Notes under the pieces: generated by a model
Seen by the model: the letters and a program-made list of their open reading frames with translations, nothing else
Told to the model about the DNA's origin: nothing
Database searches by the model: none
Assembly (NCBI GenBank): GCA_913020295.1
Contig: CAJWAA010000012.1
Location: 1 to 64,000, forward strand
Direction: 5' to 3'
DNA length: 64,000 nucleotides
Origin: an uncultured Flavobacteriaceae bacterium
GTDB lineage: Bacteria > Bacteroidota > Bacteroidia > Flavobacteriales > Flavobacteriaceae
Shown here: positions 1 to 64,000 of the stretch, piece after piece
Numbering within the stretch: the stretch's first letter is position 1
How the letters are laid out: every line of letters begins with the position of its first letter
Made by a program: the position numbers and the translations under genes

Positions 1-748
1 TCATACAAATGGTGATGAACACCCCTCCAATAAATGATTTCAAAAAGTGATTTCGAACCATTAAATCCCCGGTTATCCAGGTATGGGTATAGTTTTGAAA
101 TCGATTTTCTGTAAGGATTTCTGACAGATTTAAATTGAGTGCGTTTCCAAGGTGATAGAGGGTCAGACCCACAGCAGTCAACATTAGAAGTGTTTGCAGG
201 GTATCGGTCCATACAATGGTTTTGATGCCTCCCTTTTGTGTGTAAACCCATATCAAAACAATGGACAGCACTACAGTGATTTCAAAGGGTATGCCCCAGG
301 CATCGAAAATAAATTGTTGTAGAACGATGGCAACCAAAAAAAGTCGAAAGCTGGCACCCAAAACCCTTGAAATAAAAAAAGAAACGGCCCCAACCTTATG
401 ACTGTTATAGCCAAAACGGTCTTGCAGGTATTCGTAAATGGAGGTTAGATTTTGGTGGTAATAGACGGGGAGCAGAACAAAGGAGACGACAAAATAGCCT
501 GCCCAATAACCCAGTACCACTTGGAAATAGCTGAATCCGGAGTCGCCCACCCAACCGGGTACCGAGATAAAGGTGACACCGGATAGAGAAGCCCCTACCA
601 TTCCAAAAGCGACCAAGTACCAAGGAGAACTTCGATTGGCGGTAAAAAATGTTTGATTGTCGGCCTGCTTGCCAGTAAGGTAAGCAATGACCATCAACAG
701 GGCGAAATACCCCAAAATCAAAACCAATAAAAAAGCGGGTTGTAACAT
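1..748 (-). CDS. Sodium:solute symporter family protein, 3' end cut by window edge
   Basis: The first 249 residues are visible from an ATG at 748 and the reading frame is open to the window edge, so the C-terminal half is missing. The start lies close to a transmembrane helix (LLVLILGYF), followed by the family-typical stretch [19 protein letters not shown] and [18 protein letters not shown], which resembles the first helices of the LeuT-fold SSS (SLC5-like) transporters. Several further hydrophobic helices follow (around residues 75-95, 125-145, 155-175). SSS proteins use the sodium gradient to import sugars, amino acids, nucleosides or sialic acid; the substrate cannot be read from this part. 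It is divergent from recR with about 54 nt between the two start codons. Confidence 0.85.
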
Positions 749-802
749 AATGGGTCTAAAGATACAAATTCAAAGCATGAGAATTATTCCTAAATTTACA
801 AC

Positions 803-1423
803 ATGGAATACTCTTCGAAGCTACTAGAAAATGCAGTTTACGAAATTGCTCAATTACCAGGAATTGGTAAAAGAACAGCACTAAGATTGGCCTTACACTT
901 GCTCAAACAACCAAAAGAAAACACTTCTAATCTGACTCAAGCTTTAAATGATCTTCGTGACCATATTAATTTTTGTTCCTCCTGTCACAATTTGTCTGAC
1001 GTGCCTCTTTGTGAGATATGTTCAAATCCTGCGCGGGACGATTCTTTAATGTGTGTGGTGGAGGACATCAGGGATGTGATAGCCATCGAAAATACCGGGC
1101 AGTTCAAAGGTTACTATCACGTTTTGGGAGGGATCATCTCCCCCATTGATGGTGTAGGACCCCAAGATTTAAATCTGGATTCTCTGGAGCAAAAAGTCAA
1201 AGAAGGTAAAGTAAAAGAAATAATTTTTGCTTTGAGTGCCACCATGGAAGCAGATACAACCAATTTTTACATCTACAAAATACTGGCACCCTACGATGTT
1301 AAAACCTCGGCCATTGCACGGGGAATTCCCGTGGGCGATGAGCTAGAGTATACCGATGAAGTCACTTTGGGGAGGAGTATTCTCAAAAGAGTGCCTTACG
1401 AAAACTCGATAGTAAATAAGTAG
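803..1423 (+). CDS. recR: Recombination mediator protein RecR
   Basis: A 206-residue protein of normal RecR length. The N-terminal helix-hairpin-helix region ([18 protein letters not shown], about residues 17-34) is followed by a four-cysteine zinc motif (CSSCHNL...[10 protein letters not shown], about 58-80) and a Toprim domain ([12 protein letters not shown], then [12 protein letters not shown]). RecR acts with RecO, and in some pathways RecF, to load RecA onto gapped DNA; recF is also in this window at 52492-53574. The ATG at 803 is the only sensible start. Four bases upstream is TAAATTTA, one mismatch from the Bacteroidota -7 box, so the mRNA may have a very short leader. Confidence 0.97.
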
Positions 1424-1946
1424 GTTTTTTTAAGTATTTGTTTACCAGTTATTCATCATTTCTTAAATAATTTAATATTATTTATAAGGTTAGTAATCTA
1501 ATGTGGAACTATGATTGTTTCTATTGGTTATCAAGTGACTAAAAATTTGGAGTGGAATCAAGGTCAAAAAAACACGACTTAAAACCCAAAATATCAGAGT
1601 TAGAAAAATGAGAATCCCAATCAATTTATAGTACAACATGGAATTTATTATACAAACTTATAATCGACTAAAATTTTAGAAATATAGATGGGTTTTAAAG
1701 TATTTGGATTGATAACAATCGCAAATAATTTTCAAAATGGACCTTTGTAAACGTATATTAAGTGAAAAAAATTGATTCTAGTTAGGAAATAAAAATTATT
1801 AGCTGTCGATCTGTCTATTTTGTGTTGATTTTACTAAAAGGAATTATGTAAAATACAATTATAAATTAATAATACCGCCTTATATTACTTTATCTAAAAG
1901 CCTGAATATCCATTTTAAATTTGGTAATTTTGTAATTTCTATATAA
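1424..1946. other. 523-nt AT-rich intergenic region without a recognisable gene
   Basis: This is the longest gene-free stretch in the window. It is very AT-rich and contains no convincing open reading frame, no tRNA-like cloverleaf, no clear terminator hairpin after recR and no direct-repeat array that I can see. Only its last 30 bases carry a recognisable signal, a promoter-like site for the E2 gene. It may hold an unrecognised small RNA or decayed sequence, but nothing in it shows this. Confidence 0.6.
1916..1932 (+). promoter_or_regulatory. Two overlapping Bacteroidota -7 boxes upstream of the E2 gene
   Basis: TAAATTTG (1916-1923) and TAATTTTG (1925-1932) both match TAnnTTTG. The second ends 14 nt before the ATG at 1947. 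No TTG at ideal distance is obvious, so the assignment rests on the -7 box and position. Confidence 0.5.
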
Positions 1947-3329
1947 ATGGGAAAACACTTTTTAAAATTACCCAAGATGGGCGAAAGCGTCGCTGAAGCT
2001 ACTTTGACGAGATGGTTAAAAGAAGTAGGAGATTCCATTGAGATAGACGACATTTTGGTTGAGATCGCCACAGATAAGGTGGATTCAGATGTTCCTAGTG
2101 AAGTCAAAGGTGTATTGACAGAAAAGAAATTTACAGAAAATGAGGTTGTTCAAGTCGGAGATGTAATTGCAATTATTGAGACAGATGTCGATGATCCTGA
2201 TTTACAATCTTCCCCTGAAGTTGAGTCGCCTAAAAAGAAAAAGAAAAAAGAGGCTATCATCCCAGAAATACCCTCATTTTCCCTGCCCGACCCATTGCCT
2301 GAATTTGAGAGTGTGTCAAAAATGGTAGATGAGGCCAAAACTTTGTTATCACCTGAAAATCTCAATAAAAGTCAATTTCTTTCCCCACTAGTAAAAAGTA
2401 TAATCCAAGCGGAGGGACTGAGTTCAGAGGAATTAAAAAATATTATTGGCAGTGGTAAGGACAACCGAATTACCAAGAAAGATATATTGGCTTATTTGAC
2501 TCAGCGTGGTAAATCATTTCCCACTACTGCAGAAAAATATTCAACCCTAGGTTCAGAACTTTCCTCGCCAATTCAATCTATAAAAAAAATAGTTCCCTCA
2601 GGTAATACATATAATAGCGATGGTGACCAAATCATTGAAATGAATCGTATGGCCAAGCTTACGGCCGAGCACATGATCCGGAGCAAACAGACTTCGGCAC
2701 ATGTTCAGTCCTTCATAGAGGCTGATTTGACTAACCTGTGGGATTGGCGAGAGATTGTGAAAAATGAATTTATGAAGAGAGAAGGCGAAAAATTGACTTT
2801 TACGCCCTTATTGATCACGGCCTTGATCAAAGCTTTAAAAGATTTTCCGATTTTAAATAGTTCTCTAGAGGGAGATACCATTGTTCAGAAAAAAGCTATT
2901 AATATTGGGATGGCAGCAGCCATGGCCGATGGAAATTTGATAGTTCCTGTTATTAAAAACGCAGATCATTTGAATTTAGTTGGTTTGGCCAAAGCAGTAA
3001 ATGATCTTGCTCATCGAGCAAGGACTCAGCAATTGAAACCCGAGGAAATTCAGGACGGTACTTTTACTTTTACCAATATTGGTAATTTTGGATCTCTTAC
3101 TGGAACTCCCATCATCAATCAACCACAAGTTGGAATCGTAGCAGTGGGTGTGATCCAAAAAAAGCCTGCAGTAATCGAAACCTCACAGGGAGATTCGATT
3201 GCCATTCGTAAAAAAATGATCATATCCCATAGCTATGACCACCGCATTATTAATGGTGCCATTGGAGGTCAGTTTATTAAAAGTATGTCCGATTATCTTG
3301 AGAATTGGAATAAAGACCTTCCCATTTAA
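1947..3329 (+). CDS. 2-oxo acid dehydrogenase complex E2 component (dihydrolipoamide acyltransferase)
   Basis: The 460-residue protein has the standard E2 layout. The N-terminal lipoyl domain (1-78) carries the lipoylation lysine in ATDKVDSD. A charged linker with KKKKKK follows, then a peripheral subunit-binding domain (about 143-185, SPLVKSIIQAEGL...ITKKDILAYL), and a C-terminal catalytic domain ending SYDHRIINGAIGGQF. It transfers acyl groups from E1 to CoA in pyruvate, 2-oxoglutarate or branched-chain 2-oxo acid dehydrogenase. No E1 or E3 gene is adjacent, so the substrate is undecided; a branched-chain or pyruvate complex is likelier. In the catalytic HxxxDG motif the usual Asp is Asn (H432, N436). 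Confidence 0.9.
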   Translation: MGKHFLKLPKMGESVAEATLTRWLKEVGDSIEIDDILVEIATDKVDSDVPSEVKGVLTEKKFTENEVVQVGDVIAIIETDVDDPDLQSSPEVESPKKKKKKEAIIPEIPSFSLPDPLPEFESVSKMVDEAKTLLSPENLNKSQFLSPLVKSIIQAEGLSSEELKNIIGSGKDNRITKKDILAYLTQRGKSFPTTAEKYSTLGSELSSPIQSIKKIVPSGNTYNSDGDQIIEMNRMAKLTAEHMIRSKQTSAHVQSFIEADLTNLWDWREIVKNEFMKREGEKLTFTPLLITALIKALKDFPILNSSLEGDTIVQKKAINIGMAAAMADGNLIVPVIKNADHLNLVGLAKAVNDLAHRARTQQLKPEEIQDGTFTFTNIGNFGSLTGTPIINQPQVGIVAVGVIQKKPAVIETSQGDSIAIRKKMIISHSYDHRIINGAIGGQFIKSMSDYLENWNKDLPI

Positions 3330-3339
3330 ATTTTGATTC

Positions 3340-4107
3340 ATGAAATTAAAACTAAATAGACCTTTATGTTTTTTTGATTTGGAAACTACAGGAGTTAATG
3401 TCACTACTGATCGAATTGTTGAAATTGCAGTGTTAAAATTACATCCCAAGGGATCGAGAGAGGTTAAGGTTTGGCGTGTGAATCCCGAATGTCCTATTCC
3501 TGCGCAAGCTTCTGCTGTGCATGGAATTTACGATGCCGATATTGCTGACGAACCAAATTTTAAGACTCTTTCTAAAACTATTTACAATTTCATCAGGAAT
3601 TCCGATTTGGCCGGATATAATTCTGACCGTTTTGACATTCCTTTGTTGGCCGAGGAAATGCTGAGGGCTGAAATTGATTTCGATATGTCTCACTTTAAAA
3701 CCATCGATGTTCAAACAATTTTTCATAAAATGGAACAGCGAACGTTAACAGCAGCTTTGAAATTTTACTGTAATGAGGAATTGGTCGATGCTCATTCTGC
3801 TATGGCCGATACTAAAGCAACTCATGATGTTTTGATGGCCCAATTGGAGCGATATGATGAGTTGGAGGGTGATGTAGATTCTTTGAATGTTTTTACCACC
3901 CGAAAAAAGTCAGCTGATTTTGCTGGATTTATTGTTTTTAATAAAGATGGGGATGAGTGCTTTTCGTTTGGCAAACACAAAGGTAAGACCGTTGAAAATG
4001 TACTGGAGAACGAACCGGGATATTTCGGTTGGTTACTTAATGCAGATTTTCCAATGTATACCAAGAAAGTACTAACTGGTATACGTCTTAGAAAATTGAA
4101 TACCTAA
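3340..4107 (+). CDS. DEDDh 3'-5' exonuclease (DnaQ/epsilon-like) with C-terminal DUF3820-like tail
   Basis: Residues 8-170 form a DnaQ-type exonuclease with all five catalytic positions visible: D13 and E15 in FFDLETTG, D99 in NSDRFD, H152 and D157 in AHSAMADTKATHD. Such enzymes degrade DNA or RNA from the 3' end with two metal ions, either as the proofreading subunit of a polymerase or alone. The last 50 residues contain FGKHKGKTVENV and GYFGWLL, resembling the small DUF3820 module often found with such nucleases. It begins 10 nt after the E2 stop and lies 10 nt before the FAH gene, suggesting one transcript. Whether it is the replicative epsilon subunit cannot be decided here. Confidence 0.88.
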   Translation: MKLKLNRPLCFFDLETTGVNVTTDRIVEIAVLKLHPKGSREVKVWRVNPECPIPAQASAVHGIYDADIADEPNFKTLSKTIYNFIRNSDLAGYNSDRFDIPLLAEEMLRAEIDFDMSHFKTIDVQTIFHKMEQRTLTAALKFYCNEELVDAHSAMADTKATHDVLMAQLERYDELEGDVDSLNVFTTRKKSADFAGFIVFNKDGDECFSFGKHKGKTVENVLENEPGYFGWLLNADFPMYTKKVLTGIRLRKLNT

Positions 4108-4117
4108 TTATTTTTTT

Positions 4118-4729
4118 GTGAAAATTATTTGTATTGGGAGAAATTACCCAGAACATGCAGAGGAGTTGGGAAATGAAAAACCGGAGTCACCTGTTATCTT
4201 TATAAAGCCAGATACGGCAAAACTTCAAAGCAGGAGTCCATTTTATATACCTCCTTTTTCAAATGAAATTCACCATGAGGTGGAGGTATTGGTCAAGATC
4301 AGACGCATTGGTAAATACATTGAAGAGAAATTTGCTCATAAGTATTATCAAGAAATTGGCTTGGGTATTGATTTTACCGCCCGTGACCTGCAACAAAATT
4401 TAAAAGATAAGGGTTTACCTTGGGAAAAGGCAAAGGCATTTGATGGATCTGCCTTGATTGGAAATTGGTTTGACAAAGACAATTTTACAGATTTTAAAAA
4501 ACTGGATTTTAAACTCAATAAAAATGGTACTATTGTACAAAAAGGCAATACCTCGCAAATGCTTTGGAGCATTGACACCTTGATTGCTGAAGTCTCTCGG
4601 TTTTTTACCCTAAAAATCGGTGATATAATTTTTACCGGTACCCCTTCTGGTGTCGCTCCTGTTGTCGAAAACGATATACTGGTGGGATATTTGGGAGAGG
4701 AGAAAGCTTTTAAGGTAAATATAAAATAG
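4118..4729 (+). CDS. Fumarylacetoacetate hydrolase family protein
   Basis: A 203-residue single-domain FAH-family enzyme. It starts with KIICIGRNYPEHAEELGNE and FIKPDTA, followed by the metal-binding motif HHEVE (H53, E54, E56) and GLGIDFTARDLQ, and ends with GDIIFTGTPSGV. Family members hydrolyse or decarboxylate C-C bonds in fumarylpyruvate, oxaloacetate or similar keto acids with Mg2+ or Mn2+. The length fits the short YcgM/FAHD1-like group rather than eukaryotic FAH. The start is a GTG at 4118; no upstream in-frame ATG is available, and the conserved N-terminus begins immediately. cinA follows after one nucleotide, so the two are probably co-transcribed. Confidence 0.9.
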   Translation: MKIICIGRNYPEHAEELGNEKPESPVIFIKPDTAKLQSRSPFYIPPFSNEIHHEVEVLVKIRRIGKYIEEKFAHKYYQEIGLGIDFTARDLQQNLKDKGLPWEKAKAFDGSALIGNWFDKDNFTDFKKLDFKLNKNGTIVQKGNTSQMLWSIDTLIAEVSRFFTLKIGDIIFTGTPSGVAPVVENDILVGYLGEEKAFKVNIK

Positions 4730-4730
4730 A

Positions 4731-5975
4731 ATGAAAGCTGAACTGGTTAGTATCGGAGATGAAATTTTAATTGGACAAATCGTAAATACCAATTCGGTTT
4801 TTTTAGCAACAGAATTAAATAAAATTGGTGTAGAGATAGTTCAAATTAGTAGTGTTTCTGATAAAAAAGAAATCATCATTAATGCGTTGGATGAGGCCCG
4901 AAAAAGGGCTAATATCATCATCATGACAGGTGGACTTGGTCCGACCAAAGACGATGTTACCAAGCATACACTTTGTGAATATTTTGACGATCATTTGGTC
5001 AAGAACGAATATGTTTTGGAGCACATTGAGAACATCTTTGAGAAATATGTTACCACCCCAATCAGTGACATGAATCGTCAACAGGCCAAATTACCCTCCA
5101 AGGCCACGATCCTTCCGAACCAATTCGGTACTGCTGCCGGAATGTGGTTTATGGACCAGGAACAGGTATTTATTTCGCTACCTGGTGTACCTTATGAGAT
5201 GGAGGCATTGGTAAAAAATGAGGTTTTACCCAAAATTCAGCAACAATTTGTTCTCCCTGCACTATATCACAAAACCATTTTGACTTATGGTTTGGGGGAA
5301 AGTGTCATCGCAGAAAGAATTGCAGATTGGGAAAACAATCTTCCCGATTCCATCAAATTGGCTTATTTACCCAGTTTGGGGAGGGTGCGATTGAGACTAT
5401 CGGGAAAAGGCACTGAACTCGAGATCATAAAAAAACAAGTGAACGTACAGATTGAAAAGGTCATACCATTGATTGAGGACATTTATTTTGGTACAGATGA
5501 AGATCAGTCTATCGAATTTATAATTGCCGAAAAATTAAGCCGATTAGGGAAAACACTATCCTGTGCCGAGAGTTGTACCGGTGGTGCTATTGCTACAAGA
5601 CTTACAGCTCATCCGGGGGCCTCTTCTTTTTTTAAAGGTAGTGCAGTTACCTATGATGTTGGTTCAAAAACCACCCTCTTAGGGGTAGAAAGGGAGATGA
5701 TTAATCAATACGGTGTGGTTAGTAGCCCCGTGGCAACTGCCATGGCCATTGGGGCTCAAAAAAAGTACAATTCTGATTTTGCTATTGCGACTACAGGAAA
5801 TGCAGGGCCTACCAGAGGTGATTTAGGGCAAGAAGAAGGAACTGTTTTTATTGGATTAGCCACGTCCGAAGGAGTTGAAAGCTTCAAATTTAATATGGGA
5901 AATAACCGTACCCGTGTGATTCAAAAAACAGTTAACCAAGCACTTGAATTGCTTTATAGAAAATTACTCAAGTAA
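4731..5975 (+). CDS. cinA: CinA family nicotinamide-nucleotide amidase/competence-damage protein
   Basis: The 414-residue protein has both CinA domains. The N-terminal molybdopterin-binding-like domain begins AELVSIGDEILIGQIVNTN and includes MTGGLGPTKDD. The C-terminal NMN amidohydrolase domain begins about residue 258 (LSRLGKTLSCAESCTGG) and contains TGNAGPTRGD. The family recycles NMN to NaMN in pyridine-nucleotide salvage, and the N-terminal domain is an ADP-ribose/NMN pyrophosphatase in some members. The ATG follows the FAH stop by one base. A 79-nt space with a clear promoter separates it from the ribosomal protein genes. Confidence 0.95.
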   Translation: MKAELVSIGDEILIGQIVNTNSVFLATELNKIGVEIVQISSVSDKKEIIINALDEARKRANIIIMTGGLGPTKDDVTKHTLCEYFDDHLVKNEYVLEHIENIFEKYVTTPISDMNRQQAKLPSKATILPNQFGTAAGMWFMDQEQVFISLPGVPYEMEALVKNEVLPKIQQQFVLPALYHKTILTYGLGESVIAERIADWENNLPDSIKLAYLPSLGRVRLRLSGKGTELEIIKKQVNVQIEKVIPLIEDIYFGTDEDQSIEFIIAEKLSRLGKTLSCAESCTGGAIATRLTAHPGASSFFKGSAVTYDVGSKTTLLGVEREMINQYGVVSSPVATAMAIGAQKKYNSDFAIATTGNAGPTRGDLGQEEGTVFIGLATSEGVESFKFNMGNNRTRVIQKTVNQALELLYRKLLK

Positions 5976-5999
5976 TATTTTTTATTATTCTCTAATTTT

Positions 6000-6028
6000 T
6001 TGAAACTATCTAAAAAAGTGTAAATTTG
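6000..6028 (+). promoter_or_regulatory. Promoter for rpmB operon
   Basis: TTG at 6000-6002, an 18-nt spacer and TAAATTTG at 6021-6028 fit the Bacteroidota primary sigma consensus. The start codon of rpmB is 26 nt downstream, leaving a short A/T-rich leader. Confidence 0.75.
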
Positions 6029-6054
6029 CAAGCTATTAAAATTTAAATATTAAT

Positions 6055-6288
6055 ATGTCTAGAGTTTGCGATATTTCGGGAAAGAGGGCAATGTTTGGAA
6101 ATAATGTTTCCCATGCGATGAACAAGACAAAAAGACGTTTTGACATTAATTTGATCAAAAAACGATTTTATATTCCCGAGGAAGACAAATGGATTACTCT
6201 AAAGATTAAAGCTTCCGTGTTGAAAACTATCAACAAAAAAGGAATTAGTGCTGTAATTAAAGAGGCCAAGGCGCAAGGAATATTATAA
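6055..6288 (+). CDS. rpmB: Large ribosomal subunit protein bL28
   Basis: A 77-residue basic protein with typical bL28 features: it opens [28 protein letters not shown] (bL28 commonly has CxxTGK near the start and the NNVSHA motif) and continues with the [11 protein letters not shown] region. It is a structural protein of the 50S subunit. It heads the rpmB-rpmG-DUF4295 group, which is commonly followed by ftsY in Flavobacteriia. The single N-terminal Cys suggests a zinc-independent form. Confidence 0.97.
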
Positions 6289-6296
6289 ATAAAAAA

Positions 6297-6479
6297 ATGG
6301 CAAAGAAAGGAAATAGAGTTCAGGTGATTTTAGAGTGCACAGAACACAAAGATTCAGGACAAACTGGAACTTCTCGATATATCACAACCAAAAATAAAAA
6401 GAATACGCCAGACCGATTGGAGATCAAAAAATTCAACCCTATCCTTAAGCGTATGACCATTCACAAGGAAATTAAATAG
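6297..6479 (+). CDS. rpmG: Large ribosomal subunit protein bL33
   Basis: A 60-residue basic protein beginning [18 protein letters not shown], with [20 protein letters not shown]-like sequence and ending in a lysine-rich tail, as in bL33 of the 50S subunit. Only one cysteine is present, so it is the form without the four-cysteine zinc ribbon. It follows rpmB by 8 nt and is followed after 2 nt by the DUF4295 gene. Confidence 0.97.
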
Positions 6480-6481
6480 TT

Positions 6482-6634
6482 ATGGCTAAAAAATCAGTAG
6501 CAACCTTGCAAACGGGATCGAAAAAATTGACAAAAGCCATCAAGATGGTTAAGAAAAGCGATTCCAAACATTATTCTTTTGTTGAAGCTATAATCAATCC
6601 CGATACCGCGAATGATTGGTTAAGTAAAAAATAA
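6482..6634 (+). CDS. DUF4295 family small basic protein
   Basis: A 50-residue protein starting MAKKSVATLQTGSKKLTKAI and ending NDWLSKK. It is lysine-rich (roughly one residue in four is Lys) and matches the DUF4295 family, which in Bacteroidota sits directly after rpmG. The position and charge suggest a ribosome-associated role, but the function is not established. The TAA stop at 6632-6634 is followed by a strong terminator, so this is the last gene of the ribosomal operon. Confidence 0.9.
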   Translation: MAKKSVATLQTGSKKLTKAIKMVKKSDSKHYSFVEAIINPDTANDWLSKK

Positions 6635-6656
6635 TTTTTATATCAGTCTAAAATAT

Positions 6657-6682
6657 AAGCTACTTTTACAGTAGCTTTTTTT
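6657..6682 (+). terminator. Intrinsic terminator after rpmB-rpmG-DUF4295
   Basis: An 8-bp stem (AAGCTACT with AGTAGCTT) closes a 5-nt loop and runs into seven T residues (6676-6682). It separates the ribosomal protein genes from ftsY, whose ATG is 12 nt later. Confidence 0.85.
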
Positions 6683-6694
6683 ATTGGTACACTT

Positions 6695-7648
6695 ATGAGT
6701 TTTTTAAAATCGATTTTTAGTCCAGAAAAAAAAGAGCAATTGGACAAAGGCCTTTCTGCCTCTAAAAAATCCTTTTTCTCTAAATTGGGCAAAGTAATTG
6801 CAGGTAAGTCAAAGATCGACGGAAATATTCTTGATGAACTAGAAGAAGTCTTGATTCGATCTGATGTAGGAGTGGCTACTACGCTAAAGATCATTGAAGC
6901 CCTGGAGACAAGGGTTGCTAAAGATAAATATCTTGGCACATCAGAATTGGGACAAATCTTAAGTGAGGAAGTTACTACCCTTCTCAACAAACATCAGAAA
7001 GAGGAGGTAAAAGGTTTCGACTCGGCATTACCTAATCAACCGCAAGTGATTATGGTGGTTGGTGTAAATGGAGTGGGTAAAACAACCACCATAGGCAAGT
7101 TGGCGCATCACTACAAGGCCGGAGGAAAAAAAGTAATAATGGGTGCAGCGGATACTTTTAGGGCCGGTGCCATTGATCAATTGCAGATCTGGGCAGATCG
7201 TGTGGGTGTGGACATTGTCAAGCAACAAATGGGCAGTGATCCTGCTTCTGTTGCTTTTGACACTTTACAGTCGGCTGTAGCTCAAAAAAGTGATTTGGTC
7301 ATCATTGACACCGCAGGGCGATTGCACAATAAAATCAACCTGATGAATGAATTGGGAAAAGTCAAAAAAGTAATGGATAAAGTGGTTCCAAATGCTCCCC
7401 ATGAAGTACTTTTAGTATTGGATGGATCCACTGGCCAAAACGCCTTTGAACAAGCCAAACAATTTACCGCTGCCACACAAGTAACCGCCCTGGCCATTAC
7501 CAAGCTTGATGGAACGGCAAAAGGTGGAGTTGTTATGGGGATTTCCGATCAATTCCAGATCCCTGTAAAGTATATTGGCGTAGGGGAAGGATCGGAAGAC
7601 TTACAGTTGTTTAATGCTGCAGCCTTTGTAGGGAGTTTTTTCAGTTAA
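6695..7648 (+). CDS. ftsY: Signal recognition particle receptor FtsY
   Basis: A 317-residue SRP GTPase. Residues 1-110 form the N domain without the long acidic A domain of E. coli FtsY. The G domain has the P-loop GVNGVGKTT (123-131), DTFRAGA, DTAGRL (G3) and TKLDGTAKGG (G4 plus closing motif). FtsY docks ribosome-SRP complexes to the SecYEG translocon at the inner membrane. yidC, also in this window, handles overlapping substrates. Expression must either pass the preceding terminator or begin at an internal promoter that I could not place. Confidence 0.97.
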   Translation: MSFLKSIFSPEKKEQLDKGLSASKKSFFSKLGKVIAGKSKIDGNILDELEEVLIRSDVGVATTLKIIEALETRVAKDKYLGTSELGQILSEEVTTLLNKHQKEEVKGFDSALPNQPQVIMVVGVNGVGKTTTIGKLAHHYKAGGKKVIMGAADTFRAGAIDQLQIWADRVGVDIVKQQMGSDPASVAFDTLQSAVAQKSDLVIIDTAGRLHNKINLMNELGKVKKVMDKVVPNAPHEVLLVLDGSTGQNAFEQAKQFTAATQVTALAITKLDGTAKGGVVMGISDQFQIPVKYIGVGEGSEDLQLFNAAAFVGSFFS

Positions 7649-7657
7649 GCCGTTTAG

Positions 7658-8650
7658 ATGAAAATTATAGAAAATACGCTGTTTGTATTATCAGTTTTAT
7701 TTGGACTCTTTATTATAGGGCCAGAAATAGAAGCCCCCAATTTGGAGTCACCACAGCCAGAAATTTCATCTACCATTTCCACACTTAAAGATTGGATCAA
7801 CGCTAAAGAGGCAGTTTTTGACAATATTAAAGTGGATAATGCTGCTAAACTTGAGTTTTATGATTCCATCCCGCAAAAAACAGCCTACAGCGTATTATAT
7901 CTACACGGTTTTTCTGCCAGTAGTGGTGAGGGTGATCCTTTGCACCGTAATATTGCTCGTGCGCTCAAAGCCAATCTTTACCTGCCACGGTTAAGTGATC
8001 ACGGATTGATCGAAGAGGAACCTATGTTGAATTTTACGGGTCAAAAATATCTTGATAGCGCAAAAGAGGCCTTGGCAATCGCCAAAAAAATTGGTGAAAA
8101 AGTCATTGTTATTTCCAGCTCTACCGGAGGAACTTTATCCCTGATTTTAGGTAACGATCCACAAATCGCAGCCATGTTATTGTTTGGCCCCAATGTCGAA
8201 ATTTACGATCCCAGATCCAAACTATTGACCTTGCCCTGGGGACTTCAAATTGCAAAATGGGTTTTGGGAAGTAAGTATCATGTGATGAACAACATTACAG
8301 ACCAAAAAAAAGCTTATTGGACAACAAGCTATCGCTTGGAGCCTACTGTAGAGCTTCAAAAATTGATAGAAACGGGAATGCGTCAGGAGGTGTTTAAAAG
8401 GGTTACTACTCCGGTTTTTATGGGATATTATTATAAAAATGAGGAGGAACAGGACAAGGTAGTCTCTATACCTGCCATGTTGCGGATGTTTGACCAGCTG
8501 GGCACCCCCGAAGATAAAAAACAAAAAGTCGCTTTTCCTGAAGCTGGAGATCATGTGATTATTTCTCATTTGAGTACTCCCAATCACCAAAAAGCTGAAC
8601 TGGCCGCGTTGGCATTTCTACAAAAACAATTAGATGTTGAACTGAATTAA
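7658..8650 (+). CDS. Alpha/beta hydrolase, membrane-anchored or exported
   Basis: The 330-residue protein begins with a hydrophobic segment (about residues 7-21) that could be a signal peptide or anchor. The alpha/beta hydrolase domain shows YLHGFSAS (oxyanion strand, about 81-88), a nucleophile elbow SSSTGG with likely catalytic S155, and a late AGDHV segment supplying the His. This resembles carboxylesterase/monoacylglycerol-lipase-like enzymes; the substrate is unknown. It lies 9 nt after ftsY and 10 nt before rimO, so it is probably co-transcribed. The elbow has Ser rather than Gly at its first position, which some lipases tolerate. Confidence 0.8.
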   Translation: MKIIENTLFVLSVLFGLFIIGPEIEAPNLESPQPEISSTISTLKDWINAKEAVFDNIKVDNAAKLEFYDSIPQKTAYSVLYLHGFSASSGEGDPLHRNIARALKANLYLPRLSDHGLIEEEPMLNFTGQKYLDSAKEALAIAKKIGEKVIVISSSTGGTLSLILGNDPQIAAMLLFGPNVEIYDPRSKLLTLPWGLQIAKWVLGSKYHVMNNITDQKKAYWTTSYRLEPTVELQKLIETGMRQEVFKRVTTPVFMGYYYKNEEEQDKVVSIPAMLRMFDQLGTPEDKKQKVAFPEAGDHVIISHLSTPNHQKAELAALAFLQKQLDVELN

Positions 8651-8660
8651 ATAAAAGCTG

Positions 8661-9983
8661 TTGAGAACTAAAAGTAGAAAGCAAAACAAGATCAACGTCA
8701 TCACCATGGGCTGTTCCAAAAACCTCTATGATTCGGAGGTATTGATGGGACAGTTAAAAGCCAATGACAAAGATGTGGTTCATGAGGAAGAAGGAAATAT
8801 TGTGGTGGTCAACACCTGTGGCTTTATCGACAATGCCAAAGAGGAATCCGTCAATACCATTTTGGAGCAAATTCAAAAAAAGCAATCTGGCGATATCGAT
8901 CAGCTTTTTGTAACCGGCTGTTTGAGTGAGCGTTACAAACCGGATTTGGAAAAAGAGATGCCACAAGTGGATGCCTATTTCGGTACCACCGATTTACCCC
9001 AATTGCTCAAGGCCTTAGGAGCGGATTACAAACACGAATTGTTGGGAGAACGCCAGACGACAACCCCCAAAAATTATGCTTTTTTTAAAGTTTCCGAAGG
9101 TTGCGACCGACCCTGTTCTTTTTGTGCCATTCCCCTGATGCGAGGTAAACACCGTTCTACTCCCATAGAGGAATTGGTTCAAAGGGCGGAAAAACTGGCA
9201 CAAAATGGAGTCAAAGAACTGCTGTTGATCGCACAAGATTTGACCTATTACGGTTTGGACATCTACCAAAAAAGACGATTGGCCGATTTACTTCGGGCTT
9301 TGGCTAAGGTGTCGGGGATACAATGGATACGAATGCACTATGCCTTTCCTACCGGTTTTCCCATGGAGGTCATAAAGCTGATGAGGAATGAGCCTAAGAT
9401 TTGTAATTATTTAGACTTACCGTTACAGCACATTTCTGATCCCATTCTTAAATCCATGCGCAGGGGTACGACTCAAAAAAAGACAACAGATTTGATTGAA
9501 AATATCCGGAAAATACTACCTGAAATCGCATTGAGAACAACACTGATTGTCGGTTATCCCGGCGAAACAGATGCTGATTTTATTACCCTTAAGCAATGGG
9601 TAAAAGCCATGCGATTTGAGCGTTTGGGCTGCTTTACCTACAGCCATGAAGAAAACACCCATGCCCATCAATTGGAGGACAATGTACCCGAGTTGATCAA
9701 GCAGGAGCGTGCCAACGAAATCATGAAAATTCAATCCGAAATCTCTTGGGAACAGAATCAAAAAAAGGTTGGTAAAATCTACCGATGCGTGATTGATCGA
9801 AAACAAGGGGAACAATTTGTAGGCAGAACCGAAATCGACTCTCCAGATGTGGATAACGAAGTGTTGATTGATGCAAAAAAGTATTACCTCAAGCTTGGTG
9901 ATTTTACAGATGTTGAAATCACAGATGCAACCGATTTTGACCTATATGGCATTCCGATAAAAACCAACCCGCTTGGTGATTAA
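8661..9983 (+). CDS. rimO: Ribosomal protein uS12 methylthiotransferase RimO
   Basis: A 440-residue radical-SAM enzyme. The N-terminal cluster cysteines C18, C53 and C87 lie in the UPF0004 domain. The SAM cluster CxxxCxxC is C148-C152-C155 (CDRPCSFC). A C-terminal TRAM domain begins near residue 375. It adds a methylthio group to the conserved Asp of uS12. The sequence GCDRPCSFCAIPLMRGKHRS is RimO-like rather than MiaB-like. The start is TTG at 8661: the first in-frame ATG (8706) would cut into the conserved INVITMGCSKN strand. Confidence 0.95.
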   Translation: MRTKSRKQNKINVITMGCSKNLYDSEVLMGQLKANDKDVVHEEEGNIVVVNTCGFIDNAKEESVNTILEQIQKKQSGDIDQLFVTGCLSERYKPDLEKEMPQVDAYFGTTDLPQLLKALGADYKHELLGERQTTTPKNYAFFKVSEGCDRPCSFCAIPLMRGKHRSTPIEELVQRAEKLAQNGVKELLLIAQDLTYYGLDIYQKRRLADLLRALAKVSGIQWIRMHYAFPTGFPMEVIKLMRNEPKICNYLDLPLQHISDPILKSMRRGTTQKKTTDLIENIRKILPEIALRTTLIVGYPGETDADFITLKQWVKAMRFERLGCFTYSHEENTHAHQLEDNVPELIKQERANEIMKIQSEISWEQNQKKVGKIYRCVIDRKQGEQFVGRTEIDSPDVDNEVLIDAKKYYLKLGDFTDVEITDATDFDLYGIPIKTNPLGD

Positions 9984-10009
9984 AAAAACACTCCTATCTT
10001 TAAGCTAAA

Positions 10010-11620
10010 ATGGTCATGAAAGCGCATCATATTCCCTTTATCGATACCGGATATTTTTCCGAATTGATGTGCGATTATCTAAACGATAAAAAGGAATTAC
10101 AGTCATTTCACAGTGGTGTCCCCAGATTTGAAAACCTTTACCAACAAGCATTAAAAAAAAAGAATGATTTTTCTCCAAAGATCAGAAAAACACTTTGTGA
10201 GACGCTAAACCAACAGTACAGTGTTATAGAGATGTCCTCCTCGGTAGCTGAGAACCTCCAACTGATCAAAAATGAGAATACTCTTACGGTTACCACAGGA
10301 CATCAGTTGTGTTTGATGACTGGACCGCTCTATTTTATCTACAAAATTGTGAGTACCATTAAACTATGCCGGCAACTCAAAGAGCAATTTCCTGATTTGA
10401 ATTTTGTACCCATTTATTGGATGGCGACCGAAGACCACGACTTTGAAGAAATCAGCGCATTTATTTTCCGTGGTAAAAAATTCCAATGGAATACCGAGTC
10501 GGGTGGCGCTGTGGGAAAAATAAAAACCCAGAGTTTAAAGCTGCTTTTGGATTTATTCAAACAAGAACTTGGCAACAGTATAAATGCCAATGCATTAAAA
10601 ACTTTAATCAAAAAAAGCTATGAGACCGGAGGTGATCTGTCCCATGCTACCAGGATCTTTGTGCATTCCCTTTTTGAGGTCTATGGGTTGTTGATCATCG
10701 ATGGGGATGATAAGGCACTTAAAAAATACTTTGTACCTTATCTAAAAGAAGAAATACAAAATCAAAGTTGTGCACAAAGTGTGCTTTCCCAAATTGAAAA
10801 CTTAAAAAAGGATTACAATCCTCATTACAAGCCTCAAGTCAATCCGCGAGATCTGCATTTGTTTTTTTTAGAAAACGGCAAAAGACATCGGTTGGTAAAA
10901 AATGAAAATGGTTTTTCGAGGGAGGGAAAAGAGGAAAGTATTGATACATCTGAAATGATTGATTGGATTGAGCAATCCCCAGAAAAGTTTTCGCCCAATG
11001 TCCTAATGCGTCCCCTCTATCAGGAGGTCATCTTACCCAATATTGCTTATTTAGGCGGCGGTGCGGAGTTGGCCTATTGGCTGGAGTTGAAATCTTTTTT
11101 TGATGCCCAAAAGGTTCCTTTTCCGCTTTTGATTTTACGAAACTCGGCCTTGGTGATAAGTGAAAAAAATATCCGTAAAATCAGTAAGTTCAAACTGGAA
11201 TTAAAAGATCTCTTTCTCAAAAGAAATGCGTTGATCAACAAAAAGGTCAGGCAGATCAGCAATATTGATTTGAATTTGTTATCTTTTAAAAATCTCTTAG
11301 AGGAACAGTTTAAACATTTAGAGTCACTAATCCTAAAAACGGACGCCTCCTTTCAGGGAGCGGTCCAAGCTCAAAAGACCAAGCAATTTAAGGGGATTGA
11401 CCGTTTGGAGGATCGCCTGCTAAAAGCACAAAAAATAAAGTTGAAAGATCACGTGGAGCGTTTGGTACTATTACAGGAACAACTTTTTCCCGGAGGACAA
11501 CTGCAAGAAAGGGTGGAAAACTTTAGTGATTTTTATCTCCAATACGGCGGTGAATTTATCAATTTTCTGATGGAAACTTTTGAGCCTCTATCTGCTGAAT
11601 TTTCTGTAATTGAGGGCTGA
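10010..11620 (+). CDS. bshC: Bacillithiol biosynthesis cysteine-adding enzyme BshC
   Basis: A 536-residue protein matching BshC in length and motifs: TVTTGHQLCLMTGPLYFIYK (about 95-114), PIYWMATEDHDFEEI, and a C-terminal coiled-coil region (about 405-500). BshC catalyses the last step of bacillithiol synthesis, adding cysteine to glucosaminyl-malate. Bacillithiol is known from Firmicutes and some Bacteroidota. bshA and bshB are not in the window. Two ATGs (10010 and 10016) are possible starts. TATCTTTA at 9995-10002 is one mismatch from a -7 box, so the gene may have its own promoter. Confidence 0.93.
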   Translation: MVMKAHHIPFIDTGYFSELMCDYLNDKKELQSFHSGVPRFENLYQQALKKKNDFSPKIRKTLCETLNQQYSVIEMSSSVAENLQLIKNENTLTVTTGHQLCLMTGPLYFIYKIVSTIKLCRQLKEQFPDLNFVPIYWMATEDHDFEEISAFIFRGKKFQWNTESGGAVGKIKTQSLKLLLDLFKQELGNSINANALKTLIKKSYETGGDLSHATRIFVHSLFEVYGLLIIDGDDKALKKYFVPYLKEEIQNQSCAQSVLSQIENLKKDYNPHYKPQVNPRDLHLFFLENGKRHRLVKNENGFSREGKEESIDTSEMIDWIEQSPEKFSPNVLMRPLYQEVILPNIAYLGGGAELAYWLELKSFFDAQKVPFPLLILRNSALVISEKNIRKISKFKLELKDLFLKRNALINKKVRQISNIDLNLLSFKNLLEEQFKHLESLILKTDASFQGAVQAQKTKQFKGIDRLEDRLLKAQKIKLKDHVERLVLLQEQLFPGGQLQERVENFSDFYLQYGGEFINFLMETFEPLSAEFSVIEG

Positions 11621-11685
11621 GATTTACCAACATTTTTTTTTAATAAAATCCTTTTTTTGTCAATTCAAAACATCTGAATATATCG

Positions 11686-11693
11686 TACTTTTG
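11686..11693 (+). promoter_or_regulatory. -7 box of guaA promoter, 4 nt before the start codon
   Basis: TACTTTTG matches TAnnTTTG and is followed by GTAT and the ATG. The nearest upstream TTG is 26 nt away (11657-11659), longer than usual. If used, transcription would start at or next to the initiation codon. Confidence 0.55.
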
Positions 11694-11697
11694 GTAT

Positions 11698-13227
11698 ATG
11701 CAAGACAAAGTATTGATTCTTGATTTTGGGTCACAATACACCCAATTGATTGCCAGACGTGTTAGAGAACTATTCATCTATTGTGAAATCCATCCCTTTA
11801 ACAATCCACCAAAGAACACCGAGGAGTTCAATGCCGTCATACTTTCCGGCTCTCCCTATTCAGTTCGATCCGAGGAGGCGCCTCATCCCGACCTTTCTAC
11901 CATTAGAGGTAAATTACCTTTGTTAGCGGTTTGCTATGGTGCGCAGTATTTGGCTCATTTCTCCGGAGGGGCAGTCAAACCTTCCAACACCCGTGAATAC
12001 GGCAGGGCAAATCTATCTTTTATTCAGTCCGGCGAAACCTTTTTTGAAGGAGTTGATAAAGGCAGTCAAGTCTGGATGAGCCATAGCGATACGATCGACC
12101 AATTGCCTGATAGAGGCATCTTACTGGCTAGCACCGAGGATGTCAAAAACGCCGCCTATTGTATTGAGGGGGAAACTACTTTTGGAATTCAGTTTCACCC
12201 GGAGGTTTATCATACCACCGATGGAAAAATACTTTTGGAAAACTTTTTGATTAAAATTGCCAGAGTTCAGCAAGATTGGACTCCCGATTCTTTTGTGGAA
12301 ATGACCGTAAAAGAAATTCGGGAAACCGTAGGTGACCAAAAAGTGATTTTGGGATTATCGGGTGGCGTTGACTCCACAGTGGCTGCGGTTATACTTCACA
12401 AAGCTATTGGCCCACATTTGCAATGTATTTTTGTTAATAACGGTTTGTTGAGAAAAAATGAGTTTAAGAGTGTGCTGAATCAATACGAAAGTATGGGATT
12501 GAACGTCAAAGGGGTTGATGCCACTGATCAATTCCTAAAAGCTCTGACAGGAGAGACCGATCCGGAGAAAAAAAGAAAAATCATCGGGAATACTTTTATT
12601 GATGTTTTTGATGATGAGTCCAAGAAAACATCAGGGGTTGATTGGTTGGCTCAAGGTACGATTTATCCCGATGTAATCGAATCCATTTCTGTCAATGGCC
12701 CCTCGGCTACCATCAAATCACATCACAATGTGGGTGGATTGCCGGATTATATGAAGCTAAAGCTGCTAGAGCCACTGAAGATGTTGTTTAAAGACGAAGT
12801 AAGACGGGTAGGTGCCAGTATCGGGATCGATACTGAACTCCTGGGCCGTCATCCTTTTCCGGGACCCGGATTGGGCATCAGAATTTTGGGTGACATTACC
12901 GCAGAGAAAATACGTATGTTACAAGAGGTCGATGCCATTTTTATCAATGGATTAAAATCTTGGAATCTTTACGATCAGGTTTGGCAGGCAGGTGCAATGC
13001 TCTTGCCCGTCAATAGTGTTGGGGTGATGGGTGATGAACGAACCTATGAAAAGTGCGTTGTGCTACGTGCCGTCCAATCAACTGATGGAATGACAGCAGA
13101 CTGGGTAGATTTACCCTATACTTTTTTACAAAAAATGTCCAATGAGATCATCAATAAGGTAAAAGGGGTCAATCGGGTGGTGTATGACATCAGTTCCAAA
13201 CCTCCCGCTACCATTGAATGGGAATAG
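11698..13227 (+). CDS. guaA: GMP synthase (glutamine-hydrolysing)
   Basis: A 509-residue two-domain enzyme. The class I glutamine amidotransferase domain (1-195) has nucleophile C79 in AVCYGAQ and the FHPE motif. The ATP-pyrophosphatase domain has LSGGVDST (about 219-226), and the C-terminal dimerisation domain carries [11 protein letters not shown] and ends KPPATIEWE. It converts XMP to GMP. Two other nucleotide genes, pyrG (15073) here and purA (42772), are in the window. The start codon follows a -7 box by 4 nt, so the transcript may lack a leader. Confidence 0.98.
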
Positions 13228-13245
13228 ACCTGAAGAAAAAATCAA

Positions 13246-15000
13246 TTGAAAAAAAATATAATTCTTTTCGTTTTTCTTTTATGCGGGATCCTCTTTTCCA
13301 CTGCACAGGATATGCCTGAGAAATTTCTTTCACACAAGGTTAAGAAAAAAGAGACCGTCTTTGGGATTACCCAAAAGCACAATATTACGGAAACACAGTT
13401 GTACCAGTACAATCCTTTATTGAAAAAAGTGGGTCTGAGAAGGCGAATGTTATTGCGCATACCTGTTTATTCAAAAGTGGTTGAGAAAGTACCCGAGCCA
13501 CCATTTGAGTTAGACCAAAACACCCAAGCCTATATTGTAAAACCTAAAGAGACCAAATGGCGAATTGCTTATAATTTTCAGATCACCATTCCGGAATTGG
13601 AGTTTTTGAACCCTGAGATTAAAAAAGGACTTAAGGAAGGTCAGGAAATTCGTATTCCAATTATGGTTTCAACAACCGAAAGTGAAACTGATGACAAAGT
13701 TTGGGATAGTAATTACAATTATTATAAAGTACTCCCAAAAGAAGGTTATTTCCGCATTGAAAAAAAAATTGGTGTAACCCAAAAAGTATTGGATTCCCTC
13801 AATCCCAACTTATCATCAATGGGATTACAAGCAGGAATTATTTTGAGGGTTCCGGGCGAAGCTAAAGGAGAGCTTAAGATTCAGGATGACCTTTTGGTAG
13901 AGCGACTTTCCCTTTTAGATTCACTTAAAGAGTCCCATGAAATTGAATTGTCTCTTTTGCTGCCTTTTAAAGCCAATGAGATAGAATACGACTCTATAGA
14001 AGATACTCGTAGATTATTGCAAAGCCGTAATTTGCATACGCTCTCTACAGATTTTTATTCAGGGGTGTTGCTGGCTGCAGATACGTTGAGTCATTATGGA
14101 GTTTTTGTAAGGCTTAATGTCTTTGATACTCAAAACAGTATCTCCAAAGTAAATGAAATTGTCAATACCCATGATTTTTCTGACACTGACGCCATCATTG
14201 GCCCATTGATTCCCTCCAATTTTGACTATCTATCGAACCATACAAAATTCCGAAAAATCCCTAAGGTTGCTCCCCTTTCGACCAACCCCGTCGCTTTAAG
14301 GGAGGCAGTCTATCAATCGGTAGCCTCCAAAAGTTTCCTCAGGAAAAGAATGTTTGAGTATTTGGATAAGACACTGAATCGAGAAGACAATATTGTTTTG
14401 GTGGTTGATTCTTTGAGTCGATCCGTTGAAAAAGACCTTTTAAAATTGTTTCCTAAGGCAACAATTTTACGACCCGAAAGAAGTAATTATTTAATACCCG
14501 ATTTAGTAGATTCCCTTTTGGTTGATTCACTACCCAATAAGGTAGTACTGGAAACACAAGACTTTTCGTTGATATCTAGTGCCAGTTCTCAGATGAGTGC
14601 CCAGCAGTCAGAACTCAGAGAAGTTCAATTGTTCACCACTTACCGTGGTAATGCGTACGAAAATCCCAACCTGTCACGTAAGCAGTTAGGGGATTTGAAG
14701 TTTACCTATGTTTCGGATCGATTACCATTAAAATTGGGTGAGTACAATCATTTTCAAAAACAATACATCAGCACCTTTGGTAAACCCCCTAACCGAACCG
14801 CTATTCGTGCTTATGACCTTACGATGGATTTGATCTTGAAAAAAGCCTATACCGGCAATTTAAAAAGGATAGAGCGAATAGGAGAAACGGATTACCAAGA
14901 GAACCGATTCTTATATAAAAAGCAAAATAAGAGTTTTGAAAACATAGGTTATTTTTTACTGCAACATAATGGTTTTGAAATCATCGAGCTTAAGAAATAG
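13246..15000 (+). CDS. Exported LysM-domain protein with periplasmic-binding-like C-terminal domain
   Basis: A 584-residue protein with a signal peptide (about 1-21, cleavage near FSTAQ). Three LysM-like segments follow (about 28-75, 93-140, 155-200) with typical GDT/KKETVFGIT, LNPEIKKGLKEGQEIRIP and LNPNLSSMGLQAG motifs. From about residue 230 the sequence resembles the type 1 periplasmic-binding fold seen in ABC transporter binding proteins (IIGPLIPSNF, then LSTNPVA). LysM binds peptidoglycan, so it is probably an envelope protein. The TTG start at 13246 directly precedes KKNIILFVFLL. The gene lies between guaA and pyrG; function beyond wall binding is unknown. Confidence 0.82.
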   Translation: MKKNIILFVFLLCGILFSTAQDMPEKFLSHKVKKKETVFGITQKHNITETQLYQYNPLLKKVGLRRRMLLRIPVYSKVVEKVPEPPFELDQNTQAYIVKPKETKWRIAYNFQITIPELEFLNPEIKKGLKEGQEIRIPIMVSTTESETDDKVWDSNYNYYKVLPKEGYFRIEKKIGVTQKVLDSLNPNLSSMGLQAGIILRVPGEAKGELKIQDDLLVERLSLLDSLKESHEIELSLLLPFKANEIEYDSIEDTRRLLQSRNLHTLSTDFYSGVLLAADTLSHYGVFVRLNVFDTQNSISKVNEIVNTHDFSDTDAIIGPLIPSNFDYLSNHTKFRKIPKVAPLSTNPVALREAVYQSVASKSFLRKRMFEYLDKTLNREDNIVLVVDSLSRSVEKDLLKLFPKATILRPERSNYLIPDLVDSLLVDSLPNKVVLETQDFSLISSASSQMSAQQSELREVQLFTTYRGNAYENPNLSRKQLGDLKFTYVSDRLPLKLGEYNHFQKQYISTFGKPPNRTAIRAYDLTMDLILKKAYTGNLKRIERIGETDYQENRFLYKKQNKSFENIGYFLLQHNGFEIIELKK

Positions 15001-15032
15001 AATAAATGACCAGAAAGTAATGCGGGATTTTG

Positions 15033-15040
15033 TAAATTTG
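15033..15040 (+). promoter_or_regulatory. -7 box of pyrG promoter
   Basis: TAAATTTG, ending 32 nt before the pyrG ATG in a 72-nt gap. No well-placed TTG is seen. Confidence 0.5.
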
Positions 15041-15051
15041 AGCCCGGTTAG

Positions 15052-16701
<1,650 letters not shown>

Positions 16702-16706
16702 AACCC

Positions 16707-18536
16707 ATGGAAGAAAGAAGATTTGACCCCTACCAATTTGTTGGATTCATACTTATTGCGATGATCCTTACATGGATGCTTTATGTCAATAAGCCCGTAG
16801 AGGGAGCAAATCCGTCAGTTGAGCCCGAAAAAACCGAATTAAAAACGGAACAGAAGGATGTGGCCCCAATTCAATTAAACGATTCCCTCAAAAAAATTAA
16901 CCTACAAAGTACTTTTGGGATTTTCAGTAATTGGATGACCGATCAGGGAGCTACTTCCCAAATAATTGAAAATAAAGATCTTTTTATAAAAGTCAGTCCT
17001 AAAGGAGGGTTACTAGAGCTTGTTCGACTCAAAGATTATACAGATTACCTAGATCAACCCCTGGAATTGGTAAAAGAAGGAAACACTAAATTCAATGTTC
17101 AGTTTACCACTAAAGATGGTCGAAGACTCAATACCAAAGATTTTTATTTTTCTCCTCAACTAAATTCTAAAAACGGAGATCAAATATTATCCTTGAAAGC
17201 GGCCATTTCACCTAACCAGTATTTGGAATTTGTCTATGCCATTGACGCAGAGCGTTTTTTAGTTGATTTTTCCATCCAATCATCGGGAATTGCCGCTCTT
17301 TTGGACAGCAGCGAGCCTGCCGTATTTTCATGGGAAACGAATGCTTATCGTAATTCCAAAAGTATTGACTATGAAGGACGTTATACTGAACTTACATATG
17401 GATATGATGAGGATAAAATAGATTATTTGTCCCTGAGTGGAAGTGATGAGGAATCCCCTAAAGAAGTTCGATGGGTATCTTTTAGACAACATTTTTTCAG
17501 TGCTATTTTGATTCCCGAAGAGCCTGTAGATCAACTTAGGGTTACTTCGTATAACCTTTCAGATGACAAGTCTTTGGACCAGGTCTTTACAAAAAAATTT
17601 GGAGTACAAATCCCATTGGCTTATCAATCAGGGGAATTTGGAAGTCGGTTTGAATACTATTTTGGAACTACTGATTATCAAATATTAAAATCATACGACA
17701 GAGATTTAGAATCCTCAATCCCCTTGGGTTGGGGTATCTTTGGGTGGCTCAACCGATTTATCTTTTTGCCTTTATTTGGATTTTTGTCCTCCTTTTTACC
17801 CCACGGTATTGCCATTATTTTGATGACCATTATTGTTCGTTTGGCTATGTCTCCCGTTACTTACAAGTCCTATGTTTCCCAAATTAAAATGAAAGTGTTA
17901 CGACCCGAAATTGAGGAACTGAATAAAAAATATAAAGATAACGCGGTAAAGCGTCAGCAGGAGACCATGAGCCTTTACAACCGTGCCGGAGCTAATCCCA
18001 TGGCAGGTTGTATACCCGCTTTATTGCAACTGCCTGTATTTTATGCCCTATTCACTTTTTTCCCCGTTGCTTTTGAACTGCGCAAAAAGAGTTTCCTTTG
18101 GGCAGATGACCTGTCTTCATATGATTCGATCTTGGACTTAGGATTTAACATTCCGTTCTACGGTGATCACGTTAGTTTATTTCCTATTTTGGCCTCTATA
18201 GCCATCTTTTTTTATACCCAAATGACTACCGGCCAGCAGACCATGCCCCAGCAACCTGGGATGCCCAACATGAAGATCATCATGTATCTGATGCCGCTGA
18301 TGATGTTATTTTTCTTTAACAACTATGCCAGTGGATTGAGTTTGTACTATTTTGTTTCCAATCTGTTGACCATTTTTTTGATGTTGGTAATCAAGAATTA
18401 TATTATTGACGATCAAAAGATCCACGCCCAGATCGAGGAGAATAAAAAGAAACCTAAAAAGGCAGGAGGCTTCTCTGCACGTTTGCAAAAAGCAATGGAG
18501 CAGGCCGAAAAGCAAAAAAAAGCCCGAGGTAGATAG
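16707..18536 (+). CDS. yidC: Membrane protein insertase YidC
   Basis: A 609-residue YidC with the Gram-negative layout: an N-terminal transmembrane anchor (residues 12-27), a large periplasmic domain (about 45-345), and the five-helix insertase core beginning near LGWGIFGWLNRFIFLPLFGFL. Core motifs are RLAMSPVTYKSYVSQIKMK with the hydrophilic-groove Arg, NPMAGCIPALLQLPVFYALF, and a basic cytoplasmic tail (KKPKKAGG...KKARGR) that can bind the ribosome. It inserts proteins into the inner membrane alone or with SecYEG. It sits immediately after pyrG. Confidence 0.97.
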   Translation: MEERRFDPYQFVGFILIAMILTWMLYVNKPVEGANPSVEPEKTELKTEQKDVAPIQLNDSLKKINLQSTFGIFSNWMTDQGATSQIIENKDLFIKVSPKGGLLELVRLKDYTDYLDQPLELVKEGNTKFNVQFTTKDGRRLNTKDFYFSPQLNSKNGDQILSLKAAISPNQYLEFVYAIDAERFLVDFSIQSSGIAALLDSSEPAVFSWETNAYRNSKSIDYEGRYTELTYGYDEDKIDYLSLSGSDEESPKEVRWVSFRQHFFSAILIPEEPVDQLRVTSYNLSDDKSLDQVFTKKFGVQIPLAYQSGEFGSRFEYYFGTTDYQILKSYDRDLESSIPLGWGIFGWLNRFIFLPLFGFLSSFLPHGIAIILMTIIVRLAMSPVTYKSYVSQIKMKVLRPEIEELNKKYKDNAVKRQQETMSLYNRAGANPMAGCIPALLQLPVFYALFTFFPVAFELRKKSFLWADDLSSYDSILDLGFNIPFYGDHVSLFPILASIAIFFYTQMTTGQQTMPQQPGMPNMKIIMYLMPLMMLFFFNNYASGLSLYYFVSNLLTIFLMLVIKNYIIDDQKIHAQIEENKKKPKKAGGFSARLQKAMEQAEKQKKARGR

Positions 18537-18572
18537 GCTCTGTATTAAGGATCAGAATTTAATTTCTTGGTT

Positions 18573-18580
18573 TAACTTTG
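18573..18580 (+). promoter_or_regulatory. -7 box of mnmA promoter, 4 nt before the start codon
   Basis: TAACTTTG followed by CCCC and ATG. No TTG at the usual distance. It suggests a leaderless mnmA transcript. Confidence 0.5.
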
Positions 18581-18584
18581 CCCC

Positions 18585-19757
18585 ATGAGGAAGAAAAGGG
18601 TTATTGTAGGATTGTCGGGGGGGGTGGATTCGAGTGTTGCAGCTCATCTTCTTAAAGAAGCTGGATATGATGTAATCGGCCTGTTTATGAAAAACTGGCA
18701 TGATGAGTCAGTGACCCTCTCCAATGAATGTCCCTGGGAGGAAGACAGCAACGACGCCATGTTGGTGGCCGAAAAGCTGGGTATCCCTTTTCAAACCGTT
18801 GATTTAAGTACTGAATACAAAAAACGCATCGTTGATTATATGTTCGATGAATACGCTGCGGGTAGAACCCCCAACCCAGATATACTTTGTAATCGGGAAA
18901 TTAAGTTTGATGTTTTCTTAAAGATCGCTCTGTCTTTAGGGGCTGACTATTTGGCTACTGGGCATTATTGTCAAAAAGAATTAGTTTCCTCCAAAAAAGG
19001 GACAGTTTACCGATTGATCTGTGGTGCTGACAGGAACAAAGATCAATCTTATTTTCTGTGCCAACTGACCCAAGATCAATTGGCTAGAACCTTTTTTCCT
19101 GTTGGCCACCTGCAAAAGTCAGAAGTGCGCAAAATTGCTAAGGAGTTTAATTTGGTCACCGCCGAAAAAAAAGACTCTCAAGGCCTTTGCTTTGTGGGAA
19201 AGGTGAGTTTACCCGATTTTTTACAACAACAATTGCAACCCAAAAAAGGTAACATTATAGAAATACCCGAGGATTTTTACAATGACAAAGAGCCCCCCAA
19301 AACCATAGCCACTCAATCTCAAAAAACACGTTATCAAACCACTGATGGAAAAATCGTTGGAACCCACCAGGGTGCACATTTTTTTACGATTGGTCAACGC
19401 AAAGGGCTGGCCGTAGGCGGAACCCCCAAACCTCTATTTGTGATCGATACCGATGTAATAGAAAATGTGGTCTATGTTGGGCTTGGCAAAGATCACCCTG
19501 GGTTATTACGCCAAGCCCTAAAAGTCAGTCCTTCAGATGTTCATTGGGTGCGTGAGGATATAAAAACCATTCAAGGTGAACCGATGGAGGTGATGGCAAG
19601 AATACGATATCGTCAACCCCTACAAAAAGCAACTCTTTTTCTCAATGAGGATGCCCTTTATGTATTATTCAATCAGCCTCAATCCGCCATTACCTCCGGC
19701 CAGTTTGTGGCTTGGTATAAAGATTCTGAACTGTTGGGATCAGGGGTGATTGCCTAG
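18585..19757 (+). CDS. mnmA: tRNA-specific 2-thiouridylase MnmA
   Basis: A 390-residue protein with the PP-loop LSGGVDSS (10-17) and both catalytic cysteines: C102 in NPDILCN and C202 in SQGLCFVG, followed by [17 protein letters not shown]. It thiolates U34 of Lys, Glu and Gln tRNAs. The stop codon TAG shares the palindrome CTAG with the stop of convergent lysA, so the genes overlap by four bases. There is no room for a terminator between them. Confidence 0.98.
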
Positions 19758-20986
19758 GCTTTTTTCTCAGTATTCTCTTTGGAAAACACCATTTCAACCT
19801 GATTGTGGAGAATGTCCTCAAAGGTCTCTCTTTTCCGAATCAAATGGGCTTTCCCATCATGCCATAGTACCTCTGCAGGGCGGAATCGGGAATTGTAATT
19901 GCTAGCCATGGAAAAACAATAGGCACCACAGTTTCTAAATACCAATAGGTCTCCTTCGGTGATCTCCACTATTTTTCGGTTACTGCCAAAGGTGTCAGTT
20001 TCACAAATATAACCTACCACTGAATAAAAGCGTTCTTTACCCTTGGGATTGGAGAGGTTTTCTATTTGGTGATAGGAACCGTAGAGCATAGGGCGGATTA
20101 GGTGATTAAAACCACTGTCCACCTGAGCAAAAACAGTAGAAGTGGTTTGTTTGATCACATTGACTTGGGTTACGAAATGTCCTGCTTGGCTAACCAAAAA
20201 TTTTCCAGGTTCAAAAATTAGTTGCAAGTCTCGTCCATATTCCTTACAAAAATCAATGAATCTCTTGGATAATTTTTCGCCCAATTCTTCTATATTGGTT
20301 TCGATATCATTTTCTTGATAAGGGACTTTAAAACCACTACCAAAATCTATAAATGCTAAGTTCTTAAAATGTTTTGCTGTGTCGAATAAGATTTCAGCCG
20401 CATGAAGGAAAACGTCAATGTCTAAAATATCGCTGCCCGTATGCATGTGTATGCCATTAATATTCATGGCGGTGTTCTCTATAATACGAAGTAAATGTGG
20501 GATCTGATGGATGGAAATACCGAATTTAGAGTCGATATGTCCCACAGAGATTTTGCTATTACCGCCTGCCATTACATGGGGATTGATGCGTATACAAACG
20601 GGAGTTTTGGGATGTCGGGTGCCGAATTGCTCTAGTAACGAAAGATTGTCAATATTGATTTGAACCCCCATTTTGGCTACTTCTTCTATTTCTTTTAGGG
20701 AAACTCCGTTGGGGGTATAAATGATAGCTCGGGGTTTAAAACCCGCTGCTAAGCCCAATTGTACCTCTTGGATAGAAACCGTATCTAGTCCCGAACCCAG
20801 TTCTCGCATCAGTTTTAAGATGGAAACATTGGATAGGGCTTTAGTGGCATAATTGATTCTGAGGTCTCCTATACTTTTGAAAGCAGAGGTTAGTCTTTGG
20901 TATTGAGATGCTATTTTTGCCGAGTCATATACATAGAGGGGATTGCCAAACTTCAAGGCAATAGCCAATAATTCGTTGTTCGTCAC
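19754..20986 (-). CDS. lysA: Diaminopimelate decarboxylase
   Basis: A 410-residue fold-III PLP enzyme. K49 in NYATKALSN is the Schiff-base lysine. Other family motifs are [24 protein letters not shown] and CETDTFG, the last supplying the catalytic Cys at the dimer interface. It makes L-lysine from meso-diaminopimelate, completing the pathway to which dapD and dapB in this window also belong. The start is GTG at 20986; GTG is supported by the conserved YVYDSAKI beginning shortly after. The gene converges on mnmA with overlapping stop codons. Confidence 0.97.
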
Positions 20987-21008
20987 TTTTATACTATTTA
21001 ATTTTTGG

Positions 21009-21016
21009 CAAAATTA
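21009..21016 (-). promoter_or_regulatory. -7 box upstream of lysA
   Basis: On the minus strand this reads TAATTTTG, ending 22 nt before the lysA GTG. TTG motifs upstream are too close to be a standard -33 element. Confidence 0.4.
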
Positions 21017-21131
21017 ATCTCAAAAATCAAACTAGTACCCTAAAACATTAGATGTTATAAAAATCAAACTTATTGTTTTATATGTAACATTATACTTTTA
21101 GTCAATGGTATTTTATTAAATGATGATTTAC

Positions 21132-21139
21132 TATTTTTG
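21132..21139 (+). promoter_or_regulatory. -7 box upstream of sucC
   Basis: TATTTTTG, ending 18 nt before the sucC ATG. It lies in the divergent lysA-sucC space of about 170 nt; no standard -33 TTG is seen. Confidence 0.45.
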
Positions 21140-21157
21140 GGAGATAAAAGTTAAAGA

Positions 21158-22348
21158 ATGAATCTACATGAATATCAAGGCAAAGAGATTTTATCTAGTT
21201 TCGGAGTTGACGTCCAAAACGGTATTGTTGCTAATAATTCTGATGAGGCAGTATCTGCAGCGGAGAAGCTTACGGCAGATACGGGAACCTCTTGTTATGT
21301 TATTAAGGCCCAGATCCACGCTGGGGGTCGAGGTAAAGGTGGAGGGGTAAAATTTGCTAAAAGTTTAGATGATGTCAGGTCTTTATCAGAGCAAATCATA
21401 GGAATGCAACTGATTACGCCTCAAACCCCGCCAGAGGGTAAAAAAGTCAATAAGGTACTGATCGCAGAAGATGTTTATTACCCTGGAGATTCAGAACCCA
21501 AAGAATTTTATATTTCGGTTTTACTCAACCGATCCACCGGAAATAACATGATCATGTATTCTACTGAAGGAGGAATGGACATTGAAGCGGTAGCCGAAAA
21601 AACTCCCGAGTTGATTTTTACTGAAGAAATTGACCCAGCTTTTGGACTTCAAGGCTTTCAAGCTAGAAATTTGGCTTTTAATTTGGGTCTCAGCGGAGTG
21701 GCTTTTAAAGGAATGGTAAAATTTATCACCGCGTTGTATGATGCTTATGTGGGTGCTGATGCTTCTCTTTTTGAAATCAACCCCGTATTAAAGACTTCCG
21801 ATGACAAGATTATTGCAGTAGATGCTAAGGTTACTTTGGACGACAGTGCCCTGTTCCGTCACAAGGAATATGCGGAACTCAGAGACCTATCTGAAGAAAA
21901 CTCCACTGAGGTAGAGGCTCGAGAAGTCGGCCTAAATTATGTCGCACTGGATGGTAATGTGGGATGTATGGTCAATGGTGCAGGATTGGCCATGGCAACT
22001 ATGGATTTAATTAAACAATCTGGTGGTTCTCCAGCCAATTTCTTGGACGTAGGGGGAACAGCGGATGCAGCAAGGGTAGAAACTGCTTTTCGATTAATCT
22101 TAAAAGATCCCAATGTGGCTGCAATTTTAGTTAATATCTTTGGAGGAATAGTGCGTTGCGACCGAGTAGCACAAGGAATTGTCGATGCTTATAAAAATAT
22201 GGGAGATGCTATTGATGTACCCATTATCGTGCGTTTACAAGGAACTAATGCCGATATAGCCAAAAAGTTAATCGACGATTCAGGCCTAAATGTTTTGTCT
22301 GCGATAGCTTTTGAAGAAGCTGCACAAAAGGTACAGGAAGCTCTTTGA
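21158..22348 (+). CDS. sucC: Succinate-CoA ligase (ADP-forming) subunit beta
   Basis: A 396-residue ATP-grasp protein that opens with MNLHEYQGKEIL and carries KAQIHAGGRGKGGGVK (nucleotide site), LFEINPVL and DAKVTLDD (metal site) and a C-terminal CoA-ligase fold with LVNIFGGIVRCD. With SucD it makes ATP from succinyl-CoA in the citric acid cycle. sucD is not adjacent, so the two subunits are encoded apart, as often in Bacteroidota. It is divergent from lysA. Confidence 0.98.
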   Translation: MNLHEYQGKEILSSFGVDVQNGIVANNSDEAVSAAEKLTADTGTSCYVIKAQIHAGGRGKGGGVKFAKSLDDVRSLSEQIIGMQLITPQTPPEGKKVNKVLIAEDVYYPGDSEPKEFYISVLLNRSTGNNMIMYSTEGGMDIEAVAEKTPELIFTEEIDPAFGLQGFQARNLAFNLGLSGVAFKGMVKFITALYDAYVGADASLFEINPVLKTSDDKIIAVDAKVTLDDSALFRHKEYAELRDLSEENSTEVEAREVGLNYVALDGNVGCMVNGAGLAMATMDLIKQSGGSPANFLDVGGTADAARVETAFRLILKDPNVAAILVNIFGGIVRCDRVAQGIVDAYKNMGDAIDVPIIVRLQGTNADIAKKLIDDSGLNVLSAIAFEEAAQKVQEAL

Positions 22349-22461
22349 TTGCCATTTTGACATAAATTTTAGAAAATTTAACGACAAATTGTCACCTATT
22401 TTGTGATGGTATAGGATTTGAATTAAATTTTTAAAAATGTTTAATTTAAAATTTTAACATC

Positions 22462-22878
22462 ATGAATTTAATTAAAAGACAAAATCCCATTTTTACCTCT
22501 TTTATCGATGATTTATTTCATAACCAAGATTGGAATCATATAAGCACAAACATTCCAGCAACCAATATCGTTGAAGCCGATGATCATTTCAATATACAAT
22601 TGGCCGTTCCAGGGAAGAAAAAAAGTGATTTTACAATTGAGTTCGAAGAGAGTATATTGACCATTTCCTCTGAAACAGAGACAAAATACACAGAAAAGGA
22701 TGGCACCTTTACTCGTAAGGAATTTAGCAGCAACTCTTTTAAAAGATCATTCTGTGTTCCTGAAACGGTATCTGCTGACAAGATCAGCGCAAGTTACAAA
22801 GATGGAATCTTGATGGTCAGTCTTCCCAAAAAAACAGAGGCTCTGCCCCAACCTAAAAAATTAATTTCGATAAAGTAA
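22462..22878 (+). CDS. Small heat shock protein (Hsp20/alpha-crystallin family)
   Basis: A 138-residue protein with a short N-terminal arm and an alpha-crystallin domain (about 32-128). It contains the family-typical FNIQLAVPGKKKSDF and YKDGILMVSLPKK (the GxLxxxxPK-type end), and a short tail ending LISIK, a possible I-x-I dimer-exchange motif. Such chaperones hold unfolded proteins until ATP-dependent refolding. No CIRCE or other heat-shock operator is evident upstream; the 113-nt leader region is extremely AT-rich. A strong terminator follows. Confidence 0.95.
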   Translation: MNLIKRQNPIFTSFIDDLFHNQDWNHISTNIPATNIVEADDHFNIQLAVPGKKKSDFTIEFEESILTISSETETKYTEKDGTFTRKEFSSNSFKRSFCVPETVSADKISASYKDGILMVSLPKKTEALPQPKKLISIK

Positions 22879-22901
22879 ATTAGTTAATTTGTATTATTTT
22901 G

Positions 22902-22931
22902 AAAAGCTTGGTGGAGTCACCAAGCTTTTTT
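22902..22931. terminator. Terminator between convergent hsp20 and uvrB
   Basis: A perfect 12-bp stem (AAAAGCTTGGTG with CACCAAGCTTTT) around a 4-nt loop (GAGT), followed by T residues on the plus strand. On the minus strand the hairpin starts inside the last codon of uvrB and is followed by only four T residues, so it may work in both directions but better for hsp20. Confidence 0.88.
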
Positions 22932-24921
22932 ATTGAAGTTGGTTTTGCAAGGATTTGATTTCGTCCCTGAGCCGAGCGGCTTCAATAAAGTCTAGATCTT
23001 TGGCGGCGGCCTCCATGGATTTTCTGGATTTGCGGATTTTTTTTTCTATTTCCTCTTTACTCAAATAGCGGTTTTTGGCTTCGGTGGCTTTTCGATTACT
23101 TAACTCTTGAGCGTAGGTTGCCACCGAATTTTTGGACAATGCATTGTCCAATGACTTATTTAGTGACTTGGGAATCATATTGTTTTTTAGATTGTAAGCC
23201 TTTTGTTTATCCCTTCGATAAAGGGTTTCATCGATGGTTTTTTGCATGCTTTTGGTTATGTTCTCGGCATACATTATGGCCTTTCCATTGACATTTCGTG
23301 CTGCCCGACCCACGGTTTGAGTTAAAGAACGGTGACTTCTTAAAAAACCTTCTTTGTCTGCATCCAAAATAGCTACCAGAGACACTTCAGGTAGGTCCAA
23401 GCCCTCTCTTAAGAGGTTGACTCCAACTAATACGTCGAATAATCCTTTGCGCAGGTCTTGCATGATCTCAACCCGTTCCAAGGTGTCCACATCACTGTGG
23501 ATGAATCGACAACGGATGTTGACCCTTGCGAAATATTTCGTCAATTCCTCTGCCATTCTTTTGGTTAGAGTGGTCACTAATGTGCGCTCGTCTTTTTCTA
23601 CCCTGCCTTGTATTTCCTCGATTAGATCATCGATTTGGTTCAAACAGGGCCGGATCTCTATTTCCGGATCCAGCAGTCCCGTGGGTCGAATGATCTGTTC
23701 TACATATACCCCTTCGGTTTGTTTGAGTTCGTAGTCTGCCGGAGTAGCACTCACATAAAGTACTTGATTTTGCATGGCTTCAAACTCCTCAAATTTTAAG
23801 GGTCGGTTGTCCATGGCGGCCGGTAAACGGAAGCCGTAATTGACTAGGTTTTCTTTTCGACTTCGATCCCCTCCATACATGGCATGAACCTGAGAAATGG
23901 TTACATGGCTTTCGTCCACCACCATCAAATAATCATCGGGAAAATAATCTAGCAAACAGAAAGGCCGTGTTCCAGGGTCTCTACCGTCCAAATAGCGGGA
24001 ATAATTCTCAATTCCGGAACAATAGCCCAATTCTCTTATCATTTCCAAATCAAACTCGGTGCGTTCATGCAACCGCTTGGCTTCCAAAAAACTACCGTTG
24101 GTATTGAAATAATCAACCTGTTTTACTAAGTCGTCTTGAATCTGCGCGATGGCGTTCTTGAGAATGTCGGGTGAGGTGACAAACATGTTGGCGGGGAAAA
24201 GGGTAACATTATCAAATTTTTCCAAAAGTTGGTTTTCTATGGGGTCAAAAGATTCAATTTCTTCGATCTCATCGCCAAAAAAATGGATTTTAAAGGCCAA
24301 ATCTGCATAGCCGGGAAAGATGTCAATGATATCACCGTTGACCCTAAAATTTCCTCGGTTAAACTCACCTGTTGTTCGCGAGTAAAGGCTTTGAACCAAT
24401 CGGTACAAGAGTTGGGTTCTCGAGATGACCTCTCCTTTTTCAACAGCAATAACATTTTTTTGAAACTCTACTGGATTCCCAATTCCATACAAACAGGAGA
24501 CAGAGGCAACTACCAAAACATCCCTTCTTCCGGAGAGTAGGGAGGAGGTGGTACTCAAACGCAGCTTTTCAATTTCTTCATTGATAGACAGGTCTTTTTC
24601 GATGTACAAACCACTGGATGGGATATAGGCTTCGGGCTGATAGTAATCGTAATAAGAAACAAAATACTCAACGGCATTCTTGGGAAAAAACTGTTTGAAT
24701 TCTGAATAAAGTTGAGCAGCCAGGGTTTTGTTGTGGGCCAGAACCAAAGTGGGACGTTGTAATTCTTTAATGACATTGGCCACCGTAAAGGTTTTACCGG
24801 AACCGGTAACCCCTTGCAGTGTGACATATTTTTCCCCTTCGGAAAAACCCGTTGAAATTTGGCGTATAGCCTCGGGTTGGTCTCCTGTCGGTGAAAAGTG
24901 GGATTCCAGTTTAAATTGCAT
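22930..24921 (-). CDS. uvrB: Excinuclease ABC subunit UvrB
   Basis: A 663-residue protein with Walker A GVTGSGKTF (about 37-45), the beta-hairpin region SYYDYYQPEAYIPSSG, helicase motif LMVVDESHVTISQ, the GRAARN motif and a C-terminal UVR domain (about 626-662) that binds UvrC. UvrB verifies DNA damage after UvrA loading. The ATG at 24921 lies 4 nt after a well-formed promoter, so transcription probably begins at or next to the start codon. It converges on hsp20 with the terminator between them. Confidence 0.98.
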   Translation of the reverse strand: MQFKLESHFSPTGDQPEAIRQISTGFSEGEKYVTLQGVTGSGKTFTVANVIKELQRPTLVLAHNKTLAAQLYSEFKQFFPKNAVEYFVSYYDYYQPEAYIPSSGLYIEKDLSINEEIEKLRLSTTSSLLSGRRDVLVVASVSCLYGIGNPVEFQKNVIAVEKGEVISRTQLLYRLVQSLYSRTTGEFNRGNFRVNGDIIDIFPGYADLAFKIHFFGDEIEEIESFDPIENQLLEKFDNVTLFPANMFVTSPDILKNAIAQIQDDLVKQVDYFNTNGSFLEAKRLHERTEFDLEMIRELGYCSGIENYSRYLDGRDPGTRPFCLLDYFPDDYLMVVDESHVTISQVHAMYGGDRSRKENLVNYGFRLPAAMDNRPLKFEEFEAMQNQVLYVSATPADYELKQTEGVYVEQIIRPTGLLDPEIEIRPCLNQIDDLIEEIQGRVEKDERTLVTTLTKRMAEELTKYFARVNIRCRFIHSDVDTLERVEIMQDLRKGLFDVLVGVNLLREGLDLPEVSLVAILDADKEGFLRSHRSLTQTVGRAARNVNGKAIMYAENITKSMQKTIDETLYRRDKQKAYNLKNNMIPKSLNKSLDNALSKNSVATYAQELSNRKATEAKNRYLSKEEIEKKIRKSRKSMEAAAKDLDFIEAARLRDEIKSLQNQLQ

Positions 24922-24925
24922 CTTG

Positions 24926-24956
24926 CAAAACTAAAGTTAAAATAACCTTTCTACAA
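24926..24956 (-). promoter_or_regulatory. uvrB promoter, adjacent to the start codon
   Basis: On the minus strand TTG (24956-24954), a 20-nt spacer and TAGTTTTG (24933-24926) match the Bacteroidota consensus; the ATG follows after 4 nt. This is one of the best promoter matches in the window and implies a leaderless mRNA. Confidence 0.75.
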
Positions 24957-25015
24957 TATTATTCTAATGTTTTAGCTTATTAACTCGATATAGAAACTCA
25001 ATTCAGAAAAAGAGG

Positions 25016-25023
25016 TATTTTTG
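25016..25023 (+). promoter_or_regulatory. -7 box before the kinase-like gene
   Basis: TATTTTTG, ending 13 nt before the GTG start at 25037. No TTG at the usual distance. Confidence 0.4.
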
Positions 25024-25036
25024 TTAAAAAACTATT

Positions 25037-26098
25037 GTGGAGGAGAAATTGATTTCTAAAAAAAAGCCTTTTTTTTCGATATCAGATGCGTTGATGCATT
25101 TTTTGAAAAAATACGACCGTTGGATGGATTCCTCAATCAGTTACGAAGATTTGTTGCGTTTTTCCGGTTCTGTAGTTGTATATGACAAAAATGATAATGA
25201 CACCCTATGGGTTAGGGTTTACTATTCCGATTCAGATAGGGAAGAAATAGATCACCATCTCAAAACTATATATACCCAATTGCATTCAGATGGAGGTGAT
25301 TCCTCTTTACCAGATCTTAACATTGATGCGATTGACTACTGCACCTTTGGCAATTCAAAACCTTTTCGGATAAAAATTAGAAATATATTGAACGATAACT
25401 TCACCTATTTCTATGTTAAGAAAACTGATGCCTCCAGGGTTTATGGGCTGGAATTTGAACACATCCTTTCGCCCTACAACCTAAATTATATGGTCAATCA
25501 CGATACTTTGATCGAGGAACATATCGCAGGGATTCCCGGTGATGTATTTATTAAGGATTATTTAACCCAGTGCAGTTCGACAGAAAAAGCGCAAATCGCC
25601 AAAGAGTATGTCAAATTCAATGAACGTTGTATGGTACGCTTGTTAGGAGATATGCGGGCCTACAATTATGTAGTGATTCCCATTCACGATTTCGATAAGG
25701 TGATATACAAGATCAGGGCCATAGATTTTGACCAACAATGTTTTGAAGGTAAATTTTCAGTCTATCGTCCCCAATTCTTTAAAGAAAATCACCCATTAAT
25801 GTTGGTGATCAAGGAGAAGTTAAGTCACGAGTCCATTGTTCAATACAAAATTGAAGAACGTTCTATCTTATCCCGACGATTGATCAACTCTGGCAATCGG
25901 ATTGATTTTTTAGTGAATATAATGAAGAATGATCGTTTGTCCATCCCGGAAAATCTCGAAAACTTAAAAAACGAAATTTTTGCATTTACGAAAGATGATG
26001 CTTTTACAAAAAGCAAATCCATGGGTGAGTTGATGCAAGCCGCCTTTGACTATATGCGAAGGAATTACCAAAATGTCAGTTTGGGGGATTTGCTCTAA
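25037..26098 (+). CDS. Uncharacterised protein with kinase-like motifs
   Basis: I do not recognise this 353-residue protein as a named family. Its motif order resembles a protein-kinase or APH fold: a glycine-loop-like FGNSKPFRI (104-112), a strand with Lys YFYVKKT (K128/K129), glutamates at E139/E141, a hinge-like IEEHIAGIPGD (159-169), a catalytic-loop-like LLGDMRAYNYVV (D205, N210), then IRAIDFD (D230, D232) in the DFG position. No membrane segment or signal peptide is seen. A leucine-rich N-terminal part (1-95) precedes the putative kinase lobe. The start is GTG at 25037. It converges with the next gene with stop codons overlapping by four bases. A kinase role is an inference. Confidence 0.7.
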   Translation: MEEKLISKKKPFFSISDALMHFLKKYDRWMDSSISYEDLLRFSGSVVVYDKNDNDTLWVRVYYSDSDREEIDHHLKTIYTQLHSDGGDSSLPDLNIDAIDYCTFGNSKPFRIKIRNILNDNFTYFYVKKTDASRVYGLEFEHILSPYNLNYMVNHDTLIEEHIAGIPGDVFIKDYLTQCSSTEKAQIAKEYVKFNERCMVRLLGDMRAYNYVVIPIHDFDKVIYKIRAIDFDQQCFEGKFSVYRPQFFKENHPLMLVIKEKLSHESIVQYKIEERSILSRRLINSGNRIDFLVNIMKNDRLSIPENLENLKNEIFAFTKDDAFTKSKSMGELMQAAFDYMRRNYQNVSLGDLL

Positions 26099-26586
26099 TA
26101 AAATTGGTCATCGTTAAATTCATCTTCCTCTAAGTCATCCTGTTCATTGATAGATTCTTCAAAACCTTCCTCAGCGATAAAATCTTTATTTGGTGGGGTT
26201 TCCGGTACTTCACCATGGGAAAAAATCAAACTTGGATAACCCTTGAGATAGTCTTTCTTGGCAGTTTCCATCAATTCCACAAAAAACGTCCACAGGTTTA
26301 AGAAATCGTAAACGTAGATCAGACGGTTTTCATTTTCTGATAAAATATTATTGAGGGGTTTTTCGTTGAGAGCTTCCTCCCCAACCCCCATGTCAACTAA
26401 GGGCAGTTCCTCGCCTTGGATCCAATTCTCATCAGAACGGTAAAAGGAAGCCATTTCGTTTCCGGCGAAGCCAAAGGACTGAGAGACCGCATCGTGCAGT
26501 TCCTCTAAAGTGGCAGTGGCTTCGATTTCAAAATCTCGGATAACATCGGTTTCTGTATCCAAAATTACGCGAATTCTATATATCAT
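26095..26586 (-). CDS. Plasmid pRiA4b ORF-3-like family protein
   Basis: A 163-residue acidic protein. The N-terminal part, YRIRVILDTETDVIRDFEIEATATLEELHDAV and the following QSFGFAGNEMASFY and GEELPLVDMG, fits the pRiA4b ORF-3/IS1096 passenger TnpR-like fold. The end is strongly acidic (EEDEFNDDQFY). Family function is not established, and the mobile-element name reflects first sightings rather than a mobile context. It overlaps the 3' end of the heme A synthase gene by 11 nt, the same strand, so it is probably translated from that operon. Confidence 0.75.
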   Translation of the reverse strand: MIYRIRVILDTETDVIRDFEIEATATLEELHDAVSQSFGFAGNEMASFYRSDENWIQGEELPLVDMGVGEEALNEKPLNNILSENENRLIYVYDFLNLWTFFVELMETAKKDYLKGYPSLIFSHGEVPETPPNKDFIAEEGFEESINEQDDLEEDEFNDDQFY

Positions 26587-27595
26587 AGGACTTTCTGTTT
26601 GACATCAATTGTAAAATAAAAAAGGTTTGCGCCCCGAACAGCAAGGCAGCAAAAATTAAATGTAAAGGTTGAGAGCTGAATGGGAAATCGAGATAAAACA
26701 TTAATATACCTGTAAATATCTCCAATCCAATCAATCCCAAAATTTGATTAAAGATTTTGACATTAAGTTTCATTTTTCGCAACTTCCAAAAAATCATTAG
26801 GTGTACTCCCAAAACCAGCAGTGATAAAGTTCGGTGAACATAAAATTTGATGGGAGCAGGGTCAAGCCATTTTCCGGAAGGTTCATGCATTTGTATATCG
26901 ATAAATTGTCGAACTTGGGTTCCAAGTACAATTTGGAATAGGGTTAAAAGTAGGGCAAACCAAGCCCAAATTTTTATTGTGTTATTAACGGGAACCGAAA
27001 ATACCTTTTTTTGAACTTTAAAAAGTAAAAAGACCAGTCCCAATACGATCAACAAAGCCATAATCATGTGTATACTGATGCGATAAGGAGCCAGGTTAGA
27101 ATCAACAACAGTTTTTCCCAACCAAGCCTGGAATCCCATCCCCAAGAGAATCAAAGTTGAAATGAAAGGATAAGTGATGCTTTTTTTCCAATTCATAAAG
27201 GACAAAACCGTCATGATTAAAACGGCCAGCCCGGCTAAAGCTCCCAACAAGCGATTCAGATATTCAATCCAAGTATGGTAGGGATTGAATAGGACATAGT
27301 TGTGCTTGGTGTATAGATCCCAGTTGTCTTCATCAAATGAATCTAACGATGAAAAATTCTTATTGGCGACCCTGAGCTCCTCTTTTAGAATAATGACTTG
27401 TCCTTCGGTGTATTTATGATCGGGTTTCCAGTCCAGTTGAGCCCTTTCGGTTGGAGGAATCAAATAACCAAAACATTTAGGCCAATCGGGGCATCCCATT
27501 CCGCTGCCAGTCATTCTGACAATGGAACCGGCAGCAACGACTAAATAAACCAAGATCAGACTGATCTTGACCGATCTTATAAAACTATTCTTCAT
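26576..27595 (-). CDS. Heme A synthase (CtaA/COX15 family)
   Basis: A polytopic membrane protein of about 339 residues. The opening helix holds the family signature VAAGSIVRMTGSGMGCPDWP, and later helices carry the heme-ligand histidines (YHTWIEYLNRLLG, SIHMIMALL, YVHRTLSLLVLGVHL). It oxidises heme O to heme A for cytochrome c oxidase. The ATG at 27595 is preferred over a TTG at 27604, because it gives the usual short N-terminus; even so it overlaps the end of cca by 11 nt. No ctaB or oxidase genes are adjacent. Confidence 0.9.
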   Translation of the reverse strand: MKNSFIRSVKISLILVYLVVAAGSIVRMTGSGMGCPDWPKCFGYLIPPTERAQLDWKPDHKYTEGQVIILKEELRVANKNFSSLDSFDEDNWDLYTKHNYVLFNPYHTWIEYLNRLLGALAGLAVLIMTVLSFMNWKKSITYPFISTLILLGMGFQAWLGKTVVDSNLAPYRISIHMIMALLIVLGLVFLLFKVQKKVFSVPVNNTIKIWAWFALLLTLFQIVLGTQVRQFIDIQMHEPSGKWLDPAPIKFYVHRTLSLLVLGVHLMIFWKLRKMKLNVKIFNQILGLIGLEIFTGILMFYLDFPFSSQPLHLIFAALLFGAQTFFILQLMSNRKSYDI

Positions 27596-29015
27596 GAGCC
27601 TCAAGTCCTATTTCCTTTCCTTTTTTTAACATTAAATTAAATGCTGCCTCATATTCATTTGGGATTTCACCTTCAAGTATGGCCTCTTTAATCGCCTCTT
27701 TGATCAAGCCTATTTCTCTGCAAGGCTTTAAATTAAATTCCTTCATGATCATTTCTCCGGTTACTGGTGGTTGAAAATTTCTTATGTGATCTCTCTCCTC
27801 AACTTCCTTGATTTTTTGTCTAACAATTTTAAAGTTATTATGATAGCGCTTAAATCGAGCGGGATTTTTGGTCGTGATGTCAGCTTCACACAAACAAATT
27901 AAATCCTCCAAGATATCGCCAGCATCGAAAACTAGCCTCCTAACGGCAGCATCGGTAACGATATCATTAGCAATAATTATGGGCCTGGAACTCATCATCA
28001 CGAGTTTTTTTACGTATTTCATTTTTTCGTTTAGAGGCATTTTAAGACGTTTAAAAAGCTTGTAGACCATTTTTGAGCCCACAAATTCGTGACCATGAAA
28101 CGTCCATCCGATTTTGGGGTGTAGCTTTTTGGTCGGGGCTTTTCCTATATCGTGTAAAAGTGCCGCCCAGCGCAGCCACAAATCATCAGTGTATTCACAA
28201 ATATTGTCAACAACCTCAAGGGTATGGTAGAAATTGTCTTTATGTCTTTGCCCTTCAATTTCCTCGATTCCCTTGAGTTGGGTTAGTTCAGGGAGTATAC
28301 GTCCCAACAAACCAATTTGTTCCAGCATCAAAAATCCATTGGAAGGTTGAGGTGTCAGTATTATTTTATTTAGTTCCTCTACGATACGCTCTTTGGAGAT
28401 GATTTCAATACGTTGGGCATTTTTTTGGATTGCATTTAGGGATTGTTTTTCAATTTCAAAATTCAGTTGAGAGGCAAACCTAACGGCGCGAAGCATTCGC
28501 AGGGGATCGTCTGAGTAGGTTATACCCGGTTCCATTGGAGTTCTGATGATCCCATTTTGTAGGTCCTCCAAACCGTTGAAGGGATCGATGAGTGTTCCTT
28601 TGTTCTGCGCATTCAAGCTAACGGCCAGGGTATTGATGGTAAAGTCCCTTCTGTTTTGATCGTTTTCCAAAGTCCCCTTAGTGATTTGTGGATTTCGACT
28701 TTCTTTTGAATAGGACTCTTTTCTTGCGCCCACAAATTCGAGGCTAATATCTCGCCATTGTACCATAGCAGTGCCATAGGATTTAAAAACTTGGACTGCT
28801 TGTGCACCCGGCAATTCTTTTTGAACCGCCCTGGCCAGTTCAATACCTGACCCCACAGCTACAACGTCAATGTCTTTGGCTTTTACCCTGCCAAGTAAAT
28901 GGTCACGTACAAAGCCTCCAACCAAGTAGCTCTCTAGGGACAAATTTTCTACACAGCGAGCCAAGGTTTGAAATACCTCTTTTTGGAAAACAGTATGGAA
29001 GTCTTTGTTTAGCAT
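27585..29015 (-). CDS. cca: CCA tRNA nucleotidyltransferase/poly(A) polymerase family protein with HD domain
   Basis: A 476-residue class II nucleotidyltransferase. Its N-terminal domain has LVGGFVRDHLLGR and KDIDVV (catalytic aspartates of the GGx..DxD pattern), then RRDFTINTLAV and the neck region DDPLRMLRAVRFA. An HD domain with AALLHDIGK follows (about 285-294), and a C-terminal RNA-binding region. It adds CCA to tRNA 3' ends; whether the HD domain hydrolyses a cyclic phosphate as in E. coli is not shown. It starts 2 nt after tsaC-like stop, in one operon. Confidence 0.93.
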   Translation of the reverse strand: MLNKDFHTVFQKEVFQTLARCVENLSLESYLVGGFVRDHLLGRVKAKDIDVVAVGSGIELARAVQKELPGAQAVQVFKSYGTAMVQWRDISLEFVGARKESYSKESRNPQITKGTLENDQNRRDFTINTLAVSLNAQNKGTLIDPFNGLEDLQNGIIRTPMEPGITYSDDPLRMLRAVRFASQLNFEIEKQSLNAIQKNAQRIEIISKERIVEELNKIILTPQPSNGFLMLEQIGLLGRILPELTQLKGIEEIEGQRHKDNFYHTLEVVDNICEYTDDLWLRWAALLHDIGKAPTKKLHPKIGWTFHGHEFVGSKMVYKLFKRLKMPLNEKMKYVKKLVMMSSRPIIIANDIVTDAAVRRLVFDAGDILEDLICLCEADITTKNPARFKRYHNNFKIVRQKIKEVEERDHIRNFQPPVTGEMIMKEFNLKPCREIGLIKEAIKEAILEGEIPNEYEAAFNLMLKKGKEIGLEAHEE

Positions 29016-29017
29016 GA

Positions 29018-29569
29018 TTAGGCTCTCAAAAGTGATATTTCCCCCGTAGGTTCAATTTTTATGATTCGTGATGGCTGTGGGTTGACTTTGTCTTTGTCTT
29101 TGTCAATTTCGATGATATGGTCTACTCCCAAGAGAATTTCCTTATCGATGTCTGAGAATTTTTGAGGGTGGGGGGAGCCGCTGATGTTGGCCGATGTAGA
29201 AATCAAGGGTTTTCCAAATGCATTGATCAATGGAGTACAAAAATGATGATTCACAATTCTAAGGGCGATAGTATTTTCTTGGGCAACAGCATTTTGAGCA
29301 ATGCCCTTGGGGTTGTTATAAATTACAGTTGTGGGTCTTTTATCATTGATGTATTGGTCGAGTTTTTGGGGCAAATCACGGATGTATTTTTTGAGCATCC
29401 AAACATTAGATACCATACAAACCATAGCTTTACTGTCGGGTCTTTTTTTTAAATTATAGATCTTACGAACAGCCTCAGGGTTGGTGGCATCACAAAGAAT
29501 ACCCCATATGGTATCGGTGGGGGAAAGGAGTAGCCGACCGGCTTCCAGCATTTTGACGATCTCTTCCAT
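29018..29569 (-). CDS. L-threonylcarbamoyladenylate synthase family (TsaC/YrdC)
   Basis: A 183-residue single YrdC domain. Motifs include LLSPTDTIWGI, KRPDSKAMVCMVS and ISTSANISGSPHP, and the protein is short, without the Sua5 C-terminal domain. It makes threonylcarbamoyl-AMP for the t6A37 modification of tRNA. The short YciO-like paralogue of the family cannot be excluded. The gene has a near-ideal promoter 8 nt upstream of the ATG, and is followed closely by cca, so two tRNA-maturation enzymes share a transcript. Confidence 0.9.
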   Translation of the reverse strand: MEEIVKMLEAGRLLLSPTDTIWGILCDATNPEAVRKIYNLKKRPDSKAMVCMVSNVWMLKKYIRDLPQKLDQYINDKRPTTVIYNNPKGIAQNAVAQENTIALRIVNHHFCTPLINAFGKPLISTSANISGSPHPQKFSDIDKEILLGVDHIIEIDKDKDKVNPQPSRIIKIEPTGEISLLRA

Positions 29570-29577
29570 TGATTACA

Positions 29578-29608
29578 CAAAAATAGGGCTTTCTCTCTGC
29601 TTGATCAA
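29578..29608 (-). promoter_or_regulatory. Promoter before the tsaC-like gene
   Basis: On the minus strand TTG (29608-29606), 20-nt spacer and TATTTTTG (29585-29578), 8 nt before the ATG. Any 5' leader would be only a few nucleotides long. Confidence 0.72.
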
Positions 29609-29610
29609 TT

Positions 29611-30519
29611 TTAAAGTTGCTTAGAAAACAATTCACGCCAGAAAGGTATCAATATCTTAAGTATTTCTCTTTTGGAGGCGTCTATTAAACTCAACAAATA
29701 CAATCCGATCATTTTTTGGAACTTCAGCCATTGGTGTGCCAATTTTTTATTTTTCCCCCTAAAATGTTTTTCAATGTAAATGTGGGTGGATTTGATGACT
29801 TCTGCCTTGGTTTTTATTTTGGTGGTTAAATCACTTCTTGATGAAACCCCATGCGAATGGAAGCACTCCCATTCGTTGAGTAATACTCTTGTTAGGCCCT
29901 TTTCTTCGGCTCTTTTTGATAAGTCAATGTCTTCACAATACATCCAAAATCTATCGTCCCAACCACCTGTTAAATCAAAATGTTCTTTTCGGAGTAAAAC
30001 AAAGGAACCAGAAATCCAATGTGGGAATGCGATGGGGTTTTTGGCCATTACTTTTTTAATTTGATCGGTGTGGAAAATTAATCTTTCGAGAGACCTTAGG
30101 ATTCCGTTACTGTTCCATACATTTGGAAAAATACCATAAGGATGGGTATTTTTTCCGCTTTCACTCAATTGTTTGATTGTAATCAAGTGGAAGTCGGGAT
30201 GATTATCACAATAAGGAATTAAAGTCTCCAAACAGTCTTTGGGTAGTCGCGTATCGGGATTTAGAAACAACAGCCATCGGGTTGAAGTGTTGTAAGCCCC
30301 CAAATTACACGCCGCGGCAAAACCAGCGTTGGTGTCACTTTTGATCCAATCTACCCAAGGGAATTTTTTGATAAAACCTTCCAGTATCCCATCATTAGAA
30401 TGATTATCGATTACGATGACTTTTTTTGCCCTCATTTCTTGTTGATCAAGACTCTGTAAACAGCTTTCCAGTTTTGACCATGAGCGATAGTTGACAACAA
30501 TAATAGAGAGATCGGGCAT
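29611..30519 (-). CDS. Glycosyltransferase family 2 protein
   Basis: A 302-residue GT-A fold glycosyltransferase. The family 2 motifs are DLSIIVVNYRSWSKLESCLQSL, VIDNHSND, the sugar-nucleotide DxD in FLNPDTRLP and the acceptor-side WMYCEDIDLSKRA. This is the rhamnosyl/galactofuranosyl-transferase-like GT2 subgroup that builds cell-surface polysaccharide, but donor and acceptor are unknown. No membrane helix is clear except a hydrophobic patch near residue 280. It begins 13 nt after the dapD stop, so is probably co-transcribed with it. Confidence 0.9.
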   Translation of the reverse strand: MPDLSIIVVNYRSWSKLESCLQSLDQQEMRAKKVIVIDNHSNDGILEGFIKKFPWVDWIKSDTNAGFAAACNLGAYNTSTRWLLFLNPDTRLPKDCLETLIPYCDNHPDFHLITIKQLSESGKNTHPYGIFPNVWNSNGILRSLERLIFHTDQIKKVMAKNPIAFPHWISGSFVLLRKEHFDLTGGWDDRFWMYCEDIDLSKRAEEKGLTRVLLNEWECFHSHGVSSRSDLTTKIKTKAEVIKSTHIYIEKHFRGKNKKLAHQWLKFQKMIGLYLLSLIDASKREILKILIPFWRELFSKQL

Positions 30520-30532
30520 ATTTTTTAGGGTA

Positions 30533-31339
30533 CTAAACGGCTACATCATGTTCTCTGAGCGCATTGTTCAAAGAGGTTTTTTTATCAGTACTTTCTTTTC
30601 TTTGACCTATGATCAAAGCACAAGGTACCTGATAGTCTCCTGCAGGAAAAGTTTTGATATAACAACCGGGGATAACCACTGATCTTTCGGGGACTTCTCC
30701 ACGATACTCGATCGGGCTTTGCCCCGAGACATTAATGACTTTGGTCGATGCAGTGATGACCACATTGGCCCCCAATACGGCTTCTTTTCCGATTTTAGCA
30801 CCCTCTACTACGATGCATCTTGATCCAATAAAGGCATTGTCTTCCACGATCACTGGGGAAGCTTGAAGGGGTTCCAATACTCCTCCTATGCCTACACCGC
30901 CGCTGAGGTGTACATTTTTTCCGATTTGAGCGCAACTGCCAACAGTGGCCCAAGTATCGACCATGGTTCCAGCATCCACATAAGCTCCTATATTTACGTA
31001 GCTGGGCATGAGAATGACACCACTGGAAATATAGGCCCCGTGTCGAGAAATGGCATGAGGAACAACTCGGATGCCCTTATCTTTATAACCTCTTTTAAGC
31101 GGGATTTTATCGTGAAATTCCATAGGACCTGCTTCTATGGTTTCCATCTTTTGAATGGGGAAGTAAAGCACTACTGCTTTTTTGACCCATTCGTTGACCT
31201 GCCAACCACTATCGCTGGGACTGGCCACTCTTAATTTTCCTGTATCTAATTGATTGATGACTTCTCTAATGGCCTCTTGGGTCTCACTTTTTTCAAGTAG
31301 CGATCGATCTTCCCATGCAGACTCTATGATTCTTTGCAT
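30533..31339 (-). CDS. dapD: 2,3,4,5-tetrahydropyridine-2,6-dicarboxylate N-succinyltransferase
   Basis: A 268-residue left-handed beta-helix acyltransferase. The hexapeptide repeats are plain in about residues 105-215 (NIGAYVDAGTMVDTWATVG, GVGIGGVL, AFIGSRCIVVEGAKIG, AVLGANVVI). It succinylates tetrahydrodipicolinate in lysine/diaminopimelate synthesis. The ATG at 31339 (MQRIIESAWEDR) is chosen: the open frame continues upstream to 31525, but that part is unlike DapD and overlaps ruvX. dapB and lysA in the window act before and after it. Confidence 0.97.
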   Translation of the reverse strand: MQRIIESAWEDRSLLEKSETQEAIREVINQLDTGKLRVASPSDSGWQVNEWVKKAVVLYFPIQKMETIEAGPMEFHDKIPLKRGYKDKGIRVVPHAISRHGAYISSGVILMPSYVNIGAYVDAGTMVDTWATVGSCAQIGKNVHLSGGVGIGGVLEPLQASPVIVEDNAFIGSRCIVVEGAKIGKEAVLGANVVITASTKVINVSGQSPIEYRGEVPERSVVIPGCYIKTFPAGDYQVPCALIIGQRKESTDKKTSLNNALREHDVAV

Positions 31340-31350
31340 ATTGTTTTTTT

Positions 31351-31358
31351 CAAAAATA
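31351..31358 (-). promoter_or_regulatory. -7 box of dapD promoter
   Basis: On the minus strand TATTTTTG, with a TTG 22 nt upstream; 11 nt from the dapD ATG. It shares an 81-nt divergent region with the ruvX promoter. Confidence 0.55.
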
Positions 31359-31404
31359 CTCAATTCAGTAGTTTTAATCGCAATAATTGTCTTCTCAAAA
31401 AAAG

Positions 31405-31412
31405 TATATTTG
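31405..31412 (+). promoter_or_regulatory. -7 box of ruvX operon promoter, 8 nt before the start codon
   Basis: TATATTTG followed by 8 nt and ATG. A TTG (31387-31389) lies 15 nt upstream, a slightly short spacer. Confidence 0.55.
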
Positions 31413-31420
31413 TAAATACA

Positions 31421-31846
31421 ATGGGGGTATTGATTGGTATTGATTTCGGAAAAAAACGCACAGGATTGGCGCATACTGATACTGAAAAAATTATTGCTAG
31501 TGGTTTGACCACCGTAGAGACCCACAATGCATTAGCTTTTCTTATTGATTATCAGAAGGAAATCTCGATTGATAAGTTTGTTGTTGGACAACCCAAACAG
31601 AAAGATGGAAACCAATCTGACGTAGAAGTAGACATTCTTCTCTTTATTGGCCAACTAAGAAAAACATTTCCCAATGTAGCTGTTGTACGTCAAGATGAGA
31701 GATTTACATCAAAAATGTCGCTTAACAGCCTAATTCAATCAGGGGCAAAAAAGAAAATAAGAAAGGATAAAGCTGTTTTAGACAAAATTAGTGCAACATT
31801 GATTTTACAGTCTTATTTGACCTCAAATTCTAAATCTGCTTTATGA
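31421..31846 (+). CDS. ruvX: Holliday junction resolvase-like protein RuvX/YqgF
   Basis: A 141-residue RNase H-fold protein. It begins MGVLIGIDFGKKRTGLAHTD, the conserved first strand with catalytic Asp, then VVGQPKQKDG and RQDERFTSKMS with further acidic positions, ending at the C-terminal Asp of DKAVLDKISATLIL. Such proteins are linked to 16S rRNA 5' end processing (YqgF) as well as nuclease activity on branched DNA. ATG 31421 is chosen over an in-frame start 87 nt upstream. The stop overlaps def by ATGA. Confidence 0.92.
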   Translation: MGVLIGIDFGKKRTGLAHTDTEKIIASGLTTVETHNALAFLIDYQKEISIDKFVVGQPKQKDGNQSDVEVDILLFIGQLRKTFPNVAVVRQDERFTSKMSLNSLIQSGAKKKIRKDKAVLDKISATLILQSYLTSNSKSAL

Positions 31847-32433
31847 TCTTACCGATAGTTGCATATGGATCTAATGTTTTAAAAGTAAAGGCTTCACCAG
31901 TGGCTACCCCGGACCCCAATTTGAAAAAGTTGATTGCAAATATGTGGGAAACCATGTATAATGCTAATGGAGTAGGCTTGGCCGCTCCACAAATTGGAGA
32001 ATCAAAACGATTGTTTGTCATTGATGCCACTCCTTTTGCACAAGACGAAGAACTAAGTAAAGAGGAGGTCGAAGTAATAAATGGTTTTAAGCAGGTTTTT
32101 ATCAATCCAGTTATGATAGCTGAGACTGGAGAAGAATGGGATTTTACAGAGGGTTGTTTAAGCATCCCTAACATTAGAGAGGATGTTTCCCGAAAGAAAG
32201 AAATTACTATACAGTTTTTAGATGAACAATTTATTGAACAAAAATTGACCCTTAATGGATTAGCAGCTCGAGTGGTACAACACGAGTATGACCATATTGA
32301 GGGAATATTATTTACTGATAAACTCAGTCCTTTAAAAAAAAGATTGTTGAAGGGTAAGTTGAATAATATCAGTAAAGGGAAAATTAACCCTGATTATAAA
32401 ATGCACTTTTCGATCAAAAAAACAAGAAAATGA
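31843..32433 (+). CDS. def: Peptide deformylase
   Basis: A 196-residue metal enzyme. All three motifs are present: GVGLAAPQ (Q50), EGCLS (C105) and QHEYDH (H147, E148, H151). It removes the formyl group from N-terminal methionine of new proteins. It is coupled to ruvX by ATGA and to the DUF5606 gene by a 4-nt overlap (32430-32433), so all three are read in one operon. Confidence 0.97.
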   Translation: MILPIVAYGSNVLKVKASPVATPDPNLKKLIANMWETMYNANGVGLAAPQIGESKRLFVIDATPFAQDEELSKEEVEVINGFKQVFINPVMIAETGEEWDFTEGCLSIPNIREDVSRKKEITIQFLDEQFIEQKLTLNGLAARVVQHEYDHIEGILFTDKLSPLKKRLLKGKLNNISKGKINPDYKMHFSIKKTRK

Positions 32434-32870
32434 GCGAATCTAATCTGGATAAAATTTTAACCATATCGGGAAAACCCGGTTTGTTTCGAATGATTTCACA
32501 AACCCGAACAGGAGTAATAGCGGTTTCTTTAAGTGACCAAAAGAAAGTTGTCACCAATAATATCCGGCAACAAATAAATTTATTATCAGAAATAAGGGTT
32601 TTTGGGTTGAAGGATGAAATTCCGTTAAGTGAAATATTTAAACTAATGTATCAGTTGGAAAAAGGGAAGCAAGCCCGTGTAAAACCTAAAGCATCAATAG
32701 ATGAATTGGAATCATATTTTTTTAAGGTTTTTCAAGATTATGATGAGGACAGAGTTTATGGTAGCGACATCAAAAAAATCATACAATGGTATAATTTGTT
32801 GTTGGATTCAAATGAATTAAAATTTGACCTAATCAAGGAAAAAAAACTCTCCGATAGGGAGGAAGTGTAA
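32430..32870 (+). CDS. DUF5606 domain-containing protein
   Basis: A 146-residue protein. Residues 5-50 (LDKILTISGKPGLFRMISQTRTGVIAVSL) are the DUF5606 signature, a small fold found in Bacteroidota with an unknown function. The following section is charged and helical. It overlaps def by 4 nt and touches mazG, suggesting co-translation. The domain is typically small and cytoplasmic; nothing indicates catalysis. Confidence 0.85.
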   Translation: MSESNLDKILTISGKPGLFRMISQTRTGVIAVSLSDQKKVVTNNIRQQINLLSEIRVFGLKDEIPLSEIFKLMYQLEKGKQARVKPKASIDELESYFFKVFQDYDEDRVYGSDIKKIIQWYNLLLDSNELKFDLIKEKKLSDREEV

Positions 32871-33647
32871 ATGGGATCGAGAGCAGCACAACTAAAGGCT
32901 TTTGAGCGTTTGCTTGATATTATGGATGAGCTAAGGGAAAAATGTCCTTGGGATCGAAAACAGACTTTTGAAACCCTACGTCATTTAACCATAGAAGAGA
33001 CCTATGAATTAGGAGATGCTATTTTGAAGGATAATTTGGAGGAGATCAAAAAAGAGCTGGGGGATCTTCTGCTCCATATTGTTTTTTATTCCAAAATAGG
33101 TAGCGAAAAAAAGGTTTTTGATATTGCCGATGTTGCAAATCAAATTGCTGATAAACTGATTCACCGACATCCACACATTTATGGTGAGATCGATGTGGAA
33201 AATGCAGACCAAGTTGTTAAAAACTGGGAGGCTATTAAATTAAAAGAGGGAAAGAAAAGTGTTTTGGATGGAGTTCCCAAAAGCCTTCCTGCTTTGGTCA
33301 AGGCCCATCGAATTCAAGATAAAGTATCGGGCGTAGGTTTTGACTGGGATCAAAAGGAGGCCGTATTGGAAAAGGTTAAAGAAGAGTTGGATGAGTTAAA
33401 GGCTGAGATAGATGCCATGAGTTCAAACAAGATTGAGTCGGAATTTGGTGATGTTATGTTTTCATTGGTCAATTACGCCCGATTCCTTAAAATCAATCCA
33501 GAAAATGCATTGGAACGCACCAATAATAAATTCATAAAACGCTTCAACTATATCGAGAAAAAAGCCCAAAAGAATAAAAAAAAAATTAGTGACCTGAGTA
33601 TAGAGGAAATGGAGATTTTATGGCAGGAGGCCAAAAAAAGGGATTGA
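32871..33647 (+). CDS. mazG: Nucleoside triphosphate pyrophosphohydrolase MazG
   Basis: A 258-residue protein with both MazG domains. Domain one has LREKCPWDRKQTFETLRHLTIEETYEL with the EExxE metal site and ELGDLLLHIVFYS; domain two starts near residue 165 (KVKEELDELKAEI, EFGDVMFSLVNYARF). It hydrolyses NTPs to NMP and PPi, cleaning oxidised or excess nucleotides. It is the last gene of the ruvX-def operon, and its stop faces the end of DUF349 gene after 17 nt. Confidence 0.96.
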   Translation: MGSRAAQLKAFERLLDIMDELREKCPWDRKQTFETLRHLTIEETYELGDAILKDNLEEIKKELGDLLLHIVFYSKIGSEKKVFDIADVANQIADKLIHRHPHIYGEIDVENADQVVKNWEAIKLKEGKKSVLDGVPKSLPALVKAHRIQDKVSGVGFDWDQKEAVLEKVKEELDELKAEIDAMSSNKIESEFGDVMFSLVNYARFLKINPENALERTNNKFIKRFNYIEKKAQKNKKKISDLSIEEMEILWQEAKKRD

Positions 33648-33664
33648 TTCAGTCCTGATATTCT

Positions 33665-35632
33665 TTATTTATCAATATCACCCTCAAAAGACTCCTCTTC
33701 AACTGAGACACTTCTTGCAGATACCTCTCTTTTTAGTTTTTTTAAACCCACAAGATGTTCTTTATGTTTTTCGATTTTAGATTTGAGTTTATTTAACTTG
33801 GAGGTAACATCAATAAATAATGGATTATCGGTGCTGGAATTAGAAAAATAATCGAGATTATTTTCCAGCTGTCTCGCTTCAGAGTTGAAATCCTCAAGGA
33901 CTCTTTTGGTGTTTTGAATTTCAATTGACAGTCCATTTTCATCTTCTTTGATGATGGAAAAACGAATATAGTTTTTAGCTTCTTTTTTCAAGTTCTTATC
34001 CATGTCAGATTTATCTATCAGGGCAAGAAAAGCTTTATTGAAACTCTCAATATTTTTTGAATTGGTAATTCCCGTCAACTCACCTAAACGGTTGTATTCT
34101 ATCCATTGTTGATCGAAAAATTCTTTAAAAGACTCTAGTTTGGATGGTATTTGAAAACTTTTTATACCTCTAATAAATTTCTCTTTCTTTTGGTGTGCCT
34201 TTTCTTCATTTTTGTTGATTCTCTGATAACCAGATTTGATACGCTCAAAATAAAGGTTGCATTGGGAACGAAATTCCTCCCATTGCTTATTGGAAATTTT
34301 TCGAGGAACAAATCCAATTGCTCTCCAATCTTTTTGAATGTTTTTCATTCGATTGCTGTAACTTCTCCAGTCATCTTTTTCTAAGATTTCTCTTACCTCA
34401 CTGATCAGGGCTTTTTTGAGATCAATATTCTTTTTTTGTTCAGATTTTTGAGACTTATAAAATTGATTTTTTTCACGATTTATTTCTCGGCTAATTTCTC
34501 TAAATCGATTCCATGTAGCTTTACTGTGTTTTTTTGTTACCTGACCAATTGATTGAAATTCAGTCCTCATTTTATTGAATTCTTCGATTATTTTCCGCCA
34601 ATTGTTGTGATTTTGAGGAGGATTGTTTTTTATCTCATCCATTTTATTCAAGATAGAGTTCTTTTTATTTAGGTTTTCCTCAAGAATATTATCGTATTCT
34701 TTGTCAAACTCTTGTCTTCTGTTGTGAATGATTTGACTAGCTGATTGAAAGCGGGTCCAAAGCTCTTCTCGATGCTCTTTAGCCACTGGTCCAAGGTCAT
34801 TCTTCCATAATCTATGAAGAGTGTTTAGGTCGCGGGATGCTTTCAAAACATCAGGGATAGTGGATAATTTTTCGGCCTGTTCTATGATTTTGATTTTTTC
34901 TTCGTAATTGTGCTTGAAATCCAAATCTCTCAATTCGCGATTTAGATGAAGAAAATCATAAAAGATTTCGGTGTGGTGTTTGTAGGTTTGCCAAATATTG
35001 TTGCTTTGGGCTCTGGGGACAGGTCCAGTTTTGTGCCAACTGTCCTGTAGATTTTTAAATTTTTTATAGATCGTATTAATGTTTTCATCAACATTGATAA
35101 GCATTTTCAAACTCTCAATTATCTCTAATTTCCTGTCGAGATTTAGTTTTTGAGATTGTTCTCTCTCTTGAAAATAGGTCCGTTTATTTTTTTTATATTC
35201 CCGAACCACTTGATCAAAAGTATTTTTGTATTGAGGTTTAAAGTAGAAATCAATTTCATTTCCTTCTTCCTTGATAAATATTTCTTTTTTTTCTTGAATT
35301 TCTAATTTGAATACTGAATCAAAGGTTTGGATTATTTCCTTTATATTTTTATCATCGGCTAACCATTGTTCAGCTTTTACTTTTTTTTGAAGTATTTCGA
35401 CCAATTCAATCAAAGTCAGTTGACTAAAATCTTTAGTTGCTTCGTCTATATTTTCTGATTTTTTTTGCCCATCATTTTCCACAATTACTTCTTTAGGTGT
35501 TGTGTTGTCTAAATCTACCTCAGATGTGGACATTTTTTTCTTTGAAGCATCTTCAGTAGCGTTTATCGTTTTCTGCGATGTAACTTTTTTTTTATCCTGA
35601 GGATCACTGGCTTTGTCTTTTGTATTTGCCAT
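33665..35632 (-). CDS. DUF349 domain-containing protein
   Basis: A 655-residue, highly charged protein. After a disordered Lys/Asp/Ser/Thr-rich N-terminus (about 1-85) it has four or five repeats of the DUF349 type (LQDSWHKTGPVPRAQSNNIWQ, LHRLWKNDLGPVAKEHREELW, EFQSIGQVTKKHSKATW, DWRAIGFVPRKISNKQWEEF), each with a conserved Trp and Gly-Pro. The tail (about 585-640) is a likely coiled coil. The whole protein is predicted helical. Function is unknown; no signal peptide is seen. It is the last gene of a minus-strand group after aroE, with a 54-nt gap. Confidence 0.88.
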   Translation of the reverse strand: MANTKDKASDPQDKKKVTSQKTINATEDASKKKMSTSEVDLDNTTPKEVIVENDGQKKSENIDEATKDFSQLTLIELVEILQKKVKAEQWLADDKNIKEIIQTFDSVFKLEIQEKKEIFIKEEGNEIDFYFKPQYKNTFDQVVREYKKNKRTYFQEREQSQKLNLDRKLEIIESLKMLINVDENINTIYKKFKNLQDSWHKTGPVPRAQSNNIWQTYKHHTEIFYDFLHLNRELRDLDFKHNYEEKIKIIEQAEKLSTIPDVLKASRDLNTLHRLWKNDLGPVAKEHREELWTRFQSASQIIHNRRQEFDKEYDNILEENLNKKNSILNKMDEIKNNPPQNHNNWRKIIEEFNKMRTEFQSIGQVTKKHSKATWNRFREISREINREKNQFYKSQKSEQKKNIDLKKALISEVREILEKDDWRSYSNRMKNIQKDWRAIGFVPRKISNKQWEEFRSQCNLYFERIKSGYQRINKNEEKAHQKKEKFIRGIKSFQIPSKLESFKEFFDQQWIEYNRLGELTGITNSKNIESFNKAFLALIDKSDMDKNLKKEAKNYIRFSIIKEDENGLSIEIQNTKRVLEDFNSEARQLENNLDYFSNSSTDNPLFIDVTSKLNKLKSKIEKHKEHLVGLKKLKREVSARSVSVEEESFEGDIDK

Positions 35633-35686
35633 GACAGGTAATGTTTGTAAAATTTTTTAAAATTTACAAAAAAAAAAAATGTCTAC

Positions 35687-36439
35687 CTATTCATTCCAAA
35701 TCTCCCAAGATTTTTCAGCTTGATATTCCAGCATTTTTTGTCCATTTAAAATTTTACTGCCTCTTGTTTTTCCCTCTCTTAGAAATTGAGTTTCCGCTGG
35801 ATTGTAAATGAGGTCGTATAGAATATGGTTTTTTGTTAGGAATTGATAGGGTAGGTCTGGGGCATTATCAATATTAGGGAAAGTTCCAACAGGGGAAGCA
35901 TTTATGATTAATTCATGTTCATTAATAGTAATTTCATCTACGTCGGTATAAATCGTAGTATTTTCTCCACCTCTTCTCGATATGTAGGAAAATTCTATTT
36001 TTAATTTTTTCATTACATAAGCTACTGCAGAAGAAGCACCACCAGTACCAAGGATCAAGGCTTTTTTGGGGAGTTTGTTGATTATTTCTAAAAGTGATTT
36101 TTCAAATCCATAAACATCAGTGTTGTGTCCACTGGTAGTTCCGTCCTTGTGAAATTTTATGGTGTTGACAGCATTTACTTTTTCAGCGGCAGGGGAAAGC
36201 CGGTCTAAATAATGGATCACGTCTCTCTTATATGGAGTGGTTACATTAAGTCCAAAAATATTCTTCAGCGAGAGTACGTTTTTTAGTTCTTTAATTTGAT
36301 TTAAATCAAAGTTCGTATAGATGCAGTCGTGCAAATTTTCGGTTTCAAATTTTTTTTTAAAATAACCTCTTGAAAAAGAATATTCTATATTCTTGCCAAT
36401 CAATCCATATCGCTTGATATTACTTTTTTTGGACTCCAT
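35687..36439 (-). CDS. aroE: Shikimate dehydrogenase
   Basis: A 250-residue enzyme with N-terminal substrate domain (YGLIGKNIEYSFSRGYF, LNVTTPYKRDVI with catalytic Lys and the shikimate-binding NxTxPxK) and NADP domain with ALILGTGGASSAVAY. The NADP-specificity residues NRT are replaced by YISRRG. It reduces 3-dehydroshikimate in aromatic amino acid synthesis. The ATG at 36439 overlaps the preceding DUF368 gene by 20 nt; no later start keeps the conserved first strand. Confidence 0.93.
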   Translation of the reverse strand: MESKKSNIKRYGLIGKNIEYSFSRGYFKKKFETENLHDCIYTNFDLNQIKELKNVLSLKNIFGLNVTTPYKRDVIHYLDRLSPAAEKVNAVNTIKFHKDGTTSGHNTDVYGFEKSLLEIINKLPKKALILGTGGASSAVAYVMKKLKIEFSYISRRGGENTTIYTDVDEITINEHELIINASPVGTFPNIDNAPDLPYQFLTKNHILYDLIYNPAETQFLREGKTRGSKILNGQKMLEYQAEKSWEIWNE

Positions 36440-37433
36440 ATTTTTCCAATAATGTCACAATTAATATCCCTAAAATTATGAATAAAGTAATGAACCAAAA
36501 ATTGGCGTCTGAAAAATCAGGAATGTAGTAATCATAGTATTCAATTATAGGATTTCCAAGACTGTTGCTGAGGATTTTTCCCGACTCATTCATTACAAAA
36601 ACTTCGTTTCTCCAAGGCCAAATCACTCCTAATGAACCAGCGATAAAACCTATGATGGTTGCCAGTGTAACTGGTTTGAATTTCTTTAAAACATAACTCA
36701 ATACGTTGGAGAATAAAACCAATCCTGTAACAGATCCGGCTGTGAAGGTTGCTGCCAATTGTAGCAGCTTCATTCTGGAATGATCTTCTACAAATTTGAA
36801 GTTGAATTGAATCAAATCCGATAGGGTATAATATATAGCATTAACCGAATCGACTAGAAGAAGGGTGTAATTACCAAGTAAAAGTAAAAGGAATGAGCCT
36901 GACAATCCTGGAAGGGTCATTCCTGAAACACTGATGATCCCGCAAAAAAGCACAAAAAGAATATTATCATTTTCAGAGGAGGGCTTGGACACCATAATGA
37001 TCAATCCAATGGATAACCCAATAAAAAAAAAGAGTAATGTTTTTAAATTCCATTTTTCTAACTCAAAAAAAACGAAATACAAGGACGAAAGTATCATTCC
37101 AAAAAATACAGCTAAAACATGCATTTCATAATTTTTGATCAGGTGATCTAAGATCAAAGACACGCTAAAATAGCTGATTACAACCCCCGAAAAAAGCAAT
37201 ACTAAAAAATAACCATTGATGTATTGGTAGAAAGGACGCCAGCCCCTATTGATCAAAATGTTGAATGCTTTGAGATTGATTTTCTGGAGGGAGTAGATTA
37301 ATTCTTCATAAAATCCAGCTACAAATGCAACAATACCACCCGAAACTCCAGGAACCTTGTTGGCTGCTCCCATGGCAATCCCTTTTAAAATTAGGATAAA
37401 ACTTTTTCGAAAAGATGTTTTTCTTTCTTTCAC
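36420..37433 (-). CDS. DUF368 family membrane protein, copy 1
   Basis: A polytopic membrane protein of about 337 residues. The N-terminal motif LKGIAMGAANKVPGVSGGIVAF and the mid-protein ISVSGMTLPGLSGSFLLLLLG form the two-fold GxSGG repeat of DUF368, a family linked in other bacteria to polyprenyl-phosphate transport. The start is ambiguous: TTG at 37487 overlaps the upstream gene by 44 nt, while GTG at 37433 gives 15 residues before LKG, matching the 14 in its paralogue, so GTG is preferred. It is adjacent to a second, divergent copy. Confidence 0.85.
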   Translation of the reverse strand: MKERKTSFRKSFILILKGIAMGAANKVPGVSGGIVAFVAGFYEELIYSLQKINLKAFNILINRGWRPFYQYINGYFLVLLFSGVVISYFSVSLILDHLIKNYEMHVLAVFFGMILSSLYFVFFELEKWNLKTLLFFFIGLSIGLIIMVSKPSSENDNILFVLFCGIISVSGMTLPGLSGSFLLLLLGNYTLLLVDSVNAIYYTLSDLIQFNFKFVEDHSRMKLLQLAATFTAGSVTGLVLFSNVLSYVLKKFKPVTLATIIGFIAGSLGVIWPWRNEVFVMNESGKILSNSLGNPIIEYYDYYIPDFSDANFWFITLFIILGILIVTLLEKYGVQKK

Positions 37434-37443
37434 TTGGATGGGG

Positions 37444-38394
37444 TTAAAATTTTCTTTTATCCAAAATATAAACCAAGCATACGCCAACTACAAAAAAAAT
37501 AATAGCAAGTGTAAGTTGAGGGTTCGCTGGATAATCAAAAGGTGAAATGGGTTTATTAAGTATTTTGGTATTATTGGCCAGTACTAACTCATATTTTTGC
37601 TGCCAAGGCCATATTTTGTTAAGCGCTCCTATCATCAGACCAATTAGCACCGCCATGGTCTTGTCGTGTTCTTTGTCAAACAACCATTTTAAAACGGAGG
37701 CAAAAATTCTAAGTCCTAGTAAGATTCCCAAAACAAAGATGGAGAGTTTTGTAAAAGTGGGAATCATAAGTTCCATCTGCATGTTAGTCAAGCTGATTAG
37801 TAAATCTTTTATCAGCCCGATTACGGTACTGTAGGTACCCATTATAATCAGAATATAGGCTCCTGAGATTCCTGGCAGTATCATTGCAATTATCCCCAAA
37901 AAGCCTGATATAAATAAATATATTATACTTATTTCCTCATTAATAGGGGTCATTTGTATTAAAAAAAAAGATACGTTAGCACTAAAAATTACCAATAGTA
38001 TATTGAAAACATTCCATCGTCTCAGCTCTTTTTTTAATATAAAAATACTGGCCAATAACAACCCAAGAAAAAAAGACCAAATTGGGATAGGATATTCGTT
38101 GATCAGCCAGTCAATGACAAAAGAAAAGATTATAACTGCAGATATAACTCCCAAAAAAAGAACTAACAGAAAATCACCATTGATCATGTTCCAAAAACCA
38201 CTAAAACCATTTTTTTTGATGCTCCTAAGGCTTTTAAGATTGATCGATTCAATGGACTCAATGAGTTCTTTGTAAACTCCAAGAATAAGTGCGATTGTTC
38301 CTCCAGAGACCCCTGGCATCAGATCGGCGGCACCCATTGCCACTCCCTTGAGGTATAGAAGGATATTTTGTTTGGAAATAAGATTTTTCAACAA
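37444..38394 (-). CDS. DUF368 family membrane protein, copy 2
   Basis: A 316-residue polytopic membrane protein with the same motif layout as copy 1: LKGVAMGAADLMPGVSGGTIALI near the start and AMILPGISGAYILIIMGTY in the middle. About eight hydrophobic helices are present. In other bacteria DUF368 proteins have been assigned as undecaprenyl-phosphate translocases; that role here is inferred from family only. It lies upstream of copy 1 with a 10-nt gap if copy 1 starts at GTG. The copies differ clearly in sequence, so the duplication is old. Confidence 0.88.
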   Translation of the reverse strand: MLKNLISKQNILLYLKGVAMGAADLMPGVSGGTIALILGVYKELIESIESINLKSLRSIKKNGFSGFWNMINGDFLLVLFLGVISAVIIFSFVIDWLINEYPIPIWSFFLGLLLASIFILKKELRRWNVFNILLVIFSANVSFFLIQMTPINEEISIIYLFISGFLGIIAMILPGISGAYILIIMGTYSTVIGLIKDLLISLTNMQMELMIPTFTKLSIFVLGILLGLRIFASVLKWLFDKEHDKTMAVLIGLMIGALNKIWPWQQKYELVLANNTKILNKPISPFDYPANPQLTLAIIFFVVGVCLVYILDKRKF

Positions 38395-38451
38395 TCAAAA
38401 TTTAACGCAATATATAGCGAAAAACCGAATTAGATGGCTATAAATAATGTA

Positions 38452-39804
38452 TTAAATCTTGATCAGTTCAGTAAACAAATGTTTGATGTTTCTTGGAATC
38501 TTTATATTATTTTTGATTTTGTCAAAAATGTGAAATGCTTCGCTTTTATTTCCCAATCTGTATTTACATCCTGCCATCCGAAATAAAAAAGAAGGATTTT
38601 TGTGATGAAATTGCAGAGCTTTTTGTCCTATTTCAAGAGCTCTTTGCCAATCATCGGTTAGCATGAGTGAGTCCACCCAAAGAGTCCAAATATCTGCATT
38701 GTGATCTCCAAGATTGATTGTGGTTTCACATGCTACTGATGTTTCCATATAGAAATTAAGGTGGAAATGAATTAGTGCACTTTTTTTCCACAACTCCCTA
38801 CTGTCTGAATTGGACTGTAAAGATTTGTTTACATAATACTTTGCTTTAAAGTAGTCATTAGTGTCAATTAGAAAGTCAATAAGAGCTAACCAACTATTTT
38901 CGTGATTTGGTTCCAGTTTAATAGATTCTTCCAGATATTTTACAGCCAATTTATCATTGCCCAATTTAAGATGACAAAGTCCAATTCTGTGGTTGACAAA
39001 GGCATTAGGGTCATTAAAATTGAGCGAGAATACATAGTTTTCAATGGCTTCATTGATACGACCCATTTTTTCAAGCAATTTTCCTTTTTCAATATATGCT
39101 CCGGTAAAACAATCATCGCTGATAATTGCAAATTCAAAAGCAGAAAGTGCCTCTTCGAACTTATTGATCCTTATGTATATTTTTCCTAGTTGATGCCATG
39201 CAACTTCACTGTAAGGATTGATTTCGAGAAGGTTGTTTAAAGTATTGATGGCTTCAGTATTTTCTCCCAATTGTTCGTAGCAATATAGAAGATTATAAAG
39301 TGATTGGTAGTCAAACGAATTCTCTTGAATACATTGGTAAAAGTATTGTTTTGCTCTAATATAATCTTCTAGGAATAGATATTCCATTCCCATCAAATTC
39401 CAAATTTCAATTGGCTCATCGGTTAATTCCAATGCTTTTTCCAGTAATTTAATGGCTTTTGGATGATTCTTTTTTTTAGAGAAAATATTAGCTCTTTGTA
39501 AAAAGACTTCTTCGTGTTCAGGGGATATTCTTTCAATTTCAACCAGTAAGTCCTCAGCTTCTTTATGCTCACCGTCAAATAGAAGAATTTCACTCTTCAA
39601 TAACATCAATTCTACATTTTGCGGGTGTTGATCCATCCCCATTTTTATGGCTTTTTTTGCAAGGTTGAATTGTGCAAAATCAATGTAGTGGTGAATGATA
39701 TTTTCGAATTCAAGGGCATCAAAAAAGAGCACTTGATTAGTTTTGAGCATCTTCTCAAATTTGGATAGGGAGGGGTTGGTGTCTTCCGATAAATTATCGA
39801 ACAT
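38452..39804 (-). CDS. Tetratricopeptide repeat protein
   Basis: A 450-residue soluble protein made of about a dozen TPR units through its length (for example PENVELMLLKSEILLF-like helices, AIKLLEKALELTDEPIEIWNLMG, AINTLNNLLEINPYSEVAWHQLG, ALSAFEFAIISDDCFTGAYIEKG). TPRs bind other proteins. No signal peptide or transmembrane helix is seen. It has a 91-nt upstream gap before the aminotransferase end and a 57-nt gap to DUF368 copy 2. Partner and role are unknown. Confidence 0.88.
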   Translation of the reverse strand: MFDNLSEDTNPSLSKFEKMLKTNQVLFFDALEFENIIHHYIDFAQFNLAKKAIKMGMDQHPQNVELMLLKSEILLFDGEHKEAEDLLVEIERISPEHEEVFLQRANIFSKKKNHPKAIKLLEKALELTDEPIEIWNLMGMEYLFLEDYIRAKQYFYQCIQENSFDYQSLYNLLYCYEQLGENTEAINTLNNLLEINPYSEVAWHQLGKIYIRINKFEEALSAFEFAIISDDCFTGAYIEKGKLLEKMGRINEAIENYVFSLNFNDPNAFVNHRIGLCHLKLGNDKLAVKYLEESIKLEPNHENSWLALIDFLIDTNDYFKAKYYVNKSLQSNSDSRELWKKSALIHFHLNFYMETSVACETTINLGDHNADIWTLWVDSLMLTDDWQRALEIGQKALQFHHKNPSFLFRMAGCKYRLGNKSEAFHIFDKIKNNIKIPRNIKHLFTELIKI

Positions 39805-39895
39805 AAAACTAAATTATTTAATTAAAATTAGAGAAGATTAAAGCATTCATTTAGGATGTCGATTTTTTCTTTTCAACAAAAGTATTAACATTAGT

Positions 39896-41071
39896 CTATA
39901 TTTCGTCGAGTGTTTCTTTAATGATATGGCATCCCATAACAATCTCCTCCTTTGTAATATTAAGGGGTGGAGAGATTCTTATGGCGTTTTTTTCCCACAA
40001 TAGCCAAAACAGTAGAAGTCCTTTTTCAATACATCGCGACACTAGATAATTGGGAATTTCAGGATTTTCGAAAATAGGGGCTAACATCAAACCTTTTCCT
40101 TGAATTTTTTTGATCAACGGATGATTGAGATTTTTTTTAAAAATTTTTTCTTTGTTAGCAATTTGTTGAATCAATTTTGTAGAAACAATCTCATTGATTG
40201 TTGTTAATGCTGAGGTGGCAACGACAGGATTTCCTCCAAAAGTTGTGATATGTCCCAACTTTGGTTCATCTTCAAATTTTACCATCAATTTTTTTGAGGC
40301 TGAAAAAGCTCCTATAGGCAAACCTCCTCCTAGTGCTTTTCCCATCACAATAATGTCCGGAACCACATCAAAATTTTCAAATCCAAACATTTTTCCCGTC
40401 CTACCAAATCCAGGTTGAATTTCATCAAGTAAGAGTAATGCTCCCACAGCCTCACATCTTTTTTTTACTTTTTTTAAGTAATTATCCCTGGGTAAAATAA
40501 AACCAGCACCCCCTTGAATGGTTTCCAGCAGCACGGCAGCAGTTTTTTTATCAATCCTATTTAAGTCTTTTTCATCATTAAAATTTATAAAACTTACCCC
40601 TGTAAGAAGTGGGCGGTATCCTTTTTTTTGTTCCTCGTAGCCCAGTAAACTTAATGCCCCATGAGTACTTCCATGATAGGAGTGGTTTGCTGCAATGAGT
40701 CCGGATCTGCGAGTCACTCTCTTAGCCAGTTTTAAAGCACCCTCAATAGCTTCAGTACCAGAGTTTGTTAAATAAACAATTTCATGATTTTTGGGGAGTA
40801 AATGGACCAGTGTTTTACAGAGTTCTACTGCAGGAGCCTGAGCAAATTCGCCGTAAACCATTACATGCATATATTTTTCGATTTGTGATTTGAGCGCACT
40901 GACCACTTTTGGATGTGAATGTCCTAATGGGAGTGCCGATACGCCTGCTATAAAATCTAAATAGGATTTCCCTTCAACGTCGTATAGATAGCTACCATTG
41001 GCATACTCAATTTCTAAGCCAAGGGGATGAGGAGTGGTTTTTGCTTGATATTTTAAAAAATCTTTCAACAT
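39896..41071 (-). CDS. Class III PLP-dependent aminotransferase
   Basis: A 391-residue fold-I aminotransferase of the acetylornithine/4-aminobutyrate class III group. Key residues are the Schiff-base K245 in VMGKALGGG, D216 and Q219 in LLDEIQPGFGRTG, and TNSGTEAIEGALKLAK. Possible substrates include ornithine, putrescine, 4-aminobutyrate or a succinylated diaminopimelate intermediate; the latter would fit the dapD pathway but nothing in the sequence proves it. It is 3 nt downstream of the OstA-like gene, so co-transcribed with it. Confidence 0.88.
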   Translation of the reverse strand: MLKDFLKYQAKTTPHPLGLEIEYANGSYLYDVEGKSYLDFIAGVSALPLGHSHPKVVSALKSQIEKYMHVMVYGEFAQAPAVELCKTLVHLLPKNHEIVYLTNSGTEAIEGALKLAKRVTRRSGLIAANHSYHGSTHGALSLLGYEEQKKGYRPLLTGVSFINFNDEKDLNRIDKKTAAVLLETIQGGAGFILPRDNYLKKVKKRCEAVGALLLLDEIQPGFGRTGKMFGFENFDVVPDIIVMGKALGGGLPIGAFSASKKLMVKFEDEPKLGHITTFGGNPVVATSALTTINEIVSTKLIQQIANKEKIFKKNLNHPLIKKIQGKGLMLAPIFENPEIPNYLVSRCIEKGLLLFWLLWEKNAIRISPPLNITKEEIVMGCHIIKETLDEI

Positions 41072-41074
41072 TTA

Positions 41075-42739
41075 TTAATCTACTTTTTCCATGAAAGCCT
41101 CTGACATATCTATCTCTATAATTTCAGCAGGTTGAAACTGATTATCATTATCGCTAAAAAGTTCAAGTATGGAATCAGGACGTTCTGACTCCCTCCAAAT
41201 AAAACCTTCAAGTTTTCGTTCGTTGATGGGTAGATCTTTGTCTGGAAACAAATTTCCGTCCGGGCTGACAAAGAAAGTAATATCTTCAATCTGATTTTCT
41301 CTGGTAACCATTTTCAGGCGGCTGCATGTAGTTTTGTCAATCCCAATCAATTCATTGTCTTCGTCCGAGTACATATAATAAATGACCTCGGTATTTTTAT
41401 TTACATCAATTTCACGAAGTTCTCCTTCTTTGAAAAGACCATCAAGTAATCCTCCTTTAATTTGATTAAATCCGATGTCGCTTATGGAATCTTTTTCAAT
41501 AATCCAGCTATTTCCTATAATTTTGAGAGAATCTAGTTTTTTGGTTTTCATGTCAGAAGTCAGAAATATTTGATCTCCTGACATTTGACTTTTCCCAAAC
41601 CATAAAATAGGGTTTTTGGCATTTTTTTGACTGGCAGTTAAAATTTGATTTTCCTTTCTAGTCAAAGGTAATTTAAGTAATTTAATGAGTCCAGTGCTTT
41701 GATCCAAATGAAGAGAATCTGATTTTCCCCTCAGATCTTTCTTGAAAATTCTGACATCATAGTATCCTCTGAGGATTTTTTTTTCAGAAGGCCCAGTTGC
41801 TATTAAAGTATCAGCGTGGATAAAGAGTGAATCTTGATCAATAATGTTGATTGCCAATGCTCTACGGGTAATAATAGCAGAATCTTTGGCTTTGAAAATT
41901 TCACCATAATGACCAGTGATTACAGATTTGTTTAGTGTATCAATCACACTAATGTTATTGGTTGCGGCTGCATAATTTTTTTCATTTTCAAAATACAAGC
42001 TGTCCCCTCTTATTTCTTTATTGTCATAAAATATTACGGCATTCTTCTGGAAATTACCTTTCTGTAATTGGGTATCGTATGCTCCTTTTTCGCAAAATAT
42101 ATCATATTCTTCCCCTATAATGGTTGTCTTTCCATAGAAGAGAGCTTTATCCCTTTCTGTAAAATAGTCCAGTTGTTCAGATTTGAGTTCGTATTCTGGA
42201 TCGTCAATTTTAACCCTAGATATAAATCGGTATTTTTTTTCATCCATAGAGTAGATTCCTCTTATGCTGGTGAGTTTTCTTTTTTCATCAACAATGGTTC
42301 CAAATGAATTGTAAAAGGCTTTTGAATTGGCACGATCCAAATAGAGGGTATCTGTTTTTAGATTCATGTCGGGTCTTTCTAGGACTACACTACCCCATGC
42401 TTTTGCAAGTTTACTAGTACCATCGTATTCGATTTGATCACATGTCATTTTTAAAGTGTCTCCTTGAGTAAATATTACATCACCATTAGCTTTAAAAAAA
42501 TTTTCTTCCGGATAGAAATAGGAGACATTAGATTTGATCAGAGCCCCCTCGTGAAAAAGGTGAACTCTAACATCATTCTTTTTTACTAGTATATTGGCTC
42601 CTGGAAAATTTAATTGGTCTTGGGTAGAGCCTCCAGCCTGAATGATTTCAATAATCTGTTGATTTTCCTGTGCTAATGATTTTACGATTGTTAATAGAAA
42701 AATGAGCTGAAGTGTAGCAATCTGAAAATTCTTTCTCAA
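41075..42739 (-). CDS. OstA-like protein (LPS-transport LptA/LptD jelly-roll family)
   Basis: A 554-residue exported protein with a signal peptide (about 1-23, cleaved after SLA). It consists of repeated beta-strands of the OstA/LptA type: NDVRVHLFHEGALIKSNVS, FKANGDVIFTQGDTLKMTCDQIEYDG, AKAWGSVVLERPDMNLKTDTLYLD and later copies. Such jelly-roll domains form the LPS bridge across the periplasm; no beta-barrel domain is seen, so it is not full LptD. The start is TTG at 42739. The neighbours purA and aminotransferase appear unrelated. Confidence 0.82.
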   Translation of the reverse strand: MRKNFQIATLQLIFLLTIVKSLAQENQQIIEIIQAGGSTQDQLNFPGANILVKKNDVRVHLFHEGALIKSNVSYFYPEENFFKANGDVIFTQGDTLKMTCDQIEYDGTSKLAKAWGSVVLERPDMNLKTDTLYLDRANSKAFYNSFGTIVDEKRKLTSIRGIYSMDEKKYRFISRVKIDDPEYELKSEQLDYFTERDKALFYGKTTIIGEEYDIFCEKGAYDTQLQKGNFQKNAVIFYDNKEIRGDSLYFENEKNYAAATNNISVIDTLNKSVITGHYGEIFKAKDSAIITRRALAINIIDQDSLFIHADTLIATGPSEKKILRGYYDVRIFKKDLRGKSDSLHLDQSTGLIKLLKLPLTRKENQILTASQKNAKNPILWFGKSQMSGDQIFLTSDMKTKKLDSLKIIGNSWIIEKDSISDIGFNQIKGGLLDGLFKEGELREIDVNKNTEVIYYMYSDEDNELIGIDKTTCSRLKMVTRENQIEDITFFVSPDGNLFPDKDLPINERKLEGFIWRESERPDSILELFSDNDNQFQPAEIIEIDMSEAFMEKVD

Positions 42740-42771
42740 TGTAAGTATTTGTCGAAGTTAAAATAGAAAAT

Positions 42772-44043
42772 CTACCGTAGAATGGTTTGTTTTCTGTCAG
42801 GTCCTACAGAAACAATTTTTATGGGTGTCATAAGTTCGCGCTCCAAAAAATGGATATAGTTTATAAAATTTTTGGGAAGTTTATCGACTGAATTGATTTT
42901 TGTTAAATCTTCCTCCCATCCTGGTAATTCTATATATTGTGGGGAGACAGATTCATCGTTTATGTCAAAAGGGAAGTAATTGTATATTCCTTTCTTTGTT
43001 TTGTATTGATTACAAACTTTAATAGTTTCTATACCAGAGAGAACATCGCCTTTCATCATCATCAGTTGTGTGACACCGTTGACCCTAATCGAATATTTTA
43101 GAGCAATAAGATCAATCCAGCCACATCGTCTTGCTCTTCCTGTTGTAGCACCATATTCATGACCGTTTTTGCCGATTCGCTTACCAATTTCATCAAATAA
43201 TTCAGTGGGAAAAGGTCCGCTGCCCACCCGCGTTGTATAGGCTTTGAATATTCCAAAGACCTCTTTGATTTTATTAGGTGCGACCCCTAAGCCTATACAT
43301 GCTCCTGCTGCAGTTGTAGATGAGGAGGTAACATAAGGATAGGTTCCAAAGTCAATATCCAATAATGAACCTTGAGCACCTTCTGCCAAAATTTTTTTTC
43401 CGGCGTCTTGTGCTTGATGTAAATAGTTTTCGCTATCAATTATTTGGCATTTTTTTAAAGTTTCTATGGATTCAAAAAATTGGCTTTCCAATTCGCTCAA
43501 ATCATATTCCAATTCTACATTGTGAAAATTTAGCATTTTGAGGTGTTTTTGGGTCAAAATTTGATAGCGATCTATCCAGCTTTTGGTTAAAACATCACCT
43601 ACTCGCAAACCATTTCTACCGGTTTTGTCCATATAGGTTGGACCAATTCCTTTTAGTGTTGAGCCAATTTTAGCTTTTCCCTTGGATGCTTCTGAAGCAG
43701 CATCAAGTAATCTGTGGGTGGGCAGAATAAGGTGGGCTTTTTTAGATATCAATAATTTTGTGTAAAAATCGATATTATAAGGAGCCAAGTTTTCCAATTC
43801 CTTTTTGAAAATTATTGGATCAATAACTACTCCATTACCAATCAAATTTATCGCATTGGGGTGAAAAATTCCTGAGGGGATAGTGTGTAATACGTGTTTG
43901 ATACCCTCGAACTCAAGGGTATGGCCTGCATTAGGCCCCCCCTGAAAACGAGCAATAATATCGTAGTGTTCAGTTAATACATCAACGATTTTACCTTTCC
44001 CTTCGTCGCCCCACTGGAGGCCAAGTAGTAAGTCTACGGACAT
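42772..44043 (-). CDS. purA: Adenylosuccinate synthase
   Basis: A 423-residue GTP-dependent enzyme. It carries LGLQWGDEGKGKIVDVL (P-loop and catalytic Asp), GGPNAGHT (catalytic His), KGIGPTYMDK, GAQGSLLDIDFGTYPYVTSS and TGRARRCGW. It makes adenylosuccinate from IMP in AMP synthesis. It follows the Fur-like gene by 14 nt. guaA for the GMP branch is elsewhere in the window, on the other strand. Confidence 0.98.
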   Translation of the reverse strand: MSVDLLLGLQWGDEGKGKIVDVLTEHYDIIARFQGGPNAGHTLEFEGIKHVLHTIPSGIFHPNAINLIGNGVVIDPIIFKKELENLAPYNIDFYTKLLISKKAHLILPTHRLLDAASEASKGKAKIGSTLKGIGPTYMDKTGRNGLRVGDVLTKSWIDRYQILTQKHLKMLNFHNVELEYDLSELESQFFESIETLKKCQIIDSENYLHQAQDAGKKILAEGAQGSLLDIDFGTYPYVTSSSTTAAGACIGLGVAPNKIKEVFGIFKAYTTRVGSGPFPTELFDEIGKRIGKNGHEYGATTGRARRCGWIDLIALKYSIRVNGVTQLMMMKGDVLSGIETIKVCNQYKTKKGIYNYFPFDINDESVSPQYIELPGWEEDLTKINSVDKLPKNFINYIHFLERELMTPIKIVSVGPDRKQTILR

Positions 44044-44057
44044 ATTAAATTATGAAT

Positions 44058-44498
44058 TTACTCTTTTTTTGTTCCGTAAAAATACAGAGAATGATTGTGG
44101 ATATCAACATCAAATATTTCCTCGATTGTTTTTTTAATATTTTCTATTCTTGGATCACAAAACTCCTTTACTTCTCCCGAGTCTGTGAAGATAATATGAT
44201 CGTGTTGGCGGTCAAAATATGACTTTTCGTATTGAGCTTGGTTTTTACCAAACTGGTGTTTCCTGACCAATCCACACTCCAAAAGTAGCTCGATGGTATT
44301 ATAAAGTGTTGCTCGACTTACCCTGTAATTTTTATTTTTCATGGTGATATACAACGACTCTATATCAAAATGTTCATCACTATCATAAATTTCATACAAT
44401 ATGGCAAATCGCTCCGGGGTTTTTCGGTGAGCTTGTTTATTAAGAAAGTTAACAAAAACCTCTTTAACAATTTCTTGATTGGATTTATTTTTTTCCAT
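44058..44498 (-). CDS. Fur family transcriptional regulator
   Basis: A 146-residue protein with the Fur winged helix ([48 protein letters not shown]) and dimerisation domain ([21 protein letters not shown]). Metal-binding His/Glu positions are partly present, but there are only two cysteines in the protein and no CxxC structural-zinc pairs. The metal sensed cannot be assigned. A -7 box lies 5 nt from its ATG. Placed between relA/spoT and purA, it probably has both operon and own-promoter expression. Confidence 0.9.
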
Positions 44499-44503
44499 TT
44501 TTA

Positions 44504-44511
44504 CAAATATA
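44504..44511 (-). promoter_or_regulatory. -7 box of the fur-like gene, 5 nt before the start codon
   Basis: On the minus strand TATATTTG, then TAAAA and ATG. It lies at the end of relA/spoT. No TTG at the usual distance. It suggests a leaderless transcript. Confidence 0.5.
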
Positions 44512-44520
44512 TGTCTTATA

Positions 44521-46731
44521 TCATTCTCTGAGAACTTTATCTACACCTTTAATCTTTAAAATCCTGTTAATCAAACGATTGAGTATAGTTTTATTTTTTA
44601 CACTTACGCTGATTAAGCCTGTAAAAATACCATCCTCACTGTCGAAATTCAACTTATTTATATTTACGCTCATGTCACGGGAGATTAACTGGGTAACTTC
44701 ACTAACAATTCCAATATTATCAATACCCGAAAGTTTTAAAATGGCTGTAAACTCATCCGAGGAAGAATCCACCCATTTTGCTTTAATAATTCGATAAGCA
44801 AAATTAGACTGAAGGGATAATGCATTGGTACAGTCTTTTTTGTGAACTTTTATACCCTCATTAATACTGATAAATCCAAAAACAGGATCACCTGCAATAG
44901 GATTGCAACAGGGTGACAAGTTGTGTTTTAGACTCTCCTTCTCTTTACCGAAAACCAACGTGTCAAATCGTTGCGTGATTTGATCTTTGTCTTCCTTTTT
45001 GAAAACAGGACTTTGTTTTCTTATTCTTTTCTTAAAGAAATTGAGGAAACTACTGTTAAATTCAGTTGAGAAATCCTTTAATTGTTTATTATTGATTGTT
45101 CCCAATCCGATGCGGTAGAATAAATCTTGACTGTTGCTAAGATTGAAATAACGCAACATATGCACAATGGTTTTATCGTTTAATTTAATCTTAAGTTGTT
45201 TTAATTTTCTTCTCAAGGTCTCTCTCCCATCCTCAGCAATAATTTTCTTCTCCTCATTAAGTGATGACTTTATTTTTGATTTGGCTCTTGAGGTTTGAAC
45301 GAAGTCTAACCAATTAGCGGTTGGTTTGATATTTTCAGAAGTAATAACTTCAACATTTTCACCGCTTTTTAAAGTTCTGCTAAGCGGAACAAGTTTTCCA
45401 TTGACTCTGGCACCTCTGGTTTTCATTCCTACTTCGGTATGAATACTAAAAGCAAAGTCCAATGCAGTTGCTCCTTTAGGTAATGATTTGATTTCTCCAG
45501 TGGGAGTAAATACAAAGATTTCTTTAGCGTATAAGTTGAGTTTAAAGTTTTCTACAAAATCAACAGGATTTTCGTTGTTGCTTTCTAAAACCTCATGAAG
45601 CTTGTCTAGCCATGAGTCAATCCCGATATCTTTATGATCTCCTTGCTTATATTTATGATGCGCAGCATATCCTTTTTCTGCTATCTCGTTCATCCGTTCA
45701 GATCTTATTTGTACCTCTACCCATTTGCTATTGGGACCCATCACGGTGATGTGCAATGCTTCATATCCATTTGATTTTGGAGCTGTGATCCAATCTCTCA
45801 GGCGGGTGGGATTTGGGGTAAAGTGGTCTGTTATGATGGAGTAGATTTTCCAGGCCAAAAACTTTTCATTTCGGTGAGTAGCTCTGTAAACGATGCGAAT
45901 GGCAAATTTGTCAAAAACATTCTCAAATGGAATGTTTTGTATAACCATTTTCCTATTAATTGAGAAAATAGATTTACTTCTTCCCTTAATTTGATATTTT
46001 AATTTTTCCTCTGCAAGAGCAAATTTAATTATCTTAGAAAAAGATTTAATGTATTGATCTTGTTCTTCTTTGCTGTCTTCAATTTTATTTTTGATAAATA
46101 CGTATCTGTCATATTCGGTGTACTTAAAACTCAGGTCTTCCAATTCAGTTTTAATGTTATAGAGTCCAATCCTGTGAGATAGTGGGGCATAAATATATAG
46201 GGTTTCAGAAGCGATTTTGATTTGCTTGTATTCAGGAATTGAATCTAGGGTTTGCATATTGTGTAATCGATCTGCGATTTTGATAATGATGACTCTGATG
46301 TCATCGTTTAGGGTGAGCAGTAGTTTCCTAAAATTTTCTGCTTGAAGTGAAACATTACTTTCCTTACTGAGTTTGGAAATTTTGGTCAATCCTTCGACGA
46401 TTTTCATAACATCACTTCCAAAGAGTTTTTCAATATCATCAAAACTGTAGTCAGTGTCTTCTACTACATCGTGTAAAAGAGCAGCTGCAATAGAGGTAGC
46501 ATCCAGACCTATTTGGTGAGCAACAATTTTAGCTACACTTATGGGGTGTAAAACATATGGTTCACCAGATTTACGACGCTGATTTTTATGGGCATTAACA
46601 GCAGTGTCAAAAGCAGAACGTATCAGTTTTTTATCTTCATCAGATAAGGTTTGATAGCTGATTTGCAGCAACTCTTTATACTGCTTAGCAATCTCTTTAT
46701 TTTCTATTTTGTCACTGATAATCATAGGCAT
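44521..46731 (-). CDS. RelA/SpoT family bifunctional (p)ppGpp synthase/hydrolase
   Basis: A 736-residue protein with all long-Rel domains: an HD hydrolase (HDVVED at 87-92), a synthetase region ([20 protein letters not shown]), a TGS domain ([30 protein letters not shown]), a helical/zinc-finger region ([14 protein letters not shown] with Cys-Cys) and a C-terminal ACT domain. The intact HD motif indicates it can degrade (p)ppGpp; synthetase activity is likely because the core is conserved. The gene starts ATGCCTATG at 46731, near a -7-like TACCTTTA. Confidence 0.96.
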
Positions 46732-46765
46732 AATAAAGGTACTTGAAACTTTTAATTCGACAAAA

Positions 46766-47536
46766 TCATAGATCTCCGCAGTGATACATCAAAATCCCTG
46801 CCGAAACTGACAGATTTAGAGAATCAATTGGGAATTTAACAGGAATTTTGACGATCTGTTGCGCCTTTTTTAACCATTTTTTGTCGAGACCTTTATCCTC
46901 TGTTCCAAAAACCAATGCCAATGGTTTTTTGTATTTGACTCTTTTGAAATGTTTTGCTTTGTGATCCAATGCAGCAGCAGATATATTAAATGCATTTTTT
47001 TCCAAAAATGAAATTACATGTTCTGTATTATCAGTGGCAATAGGAATAGAAAAGACGCCTCCCATACTGTTTCGGATGATATGAGGGTGGTAAAGATCGG
47101 TTTTGGGATTGGCAATGATTACGGCATCCCAACCGGCAGCTGCAGCTGTTCTTAGAAGTGCCCCTATATTGCCAGGTTTTTCGGGAGCCTCCACCACCAG
47201 TAAACGACTGTCATTATTAACATAAATATCTTTGATATAATGATTTTTGGCCTGCAAGACAGCAATGACCTTTTCAGTGCCTGATCGCATGCTTATGCGA
47301 TCAAAAAGAGTAGTACTTAATTCATAAATATTTTCTGAATTTTGATAAAAAGCTTCTCCATCAAATGCTTCCCTAAGAAAAAGATAGTCAATTTTGTAAC
47401 CCATTTCAATAGCTCTGCTTAACTCACGCTCTCCAAATACCACAAAACGTTTTTCTTTTTTTCGTACCCTTGACTTACTTATTAAAAGATTAAGTTTTTT
47501 GACCAATGGGTTGTGAGCACTAATTATATTTTTCAA
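46766..47536 (-). CDS. TrmH/SpoU family RNA 2'-O-methyltransferase
   Basis: About 256 residues. An N-terminal substrate-binding domain (LISKSRVRKKEKRFVVFGEREL) precedes the SPOUT domain with motif 1 PGNIGALLRTAAAAG, motif 2 LVFGTEDKGL and motif 3 SLNLSVSAGILMYH. The modified RNA is not shown; rRNA or tRNA ribose is typical. A TTG at 47536 is chosen, because the frame upstream runs into the DUF3810 gene and lacks similarity to the family. It is followed by relA/spoT after 34 nt. Confidence 0.88.
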   Translation of the reverse strand: MKNIISAHNPLVKKLNLLISKSRVRKKEKRFVVFGERELSRAIEMGYKIDYLFLREAFDGEAFYQNSENIYELSTTLFDRISMRSGTEKVIAVLQAKNHYIKDIYVNNDSRLLVVEAPEKPGNIGALLRTAAAAGWDAVIIANPKTDLYHPHIIRNSMGGVFSIPIATDNTEHVISFLEKNAFNISAAALDHKAKHFKRVKYKKPLALVFGTEDKGLDKKWLKKAQQIVKIPVKFPIDSLNLSVSAGILMYHCGDL

Positions 47537-47576
47537 ACCTTTTTTTACAAAGTTATTCGGTAATTCTCTAAAAACT

Positions 47577-48635
47577 TCAAAATCGCTTTTCGTTTTTGTG
47601 ATAGTTAATAACCAAACCAACCATTTCGTTATAGCTATTAATACCATTTTTTTGTCCATTGACCTTAAGATAGTTGTCATAGGTCTTGTCAAAAATAATT
47701 TTAATGGGATTTTCATATTTCCTCCAAAAATCGTTGACCTCTTTAAAGTTTTTAATAATACCGGGATTTAATCGCTTTAATTTATTTTTTGCAATCTTTG
47801 AATCCAGTTTGTATAATTCATTATATAAATACCTAAAAGCGAAAGTTTTTCCGGCATATCGAATATATTGGTCATCAGATTTAATTGCGGAAAGATAAGC
47901 TATAAAATTAGCTTCTTTTTCAGTTGCATACCCCAATTGATGGGCTGATTCGTGGAGTGATGTGGTAATCAAACTTTGGATGGGTATTTTGGTATTTACT
48001 TGAGATTCTAAAGTAAAGGGATTTAAATATCCAGAATATCCCATGTAAGATAGGGTCAGGCTTATTAGTGATTTTTTGACTTTAGAGGAACGCAAGTGCG
48101 TTTCTTGATAAATGGGATTATAAAGGTTAATTTTTTCAAAAATTTGTTCCATTGAATAAGGAAATTTTACAGCCAAAGTATCTGAGGAAACAATACCAAT
48201 GTGAGATTTATTTGATTCATCAATGATTATATCTAAACGGTGTATCAAATCTTCTTCACTATATTTGTAGGGTATTTGTAGTTTTTTATTCAGCGGAAGT
48301 CTATGGTAATTGAATCCCCAGCTCAGATGGAATATCCAAACCAAAATAATTACGAATGTTCCAAAATCCAAAAACATGGCCAGTGGTTTAACTCTCCAGT
48401 TAAATATTTTTTTATAAATAGTTTTAGCAATAAAAAGAAGTAGAAGAAGATATAGGATGTCACCGAGTGAAAAGGGTATCAAATCAAAATACATTTGGTG
48501 TAAGTCTAAGACCAGAGGATAAAAAATCTGAGAATAGTATTTTTCAATTTTTTCAGGATTATCTCGCGCAAAGTAGATTATTAACCACAATGGAATGGCC
48601 GAAAACCAGACCAATATGGTTGTATTTTTTTTCAT
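47577..48635 (-). CDS. DUF3810 family membrane protein with HExxH motif
   Basis: A 352-residue protein. There are three hydrophobic helices in the N-terminal third (about 8-25, 55-72, 88-110), followed by a soluble domain with a zinc-protease motif HESAHQLGYATEKEANFIAYL (HESAH, about residues 228-232; the later E in KEAN may be a third ligand). The pattern matches DUF3810, a family with an HExxH core and no assigned substrate. It is followed by the RNA methyltransferase and preceded by the PPIase gene (47 nt). Confidence 0.82.
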   Translation of the reverse strand: MKKNTTILVWFSAIPLWLIIYFARDNPEKIEKYYSQIFYPLVLDLHQMYFDLIPFSLGDILYLLLLLFIAKTIYKKIFNWRVKPLAMFLDFGTFVIILVWIFHLSWGFNYHRLPLNKKLQIPYKYSEEDLIHRLDIIIDESNKSHIGIVSSDTLAVKFPYSMEQIFEKINLYNPIYQETHLRSSKVKKSLISLTLSYMGYSGYLNPFTLESQVNTKIPIQSLITTSLHESAHQLGYATEKEANFIAYLSAIKSDDQYIRYAGKTFAFRYLYNELYKLDSKIAKNKLKRLNPGIIKNFKEVNDFWRKYENPIKIIFDKTYDNYLKVNGQKNGINSYNEMVGLVINYHKNEKRF

Positions 48636-48682
48636 AGGATTTAATATCGAATAGTAAAAAGGGAACGAGTCCAGGAGTTTTT

Positions 48683-49687
48683 TTAATTAAAATCGACCAA
48701 TTCTACCTCAAAAATCAAGCTAGTATTTGGAGGAATAACCCCTCCAGCACCTCGAGACCCGTAACCCAATTCACTTGGAATGACCAATTTTGCTGATGAT
48801 CCTTTTTTGAGTAAAGCAATACCCTCATCCCATCCTTTAATCACTCTGCCCATTCCCAGTGGAAAAACAATCGGTTCATTTCGTTGATATGAAGAGTCAA
48901 AAACCGTTCCATCTGGAAGCATTCCTCTGTAGTGAACTGAAACATTGTTTCCTTTAGAAGGAAGATTTCCAGTTCCTTCACGTAAGATTTTATAGTAGAG
49001 TCCGCTATCGGTTTGCTTCATTCCATAAGTCAATTTTTCAAGTTCTTTTGCATATTTTTCTTTTCTCTCTTTTTCCACTAATATTTTCTCCTCAAAATAA
49101 TTTGAAAAAACTTTTGGAGCATCAAATTTTTTTGCATTGATTCCTTTTCTAATGATAGATACTTTGACAATTGTGTCATTTTGTAAAATACTGTCCACAA
49201 CAGCTTGCCCTTTGACTACTTTCCCAAAAACAGTGTGTTTTCCGTCTAGCCAAGGAGTTTCTTTGTGGGTGATAAAAAACTGACTACCGTTAGTTTCTGG
49301 TCCTGAATTTGCCATTGAGAGTATTCCAGGTCCACTATGTTTCAAATCTGTAAATTCATCAATAAATTGATAGCCGGGTCCTCCAGAGCCCGATCCAGTG
49401 GGATCACCCCCTTGAATCATAAAATCTTTTATAACCCTGTGAAAGATTATGCCGTCATAATATTTTTTACCAGAAAACTTTTCATCAACTTTTGGATTAT
49501 TTCCCTCTGCCAAGGAAATAAAGTTGGCTACTGTAACAGGAGTCTTCTCCAACTCCAATTGGAGAATAATATCCCCTTTGTTTGTTTCTATGTTGGCGTA
49601 TAATCCTTCATCTAATTCAGGATATTGTTGGTTGCAACCAATAATCAGTATTGCAAAAAAAAGTCCTAATAAATTATTTTTTCTCAT
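48683..49687 (-). CDS. Lipoprotein with fused cyclophilin and FKBP peptidyl-prolyl isomerase domains
   Basis: A 334-residue secreted lipoprotein: signal peptide and lipobox LIIGC (lipidated Cys about residue 18). Residues 30-185 are a cyclophilin domain ([60 protein letters not shown]). Residues 235-334 are an FKBP domain ([50 protein letters not shown]). Such cyclophilin-FKBP fusions are rare. It overlaps gldI by 4 nt, and together they form a folding-factor unit in the envelope. Confidence 0.93.
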
Positions 49688-50250
49688 TTTTTAGTTTTTA
49701 ATTTTTTTTTGAGTTTTAGAAGTTCTATGGTAAAACGAAGGGGTTGATTAATACCTATTTTTTCTCCATCTCCTTGATAGCCGAAGCAAAGGTAGGAAGG
49801 AAAAAGAAATACACCAATTTCCTTAGGACGTAGATATTTTACACCTTCTCTCAGTGCAGGTATCAAATCTTCTTGGTCCACAAAAAAGCTAACATTACCC
49901 AAATTTTTTTCATTGTAAAGAAGATTCCCGTTTAGATCTTCTATGCGATATTTAAAACTAACAAGATCCCCTTTTTGAGGGTAGCTTTCATCAGAATCGA
50001 TATTTTTTTTATAAGCATACCAAAATCCTAGGGGTGAATTTTTAAAAGACAGCTTTTTTTCTTGATTTATGGCCTGTTGAAATAAAGATTGTTCAATTGC
50101 AATAATGTTTTTATTTCTTTTGGCAGATTCCTTAAGAAAAAATTTCTTTTGTTTGTTAATGGGTCTGCGTGGCTCAGGGTTTTGGCAACTCAAATGAATT
50201 AAAAAAGTTAGAAGGAGTAAAATCCTAAATATTAAATTGAGATTTTTCAT
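49684..50250 (-). CDS. gldI: Gliding motility-associated peptidyl-prolyl isomerase GldI
   Basis: A 188-residue lipoprotein with lipobox LIHLSC (Cys about residue 23), then the GldI-like start [22 protein letters not shown] and an FKBP domain (about 85-180: [49 protein letters not shown]). GldI folds gliding and type IX secretion proteins in Flavobacteria and is needed for motility in Flavobacterium johnsoniae. The start overlaps nrnA by 26 nt. It is the only gld gene here. Confidence 0.88.
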
Positions 50251-51238
50251 AGGCTATTGCTTTTAAGAATTGATCAACAGTTTCATTTAGAGTCAGATCT
50301 GACACTCCTCCTGCTGCATTAACATGACCTCCACCATTGAAATATTTTTTTGCAAAGTAATTTACATCGAATGAGCCTTTAGATCGGAAAGACATTTTGA
50401 TAATTTTCTCAGTTTCATTTTCAATCATGATTACAGCCAATGATACACCTCTAAGACTTAAGCCATAGTTTACAAAGCCTTCAGTATCTCCTTTTTTAAA
50501 TTTATTTATAATTAATTCTTTTTGTGAAAGTGTTATATAAACAACAGGTATTCCATTAATTTTTTTTATATTATTAAGCGCAGTTCCTAGAAGTTTTAAT
50601 CTACTAAAAGAATAGGTGTCGTAAATTTTTTGATGTATCAAATGGGGTTGAGCACCCTTTTCAATAAGAATGCTTACAACCTGATGTGTTTTAGCAGTAG
50701 TTGAGGGAAATCTAAATGAACCAGTATCGGTCATTATTCCGGTGTAGAGACAAGTGGCTATTGTGACATCAATCTGATCGTGATCCAAACCTGAAATCAA
50801 TTCATATATCATTTCGCAAGTAGATCCCTTATTCGTGTCTGAATAGCTTATTGAAGCATAATCTCCAGGGTGTTCGTGATGGTCAATCATTATTTTTTCC
50901 GCAATGCTACGTTCTACAACCAGAGCCATTTGATCGATTCTACTCAACTGATTAAAGTCAAGGGTGAAGATGATGTCTGAATTTTCAATCATTTGGGTCG
51001 ATTCATCTGGAGTTTGTGAAAATTTTTTGATTTGCTCTTGACCGGGCATCCAATTAAGAAATTCCGGGTATTCATTGGGAGCAATTACACACGAATCATG
51101 TCCGGTTTTATTTAAAAAAGTATTAAGGGCAAGGCTACTCCCCAATGCATCGCCATCAGGATTTTTATGAGGAATGATGATTATTTTTTTAGGTGTAAAA
51201 AGTACTTTTTGAAATGCTTTTAGTAGTTTTTTTTCCAT
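50225..51238 (-). CDS. nrnA: Bifunctional oligoribonuclease/PAP phosphatase NrnA (DHH family)
   Basis: A 337-residue DHH/DHHA1 protein. It has PHKNPDGDALGSSLAL (motif I), MIDHHEHPG (motif III), STCEMIYEL and the DHHA1 end GGGHVNAAGG. NrnA degrades oligoribonucleotides and 3'-phosphoadenosine phosphate with Mn2+. The start ATG (51238) lies 5 nt after a -7 box. It is first in a unit with gldI and the double PPIase. Confidence 0.92.
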   Translation of the reverse strand: MEKKLLKAFQKVLFTPKKIIIIPHKNPDGDALGSSLALNTFLNKTGHDSCVIAPNEYPEFLNWMPGQEQIKKFSQTPDESTQMIENSDIIFTLDFNQLSRIDQMALVVERSIAEKIMIDHHEHPGDYASISYSDTNKGSTCEMIYELISGLDHDQIDVTIATCLYTGIMTDTGSFRFPSTTAKTHQVVSILIEKGAQPHLIHQKIYDTYSFSRLKLLGTALNNIKKINGIPVVYITLSQKELIINKFKKGDTEGFVNYGLSLRGVSLAVIMIENETEKIIKMSFRSKGSFDVNYFAKKYFNGGGHVNAAGGVSDLTLNETVDQFLKAIAYEKSQFNI

Positions 51239-51243
51239 GTATT

Positions 51244-51251
51244 CAAATATA
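51244..51251 (-). promoter_or_regulatory. -7 box of nrnA-gldI operon, 5 nt before the start codon
   Basis: On the minus strand TATATTTG, then AATAC and ATG. The nearest well-formed TTG is about 27 nt upstream. Confidence 0.5.
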
Positions 51252-51333
51252 CCAAAATTTGATTCTGTTTGTTTTTACCAATATCATTAAAATTAATTAA
51301 TATGGTATGAGAAGTAACCGAATACTTTTTTTA

Positions 51334-51341
51334 TAAATTTG
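51334..51341 (+). promoter_or_regulatory. -7 box of ndk promoter
   Basis: TAAATTTG, ending 17 nt before the ndk ATG. Confidence 0.5.
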
Positions 51342-51358
51342 CATCAAAATTAACCCCT

Positions 51359-51778
51359 ATGCCTTCAAACAGAACTTTCACAATGATCAAACCTGATGCT
51401 GTAGAAAATGGTTATATTGGTGCAATCCTTACTAAAATCATTGCTTCGGGATTTAGAATAGTTTCTATGAAGATGACGCAATTGTCCCAACGTGATGCTG
51501 AGTTGTTCTATGCGATTCACAAGGAACGGTCATTTTTCAATGATTTAGTGTCTTTCATGACTCGAGGTCCTATAGTTGCTGCCATACTTGAAAAAGAAAA
51601 CGCAGTTGACGATTTCAGAACTTTGATTGGAGCTACAAACCCGAAAGAAGCTGCTGATGGAACCCTACGTAAACAGTTTGCATCTTCAGTTGGAGAAAAT
51701 GCTGTACATGGATCTGATAGCAATGAAAACGCTGAAATTGAGGGAGCATTTCATTTCTCCGGTAGAGAAATTTTTTAG
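51359..51778 (+). CDS. ndk: Nucleoside diphosphate kinase
   Basis: A 139-residue protein. It carries [19 protein letters not shown], the [11 protein letters not shown] segment, [12 protein letters not shown], and the active-site stretch [15 protein letters not shown], in which the first His is the phosphorylated residue. It equalises NTP pools. Its stop TAG is in a four-base overlap with the DUF721 stop on the minus strand. Confidence 0.97.
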
Positions 51779-52077
51779 CGTAGTACAATTTTTTTGATTT
51801 TTTCACTACCCAGCTGTTTATTCATCATTTTAATAATCTTTTCTTTACCATAACTCAGTTCCACCCGCAAGGCTGCGCTATTCAATGAAACGAAGAGCGT
51901 ATTACCTTTTAGTATAATTTTCTCAGTATAATGGGCAATGTTTGTTCCCATTATTTCGTGCCACAATTCATTGATCCGTACATGGATAATTCCCATTCTT
52001 AAGGATTTTGATTCCAAGATTTCGTCTAATACTTTACTAATTCTTTGAGGTTCATATTTTCTTTTGGGTGAATTCAT
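51775..52077 (-). CDS. DUF721 domain-containing protein
   Basis: A 100-residue basic protein. The DUF721 signature is visible: [15 protein letters not shown], then [20 protein letters not shown] and [27 protein letters not shown]. The domain is related to a KH-like RNA-binding fold by position, often next to recF, dnaA or gyrB, as here (6 nt after a lipoprotein gene in the recF unit). Function is unknown; a nucleic-acid-binding role is likely. Its stop overlaps that of ndk. Confidence 0.85.
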
Positions 52078-52083
52078 TGGTAA

Positions 52084-52488
52084 TTATTCTTTCGGAAATC
52101 TTTTATATTGAAATCTTTTATCCTGATGCTCAAGAACTAATTTGTTTATACTTAACTCAACAATCTTTTCCTGCCATTGATCCCAAACAGTCTCAAAACT
52201 GAGATAGCAATTTTCACCTCTAAAGATAACTTTAAAGTTATTTAAATCTTCAGTTATCAAAAATTTATTTTCCAATTGAGGCTGAACTTTTTTCCTTATA
52301 CCATTCAGTCCATTTACATTGTAATAATCTAATAGCATAACCGTTCCTTTGGGATAAAAAGTTTCATCTTTATGGGCAATACAATCAATATTCCAATATC
52401 CGTTTAGTAGTTTGAGATCACTGGGGGTAATTTGATTTTTACAGCCCGAGCAGAAGATAATAAAGCAAAGTAAATATGATTTGTTCAC
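52084..52488 (-). CDS. Small lipoprotein, lipocalin-like
   Basis: A 134-residue protein with signal peptide and lipobox FCSGC (Cys about residue 16). The remainder (LLNGYWNIDCIAH, FYPKGTVMLLDYYNVNGLNGIRKKVQP) suggests a beta-barrel lipocalin-like fold, though I cannot assign it to a named family with certainty. It lies 3 nt after the recF stop and 6 nt before DUF721, so is co-transcribed. Function unknown. Confidence 0.7.
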   Translation of the reverse strand: MNKSYLLCFIIFCSGCKNQITPSDLKLLNGYWNIDCIAHKDETFYPKGTVMLLDYYNVNGLNGIRKKVQPQLENKFLITEDLNNFKVIFRGENCYLSFETVWDQWQEKIVELSINKLVLEHQDKRFQYKRFPKE

Positions 52489-52491
52489 CTG

Positions 52492-53574
52492 TTAATCGAG
52501 TTTGAATATTTCATAAGTAGAGGAACTCATTTCCAGTGCTACTTTAATTCTATCTTCGTGGGTATCGGAAATAAATATTTGCCCAAGACTTTCATTGTCG
52601 AACAATTGGATAGTCTGAGTAACTCTTTCTTGATCTAATTTGTCAAAAATATCGTCGAGTAAAACTATAGGATTCATTCCGGATTTTTCTTTGATAAAAT
52701 CGAATTGTGCGAGTTTCAGCGCAATGAGAAAAGTTTTCTGTTGTCCTTGACTGCCAAATTTTTTGATGGGCATTCCTGAAATTTGTAGATTCAGATCATC
52801 TTTGTGAGTTCCCACAGAGGTATATTGGAGTATTTTGTCTTTTTCTAAATTATCATCTAGTATATTAGACATATTATTTTCACTAAGATCAGATTCGTAT
52901 CGAATGTCAACTTGTTCGGCACCATTGCTAATAATAAAATGTCTTTTCTTAAAAATAGGGATAAAGACTTTCATAAATATTTTTCTTTTTTCGAAAATTG
53001 GTTGCGCCAATTCACTCATTTGATGGTTGTAAATGGCCAATGTGTCTCCATCAAAAGTTCGGTTTTGTGCAAAAAACTTGAGTAACGCATTGCGTTGCGC
53101 GAGCAATTTGTTGTAATCTGTCAGATTCTTTAAATAGGTTTTATCGGTTTGTCCGATCACACTATCGATAAACTTTCTTCTTGTGATGCTGCCCTCGATG
53201 ATTAAATTCCGATCTGCAGGCGAAATTATCACCAAAGGAATGAGTCCAATGTGTTCTGCAATTTTATCATATACTCTACCATTTCTCTTAATGGTCTTTT
53301 TTTGACCTTTTTTGAGACTGCAATTTATTTTTTCTTTTTTACCGTTAATGTTGAATTTTCCTTCAATCAAAAAAAAATCCTTTCCAAACTGAATATTTTG
53401 AACTCCAGAAGGATTAAAATAGCTTTTGGTAAATGCCAAATGATAGATACTATCTAAAATATTTGACTTTCCCTTTCCATTATTACCAATAAAACAGTTG
53501 ATAGGCGCTTGAAAATCGAATTGAGAGGCCTCAATATTTTTGTAATGGGTAAGGGTCAATTGCTCTAAAAACAT
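52492..53574 (-). CDS. recF: DNA replication/repair protein RecF
   Basis: A 360-residue ABC-type ATPase. It begins [19 protein letters not shown], with Walker [10 protein letters not shown] (about 31-39), a signature region [10 protein letters not shown], and Walker [12 protein letters not shown]. RecF binds ssDNA gap edges and supports RecR. The ATG at 53574 is used, because the frame upstream is not RecF-like and the -7 box would overlap it. It heads the recF-lipoprotein-DUF721 unit. Confidence 0.95.
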
Positions 53575-53579
53575 TTGTG

Positions 53580-53611
53580 CAAATATATTTTGATTTAGAA
53601 AGGTAAAACAA
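53580..53611 (-). promoter_or_regulatory. recF promoter, 5 nt before the start codon
   Basis: On the minus strand TTG (53611-53609), 21-nt spacer and TATATTTG (53587-53580), followed by CACAA and the ATG. This is a strong consensus match and predicts a leaderless recF mRNA. Confidence 0.72.
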
Positions 53612-53657
53612 AATTTAAATCTATTTTTCAACTAGATTTTCATTATTTCACGAGTTT

Positions 53658-53687
53658 TTGGTTTTGCTCTAAAAAAGGTTAATTTTG
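53658..53687 (+). promoter_or_regulatory. Promoter for the TPR-ribH gene group
   Basis: TTG (53658-53660), 19-nt spacer and TAATTTTG (53680-53687), 17 nt before the ATG at 53705. Confidence 0.7.
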
Positions 53688-53704
53688 GAACTTAAAAAAT
53701 ACAA

Positions 53705-54469
53705 ATGGCAACCTACAAAAAGAGAGGCTATAAAAAGTCGATTGCACCTGCCTCCGAAAAAAAAGTAGAAGTGGAGAGCACAACTGCAGAAGTTTTTGAA
53801 AAATTAGATACCACTGCATCTAGAACAGAAGAGTGGGTCTCCAAATTTCAAAATTTTATTTTGGCAGGTGTTGGGATCATTGCTTTATCTGTGTTATCTT
53901 ATCTAGGCTATCAGAATTATATATTAGAGCCAAAAAAAATTGAAGCAACAAGTGAACTGAATCAAGCTCAATATTATTTTGAGTTGGCTGTTAATGGTCA
54001 AGATTCTGATTCCTTATTTAGAAGGGCACTCAATGGTGGTGAAGGAAAATATGGTTTTTTAGATATCATCGAAAATTATGGAGGCACTCCTGCGGCAAAA
54101 TTGGCCACTTATAGTGCCGGCATGTCTTATTTAAATTTGGCTGATTATGTCAACGCCATTCAATATCTCGATCAATTCGACACAGATGATGTAATGCTTA
54201 AAGCCTTGGCTAAGGGTGCCATAGGAGACGCTTTCGCTCAAATAGGTCAGCCTGACGATGCTTATGATTATTATGTGGATGCTTTTGAATCCAGTGATAA
54301 CTCTTTCAGCGCACCAAAATATCTTTTCAAAGCAGGAATCTTGGGTGCTTCACTGGGTAAAAACAGTGCAGCACTAACATATTTTAAAAGGATTCAATCA
54401 GAATACCCTGACTCTGCAGAGGCCAAGAAGGTTGAAGTTCAGATAGGTCTTTTGGAAAACCTCAAATAA
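53705..54469 (+). CDS. YfgM-like membrane-anchored TPR protein
   Basis: A 254-residue protein. Residues 1-45 are charged and cytoplasmic (KKRGYKKSIAPASEKKVEVES). One transmembrane helix follows (about 50-71, FILAGVGIIALSVLSYLGYQ), then three or four TPR units (AKLATYSAGMSYLNLADYVNAIQYLDQF, ALAKGAIGDAFAQIGQPDDAY, YLFKAGILGASLGKNSAALTYF). It is like YfgM-type proteins, which assist folding near the SecYEG translocon. The stop overlaps ribH ATG (TAATG). Confidence 0.85.
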   Translation: MATYKKRGYKKSIAPASEKKVEVESTTAEVFEKLDTTASRTEEWVSKFQNFILAGVGIIALSVLSYLGYQNYILEPKKIEATSELNQAQYYFELAVNGQDSDSLFRRALNGGEGKYGFLDIIENYGGTPAAKLATYSAGMSYLNLADYVNAIQYLDQFDTDDVMLKALAKGAIGDAFAQIGQPDDAYDYYVDAFESSDNSFSAPKYLFKAGILGASLGKNSAALTYFKRIQSEYPDSAEAKKVEVQIGLLENLK

Positions 54470-54942
54470 TGGTTAACACCCAGAATAGTCTCTCACACTA
54501 CGATCGTTCAAAAGTTTCGGACGGAACTAATTTTCGTATTGCTCTGGTTGTATCCGAGTGGAATGAGGAAATTACTCAAGCTCTTTTTCAGGGTGCAAAA
54601 GAAAAATTATTGGATCATAATGTTTTGGATGAAAATATTGTCAGAATTGATGTTCCTGGTAGTTTTGAATTGATCTATGGAGCAAGTATAGCACAGCTGA
54701 CCGATTTTAATGCAATCATAGCAATAGGATGTATAATTAAAGGAGAAACAAGACATTTCGAATTTATCTCTAATGCTGTAGCACAGGGAATTAAAGATCT
54801 CAACCTCAATGGTAAAGCACCTGTAGTGTTTTGCGTTTTGACAGATGAAAATATCGAGCAATCAAGAGCTAGGAGCGGAGGGAATAAAGGTAATAAAGGT
54901 ATAGAGGCAGCAGTCACTGCTTTAAGGATGATCAACCTCTAG
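54469..54942 (+). CDS. ribH: 6,7-dimethyl-8-ribityllumazine synthase
   Basis: A 157-residue lumazine synthase. It shows VSEWNEEITQALFQGA, DVPGSFELIYGASI (substrate loop) and GCIIKGETRHFEFISNA (catalytic His), then FCVLTDENIEQ and GGNKGNKG. It makes the riboflavin precursor, usually as a 60-mer or pentamer. It is coupled to the TPR gene by TAATG. No other rib gene is adjacent. Confidence 0.97.
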   Translation: MVNTQNSLSHYDRSKVSDGTNFRIALVVSEWNEEITQALFQGAKEKLLDHNVLDENIVRIDVPGSFELIYGASIAQLTDFNAIIAIGCIIKGETRHFEFISNAVAQGIKDLNLNGKAPVVFCVLTDENIEQSRARSGGNKGNKGIEAAVTALRMINL

Positions 54943-54970
54943 TTTTTCATTACAAATTGTCTAAACCCAG

Positions 54971-55000
54971 TTGCAATTTCGTTCACTTTCTTTAAATTTG
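54971..55000 (+). promoter_or_regulatory. Promoter before the small protein and mutL
   Basis: TTG (54971-54973), 19-nt spacer and TAAATTTG (54993-55000), 38 nt before the ATG at 55039. Confidence 0.68.
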
Positions 55001-55038
55001 AATGATTACTGCATTTCCCCATTATCAATTTATGTCGC

Positions 55039-55326
55039 ATGAAGATCAGTCTTTTTAAACTCAAAAAAAACCGAAGATTTAATTATACACCTCGTTATTA
55101 CGATGGAAAAGAGTTAGGAAATCCATATGATTTTGATTCTAAATTTTCTAAGTATCGTGATACCTACAACCAAAATGATTTTGGTAAGCAGTGGAAAGAT
55201 ACACGACAAAAAATGCGAACTCGAAGTAACCGAGGAATTTCTGACCGCTTGGTCATTATCGTTTTGATTTTGATTTTGGCTTTTCTTTATGTTATTGATT
55301 TTGATTTATCTCTATTTAAAGGTTGA
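55039..55326 (+). CDS. Small single-pass membrane protein of unknown function
   Basis: A 95-residue protein. The first 65 residues are basic and aromatic-rich (FKLKKNRRFNYTPRYYDGKE, SKFSKYRDTYNQNDFGKQWK), and the end is one helix (about 70-88, LVIIVLILILAFLYVID). The topology is probably cytoplasmic N-terminus with the helix near the C-terminus. It lies between ribH and mutL; relatives are often labelled riboflavin synthase subunit beta from the neighbour, but nothing in the sequence supports that. The stop overlaps the mutL ATG (TGATG). Confidence 0.8.
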   Translation: MKISLFKLKKNRRFNYTPRYYDGKELGNPYDFDSKFSKYRDTYNQNDFGKQWKDTRQKMRTRSNRGISDRLVIIVLILILAFLYVIDFDLSLFKG

Positions 55327-57110
55327 TGGCTGATATTATCTCGCTTTTACCCGATCATGTGGCTAATCAAATTGCCGCAGGTGAAGTTATTCAAAGACCG
55401 GCCTCTGTTGTTAAAGAACTTTTGGAAAATGCTATTGACGCCAAGGCTTCCGTAGTTCAATTGTTCATCAGTGGTGCCGGAAAGACCACGATTCAGGTAA
55501 TCGACAATGGAATAGGAATGTCACCAACAGATGTGAGATTGTCTTTTGAACGACATGCGACTTCTAAAATCAAATCTGCAGATGATCTGTTTTCCATTAC
55601 TTCTAAAGGCTTTAGGGGAGAAGCCTTAGCATCTGTCGCCGCTATTGCTCAAGTAGAGGTTCATACAAAAAGGGCAGAGGACGAAATGGCAACTTCTATT
55701 AAAATATCGGGAAGTAAAGTTGAGGATCAGAAGGTGTCTGTTGCTCCTACCGGAACTTCCATCGCAGTAAAAAACCTTTTTTACAATGTGCCTGCCCGCA
55801 GAAATTTTCTCAAGTCAGATAAAGTTGAATTACGACACATCATCGATGAATTTCAACGAGTAGCCTTAACCCATCCTGAGACAAAGTTTACTTTTTTGCA
55901 AAATGGTTCAGAACTTTTTAATCTACCAGCAGTTAATTTTAGAAAACGAATTGCAAATACTTTTGGAAATAAATTTGAGGAGAAATTAATTCCCGTCGAA
56001 GAGATGACAACTTTTGCGGGGATTGAAGGATTTGTTGTAAAACCTGAATTCGCAAAAAAATCCAGGGGTCAACAGTTCTTTTTTGTTAATAAACGTTTTA
56101 TTAGGAGCCCTTTTCTAAATCACGCTGTAACGGCTGCCTTTCAAGGTTTGCTCAGAGATCAATATCATCCAGGTTATTTTATATACATACAGGTGGATCC
56201 AAAATCTATCGATATAAACATTCACCCCACTAAAACGGAGATTAAGTTTGAGGATGAGCAAAATCTCTATGCGATTATAAAGTCAATGATCAAACATAGT
56301 TTGGGTATGTTTCAAGCCGCTCCTGTATTGGATTTTGGAAGAGACCCTAGCTTGGACACTCCTTATGATCTTCAGCAAAATCCTATTTCAAATATGCCAT
56401 CCATAGAAGTTAACTCAAGTTTCAATCCTTTTCAAAATTCTGAAATAGCTATTTCCGAATCCTCAAAAAAGAATTGGGAAAGCCTATACTCGGGATTGGA
56501 GATACCAACTGAGTACCCCAACTCAGAAGAAGAGTTAAAATTGTCTATTGATCAAGCTCCAAAGGTTTTTCAATTACTAAGGAAGTTTATAGTTACAAGT
56601 ACTCGATCAGGTCTTTTAGTTATTGATCAAAAACGTGCACATCAAAGGGTTTTGTATGAAAAATTTCTAAGTAGTATTACCAAAAGAGACATGGTCAGTC
56701 AACAATTGATTTTTCCCGAAGAAATTGAATTGACACAACAACAAATTGCTTTGTTTGGAGAATTGGAAGAAAATTTAAATACTATGGGATTTGTTGTAAA
56801 ACAAAGAGAAAACCATCTTCATATTACAGGAATTCCTTCTATATGTAGTGACAAACAGTTGGGACAGCTTTTTGAAGATATTTTTTCTCCTGCAGAGCAC
56901 GAAAAGGTTACATCTTTTAGTCAAGCTGATTATATGGCCAAAATATTATCCAAATCTCTTTCTATCAAAGGTAATTTGTCCCTTTCTGTTGTGGAGCAGC
57001 AGGCTTTAGTTGATGATCTTTTTGCCTGTAAGGACACTCTGACCTGTCCTTTTAATCGTAAGATTTTTATTACTTTAGATAAAGAAGAGTTAGAAAATAA
57101 ATTAGATTAA
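55326..57110 (+). CDS. mutL: DNA mismatch repair protein MutL
   Basis: A 594-residue MutL. The GHKL ATPase has IAAGEVIQRPASVVKELLENAIDA, VIDNGIGM and SKGFRGEALASV, and the C-terminal dimerisation domain starts about 415. The endonuclease motif DQHAxHExxxxE is changed to DQKRAHQRVLYE (434-445), with the metal-binding His and Glu replaced, so nicking activity may be absent. The ATG (55326) is chosen by TGATG coupling to the small gene before it. Confidence 0.96.
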   Translation: MADIISLLPDHVANQIAAGEVIQRPASVVKELLENAIDAKASVVQLFISGAGKTTIQVIDNGIGMSPTDVRLSFERHATSKIKSADDLFSITSKGFRGEALASVAAIAQVEVHTKRAEDEMATSIKISGSKVEDQKVSVAPTGTSIAVKNLFYNVPARRNFLKSDKVELRHIIDEFQRVALTHPETKFTFLQNGSELFNLPAVNFRKRIANTFGNKFEEKLIPVEEMTTFAGIEGFVVKPEFAKKSRGQQFFFVNKRFIRSPFLNHAVTAAFQGLLRDQYHPGYFIYIQVDPKSIDINIHPTKTEIKFEDEQNLYAIIKSMIKHSLGMFQAAPVLDFGRDPSLDTPYDLQQNPISNMPSIEVNSSFNPFQNSEIAISESSKKNWESLYSGLEIPTEYPNSEEELKLSIDQAPKVFQLLRKFIVTSTRSGLLVIDQKRAHQRVLYEKFLSSITKRDMVSQQLIFPEEIELTQQQIALFGELEENLNTMGFVVKQRENHLHITGIPSICSDKQLGQLFEDIFSPAEHEKVTSFSQADYMAKILSKSLSIKGNLSLSVVEQQALVDDLFACKDTLTCPFNRKIFITLDKEELENKLD

Positions 57111-57850
57111 TGCGCAACCTCACTGAAACAGTAAAACACTTACTGATTATCAATGGAATTTTTTTCTTAGCAACTATTACCCTGGGTAATCAGGTATATG
57201 ATTGGTTCGCACTACACTATCCCGAAAACCCAAAATTTGAGTTTTGGCAACCACTGACACATATGTTTATGCATGGAGATATTTCCCATATTTTCTTTAA
57301 TATGTTTGGGTTGTGGATGTTTGGAACACCTTTGGAACAAATGTGGGGGAAGCAAAAGTTTATTTTCTTTTATCTGTCCACCGGTTTTGGTGCAGCTGCC
57401 TTACAGCTTTTGTTGTACTACTACCAGGTAGATCATGTCAATACTACTCTAAGCGATTTTGGACTGACTCCTCAACAAATCTCAGACTTTTATCAAACCG
57501 CTGAGTTGCCCAAGCTCGCCATAAATGAAATAGGAGAGGGACAACTGTCTAGTGCCTTCAATGCTTTTCGTTCTGTTATGGTTGGTGCCTCGGGTGCTTT
57601 ATATGGGGTACTTGTTGGTTTTGCTATGCTTTTTCCCAATGCCCAATTGATGCTTTTGTTTCCCCCTATTCCAGTAAAAGCAAAGTTTTTGGTTCCTGTT
57701 TTGATTTTGGCTGATCTTTTCTTTGGATTTTCATCCTATTCTATCGGTCCTATTGCTCACTTTGCCCATGTGGGTGGAGCCATTACAGGTTTGGCTATGA
57801 TGTGGTATTGGAAAAAAAATGAGTTCAATAACAATCGGTGGGATTTATGA
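57110..57850 (+). CDS. Rhomboid family intramembrane serine protease, copy 1
   Basis: A 246-residue polytopic protein. Conserved motifs are GDISHIFFNMFGLWMFG (His and Asn of the active site region), MVGASGALYGVL (GxSG with catalytic Ser) and HFAHVGGAITGL (catalytic His). About six helices are visible, with a loop (residues about 110-150) longer than in GlpG. It cleaves membrane-spanning substrates. It is coupled to mutL by TAATG. Confidence 0.93.
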   Translation: MRNLTETVKHLLIINGIFFLATITLGNQVYDWFALHYPENPKFEFWQPLTHMFMHGDISHIFFNMFGLWMFGTPLEQMWGKQKFIFFYLSTGFGAAALQLLLYYYQVDHVNTTLSDFGLTPQQISDFYQTAELPKLAINEIGEGQLSSAFNAFRSVMVGASGALYGVLVGFAMLFPNAQLMLLFPPIPVKAKFLVPVLILADLFFGFSSYSIGPIAHFAHVGGAITGLAMMWYWKKNEFNNNRWDL

Positions 57851-58707
57851 GTTTTATGAATGATCTCAGGTACAGGTTTGCTACTTTTTCTGTTGCAGAA
57901 AAAATCATTTTATTAAATGTGATTTGTTTTGTAATACCCAAGCTTCTTAACGTCCTTCTCTTTTTGTTCAATATTCCAAATATTGCTTATATGGATTGGC
58001 TCCAACTTTCTCCCAATCTTGGGACTTTTATTACAAGACCTTGGACACTGATCAGCTACAGCTTTATCCACAGTGATTTTTTTCATTTATTATGGAATAT
58101 GGTACTTCTTTTTTATGCCGGACGTTTACTTTTAAATTTATTTCCGGATGAAATATTGATTAATAATTATTTTTTGGGAGTTATCTCGGGAGGAATTATT
58201 TTTATTACAAGTTATGTTCTGTTTCCTGTTTTCGCTGGAACTTATCCAACAATGATAGGAGCTTCAGCGGGAGTAATGGCTGTATTCATTTTCATCTGTA
58301 CTTATACCCCCAACCAGGAGATACGTTTTTTCCTTATCAACTTAAGATTAAAGTATTTGGGTATTGCATTCTTTTTCCTTGATATCATCCAGATCCCATA
58401 CGGCAATGCAGGAGGTCATTTGGCCCATATTGGAGGAGCGCTATTGGGCTTTTATTATGCCAGACAGTTGGGAGTCGGCAAGGATATTGGGACAAGATTC
58501 CAAATTGGTTGGCAGGCACTTTTTAAAAGAAAATATCTCAAAACCGTCTACCGAGCACCTCAAAAGAATTCAACTTCATCAAAAAAAACCAGTCATGGAG
58601 TTAGTCAAAGTAAGATTGATACCATTCTAGACAAAATCAGTAAGTCTGGTTATGAGAGCCTTAGTAAAGAAGAAAAAGACTATTTATTCAGGGCTGGAAA
58701 AGAATAA
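57847..58707 (+). CDS. Rhomboid family intramembrane serine protease, copy 2
   Basis: A 286-residue polytopic protein. The motifs are SDFFHLLWNMVLLFYAG, MIGASAGVMAVF (GxSx with the catalytic Ser, A replacing the usual second Gly) and GGHLAHIGGALLGFYYA (His). A basic tail of about 75 residues follows, ending in KDYLFRAGKE. The ATG at 57847 is used (ATGA overlap with copy 1), although a GTG at 57838 is in frame. Copies 1 and 2 are clearly diverged. Confidence 0.92.
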   Translation: MSFMNDLRYRFATFSVAEKIILLNVICFVIPKLLNVLLFLFNIPNIAYMDWLQLSPNLGTFITRPWTLISYSFIHSDFFHLLWNMVLLFYAGRLLLNLFPDEILINNYFLGVISGGIIFITSYVLFPVFAGTYPTMIGASAGVMAVFIFICTYTPNQEIRFFLINLRLKYLGIAFFFLDIIQIPYGNAGGHLAHIGGALLGFYYARQLGVGKDIGTRFQIGWQALFKRKYLKTVYRAPQKNSTSSKKTSHGVSQSKIDTILDKISKSGYESLSKEEKDYLFRAGKE

Positions 58708-58712
58708 CATCC

Positions 58713-59744
58713 GTGGGACAATCGAATAAGCCTTTAGTTATGAAATTAAATTTTTTGCTAAAAGTTCTAATGTTGATCAATTTAATTTTGTTGATCCTTC
58801 AGCTTTTCCTGATGGGTGCTTTTTGGGATTTTTACCTATACCCATTCCTTAATTTGATGGTTCCTGTAATTGCAGTAATAAACATATTTTTTTTTATTTT
58901 CTGGATTATCAAATTTAAATGGCCTTTTCTTCTTTTTGTTTTTTCAATTTTGATTGGATTTAAGGATTGGGAAAAACTTTACAAATTTCCCAATAATGCC
59001 ATTCCCATTTCTAACGGGATTAAAGTGATGAGTTTTAATGTTAGGTTGTTTAATAGTTTTAAATGGATTGACACCAATTCAGTTCCACAATCTATAGAAA
59101 GTTTTATAAACAAAGAAAACCCTGATTTGGTCTGTCTACAGGAGTATTCAAAAGAGTTCAGTCCAATGTTTAAAAATTATCCACATCAATACACAGCTCC
59201 TTCAAAAAAAGATGGTAATAATGGACTCTGTATTTTATCCAAATACCCTCTCGAAAATCGAGCTCGATTGGACTTTGAGAATTCTGATAACAGTGCCCTT
59301 TATGCTGAATTTTATTACAAAAAAGATAGTGTTAGAATCTATAATGTTCATTTGGAATCATTGAGAATTAATTTAAAGGATACGCTTTTTACTCAAGAAC
59401 ATTCTCAAAAATTTTTAGACAGAATTCAGTCTGTTATTAAAGAACAGGAGCTACAAATTGATCTTTTCGAAAAGATTGATAAAAAAAATAATTACCCAAC
59501 GATCATTTGTACAGATCTAAATAATAATGCTTTTTCAAGTGTTTATAAACGTTTAAAAGATGATCGTTCAGATGCTTTTGTTATTTCTGGTGATGGCCTA
59601 GGAGCTACATATAAATTAGCTTATTTTCCATTCAGAATCGACTTTATTTTTGTCGATAAAAAATTTAAAGTGATTAATTTTGAAACTCATGACCTCAAGT
59701 TATCGGATCATAAACCTATTTCTGCATTGTTAGAGTGGAAATAA
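58713..59744 (+). CDS. Endonuclease/exonuclease/phosphatase family membrane protein
   Basis: A 343-residue protein. Three hydrophobic helices form the first 95 residues. The EEP catalytic domain follows, with VMSFNVRLFN, PDLVCLQEYSKEFS (Glu metal ligand), IYNVHLES, CTDLNNNAFSSVYKRL and LSDHKPISALLEW (catalytic His). Family members cut nucleic acid or phosphodiesters, or remove phosphates; the substrate is unknown. The start is GTG at 58713 after rhomboid copy 2 (5 nt). The active domain's position relative to the membrane cannot be fixed. Confidence 0.87.
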   Translation: MGQSNKPLVMKLNFLLKVLMLINLILLILQLFLMGAFWDFYLYPFLNLMVPVIAVINIFFFIFWIIKFKWPFLLFVFSILIGFKDWEKLYKFPNNAIPISNGIKVMSFNVRLFNSFKWIDTNSVPQSIESFINKENPDLVCLQEYSKEFSPMFKNYPHQYTAPSKKDGNNGLCILSKYPLENRARLDFENSDNSALYAEFYYKKDSVRIYNVHLESLRINLKDTLFTQEHSQKFLDRIQSVIKEQELQIDLFEKIDKKNNYPTIICTDLNNNAFSSVYKRLKDDRSDAFVISGDGLGATYKLAYFPFRIDFIFVDKKFKVINFETHDLKLSDHKPISALLEWK

Positions 59745-59747
59745 AAA

Positions 59748-60347
59748 TTAGTTTTTGAATTGAACTAGATATTCCAAACTCTGAGGTCCCAAATTAAATA
59801 GCAAGTCCAGTACACTAAGGTTATTTATAAACCCGTGTTTGGATTGAAAAACTTGCTGGTAACGTGGATTTTCCTTTTTAAACTTGTTTTTTGCGATTAT
59901 CAAATCGGTAAACTCATTTATAGCTTTTATATTCTCATGAAGGCTCACAGGAGCATCCAAAAGTGAAAGAATTTTTTTGATTAAGCATATATTAAAGTTC
60001 ATCAGTTTTTCAAATTTTTGATGATAAAAAGGATGAAAATCATCCTCGTAAAATTCAAAAAAAGGTGACGAACGATAGGCAGTTTCTAAAGATTTCCAGT
60101 GGTTTTTTTGCCAATCATTTTCATAATGAATGGCAACCGACTTATCGAGTTGACGGTGTTTTGTTTTGGTGTGCACGATTGGGATGGTTAATTTTAGCTT
60201 TCCGTTGGGACCGTATATTTCAGTACGATTACGAAAGGTTTGTTTTTGGTAGGGTTTGTCTGTTATCAAAAGAACTTTTTTTTGGGATACCAACCAAGCC
60301 ATATAGTGAATGTTGGGGAGGTATGCTGGGCAAACTCCAACCAGCAT
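59748..60347 (-). CDS. WbqC-like family protein
   Basis: A 199-residue protein. It matches WbqC in PAYLPNIHYMAWL, QKQTFRNRTEIYGPNGKLKLTIPI and ENDWQKNHWKSLETAYRSSPFFEFY. WbqC-like proteins are found in O-antigen and glycopeptide gene clusters, but function is not established; here it is in a housekeeping operon. It overlaps the lepB stop by one nucleotide (TGATG), so it is likely translated by coupling. Confidence 0.87.
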   Translation of the reverse strand: MLVGVCPAYLPNIHYMAWLVSQKKVLLITDKPYQKQTFRNRTEIYGPNGKLKLTIPIVHTKTKHRQLDKSVAIHYENDWQKNHWKSLETAYRSSPFFEFYEDDFHPFYHQKFEKLMNFNICLIKKILSLLDAPVSLHENIKAINEFTDLIIAKNKFKKENPRYQQVFQSKHGFINNLSVLDLLFNLGPQSLEYLVQFKN

Positions 60348-62050
60348 CAGTTCTGTTTTTTGCTTTTTCGCTTTCGATAAAATACATAAGCTTGCCAGAT
60401 CCCGATTATTATTATAAAATATGGAAAGTAGGAAACTCTTTTCCCGGAACCACCAACGGTAGAAAAGACCCTATCCCATCGGACTTTCCAATTACTTATA
60501 CCATCATTGAGCCCATCAATACTGAACCAAATAAAAACGGGTTTTCCAACGATGTGATCCTCCGGAACAAACCCCCAAAAACGACTGTCTTCGGAACGAT
60601 GGCGGTTATCACCCATCATCCAGTAATAATCCATTTTAAACTCGTATTGAGTACTTTTCTTTCCATTGATTAGTATGGTGTTGCCATTAGTTTTGAGATT
60701 GTTTTTTTCATAATCAACAATTATTTTTTTGTAAAGAGGTAGGTTATCTTTGTTAATATCTACTTTTTCTCCTGCTTTTGGAATTACAATGGGGCCAAAA
60801 TTGTCTTGGTTCCAGTTAAATGGAATTTTATTGGGAAAAAAGGATGAGTTAGGAGTTTTTATCTTTTGGTTTCTTTGGACAACACTATCAACCCAAATTT
60901 GTTCTTTAATTTTTTCGGCCTCTTTTAGCGTTAAATTCAAATCTTTTGTTTTTTCAAGAATTTCACTTGCTATCAAACCTAAGGATCTCACCAGATCAAT
61001 TGGTAAACCAGTATGTCGGGTTATCACTGTAAAATTTTCTTGACTATTTCCTTGGGCTCCAACCAAATAGGGGGCGAGCTTGGCGTAGGTGTTTTGAGAA
61101 ATGTTTTCAATTCGGAAACTTCGGTGAAAATCTTTAATCCCCAGACTAAGTAGTTTATTGGAAGAAATACCTTTACTACCATATGCTTTAAAATTATATT
61201 GAACTTTAGCCCTATCAGGTAAAATGTTTTTTATTCCATTGATGTGAACATAACCATCAATAATTTCGAGCGTATCCCCGGCAATTCCCAAACATCTTTT
61301 GACGTAATTCGATTTTTTGTCTAGTGGTTTTTTAACTCCTGCCTCTTTGACAAAAAATCTTCTAACTGTATCAGCAGGCCAATTGAATACTACAATATCA
61401 TTTCTTTTGATCTTTTGAATCCTTGGGAGCCTTAAGTAAGGCAATTGAGGATGGTTGGAATATGACCTTAACTTAAGTATAGGAAGGGTATCGTGAACCA
61501 TAGGAAATGCAAATGTGGTTGTAGGAATTCTAGCACCATAATGGAATTTACTGACAAACAAAAAGTCACCGATTAAAAGTGATTTTTCAAGCGATCCTGT
61601 TGGAATAATATAGGGTTGAAAAAAGTAATTATGTACAAAAGTTGCTGCCACTATTGCAAAAACAATAGAACCGATCCATTCACTTAAAGCAGATCTCGAA
61701 ATTAGTTTTTTGTCGGAAATATATTTTGGGTTTTTTTGATAATTGATGGTATAGATGTAAAACCCCAAACTTGCGATAGCCAACACACCATCCAAGATTT
61801 TGTTTTTCCCAAAATATTTTACAGTATCAATCCACAATACCATAAATATCATCAGGTTGATCACAGGGAGAAATAACAAAAATACCCACCACCAAGGGCG
61901 GTGGATGATCTTTAGTAAAATGATGGCATTGTATATCGGGACAATTGCTTTCCATGGTGATTCACCTGAAGCTTTATATAACCTCCAGGTCCCTAAGAAG
62001 TGAACAACTTGTATTATCAAGGCGAAAAGAATCCATTGAATTTCACTCAT
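60347..62050 (-). CDS. lepB: Signal peptidase I, long form
   Basis: A 567-residue protein, about twice the E. coli length. The N-terminal 110 residues are a hydrophobic region similar to DUF5684, and the catalytic domain follows. The nucleophile is S153 in IPTGSLEKSLLIGDFLFVSK and the general base K251 in VKRCLGIAGDTLE. A large insert (about 270-475) follows, and then MMGDNRHRSEDSRFWGFVPEDHIVG. It cleaves secreted-protein signal peptides outside the inner membrane. The insert is of unknown role. Confidence 0.94.
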   Translation of the reverse strand: MSEIQWILFALIIQVVHFLGTWRLYKASGESPWKAIVPIYNAIILLKIIHRPWWWVFLLFLPVINLMIFMVLWIDTVKYFGKNKILDGVLAIASLGFYIYTINYQKNPKYISDKKLISRSALSEWIGSIVFAIVAATFVHNYFFQPYIIPTGSLEKSLLIGDFLFVSKFHYGARIPTTTFAFPMVHDTLPILKLRSYSNHPQLPYLRLPRIQKIKRNDIVVFNWPADTVRRFFVKEAGVKKPLDKKSNYVKRCLGIAGDTLEIIDGYVHINGIKNILPDRAKVQYNFKAYGSKGISSNKLLSLGIKDFHRSFRIENISQNTYAKLAPYLVGAQGNSQENFTVITRHTGLPIDLVRSLGLIASEILEKTKDLNLTLKEAEKIKEQIWVDSVVQRNQKIKTPNSSFFPNKIPFNWNQDNFGPIVIPKAGEKVDINKDNLPLYKKIIVDYEKNNLKTNGNTILINGKKSTQYEFKMDYYWMMGDNRHRSEDSRFWGFVPEDHIVGKPVFIWFSIDGLNDGISNWKVRWDRVFSTVGGSGKRVSYFPYFIIIIGIWQAYVFYRKRKSKKQN

Positions 62051-62054
62051 ATGA

Positions 62055-62753
62055 TCATAAATTTAGTAGGTCATCCATCTTAAAAATACCTTTTTTACCA
62101 ACAATCCATTCAGCAGCGATAACGGCACCAACTGCAAACCCTTCTCGATTACGTGCTTTATGTTCGATTTTGATTTCATCTATCAGGGATTTGTATTTAA
62201 TACTGTGGATACCTGGTATTTCACCCTCCCTTAACGATTGAATAAACACGCTGTCTTTTGTCTCCTTACTTATGCTCCATTTATTGAGATCACTGTTTTC
62301 AATGATACCCTCTGCAAGTGTTATGGCGGTTCCACTGGGGGCATCCAATTTGTGGATGTGGTGTTTTTCCTCAATCGAAACGATGTATTCTTTGTGAGGG
62401 AGCATCATCTGAGCCAAGACTTTATTTAACTTAAAAAAGAGATTAACTCCAATACTAAAATTGGATGAATACAGAAAAGCAGTATTGTTGTTATGGGCAT
62501 TTTGGGTTACTCGATGATAGGCATCCAACCAACCTGTAGTTCCACAAACGACAGGGACTTCTTGATTCAAAGCTCTGTTGATATTTTCAACCGCAGCATC
62601 AGGGATACTAAAGTTAATAGCGACGTCAGCTTCCTGGAGTTTTCCCTCGTTGAGATTTTTATCTACTTTACAAACTATGTTATGGCCTCTCTCCAAAGCA
62701 ATTTGTTCTATTGCTTTGCCCATTCTTCCATAACCTAATAATGCAAACTTCAT
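62055..62753 (-). CDS. dapB: 4-hydroxy-tetrahydrodipicolinate reductase
   Basis: A 232-residue enzyme. It has LGYGRMGKAIE (dinucleotide site), VVCGTTGW and the catalytic EEKHHIHKLDAPSGTA. It reduces the cyclic intermediate in diaminopimelate/lysine synthesis, the step before dapD. It sits 4 nt from lepB and 9 nt after the DUF5683 gene, within the parB unit. Confidence 0.97.
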   Translation of the reverse strand: MKFALLGYGRMGKAIEQIALERGHNIVCKVDKNLNEGKLQEADVAINFSIPDAAVENINRALNQEVPVVCGTTGWLDAYHRVTQNAHNNNTAFLYSSNFSIGVNLFFKLNKVLAQMMLPHKEYIVSIEEKHHIHKLDAPSGTAITLAEGIIENSDLNKWSISKETKDSVFIQSLREGEIPGIHSIKYKSLIDEIKIEHKARNREGFAVGAVIAAEWIVGKKGIFKMDDLLNL

Positions 62754-62762
62754 ATGTTTATT

Positions 62763-63314
62763 TTAAAGTTTGACAAAGACTTTAAGACCAATATTGGTGT
62801 CCGTACTGTATAAGTCGGGCTCAAATTTAGGCTTAATACTTAAGTTCTCTTTAACGTTAAATTGCATCAGATGAGCACTTACGTTGGCATCCAAAATATT
62901 TAACATATAAGTTCCTAATATAAAGAGAAATGACATATCTCTGTAGTTTTTGTGAAATTTCATTCCTTCTAATAATTTACTTTTATTAGGAATCAGTTTG
63001 ATGAATTCGTCATCTCTGTAACCATTATTCCTTCTTTTGTAAGCAGTTCTATAGCGGTCCATTTCTCTCTGATTATGAACATATCCATAAACGGATGCTC
63101 CAATAGCAGCATAAACAAATGGCACTTTCCAAGTTTTACCCATGTAAATTTGACCCAAGCCTGGGAGTACAGCAGAATAAAATGCGGCTTTGGAAGGAGT
63201 CAAGGGACTTTCTATCAGTTTTTGTTTTCGGGTCTTCTTCTCTTGGGTTAGTTGTTGAGCAAAAACTTGGAAATTAAGTAATATGAGAATTGGGATAAAG
63301 ACTTTAGTCTTCAC
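62763..63314 (-). CDS. DUF5683 family protein
   Basis: A 183-residue protein with a signal peptide (MKTKVFIPILILLNFQVFAQ). The body carries the DUF5683 motif SKAAFYSAVLPGLGQIYMGKTWKVPFVYAAIGAS and then MDRYRTAYKRRNNGY. Two hydrophobic segments suggest a membrane association. Function is unknown. The start overlaps the parB stop by 11 nt. It is next to dapB, an order often kept in Flavobacteriia. Confidence 0.87.
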   Translation of the reverse strand: MKTKVFIPILILLNFQVFAQQLTQEKKTRKQKLIESPLTPSKAAFYSAVLPGLGQIYMGKTWKVPFVYAAIGASVYGYVHNQREMDRYRTAYKRRNNGYRDDEFIKLIPNKSKLLEGMKFHKNYRDMSFLFILGTYMLNILDANVSAHLMQFNVKENLSIKPKFEPDLYSTDTNIGLKVFVKL

Positions 63315-64000
63315 GTTTGATTTTTTTTAAAATATCGTTGAGATCTTTTTGAGAATTGAATGGTACTTGAATGGTGCCTTTCCCCCTTTCGGTTACTTTG
63401 ATAGCGACTGAAGTGTTTAAGTAATTTTTAAGTTCATTTTCAGCGTTATCATAAAAAACCAATCGGGAGGCTTTTGTTTTTATAATAGATTGACCCTTTT
63501 TGACTTTTTGAACTATTAATTCGGTTGCTCTGACGGAGAGGGATCGAGCAATGATCTTTTCATATATTTCGAGTTGTTTTTCACTTTCCTCAATGTTGAT
63601 TAAAGCCCTGCCATGGCCCATTGAGAGAAACCCATCCCTCATTCCTGTTTGTATAATGGGATCCAATTTCAGTAAACGCATATAGTTAGCTATGGTAGAC
63701 CTTTTCTTTCCAACTCTTTCACTCAATTGTTTTTGTGTGAGCTGGATTTCGTTGATTAATCGTTGGTAGGATAGTGCAATTTCAATTGGATCTAAATCTT
63801 TTCTTTGAATATTTTCAACCAAAGCCATTTCCAATGTCTCTTGGTCATTGGCAACTCTAACAAAGGCGGGGATGGTTTTTAAACCAATTGATTTTGAAGC
63901 TCGATAACGACGTTCTCCAGATACTAATTGGTATTGATTTCTTCCTAATTTTCTAACAGTAACAGGTTGAATAATACCCAAAGTTTTAATAGATTCTGCC
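63304..64000 (-). CDS. ParB/Spo0J family chromosome partition protein, N-terminus beyond window
   Basis: The C-terminal 231 residues of ParB, continuing off the right edge; the visible frame begins AESIKTLGIIQPV. It shows the CTP-binding motif GERRYRASK, ENIQRKDLDPIE, and a helix-turn-helix (LTQKQLSERVGKKRSTIANYMRLL). A C-terminal dimerisation part (IQVPFNSQKDLNDILKKIK) completes it. ParB spreads from parS and works with ParA in chromosome segregation. parA would be expected just outside the window. No parS site was identified here. Confidence 0.93.
   Translation of the reverse strand, partial: AESIKTLGIIQPVTVRKLGRNQYQLVSGERRYRASKSIGLKTIPAFVRVANDQETLEMALVENIQRKDLDPIEIALSYQRLINEIQLTQKQLSERVGKKRSTIANYMRLLKLDPIIQTGMRDGFLSMGHGRALINIEESEKQLEIYEKIIARSLSVRATELIVQKVKKGQSIIKTKASRLVFYDNAENELKNYLNTSVAIKVTERGKGTIQVPFNSQKDLNDILKKIKRED

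Follow-up and report, generated by a model that had tools for sequence, protein, structure and literature searches.

A conserved protein of an uncultured Flavobacteriaceae bacterium, outside every family tested, with a predicted protein-kinase-like fold

An open reading frame of an uncultured Flavobacteriaceae bacterium encodes a protein of 353 residues to which an earlier note could give no family name, and whose motifs were read there as those of a kinase. This raises the question whether the protein belongs to the protein-kinase-like superfamily and, if so, which kind of reaction it may carry out. The window, i.e. the whole stretch of DNA analyzed here, comprises 64,000 nt (GCA_913020295.1, contig CAJWAA010000012.1, positions 1 to 64,000 of the forward strand); its relevant features are listed in Table 1. 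The reading preferred here, with a probability of about 0.75, is that of an ATP-dependent phosphotransferase, presumably cytosolic, which would belong to the protein-kinase-like superfamily and form a separate family, so far encountered in Bacteroidota.

The reading frame at 25037-26098 (+) is open along its full length, and the one frame of the opposite strand that was translated contains many stops. The protein shares 85-93% amino-acid identity with 11 same-genus copies, with synonymous sites near or past saturation; in the 5 of these 11 pairs without dS saturation, dN/dS is 0.021-0.033. The 353-residue frame is a genuine gene, correctly placed, and its product is under strong purifying selection. 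Each of the motifs quoted in the earlier note was found at its residue numbers in the 353-residue protein. Among nine aligned same-genus upstream regions the start codon is GTG in seven and ATG in two, the stretch TATTTTT of the TATTTTTG box is identical in all nine and the final G of the box is present in eight. The consensus of the Bacteroidota -7 promoter element is TAnnTTTG; the box at 25016-25023 fits it and is a possible promoter. If it is a -7 element, the leader of the gene would be very short.

Table 1. Features of the gene, of the encoded protein and of the two flanking genes (positions in the window)
Feature	Position	Strand	Remarks
uvrB, divergent neighbor, outside the system	22930..24921	-	
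TATTTTTG box	25016..25023	+	13 bases before the start codon; possible promoter
CDS of the kinase-fold protein	25037..26098	+	353 aa, GTG start, stop 26096-26098
Extra N-terminal region, residues 1-90: helix, beta hairpin, helix; precedes the kinase core	25037..25306	+	predicted secondary structure
C-T-F-G-N-S-x-P-F-R turn between beta1 and beta2, residues 102-111	25340..25369	+	place of the glycine-rich loop
K128, strand beta3 (121-129); predicted ATP-binding lysine	25418..25420	+	160/160 rows
E139 and E141, helix 132-144 (alpha C); one is the predicted ion-pair glutamate	25451..25459	+	
Strand beta5 and hinge TLIEEHIAGIPGD, residues 157-169	25505..25543	+	E160, H162, G165 invariant
Catalytic loop LLGDMR(S/A)YN, residues 202-212 (predicted)	25640..25672	+	D205, N210 invariant
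DFDQQ metal loop in the place of DFG, residues 230-234 (predicted)	25724..25738	+	D230, F231, D232, Q233 invariant
Remainder of the all-helical C-lobe, residues 240-344	25754..26068	+	predicted secondary structure
pRiA4b ORF-3-like protein, convergent neighbor, 4-base overlap with the kinase gene, outside the system	26095..26586	-	

Searches with the window protein and 32 diverse members of its family gave no credible match to Pfam, NCBIfam or PDB sequences, and no PDB chain was matched even with a profile built from the 32 members. Three Pfam matches were taken as chance: PTM_DIR17_Tudor (E 2e-4, 21.3 bits against a cut-off of 27.2, 34 residues) and DUF3410 (under the cut-off) in one member each of the 32, and CFAP300 (best E 6e-4) in two. 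NCBIfam (best E 0.004), PHROGs (best E 0.002) and PADLOC gave scattered weak matches alone, the best of PADLOC (E 0.0004) being to a CARF model and obtained with a single member of the 32. The family was called unrecognized in the earlier note, and so it is in Pfam, NCBIfam, PHROGs, PADLOC and among PDB sequences; it may stand in InterPro, PANTHER or AlphaFold DB clusters without a function. In open-licence papers no recognizable description of the family, which has no name to search by, was found, and a term search of a paper on bacterial pseudokinases (PMC12599244) returned no mention of Bacteroidota or Flavobacteria. The protein thus lies outside every family tested, yet its predicted fold and residues would place it in the protein-kinase-like superfamily.

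The distribution of the family is known from genomes of the phylum Bacteroidota and from a set of named loci. Relatives occur in 80 of 296 genomes spread across the phylum, in 35 of 60 related genomes and in 29 of the 30 genomes listed for the taxonomic family to which the window belongs; all three counts include the own genome. Of 21 further genomes of the same genus 18 have a relative, and the three without one are 67-79% complete. One match each was found in 78 of the 80 phylum genomes; G149 has two copies and G305 two stop-containing fragments only. One of the two in G149 (L158, G149:C3) is a diverged paralogue that shares 35% identity with the window's protein and retains all catalytic residues. 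In G305 the family profile matches just two short fragments with internal stops (L172, G305:C1:3158151-3158410), and this copy seems decayed. Two further copies (L020, G018:C10, and G168:C6:656370-657392) are broken by a stop or frame break, reflecting either assembly error or recent loss. The named loci, the best 80 of at least 588 stretches encoding a relative, are mostly Flavobacteriaceae or uncultured Bacteroidota records and include Tenacibaculum, Maribacter, Zobellia and Flavobacterium. In records titled Rhodospirillaceae (L052) and Rhodobacteraceae (L115) there are copies with 65% and 63% identity to the window's protein; these contigs are probably misbinned or mislabelled. In L165 (G287) the mechanical ORF extends about 280 residues farther upstream in an Arg/Ala-rich frame, which is probably a spurious open frame and not a fusion. 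Plasmids, phages and IMG/VR contigs contained no relatives, and a mobile or phage-borne gene is therefore unlikely.

Conservation was assessed in a diverse alignment of the 32 members (down to 35% identity) and in 160 rows that lean to the window's own family. K128, E160, H162, R197, D205, N210, D230, F231, D232 and Q233 are invariant in both. Among them are the four residues, D205, N210, D230 and D232, on whose constancy the earlier note had let its kinase reading depend (160/160 rows, 32/32 in the diverse alignment). E139 is Glu in 158 of the 160 rows and E141 in 159, the remainder being Asp; R207 is Arg in 146 rows and His in 14. N106, P109 and R111 of the beta1-beta2 turn do not vary among the 160 rows. 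As in the kinase superfamily, a Lys on beta3 and a Glu on alpha C are present in the predicted model, where the two would pair, and the putative catalytic Asp (D205), the Asn five residues on (N210) and the metal Asp after beta8 (D230) are found in all 160 rows. Some kinase hallmarks are absent: L203 stands in the place of the HRD His, D232 in that of the DFG Gly, and none of the 160 rows has a GxGxxG glycine-rich loop. Eleven of the 160 rows, distant members, have a GDMH(A/S)GN loop, which resembles the classic loops of APH and other small-molecule kinases. Since a helix starts 8 residues past DFD, there is no long activation segment in the predicted structure.

The earlier note had seen the order and spacing of a kinase in these motifs. 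The order stands, but the spacing agrees less well: K128 is 11-13 residues from E139/E141 and N210 is 20 residues from D230, whereas in PKA the ATP Lys is 19 residues from the Glu and the Asn 13 from the metal Asp. The distance of 20 reflects the length of the hairpin predicted to follow the catalytic loop (strands 210-218 and 221-229). The motif order by itself is weak evidence for a kinase, as a permissive K..E..D-x4-N..D pattern among conserved columns was also found in 3 of 21 unrelated neighbor families. A protein with a kinase fold might also bind ATP for other chemistry, such as the AMP transfer of SelO, itself a kinase-fold enzyme, the glutamylation of SidJ or the cyclization of lanthipeptide cyclases. 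Titles of papers assign a kinase fold to SidJ and to lanthipeptide cyclases, and both the DFDQQ loop and the beta1-beta2 turn differ from those of standard kinases. The residues for ordinary phosphotransfer are, however, all present, fixed or nearly so and in the usual order, and such other chemistry appears unlikely.

AlphaFold2, supplied with the window's protein and 75 relatives, gave a full model with a pLDDT of 89.3 and a pTM of 0.87 (five models, 83.7-89.3), in which the elements follow the kinase order, beta1-beta2-beta3(K128)-alphaC(E139/E141)-beta4-beta5-hinge-alphaD-alphaE(D205)-beta7-beta8-DFD. The predicted strands 94-102, 110-116 and 121-129 (K128) are followed by a helix (132-144, with E139 and E141), strands 151-153 and 157-161 (E160), helices 168-178 and 181-205 (D205), a hairpin (210-218/221-229), the DFD at 230-232 and a helical C-lobe. 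When the full model was searched against the PDB with Foldseek, 27 matches had E<=0.001 (best 9e-5); each of these, like every one of the 50 rows listed, is a kinase or pseudokinase. A second model, of the core only (residues 88-300, 213 aa; pLDDT 82.2, pTM 0.77, five models 59-82), gave 14 matches at E<=0.001, all of them kinases or pseudokinases (best 1.5e-4); among the 50 rows listed, 48 have a kinase in their title, and the remaining two are chains of 3gok, whose title gives no such indication. All eight matches at E<=0.001 in a viral library are protein kinases. Query TM-scores to solved kinases (50 rows listed per search) are 0.22-0.29 for the full model and 0.34-0.46 for the core, all below 0.5, with RMSD values of 13-21 A and 5-16 A, respectively, and the C-lobe would therefore be either divergent or poorly superposed on solved kinases. 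The bilobal kinase fold postulated in the earlier note is supported by a kinase-ordered predicted model whose significant Foldseek matches are all kinases or pseudokinases, at TM-scores below 0.5.

The family profile was compared by hhalign with kinase-family alignments built from genomes of the same phylum, with 21 unrelated neighbor families as controls. Scores were 24.4-24.6 for ABC1, 22.9 for APH, 21.5 for fructosamine kinase, 18.5 for Pkinase, 18.2 for DUF2252, 16.9 for HipA and 12.5 for CotH, against 22.4 for the top unrelated control (n=21); ABC1 and APH alone score above all 21 controls, and HHalign probabilities are about 2% at best. Column shuffles, done for ABC1, APH and HipA (means 15-16), reached the observed score in 1 of 60 cases for ABC1 (maximum 29.6), 1 of 60 for APH (maximum 26.7) and 10 of 60 for HipA, so that the best shuffles beat the observed ABC1 and APH scores; the reversed family scores 20.0 on APH. 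D205 and N210 pair with what we take to be the catalytic Asp and Asn in four of the seven kinase families (ABC1, APH, HipA and fructosamine kinase), and the ABC1 alignment (81 columns) also pairs the hinge E160, the basic residue two past the catalytic Asp and the DF of the metal loop. The best alignments of Pkinase, CotH and DUF2252 are out of catalytic register; those of DUF2252 and CotH lie elsewhere in the protein, and neither was retained as closest kin. APH and fructosamine kinase are close kin (mutual score 355-366), and the register therefore amounts to three separate lines, not four. One by one the profile scores are weak, but the register of the putative catalytic residues is informative. 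The APH profile puts the metal Asp at D218, against the assignment to D230; the model favors D230, which comes after the second hairpin strand.

Mutual scores of APH, ABC1, Pkinase and fructosamine kinase are 48-366, which, compared with the low scores of the present family, would place it far from this core group. HipA, CotH and DUF2252, accepted outlying kinase families, score 13-29 against other kinase families, overlapping noise, and a weak profile score neither proves nor excludes kinship. A fold other than that of kinases, the likeness resulting from an arrangement of beta-sheet and helices and from chance motifs, would be in line with TM-scores below 0.5 in the 50 rows listed per search, the motif pattern in 3 of 21 control families and weak HHalign probabilities with scores exceeded by some shuffles; it is nevertheless very unlikely in view of the kinase and pseudokinase matches of two separate models, the correct register in four of seven kinase families and the equally low scores (13-29) of HipA, CotH and DUF2252, though that range overlaps shuffle noise. 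Pseudokinases as a rule lose the catalytic Asp, the metal-binding Asn/Asp and the Lys, which are here invariant in 160 of 160 rows, and a nucleotide-binding or scaffold protein without catalysis is highly improbable, although pseudokinase domains of TYK2 and JAK1 make up most of the top PDB matches to the full model. Fold and residues taken together, the members of the family very probably fold and work like distant protein kinases.

ABC1/UbiB/ADCK (PF03109) gave the top profile score, with E160, D205/N210 and DF230-231 in register. It differs in that the HHalign probability is only about 2%, that no ABC1 Pfam match was found in the 32 members, that KxGQ, a motif of UbiB, occurs in 1 of 160 family rows, and that a separate ABC1 gene is present in the own genome. 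Both have a basic residue two past the catalytic Asp, which is His in UbiB according to PMC4702295. With APH and fructosamine kinases (PF01636, PF03881) the family shares the register of the catalytic loop, the GDMH(A/S)GN loop of 11 of 160 rows and, as predicted, the short DFD-to-helix link and helical C-lobe; it differs by the lack of a Pfam match above the curated cut-off and by the extra N-terminal region of the window protein. APH further differs in its placement of the metal Asp (D218, not D230), and fructosamine kinase scores below the best unrelated control (21.5 against 22.4). The D-x4-N loop of HipA (PF07804) is in register with D205/N210, but 10 of 60 shuffles reach its score, and no operon partner of the family is conserved. 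A HipA toxin-antitoxin kinase was rejected: there is no HipA_C match, and the neighbors are not conserved and lie mostly on the opposite strand. Ser/Thr protein kinases (PF00069) resemble the family at the fold level by their Foldseek matches; they differ from it in that the family has DFD for DFG, L203-G204-D205, no HRD and no GxGxxG, a spacing of only 8 residues between DFD and the following helix, and a profile alignment out of register. A eukaryotic-like Ser/Thr kinase was likewise rejected, with no Pkinase match and no HRD, DFG, glycine-rich loop or activation segment. Kdo kinase was found in none of 99 genomes.

Like the present family, Lani_1194 represents a newly recognized kinase family common in Flavobacteriales; a Legionella survey of new kinase families (PMC9758233) reports many Flavobacteriales homologues for it, Arg in place of the ATP Lys, an alpha-C Glu that is not identifiable, and, in 94% of the homologues, a methyltransferase domain. 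The window family is set apart from this description by its invariant K128 and its E139/E141, and no credible Pfam match to a methyltransferase was obtained (one DNA-methyltransferase N-domain match, E 0.085, in 1 of 32 members).

Most likely the protein catalyzes ATP-dependent phosphotransfer as a kinase of the small-molecule (ELK) type, in a separate family; ATP use and catalysis we infer from the fold and the residues above. The five-stranded N-lobe would hold ATP via K128, paired with E139 or E141, and via the hinge around E160. D205 would serve as the catalytic base, N210, D230 and probably D232 would bind magnesium, and R207, two past the catalytic Asp, could stabilize the phosphate in transfer. 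By its short DFD-to-helix link and a C-lobe made up wholly of helices, the protein would stand closer to small-molecule kinases of the ELK/APH type than to Ser/Thr protein kinases. PMC4702295 gives a short DFG-to-helix link and a helical C-lobe as ELK traits, ties the DFG+1 position to acceptor choice and describes a basic catalytic-loop residue (PKA K168, D+2) as typical of protein kinases. Q233, at DFG+1, never varies, which suggests one conserved acceptor across the family. ELK-like traits and a basic D+2 residue are conflicting signals for a small-molecule and a protein acceptor; a small metabolite is slightly more likely.

The next gene after the pRiA4b ORF-3-like gene is COX15, followed by a poly(A) polymerase/tRNA nucleotidyltransferase-like gene. 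Of 111 loci, 65, 63 and 50 have downstream clusters resembling the pRiA4b ORF-3-like, COX15 and poly(A) polymerase-like genes, respectively (judged by eye from protein starts). With mechanical ORFs and no gene caller in these 111 loci, the nearest upstream gene had the opposite orientation in 77 of 108 cases and the nearest downstream gene in 85 of 108. When 49 of 96 candidate neighbors (26 mostly distant loci) were compared with Pfam, no family appeared in more than three, and there is neither a conserved operon partner nor a partner recurring widely outside the window's own family. The neighborhood gives no clue to the acceptor. In the own genome (91% complete) one ABC1 gene was found; searches for APH, HipA, Pkinase, fructosamine kinase and CotH genes (E<=1e-8) and for DUF2252 and Kdo-kinase genes (E<=1e-6) gave none.

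A housekeeping kinase confined to the Bacteroidota, in single copy and acting on one conserved acceptor in an undescribed pathway, is a tentative further reading; it draws on the retention of the gene in a 2-Mb genome with one ABC1 gene among the eight other kinase families searched. The kinase-fold protein may be one of very few such enzymes kept by its own genome. The presence of the family in nearly all listed genomes of its own taxonomic family, with the catalytic residues fixed and no match in Pfam, NCBIfam or the PDB, would point to a phosphorylation reaction for which no description was found, in a common group of bacteria.
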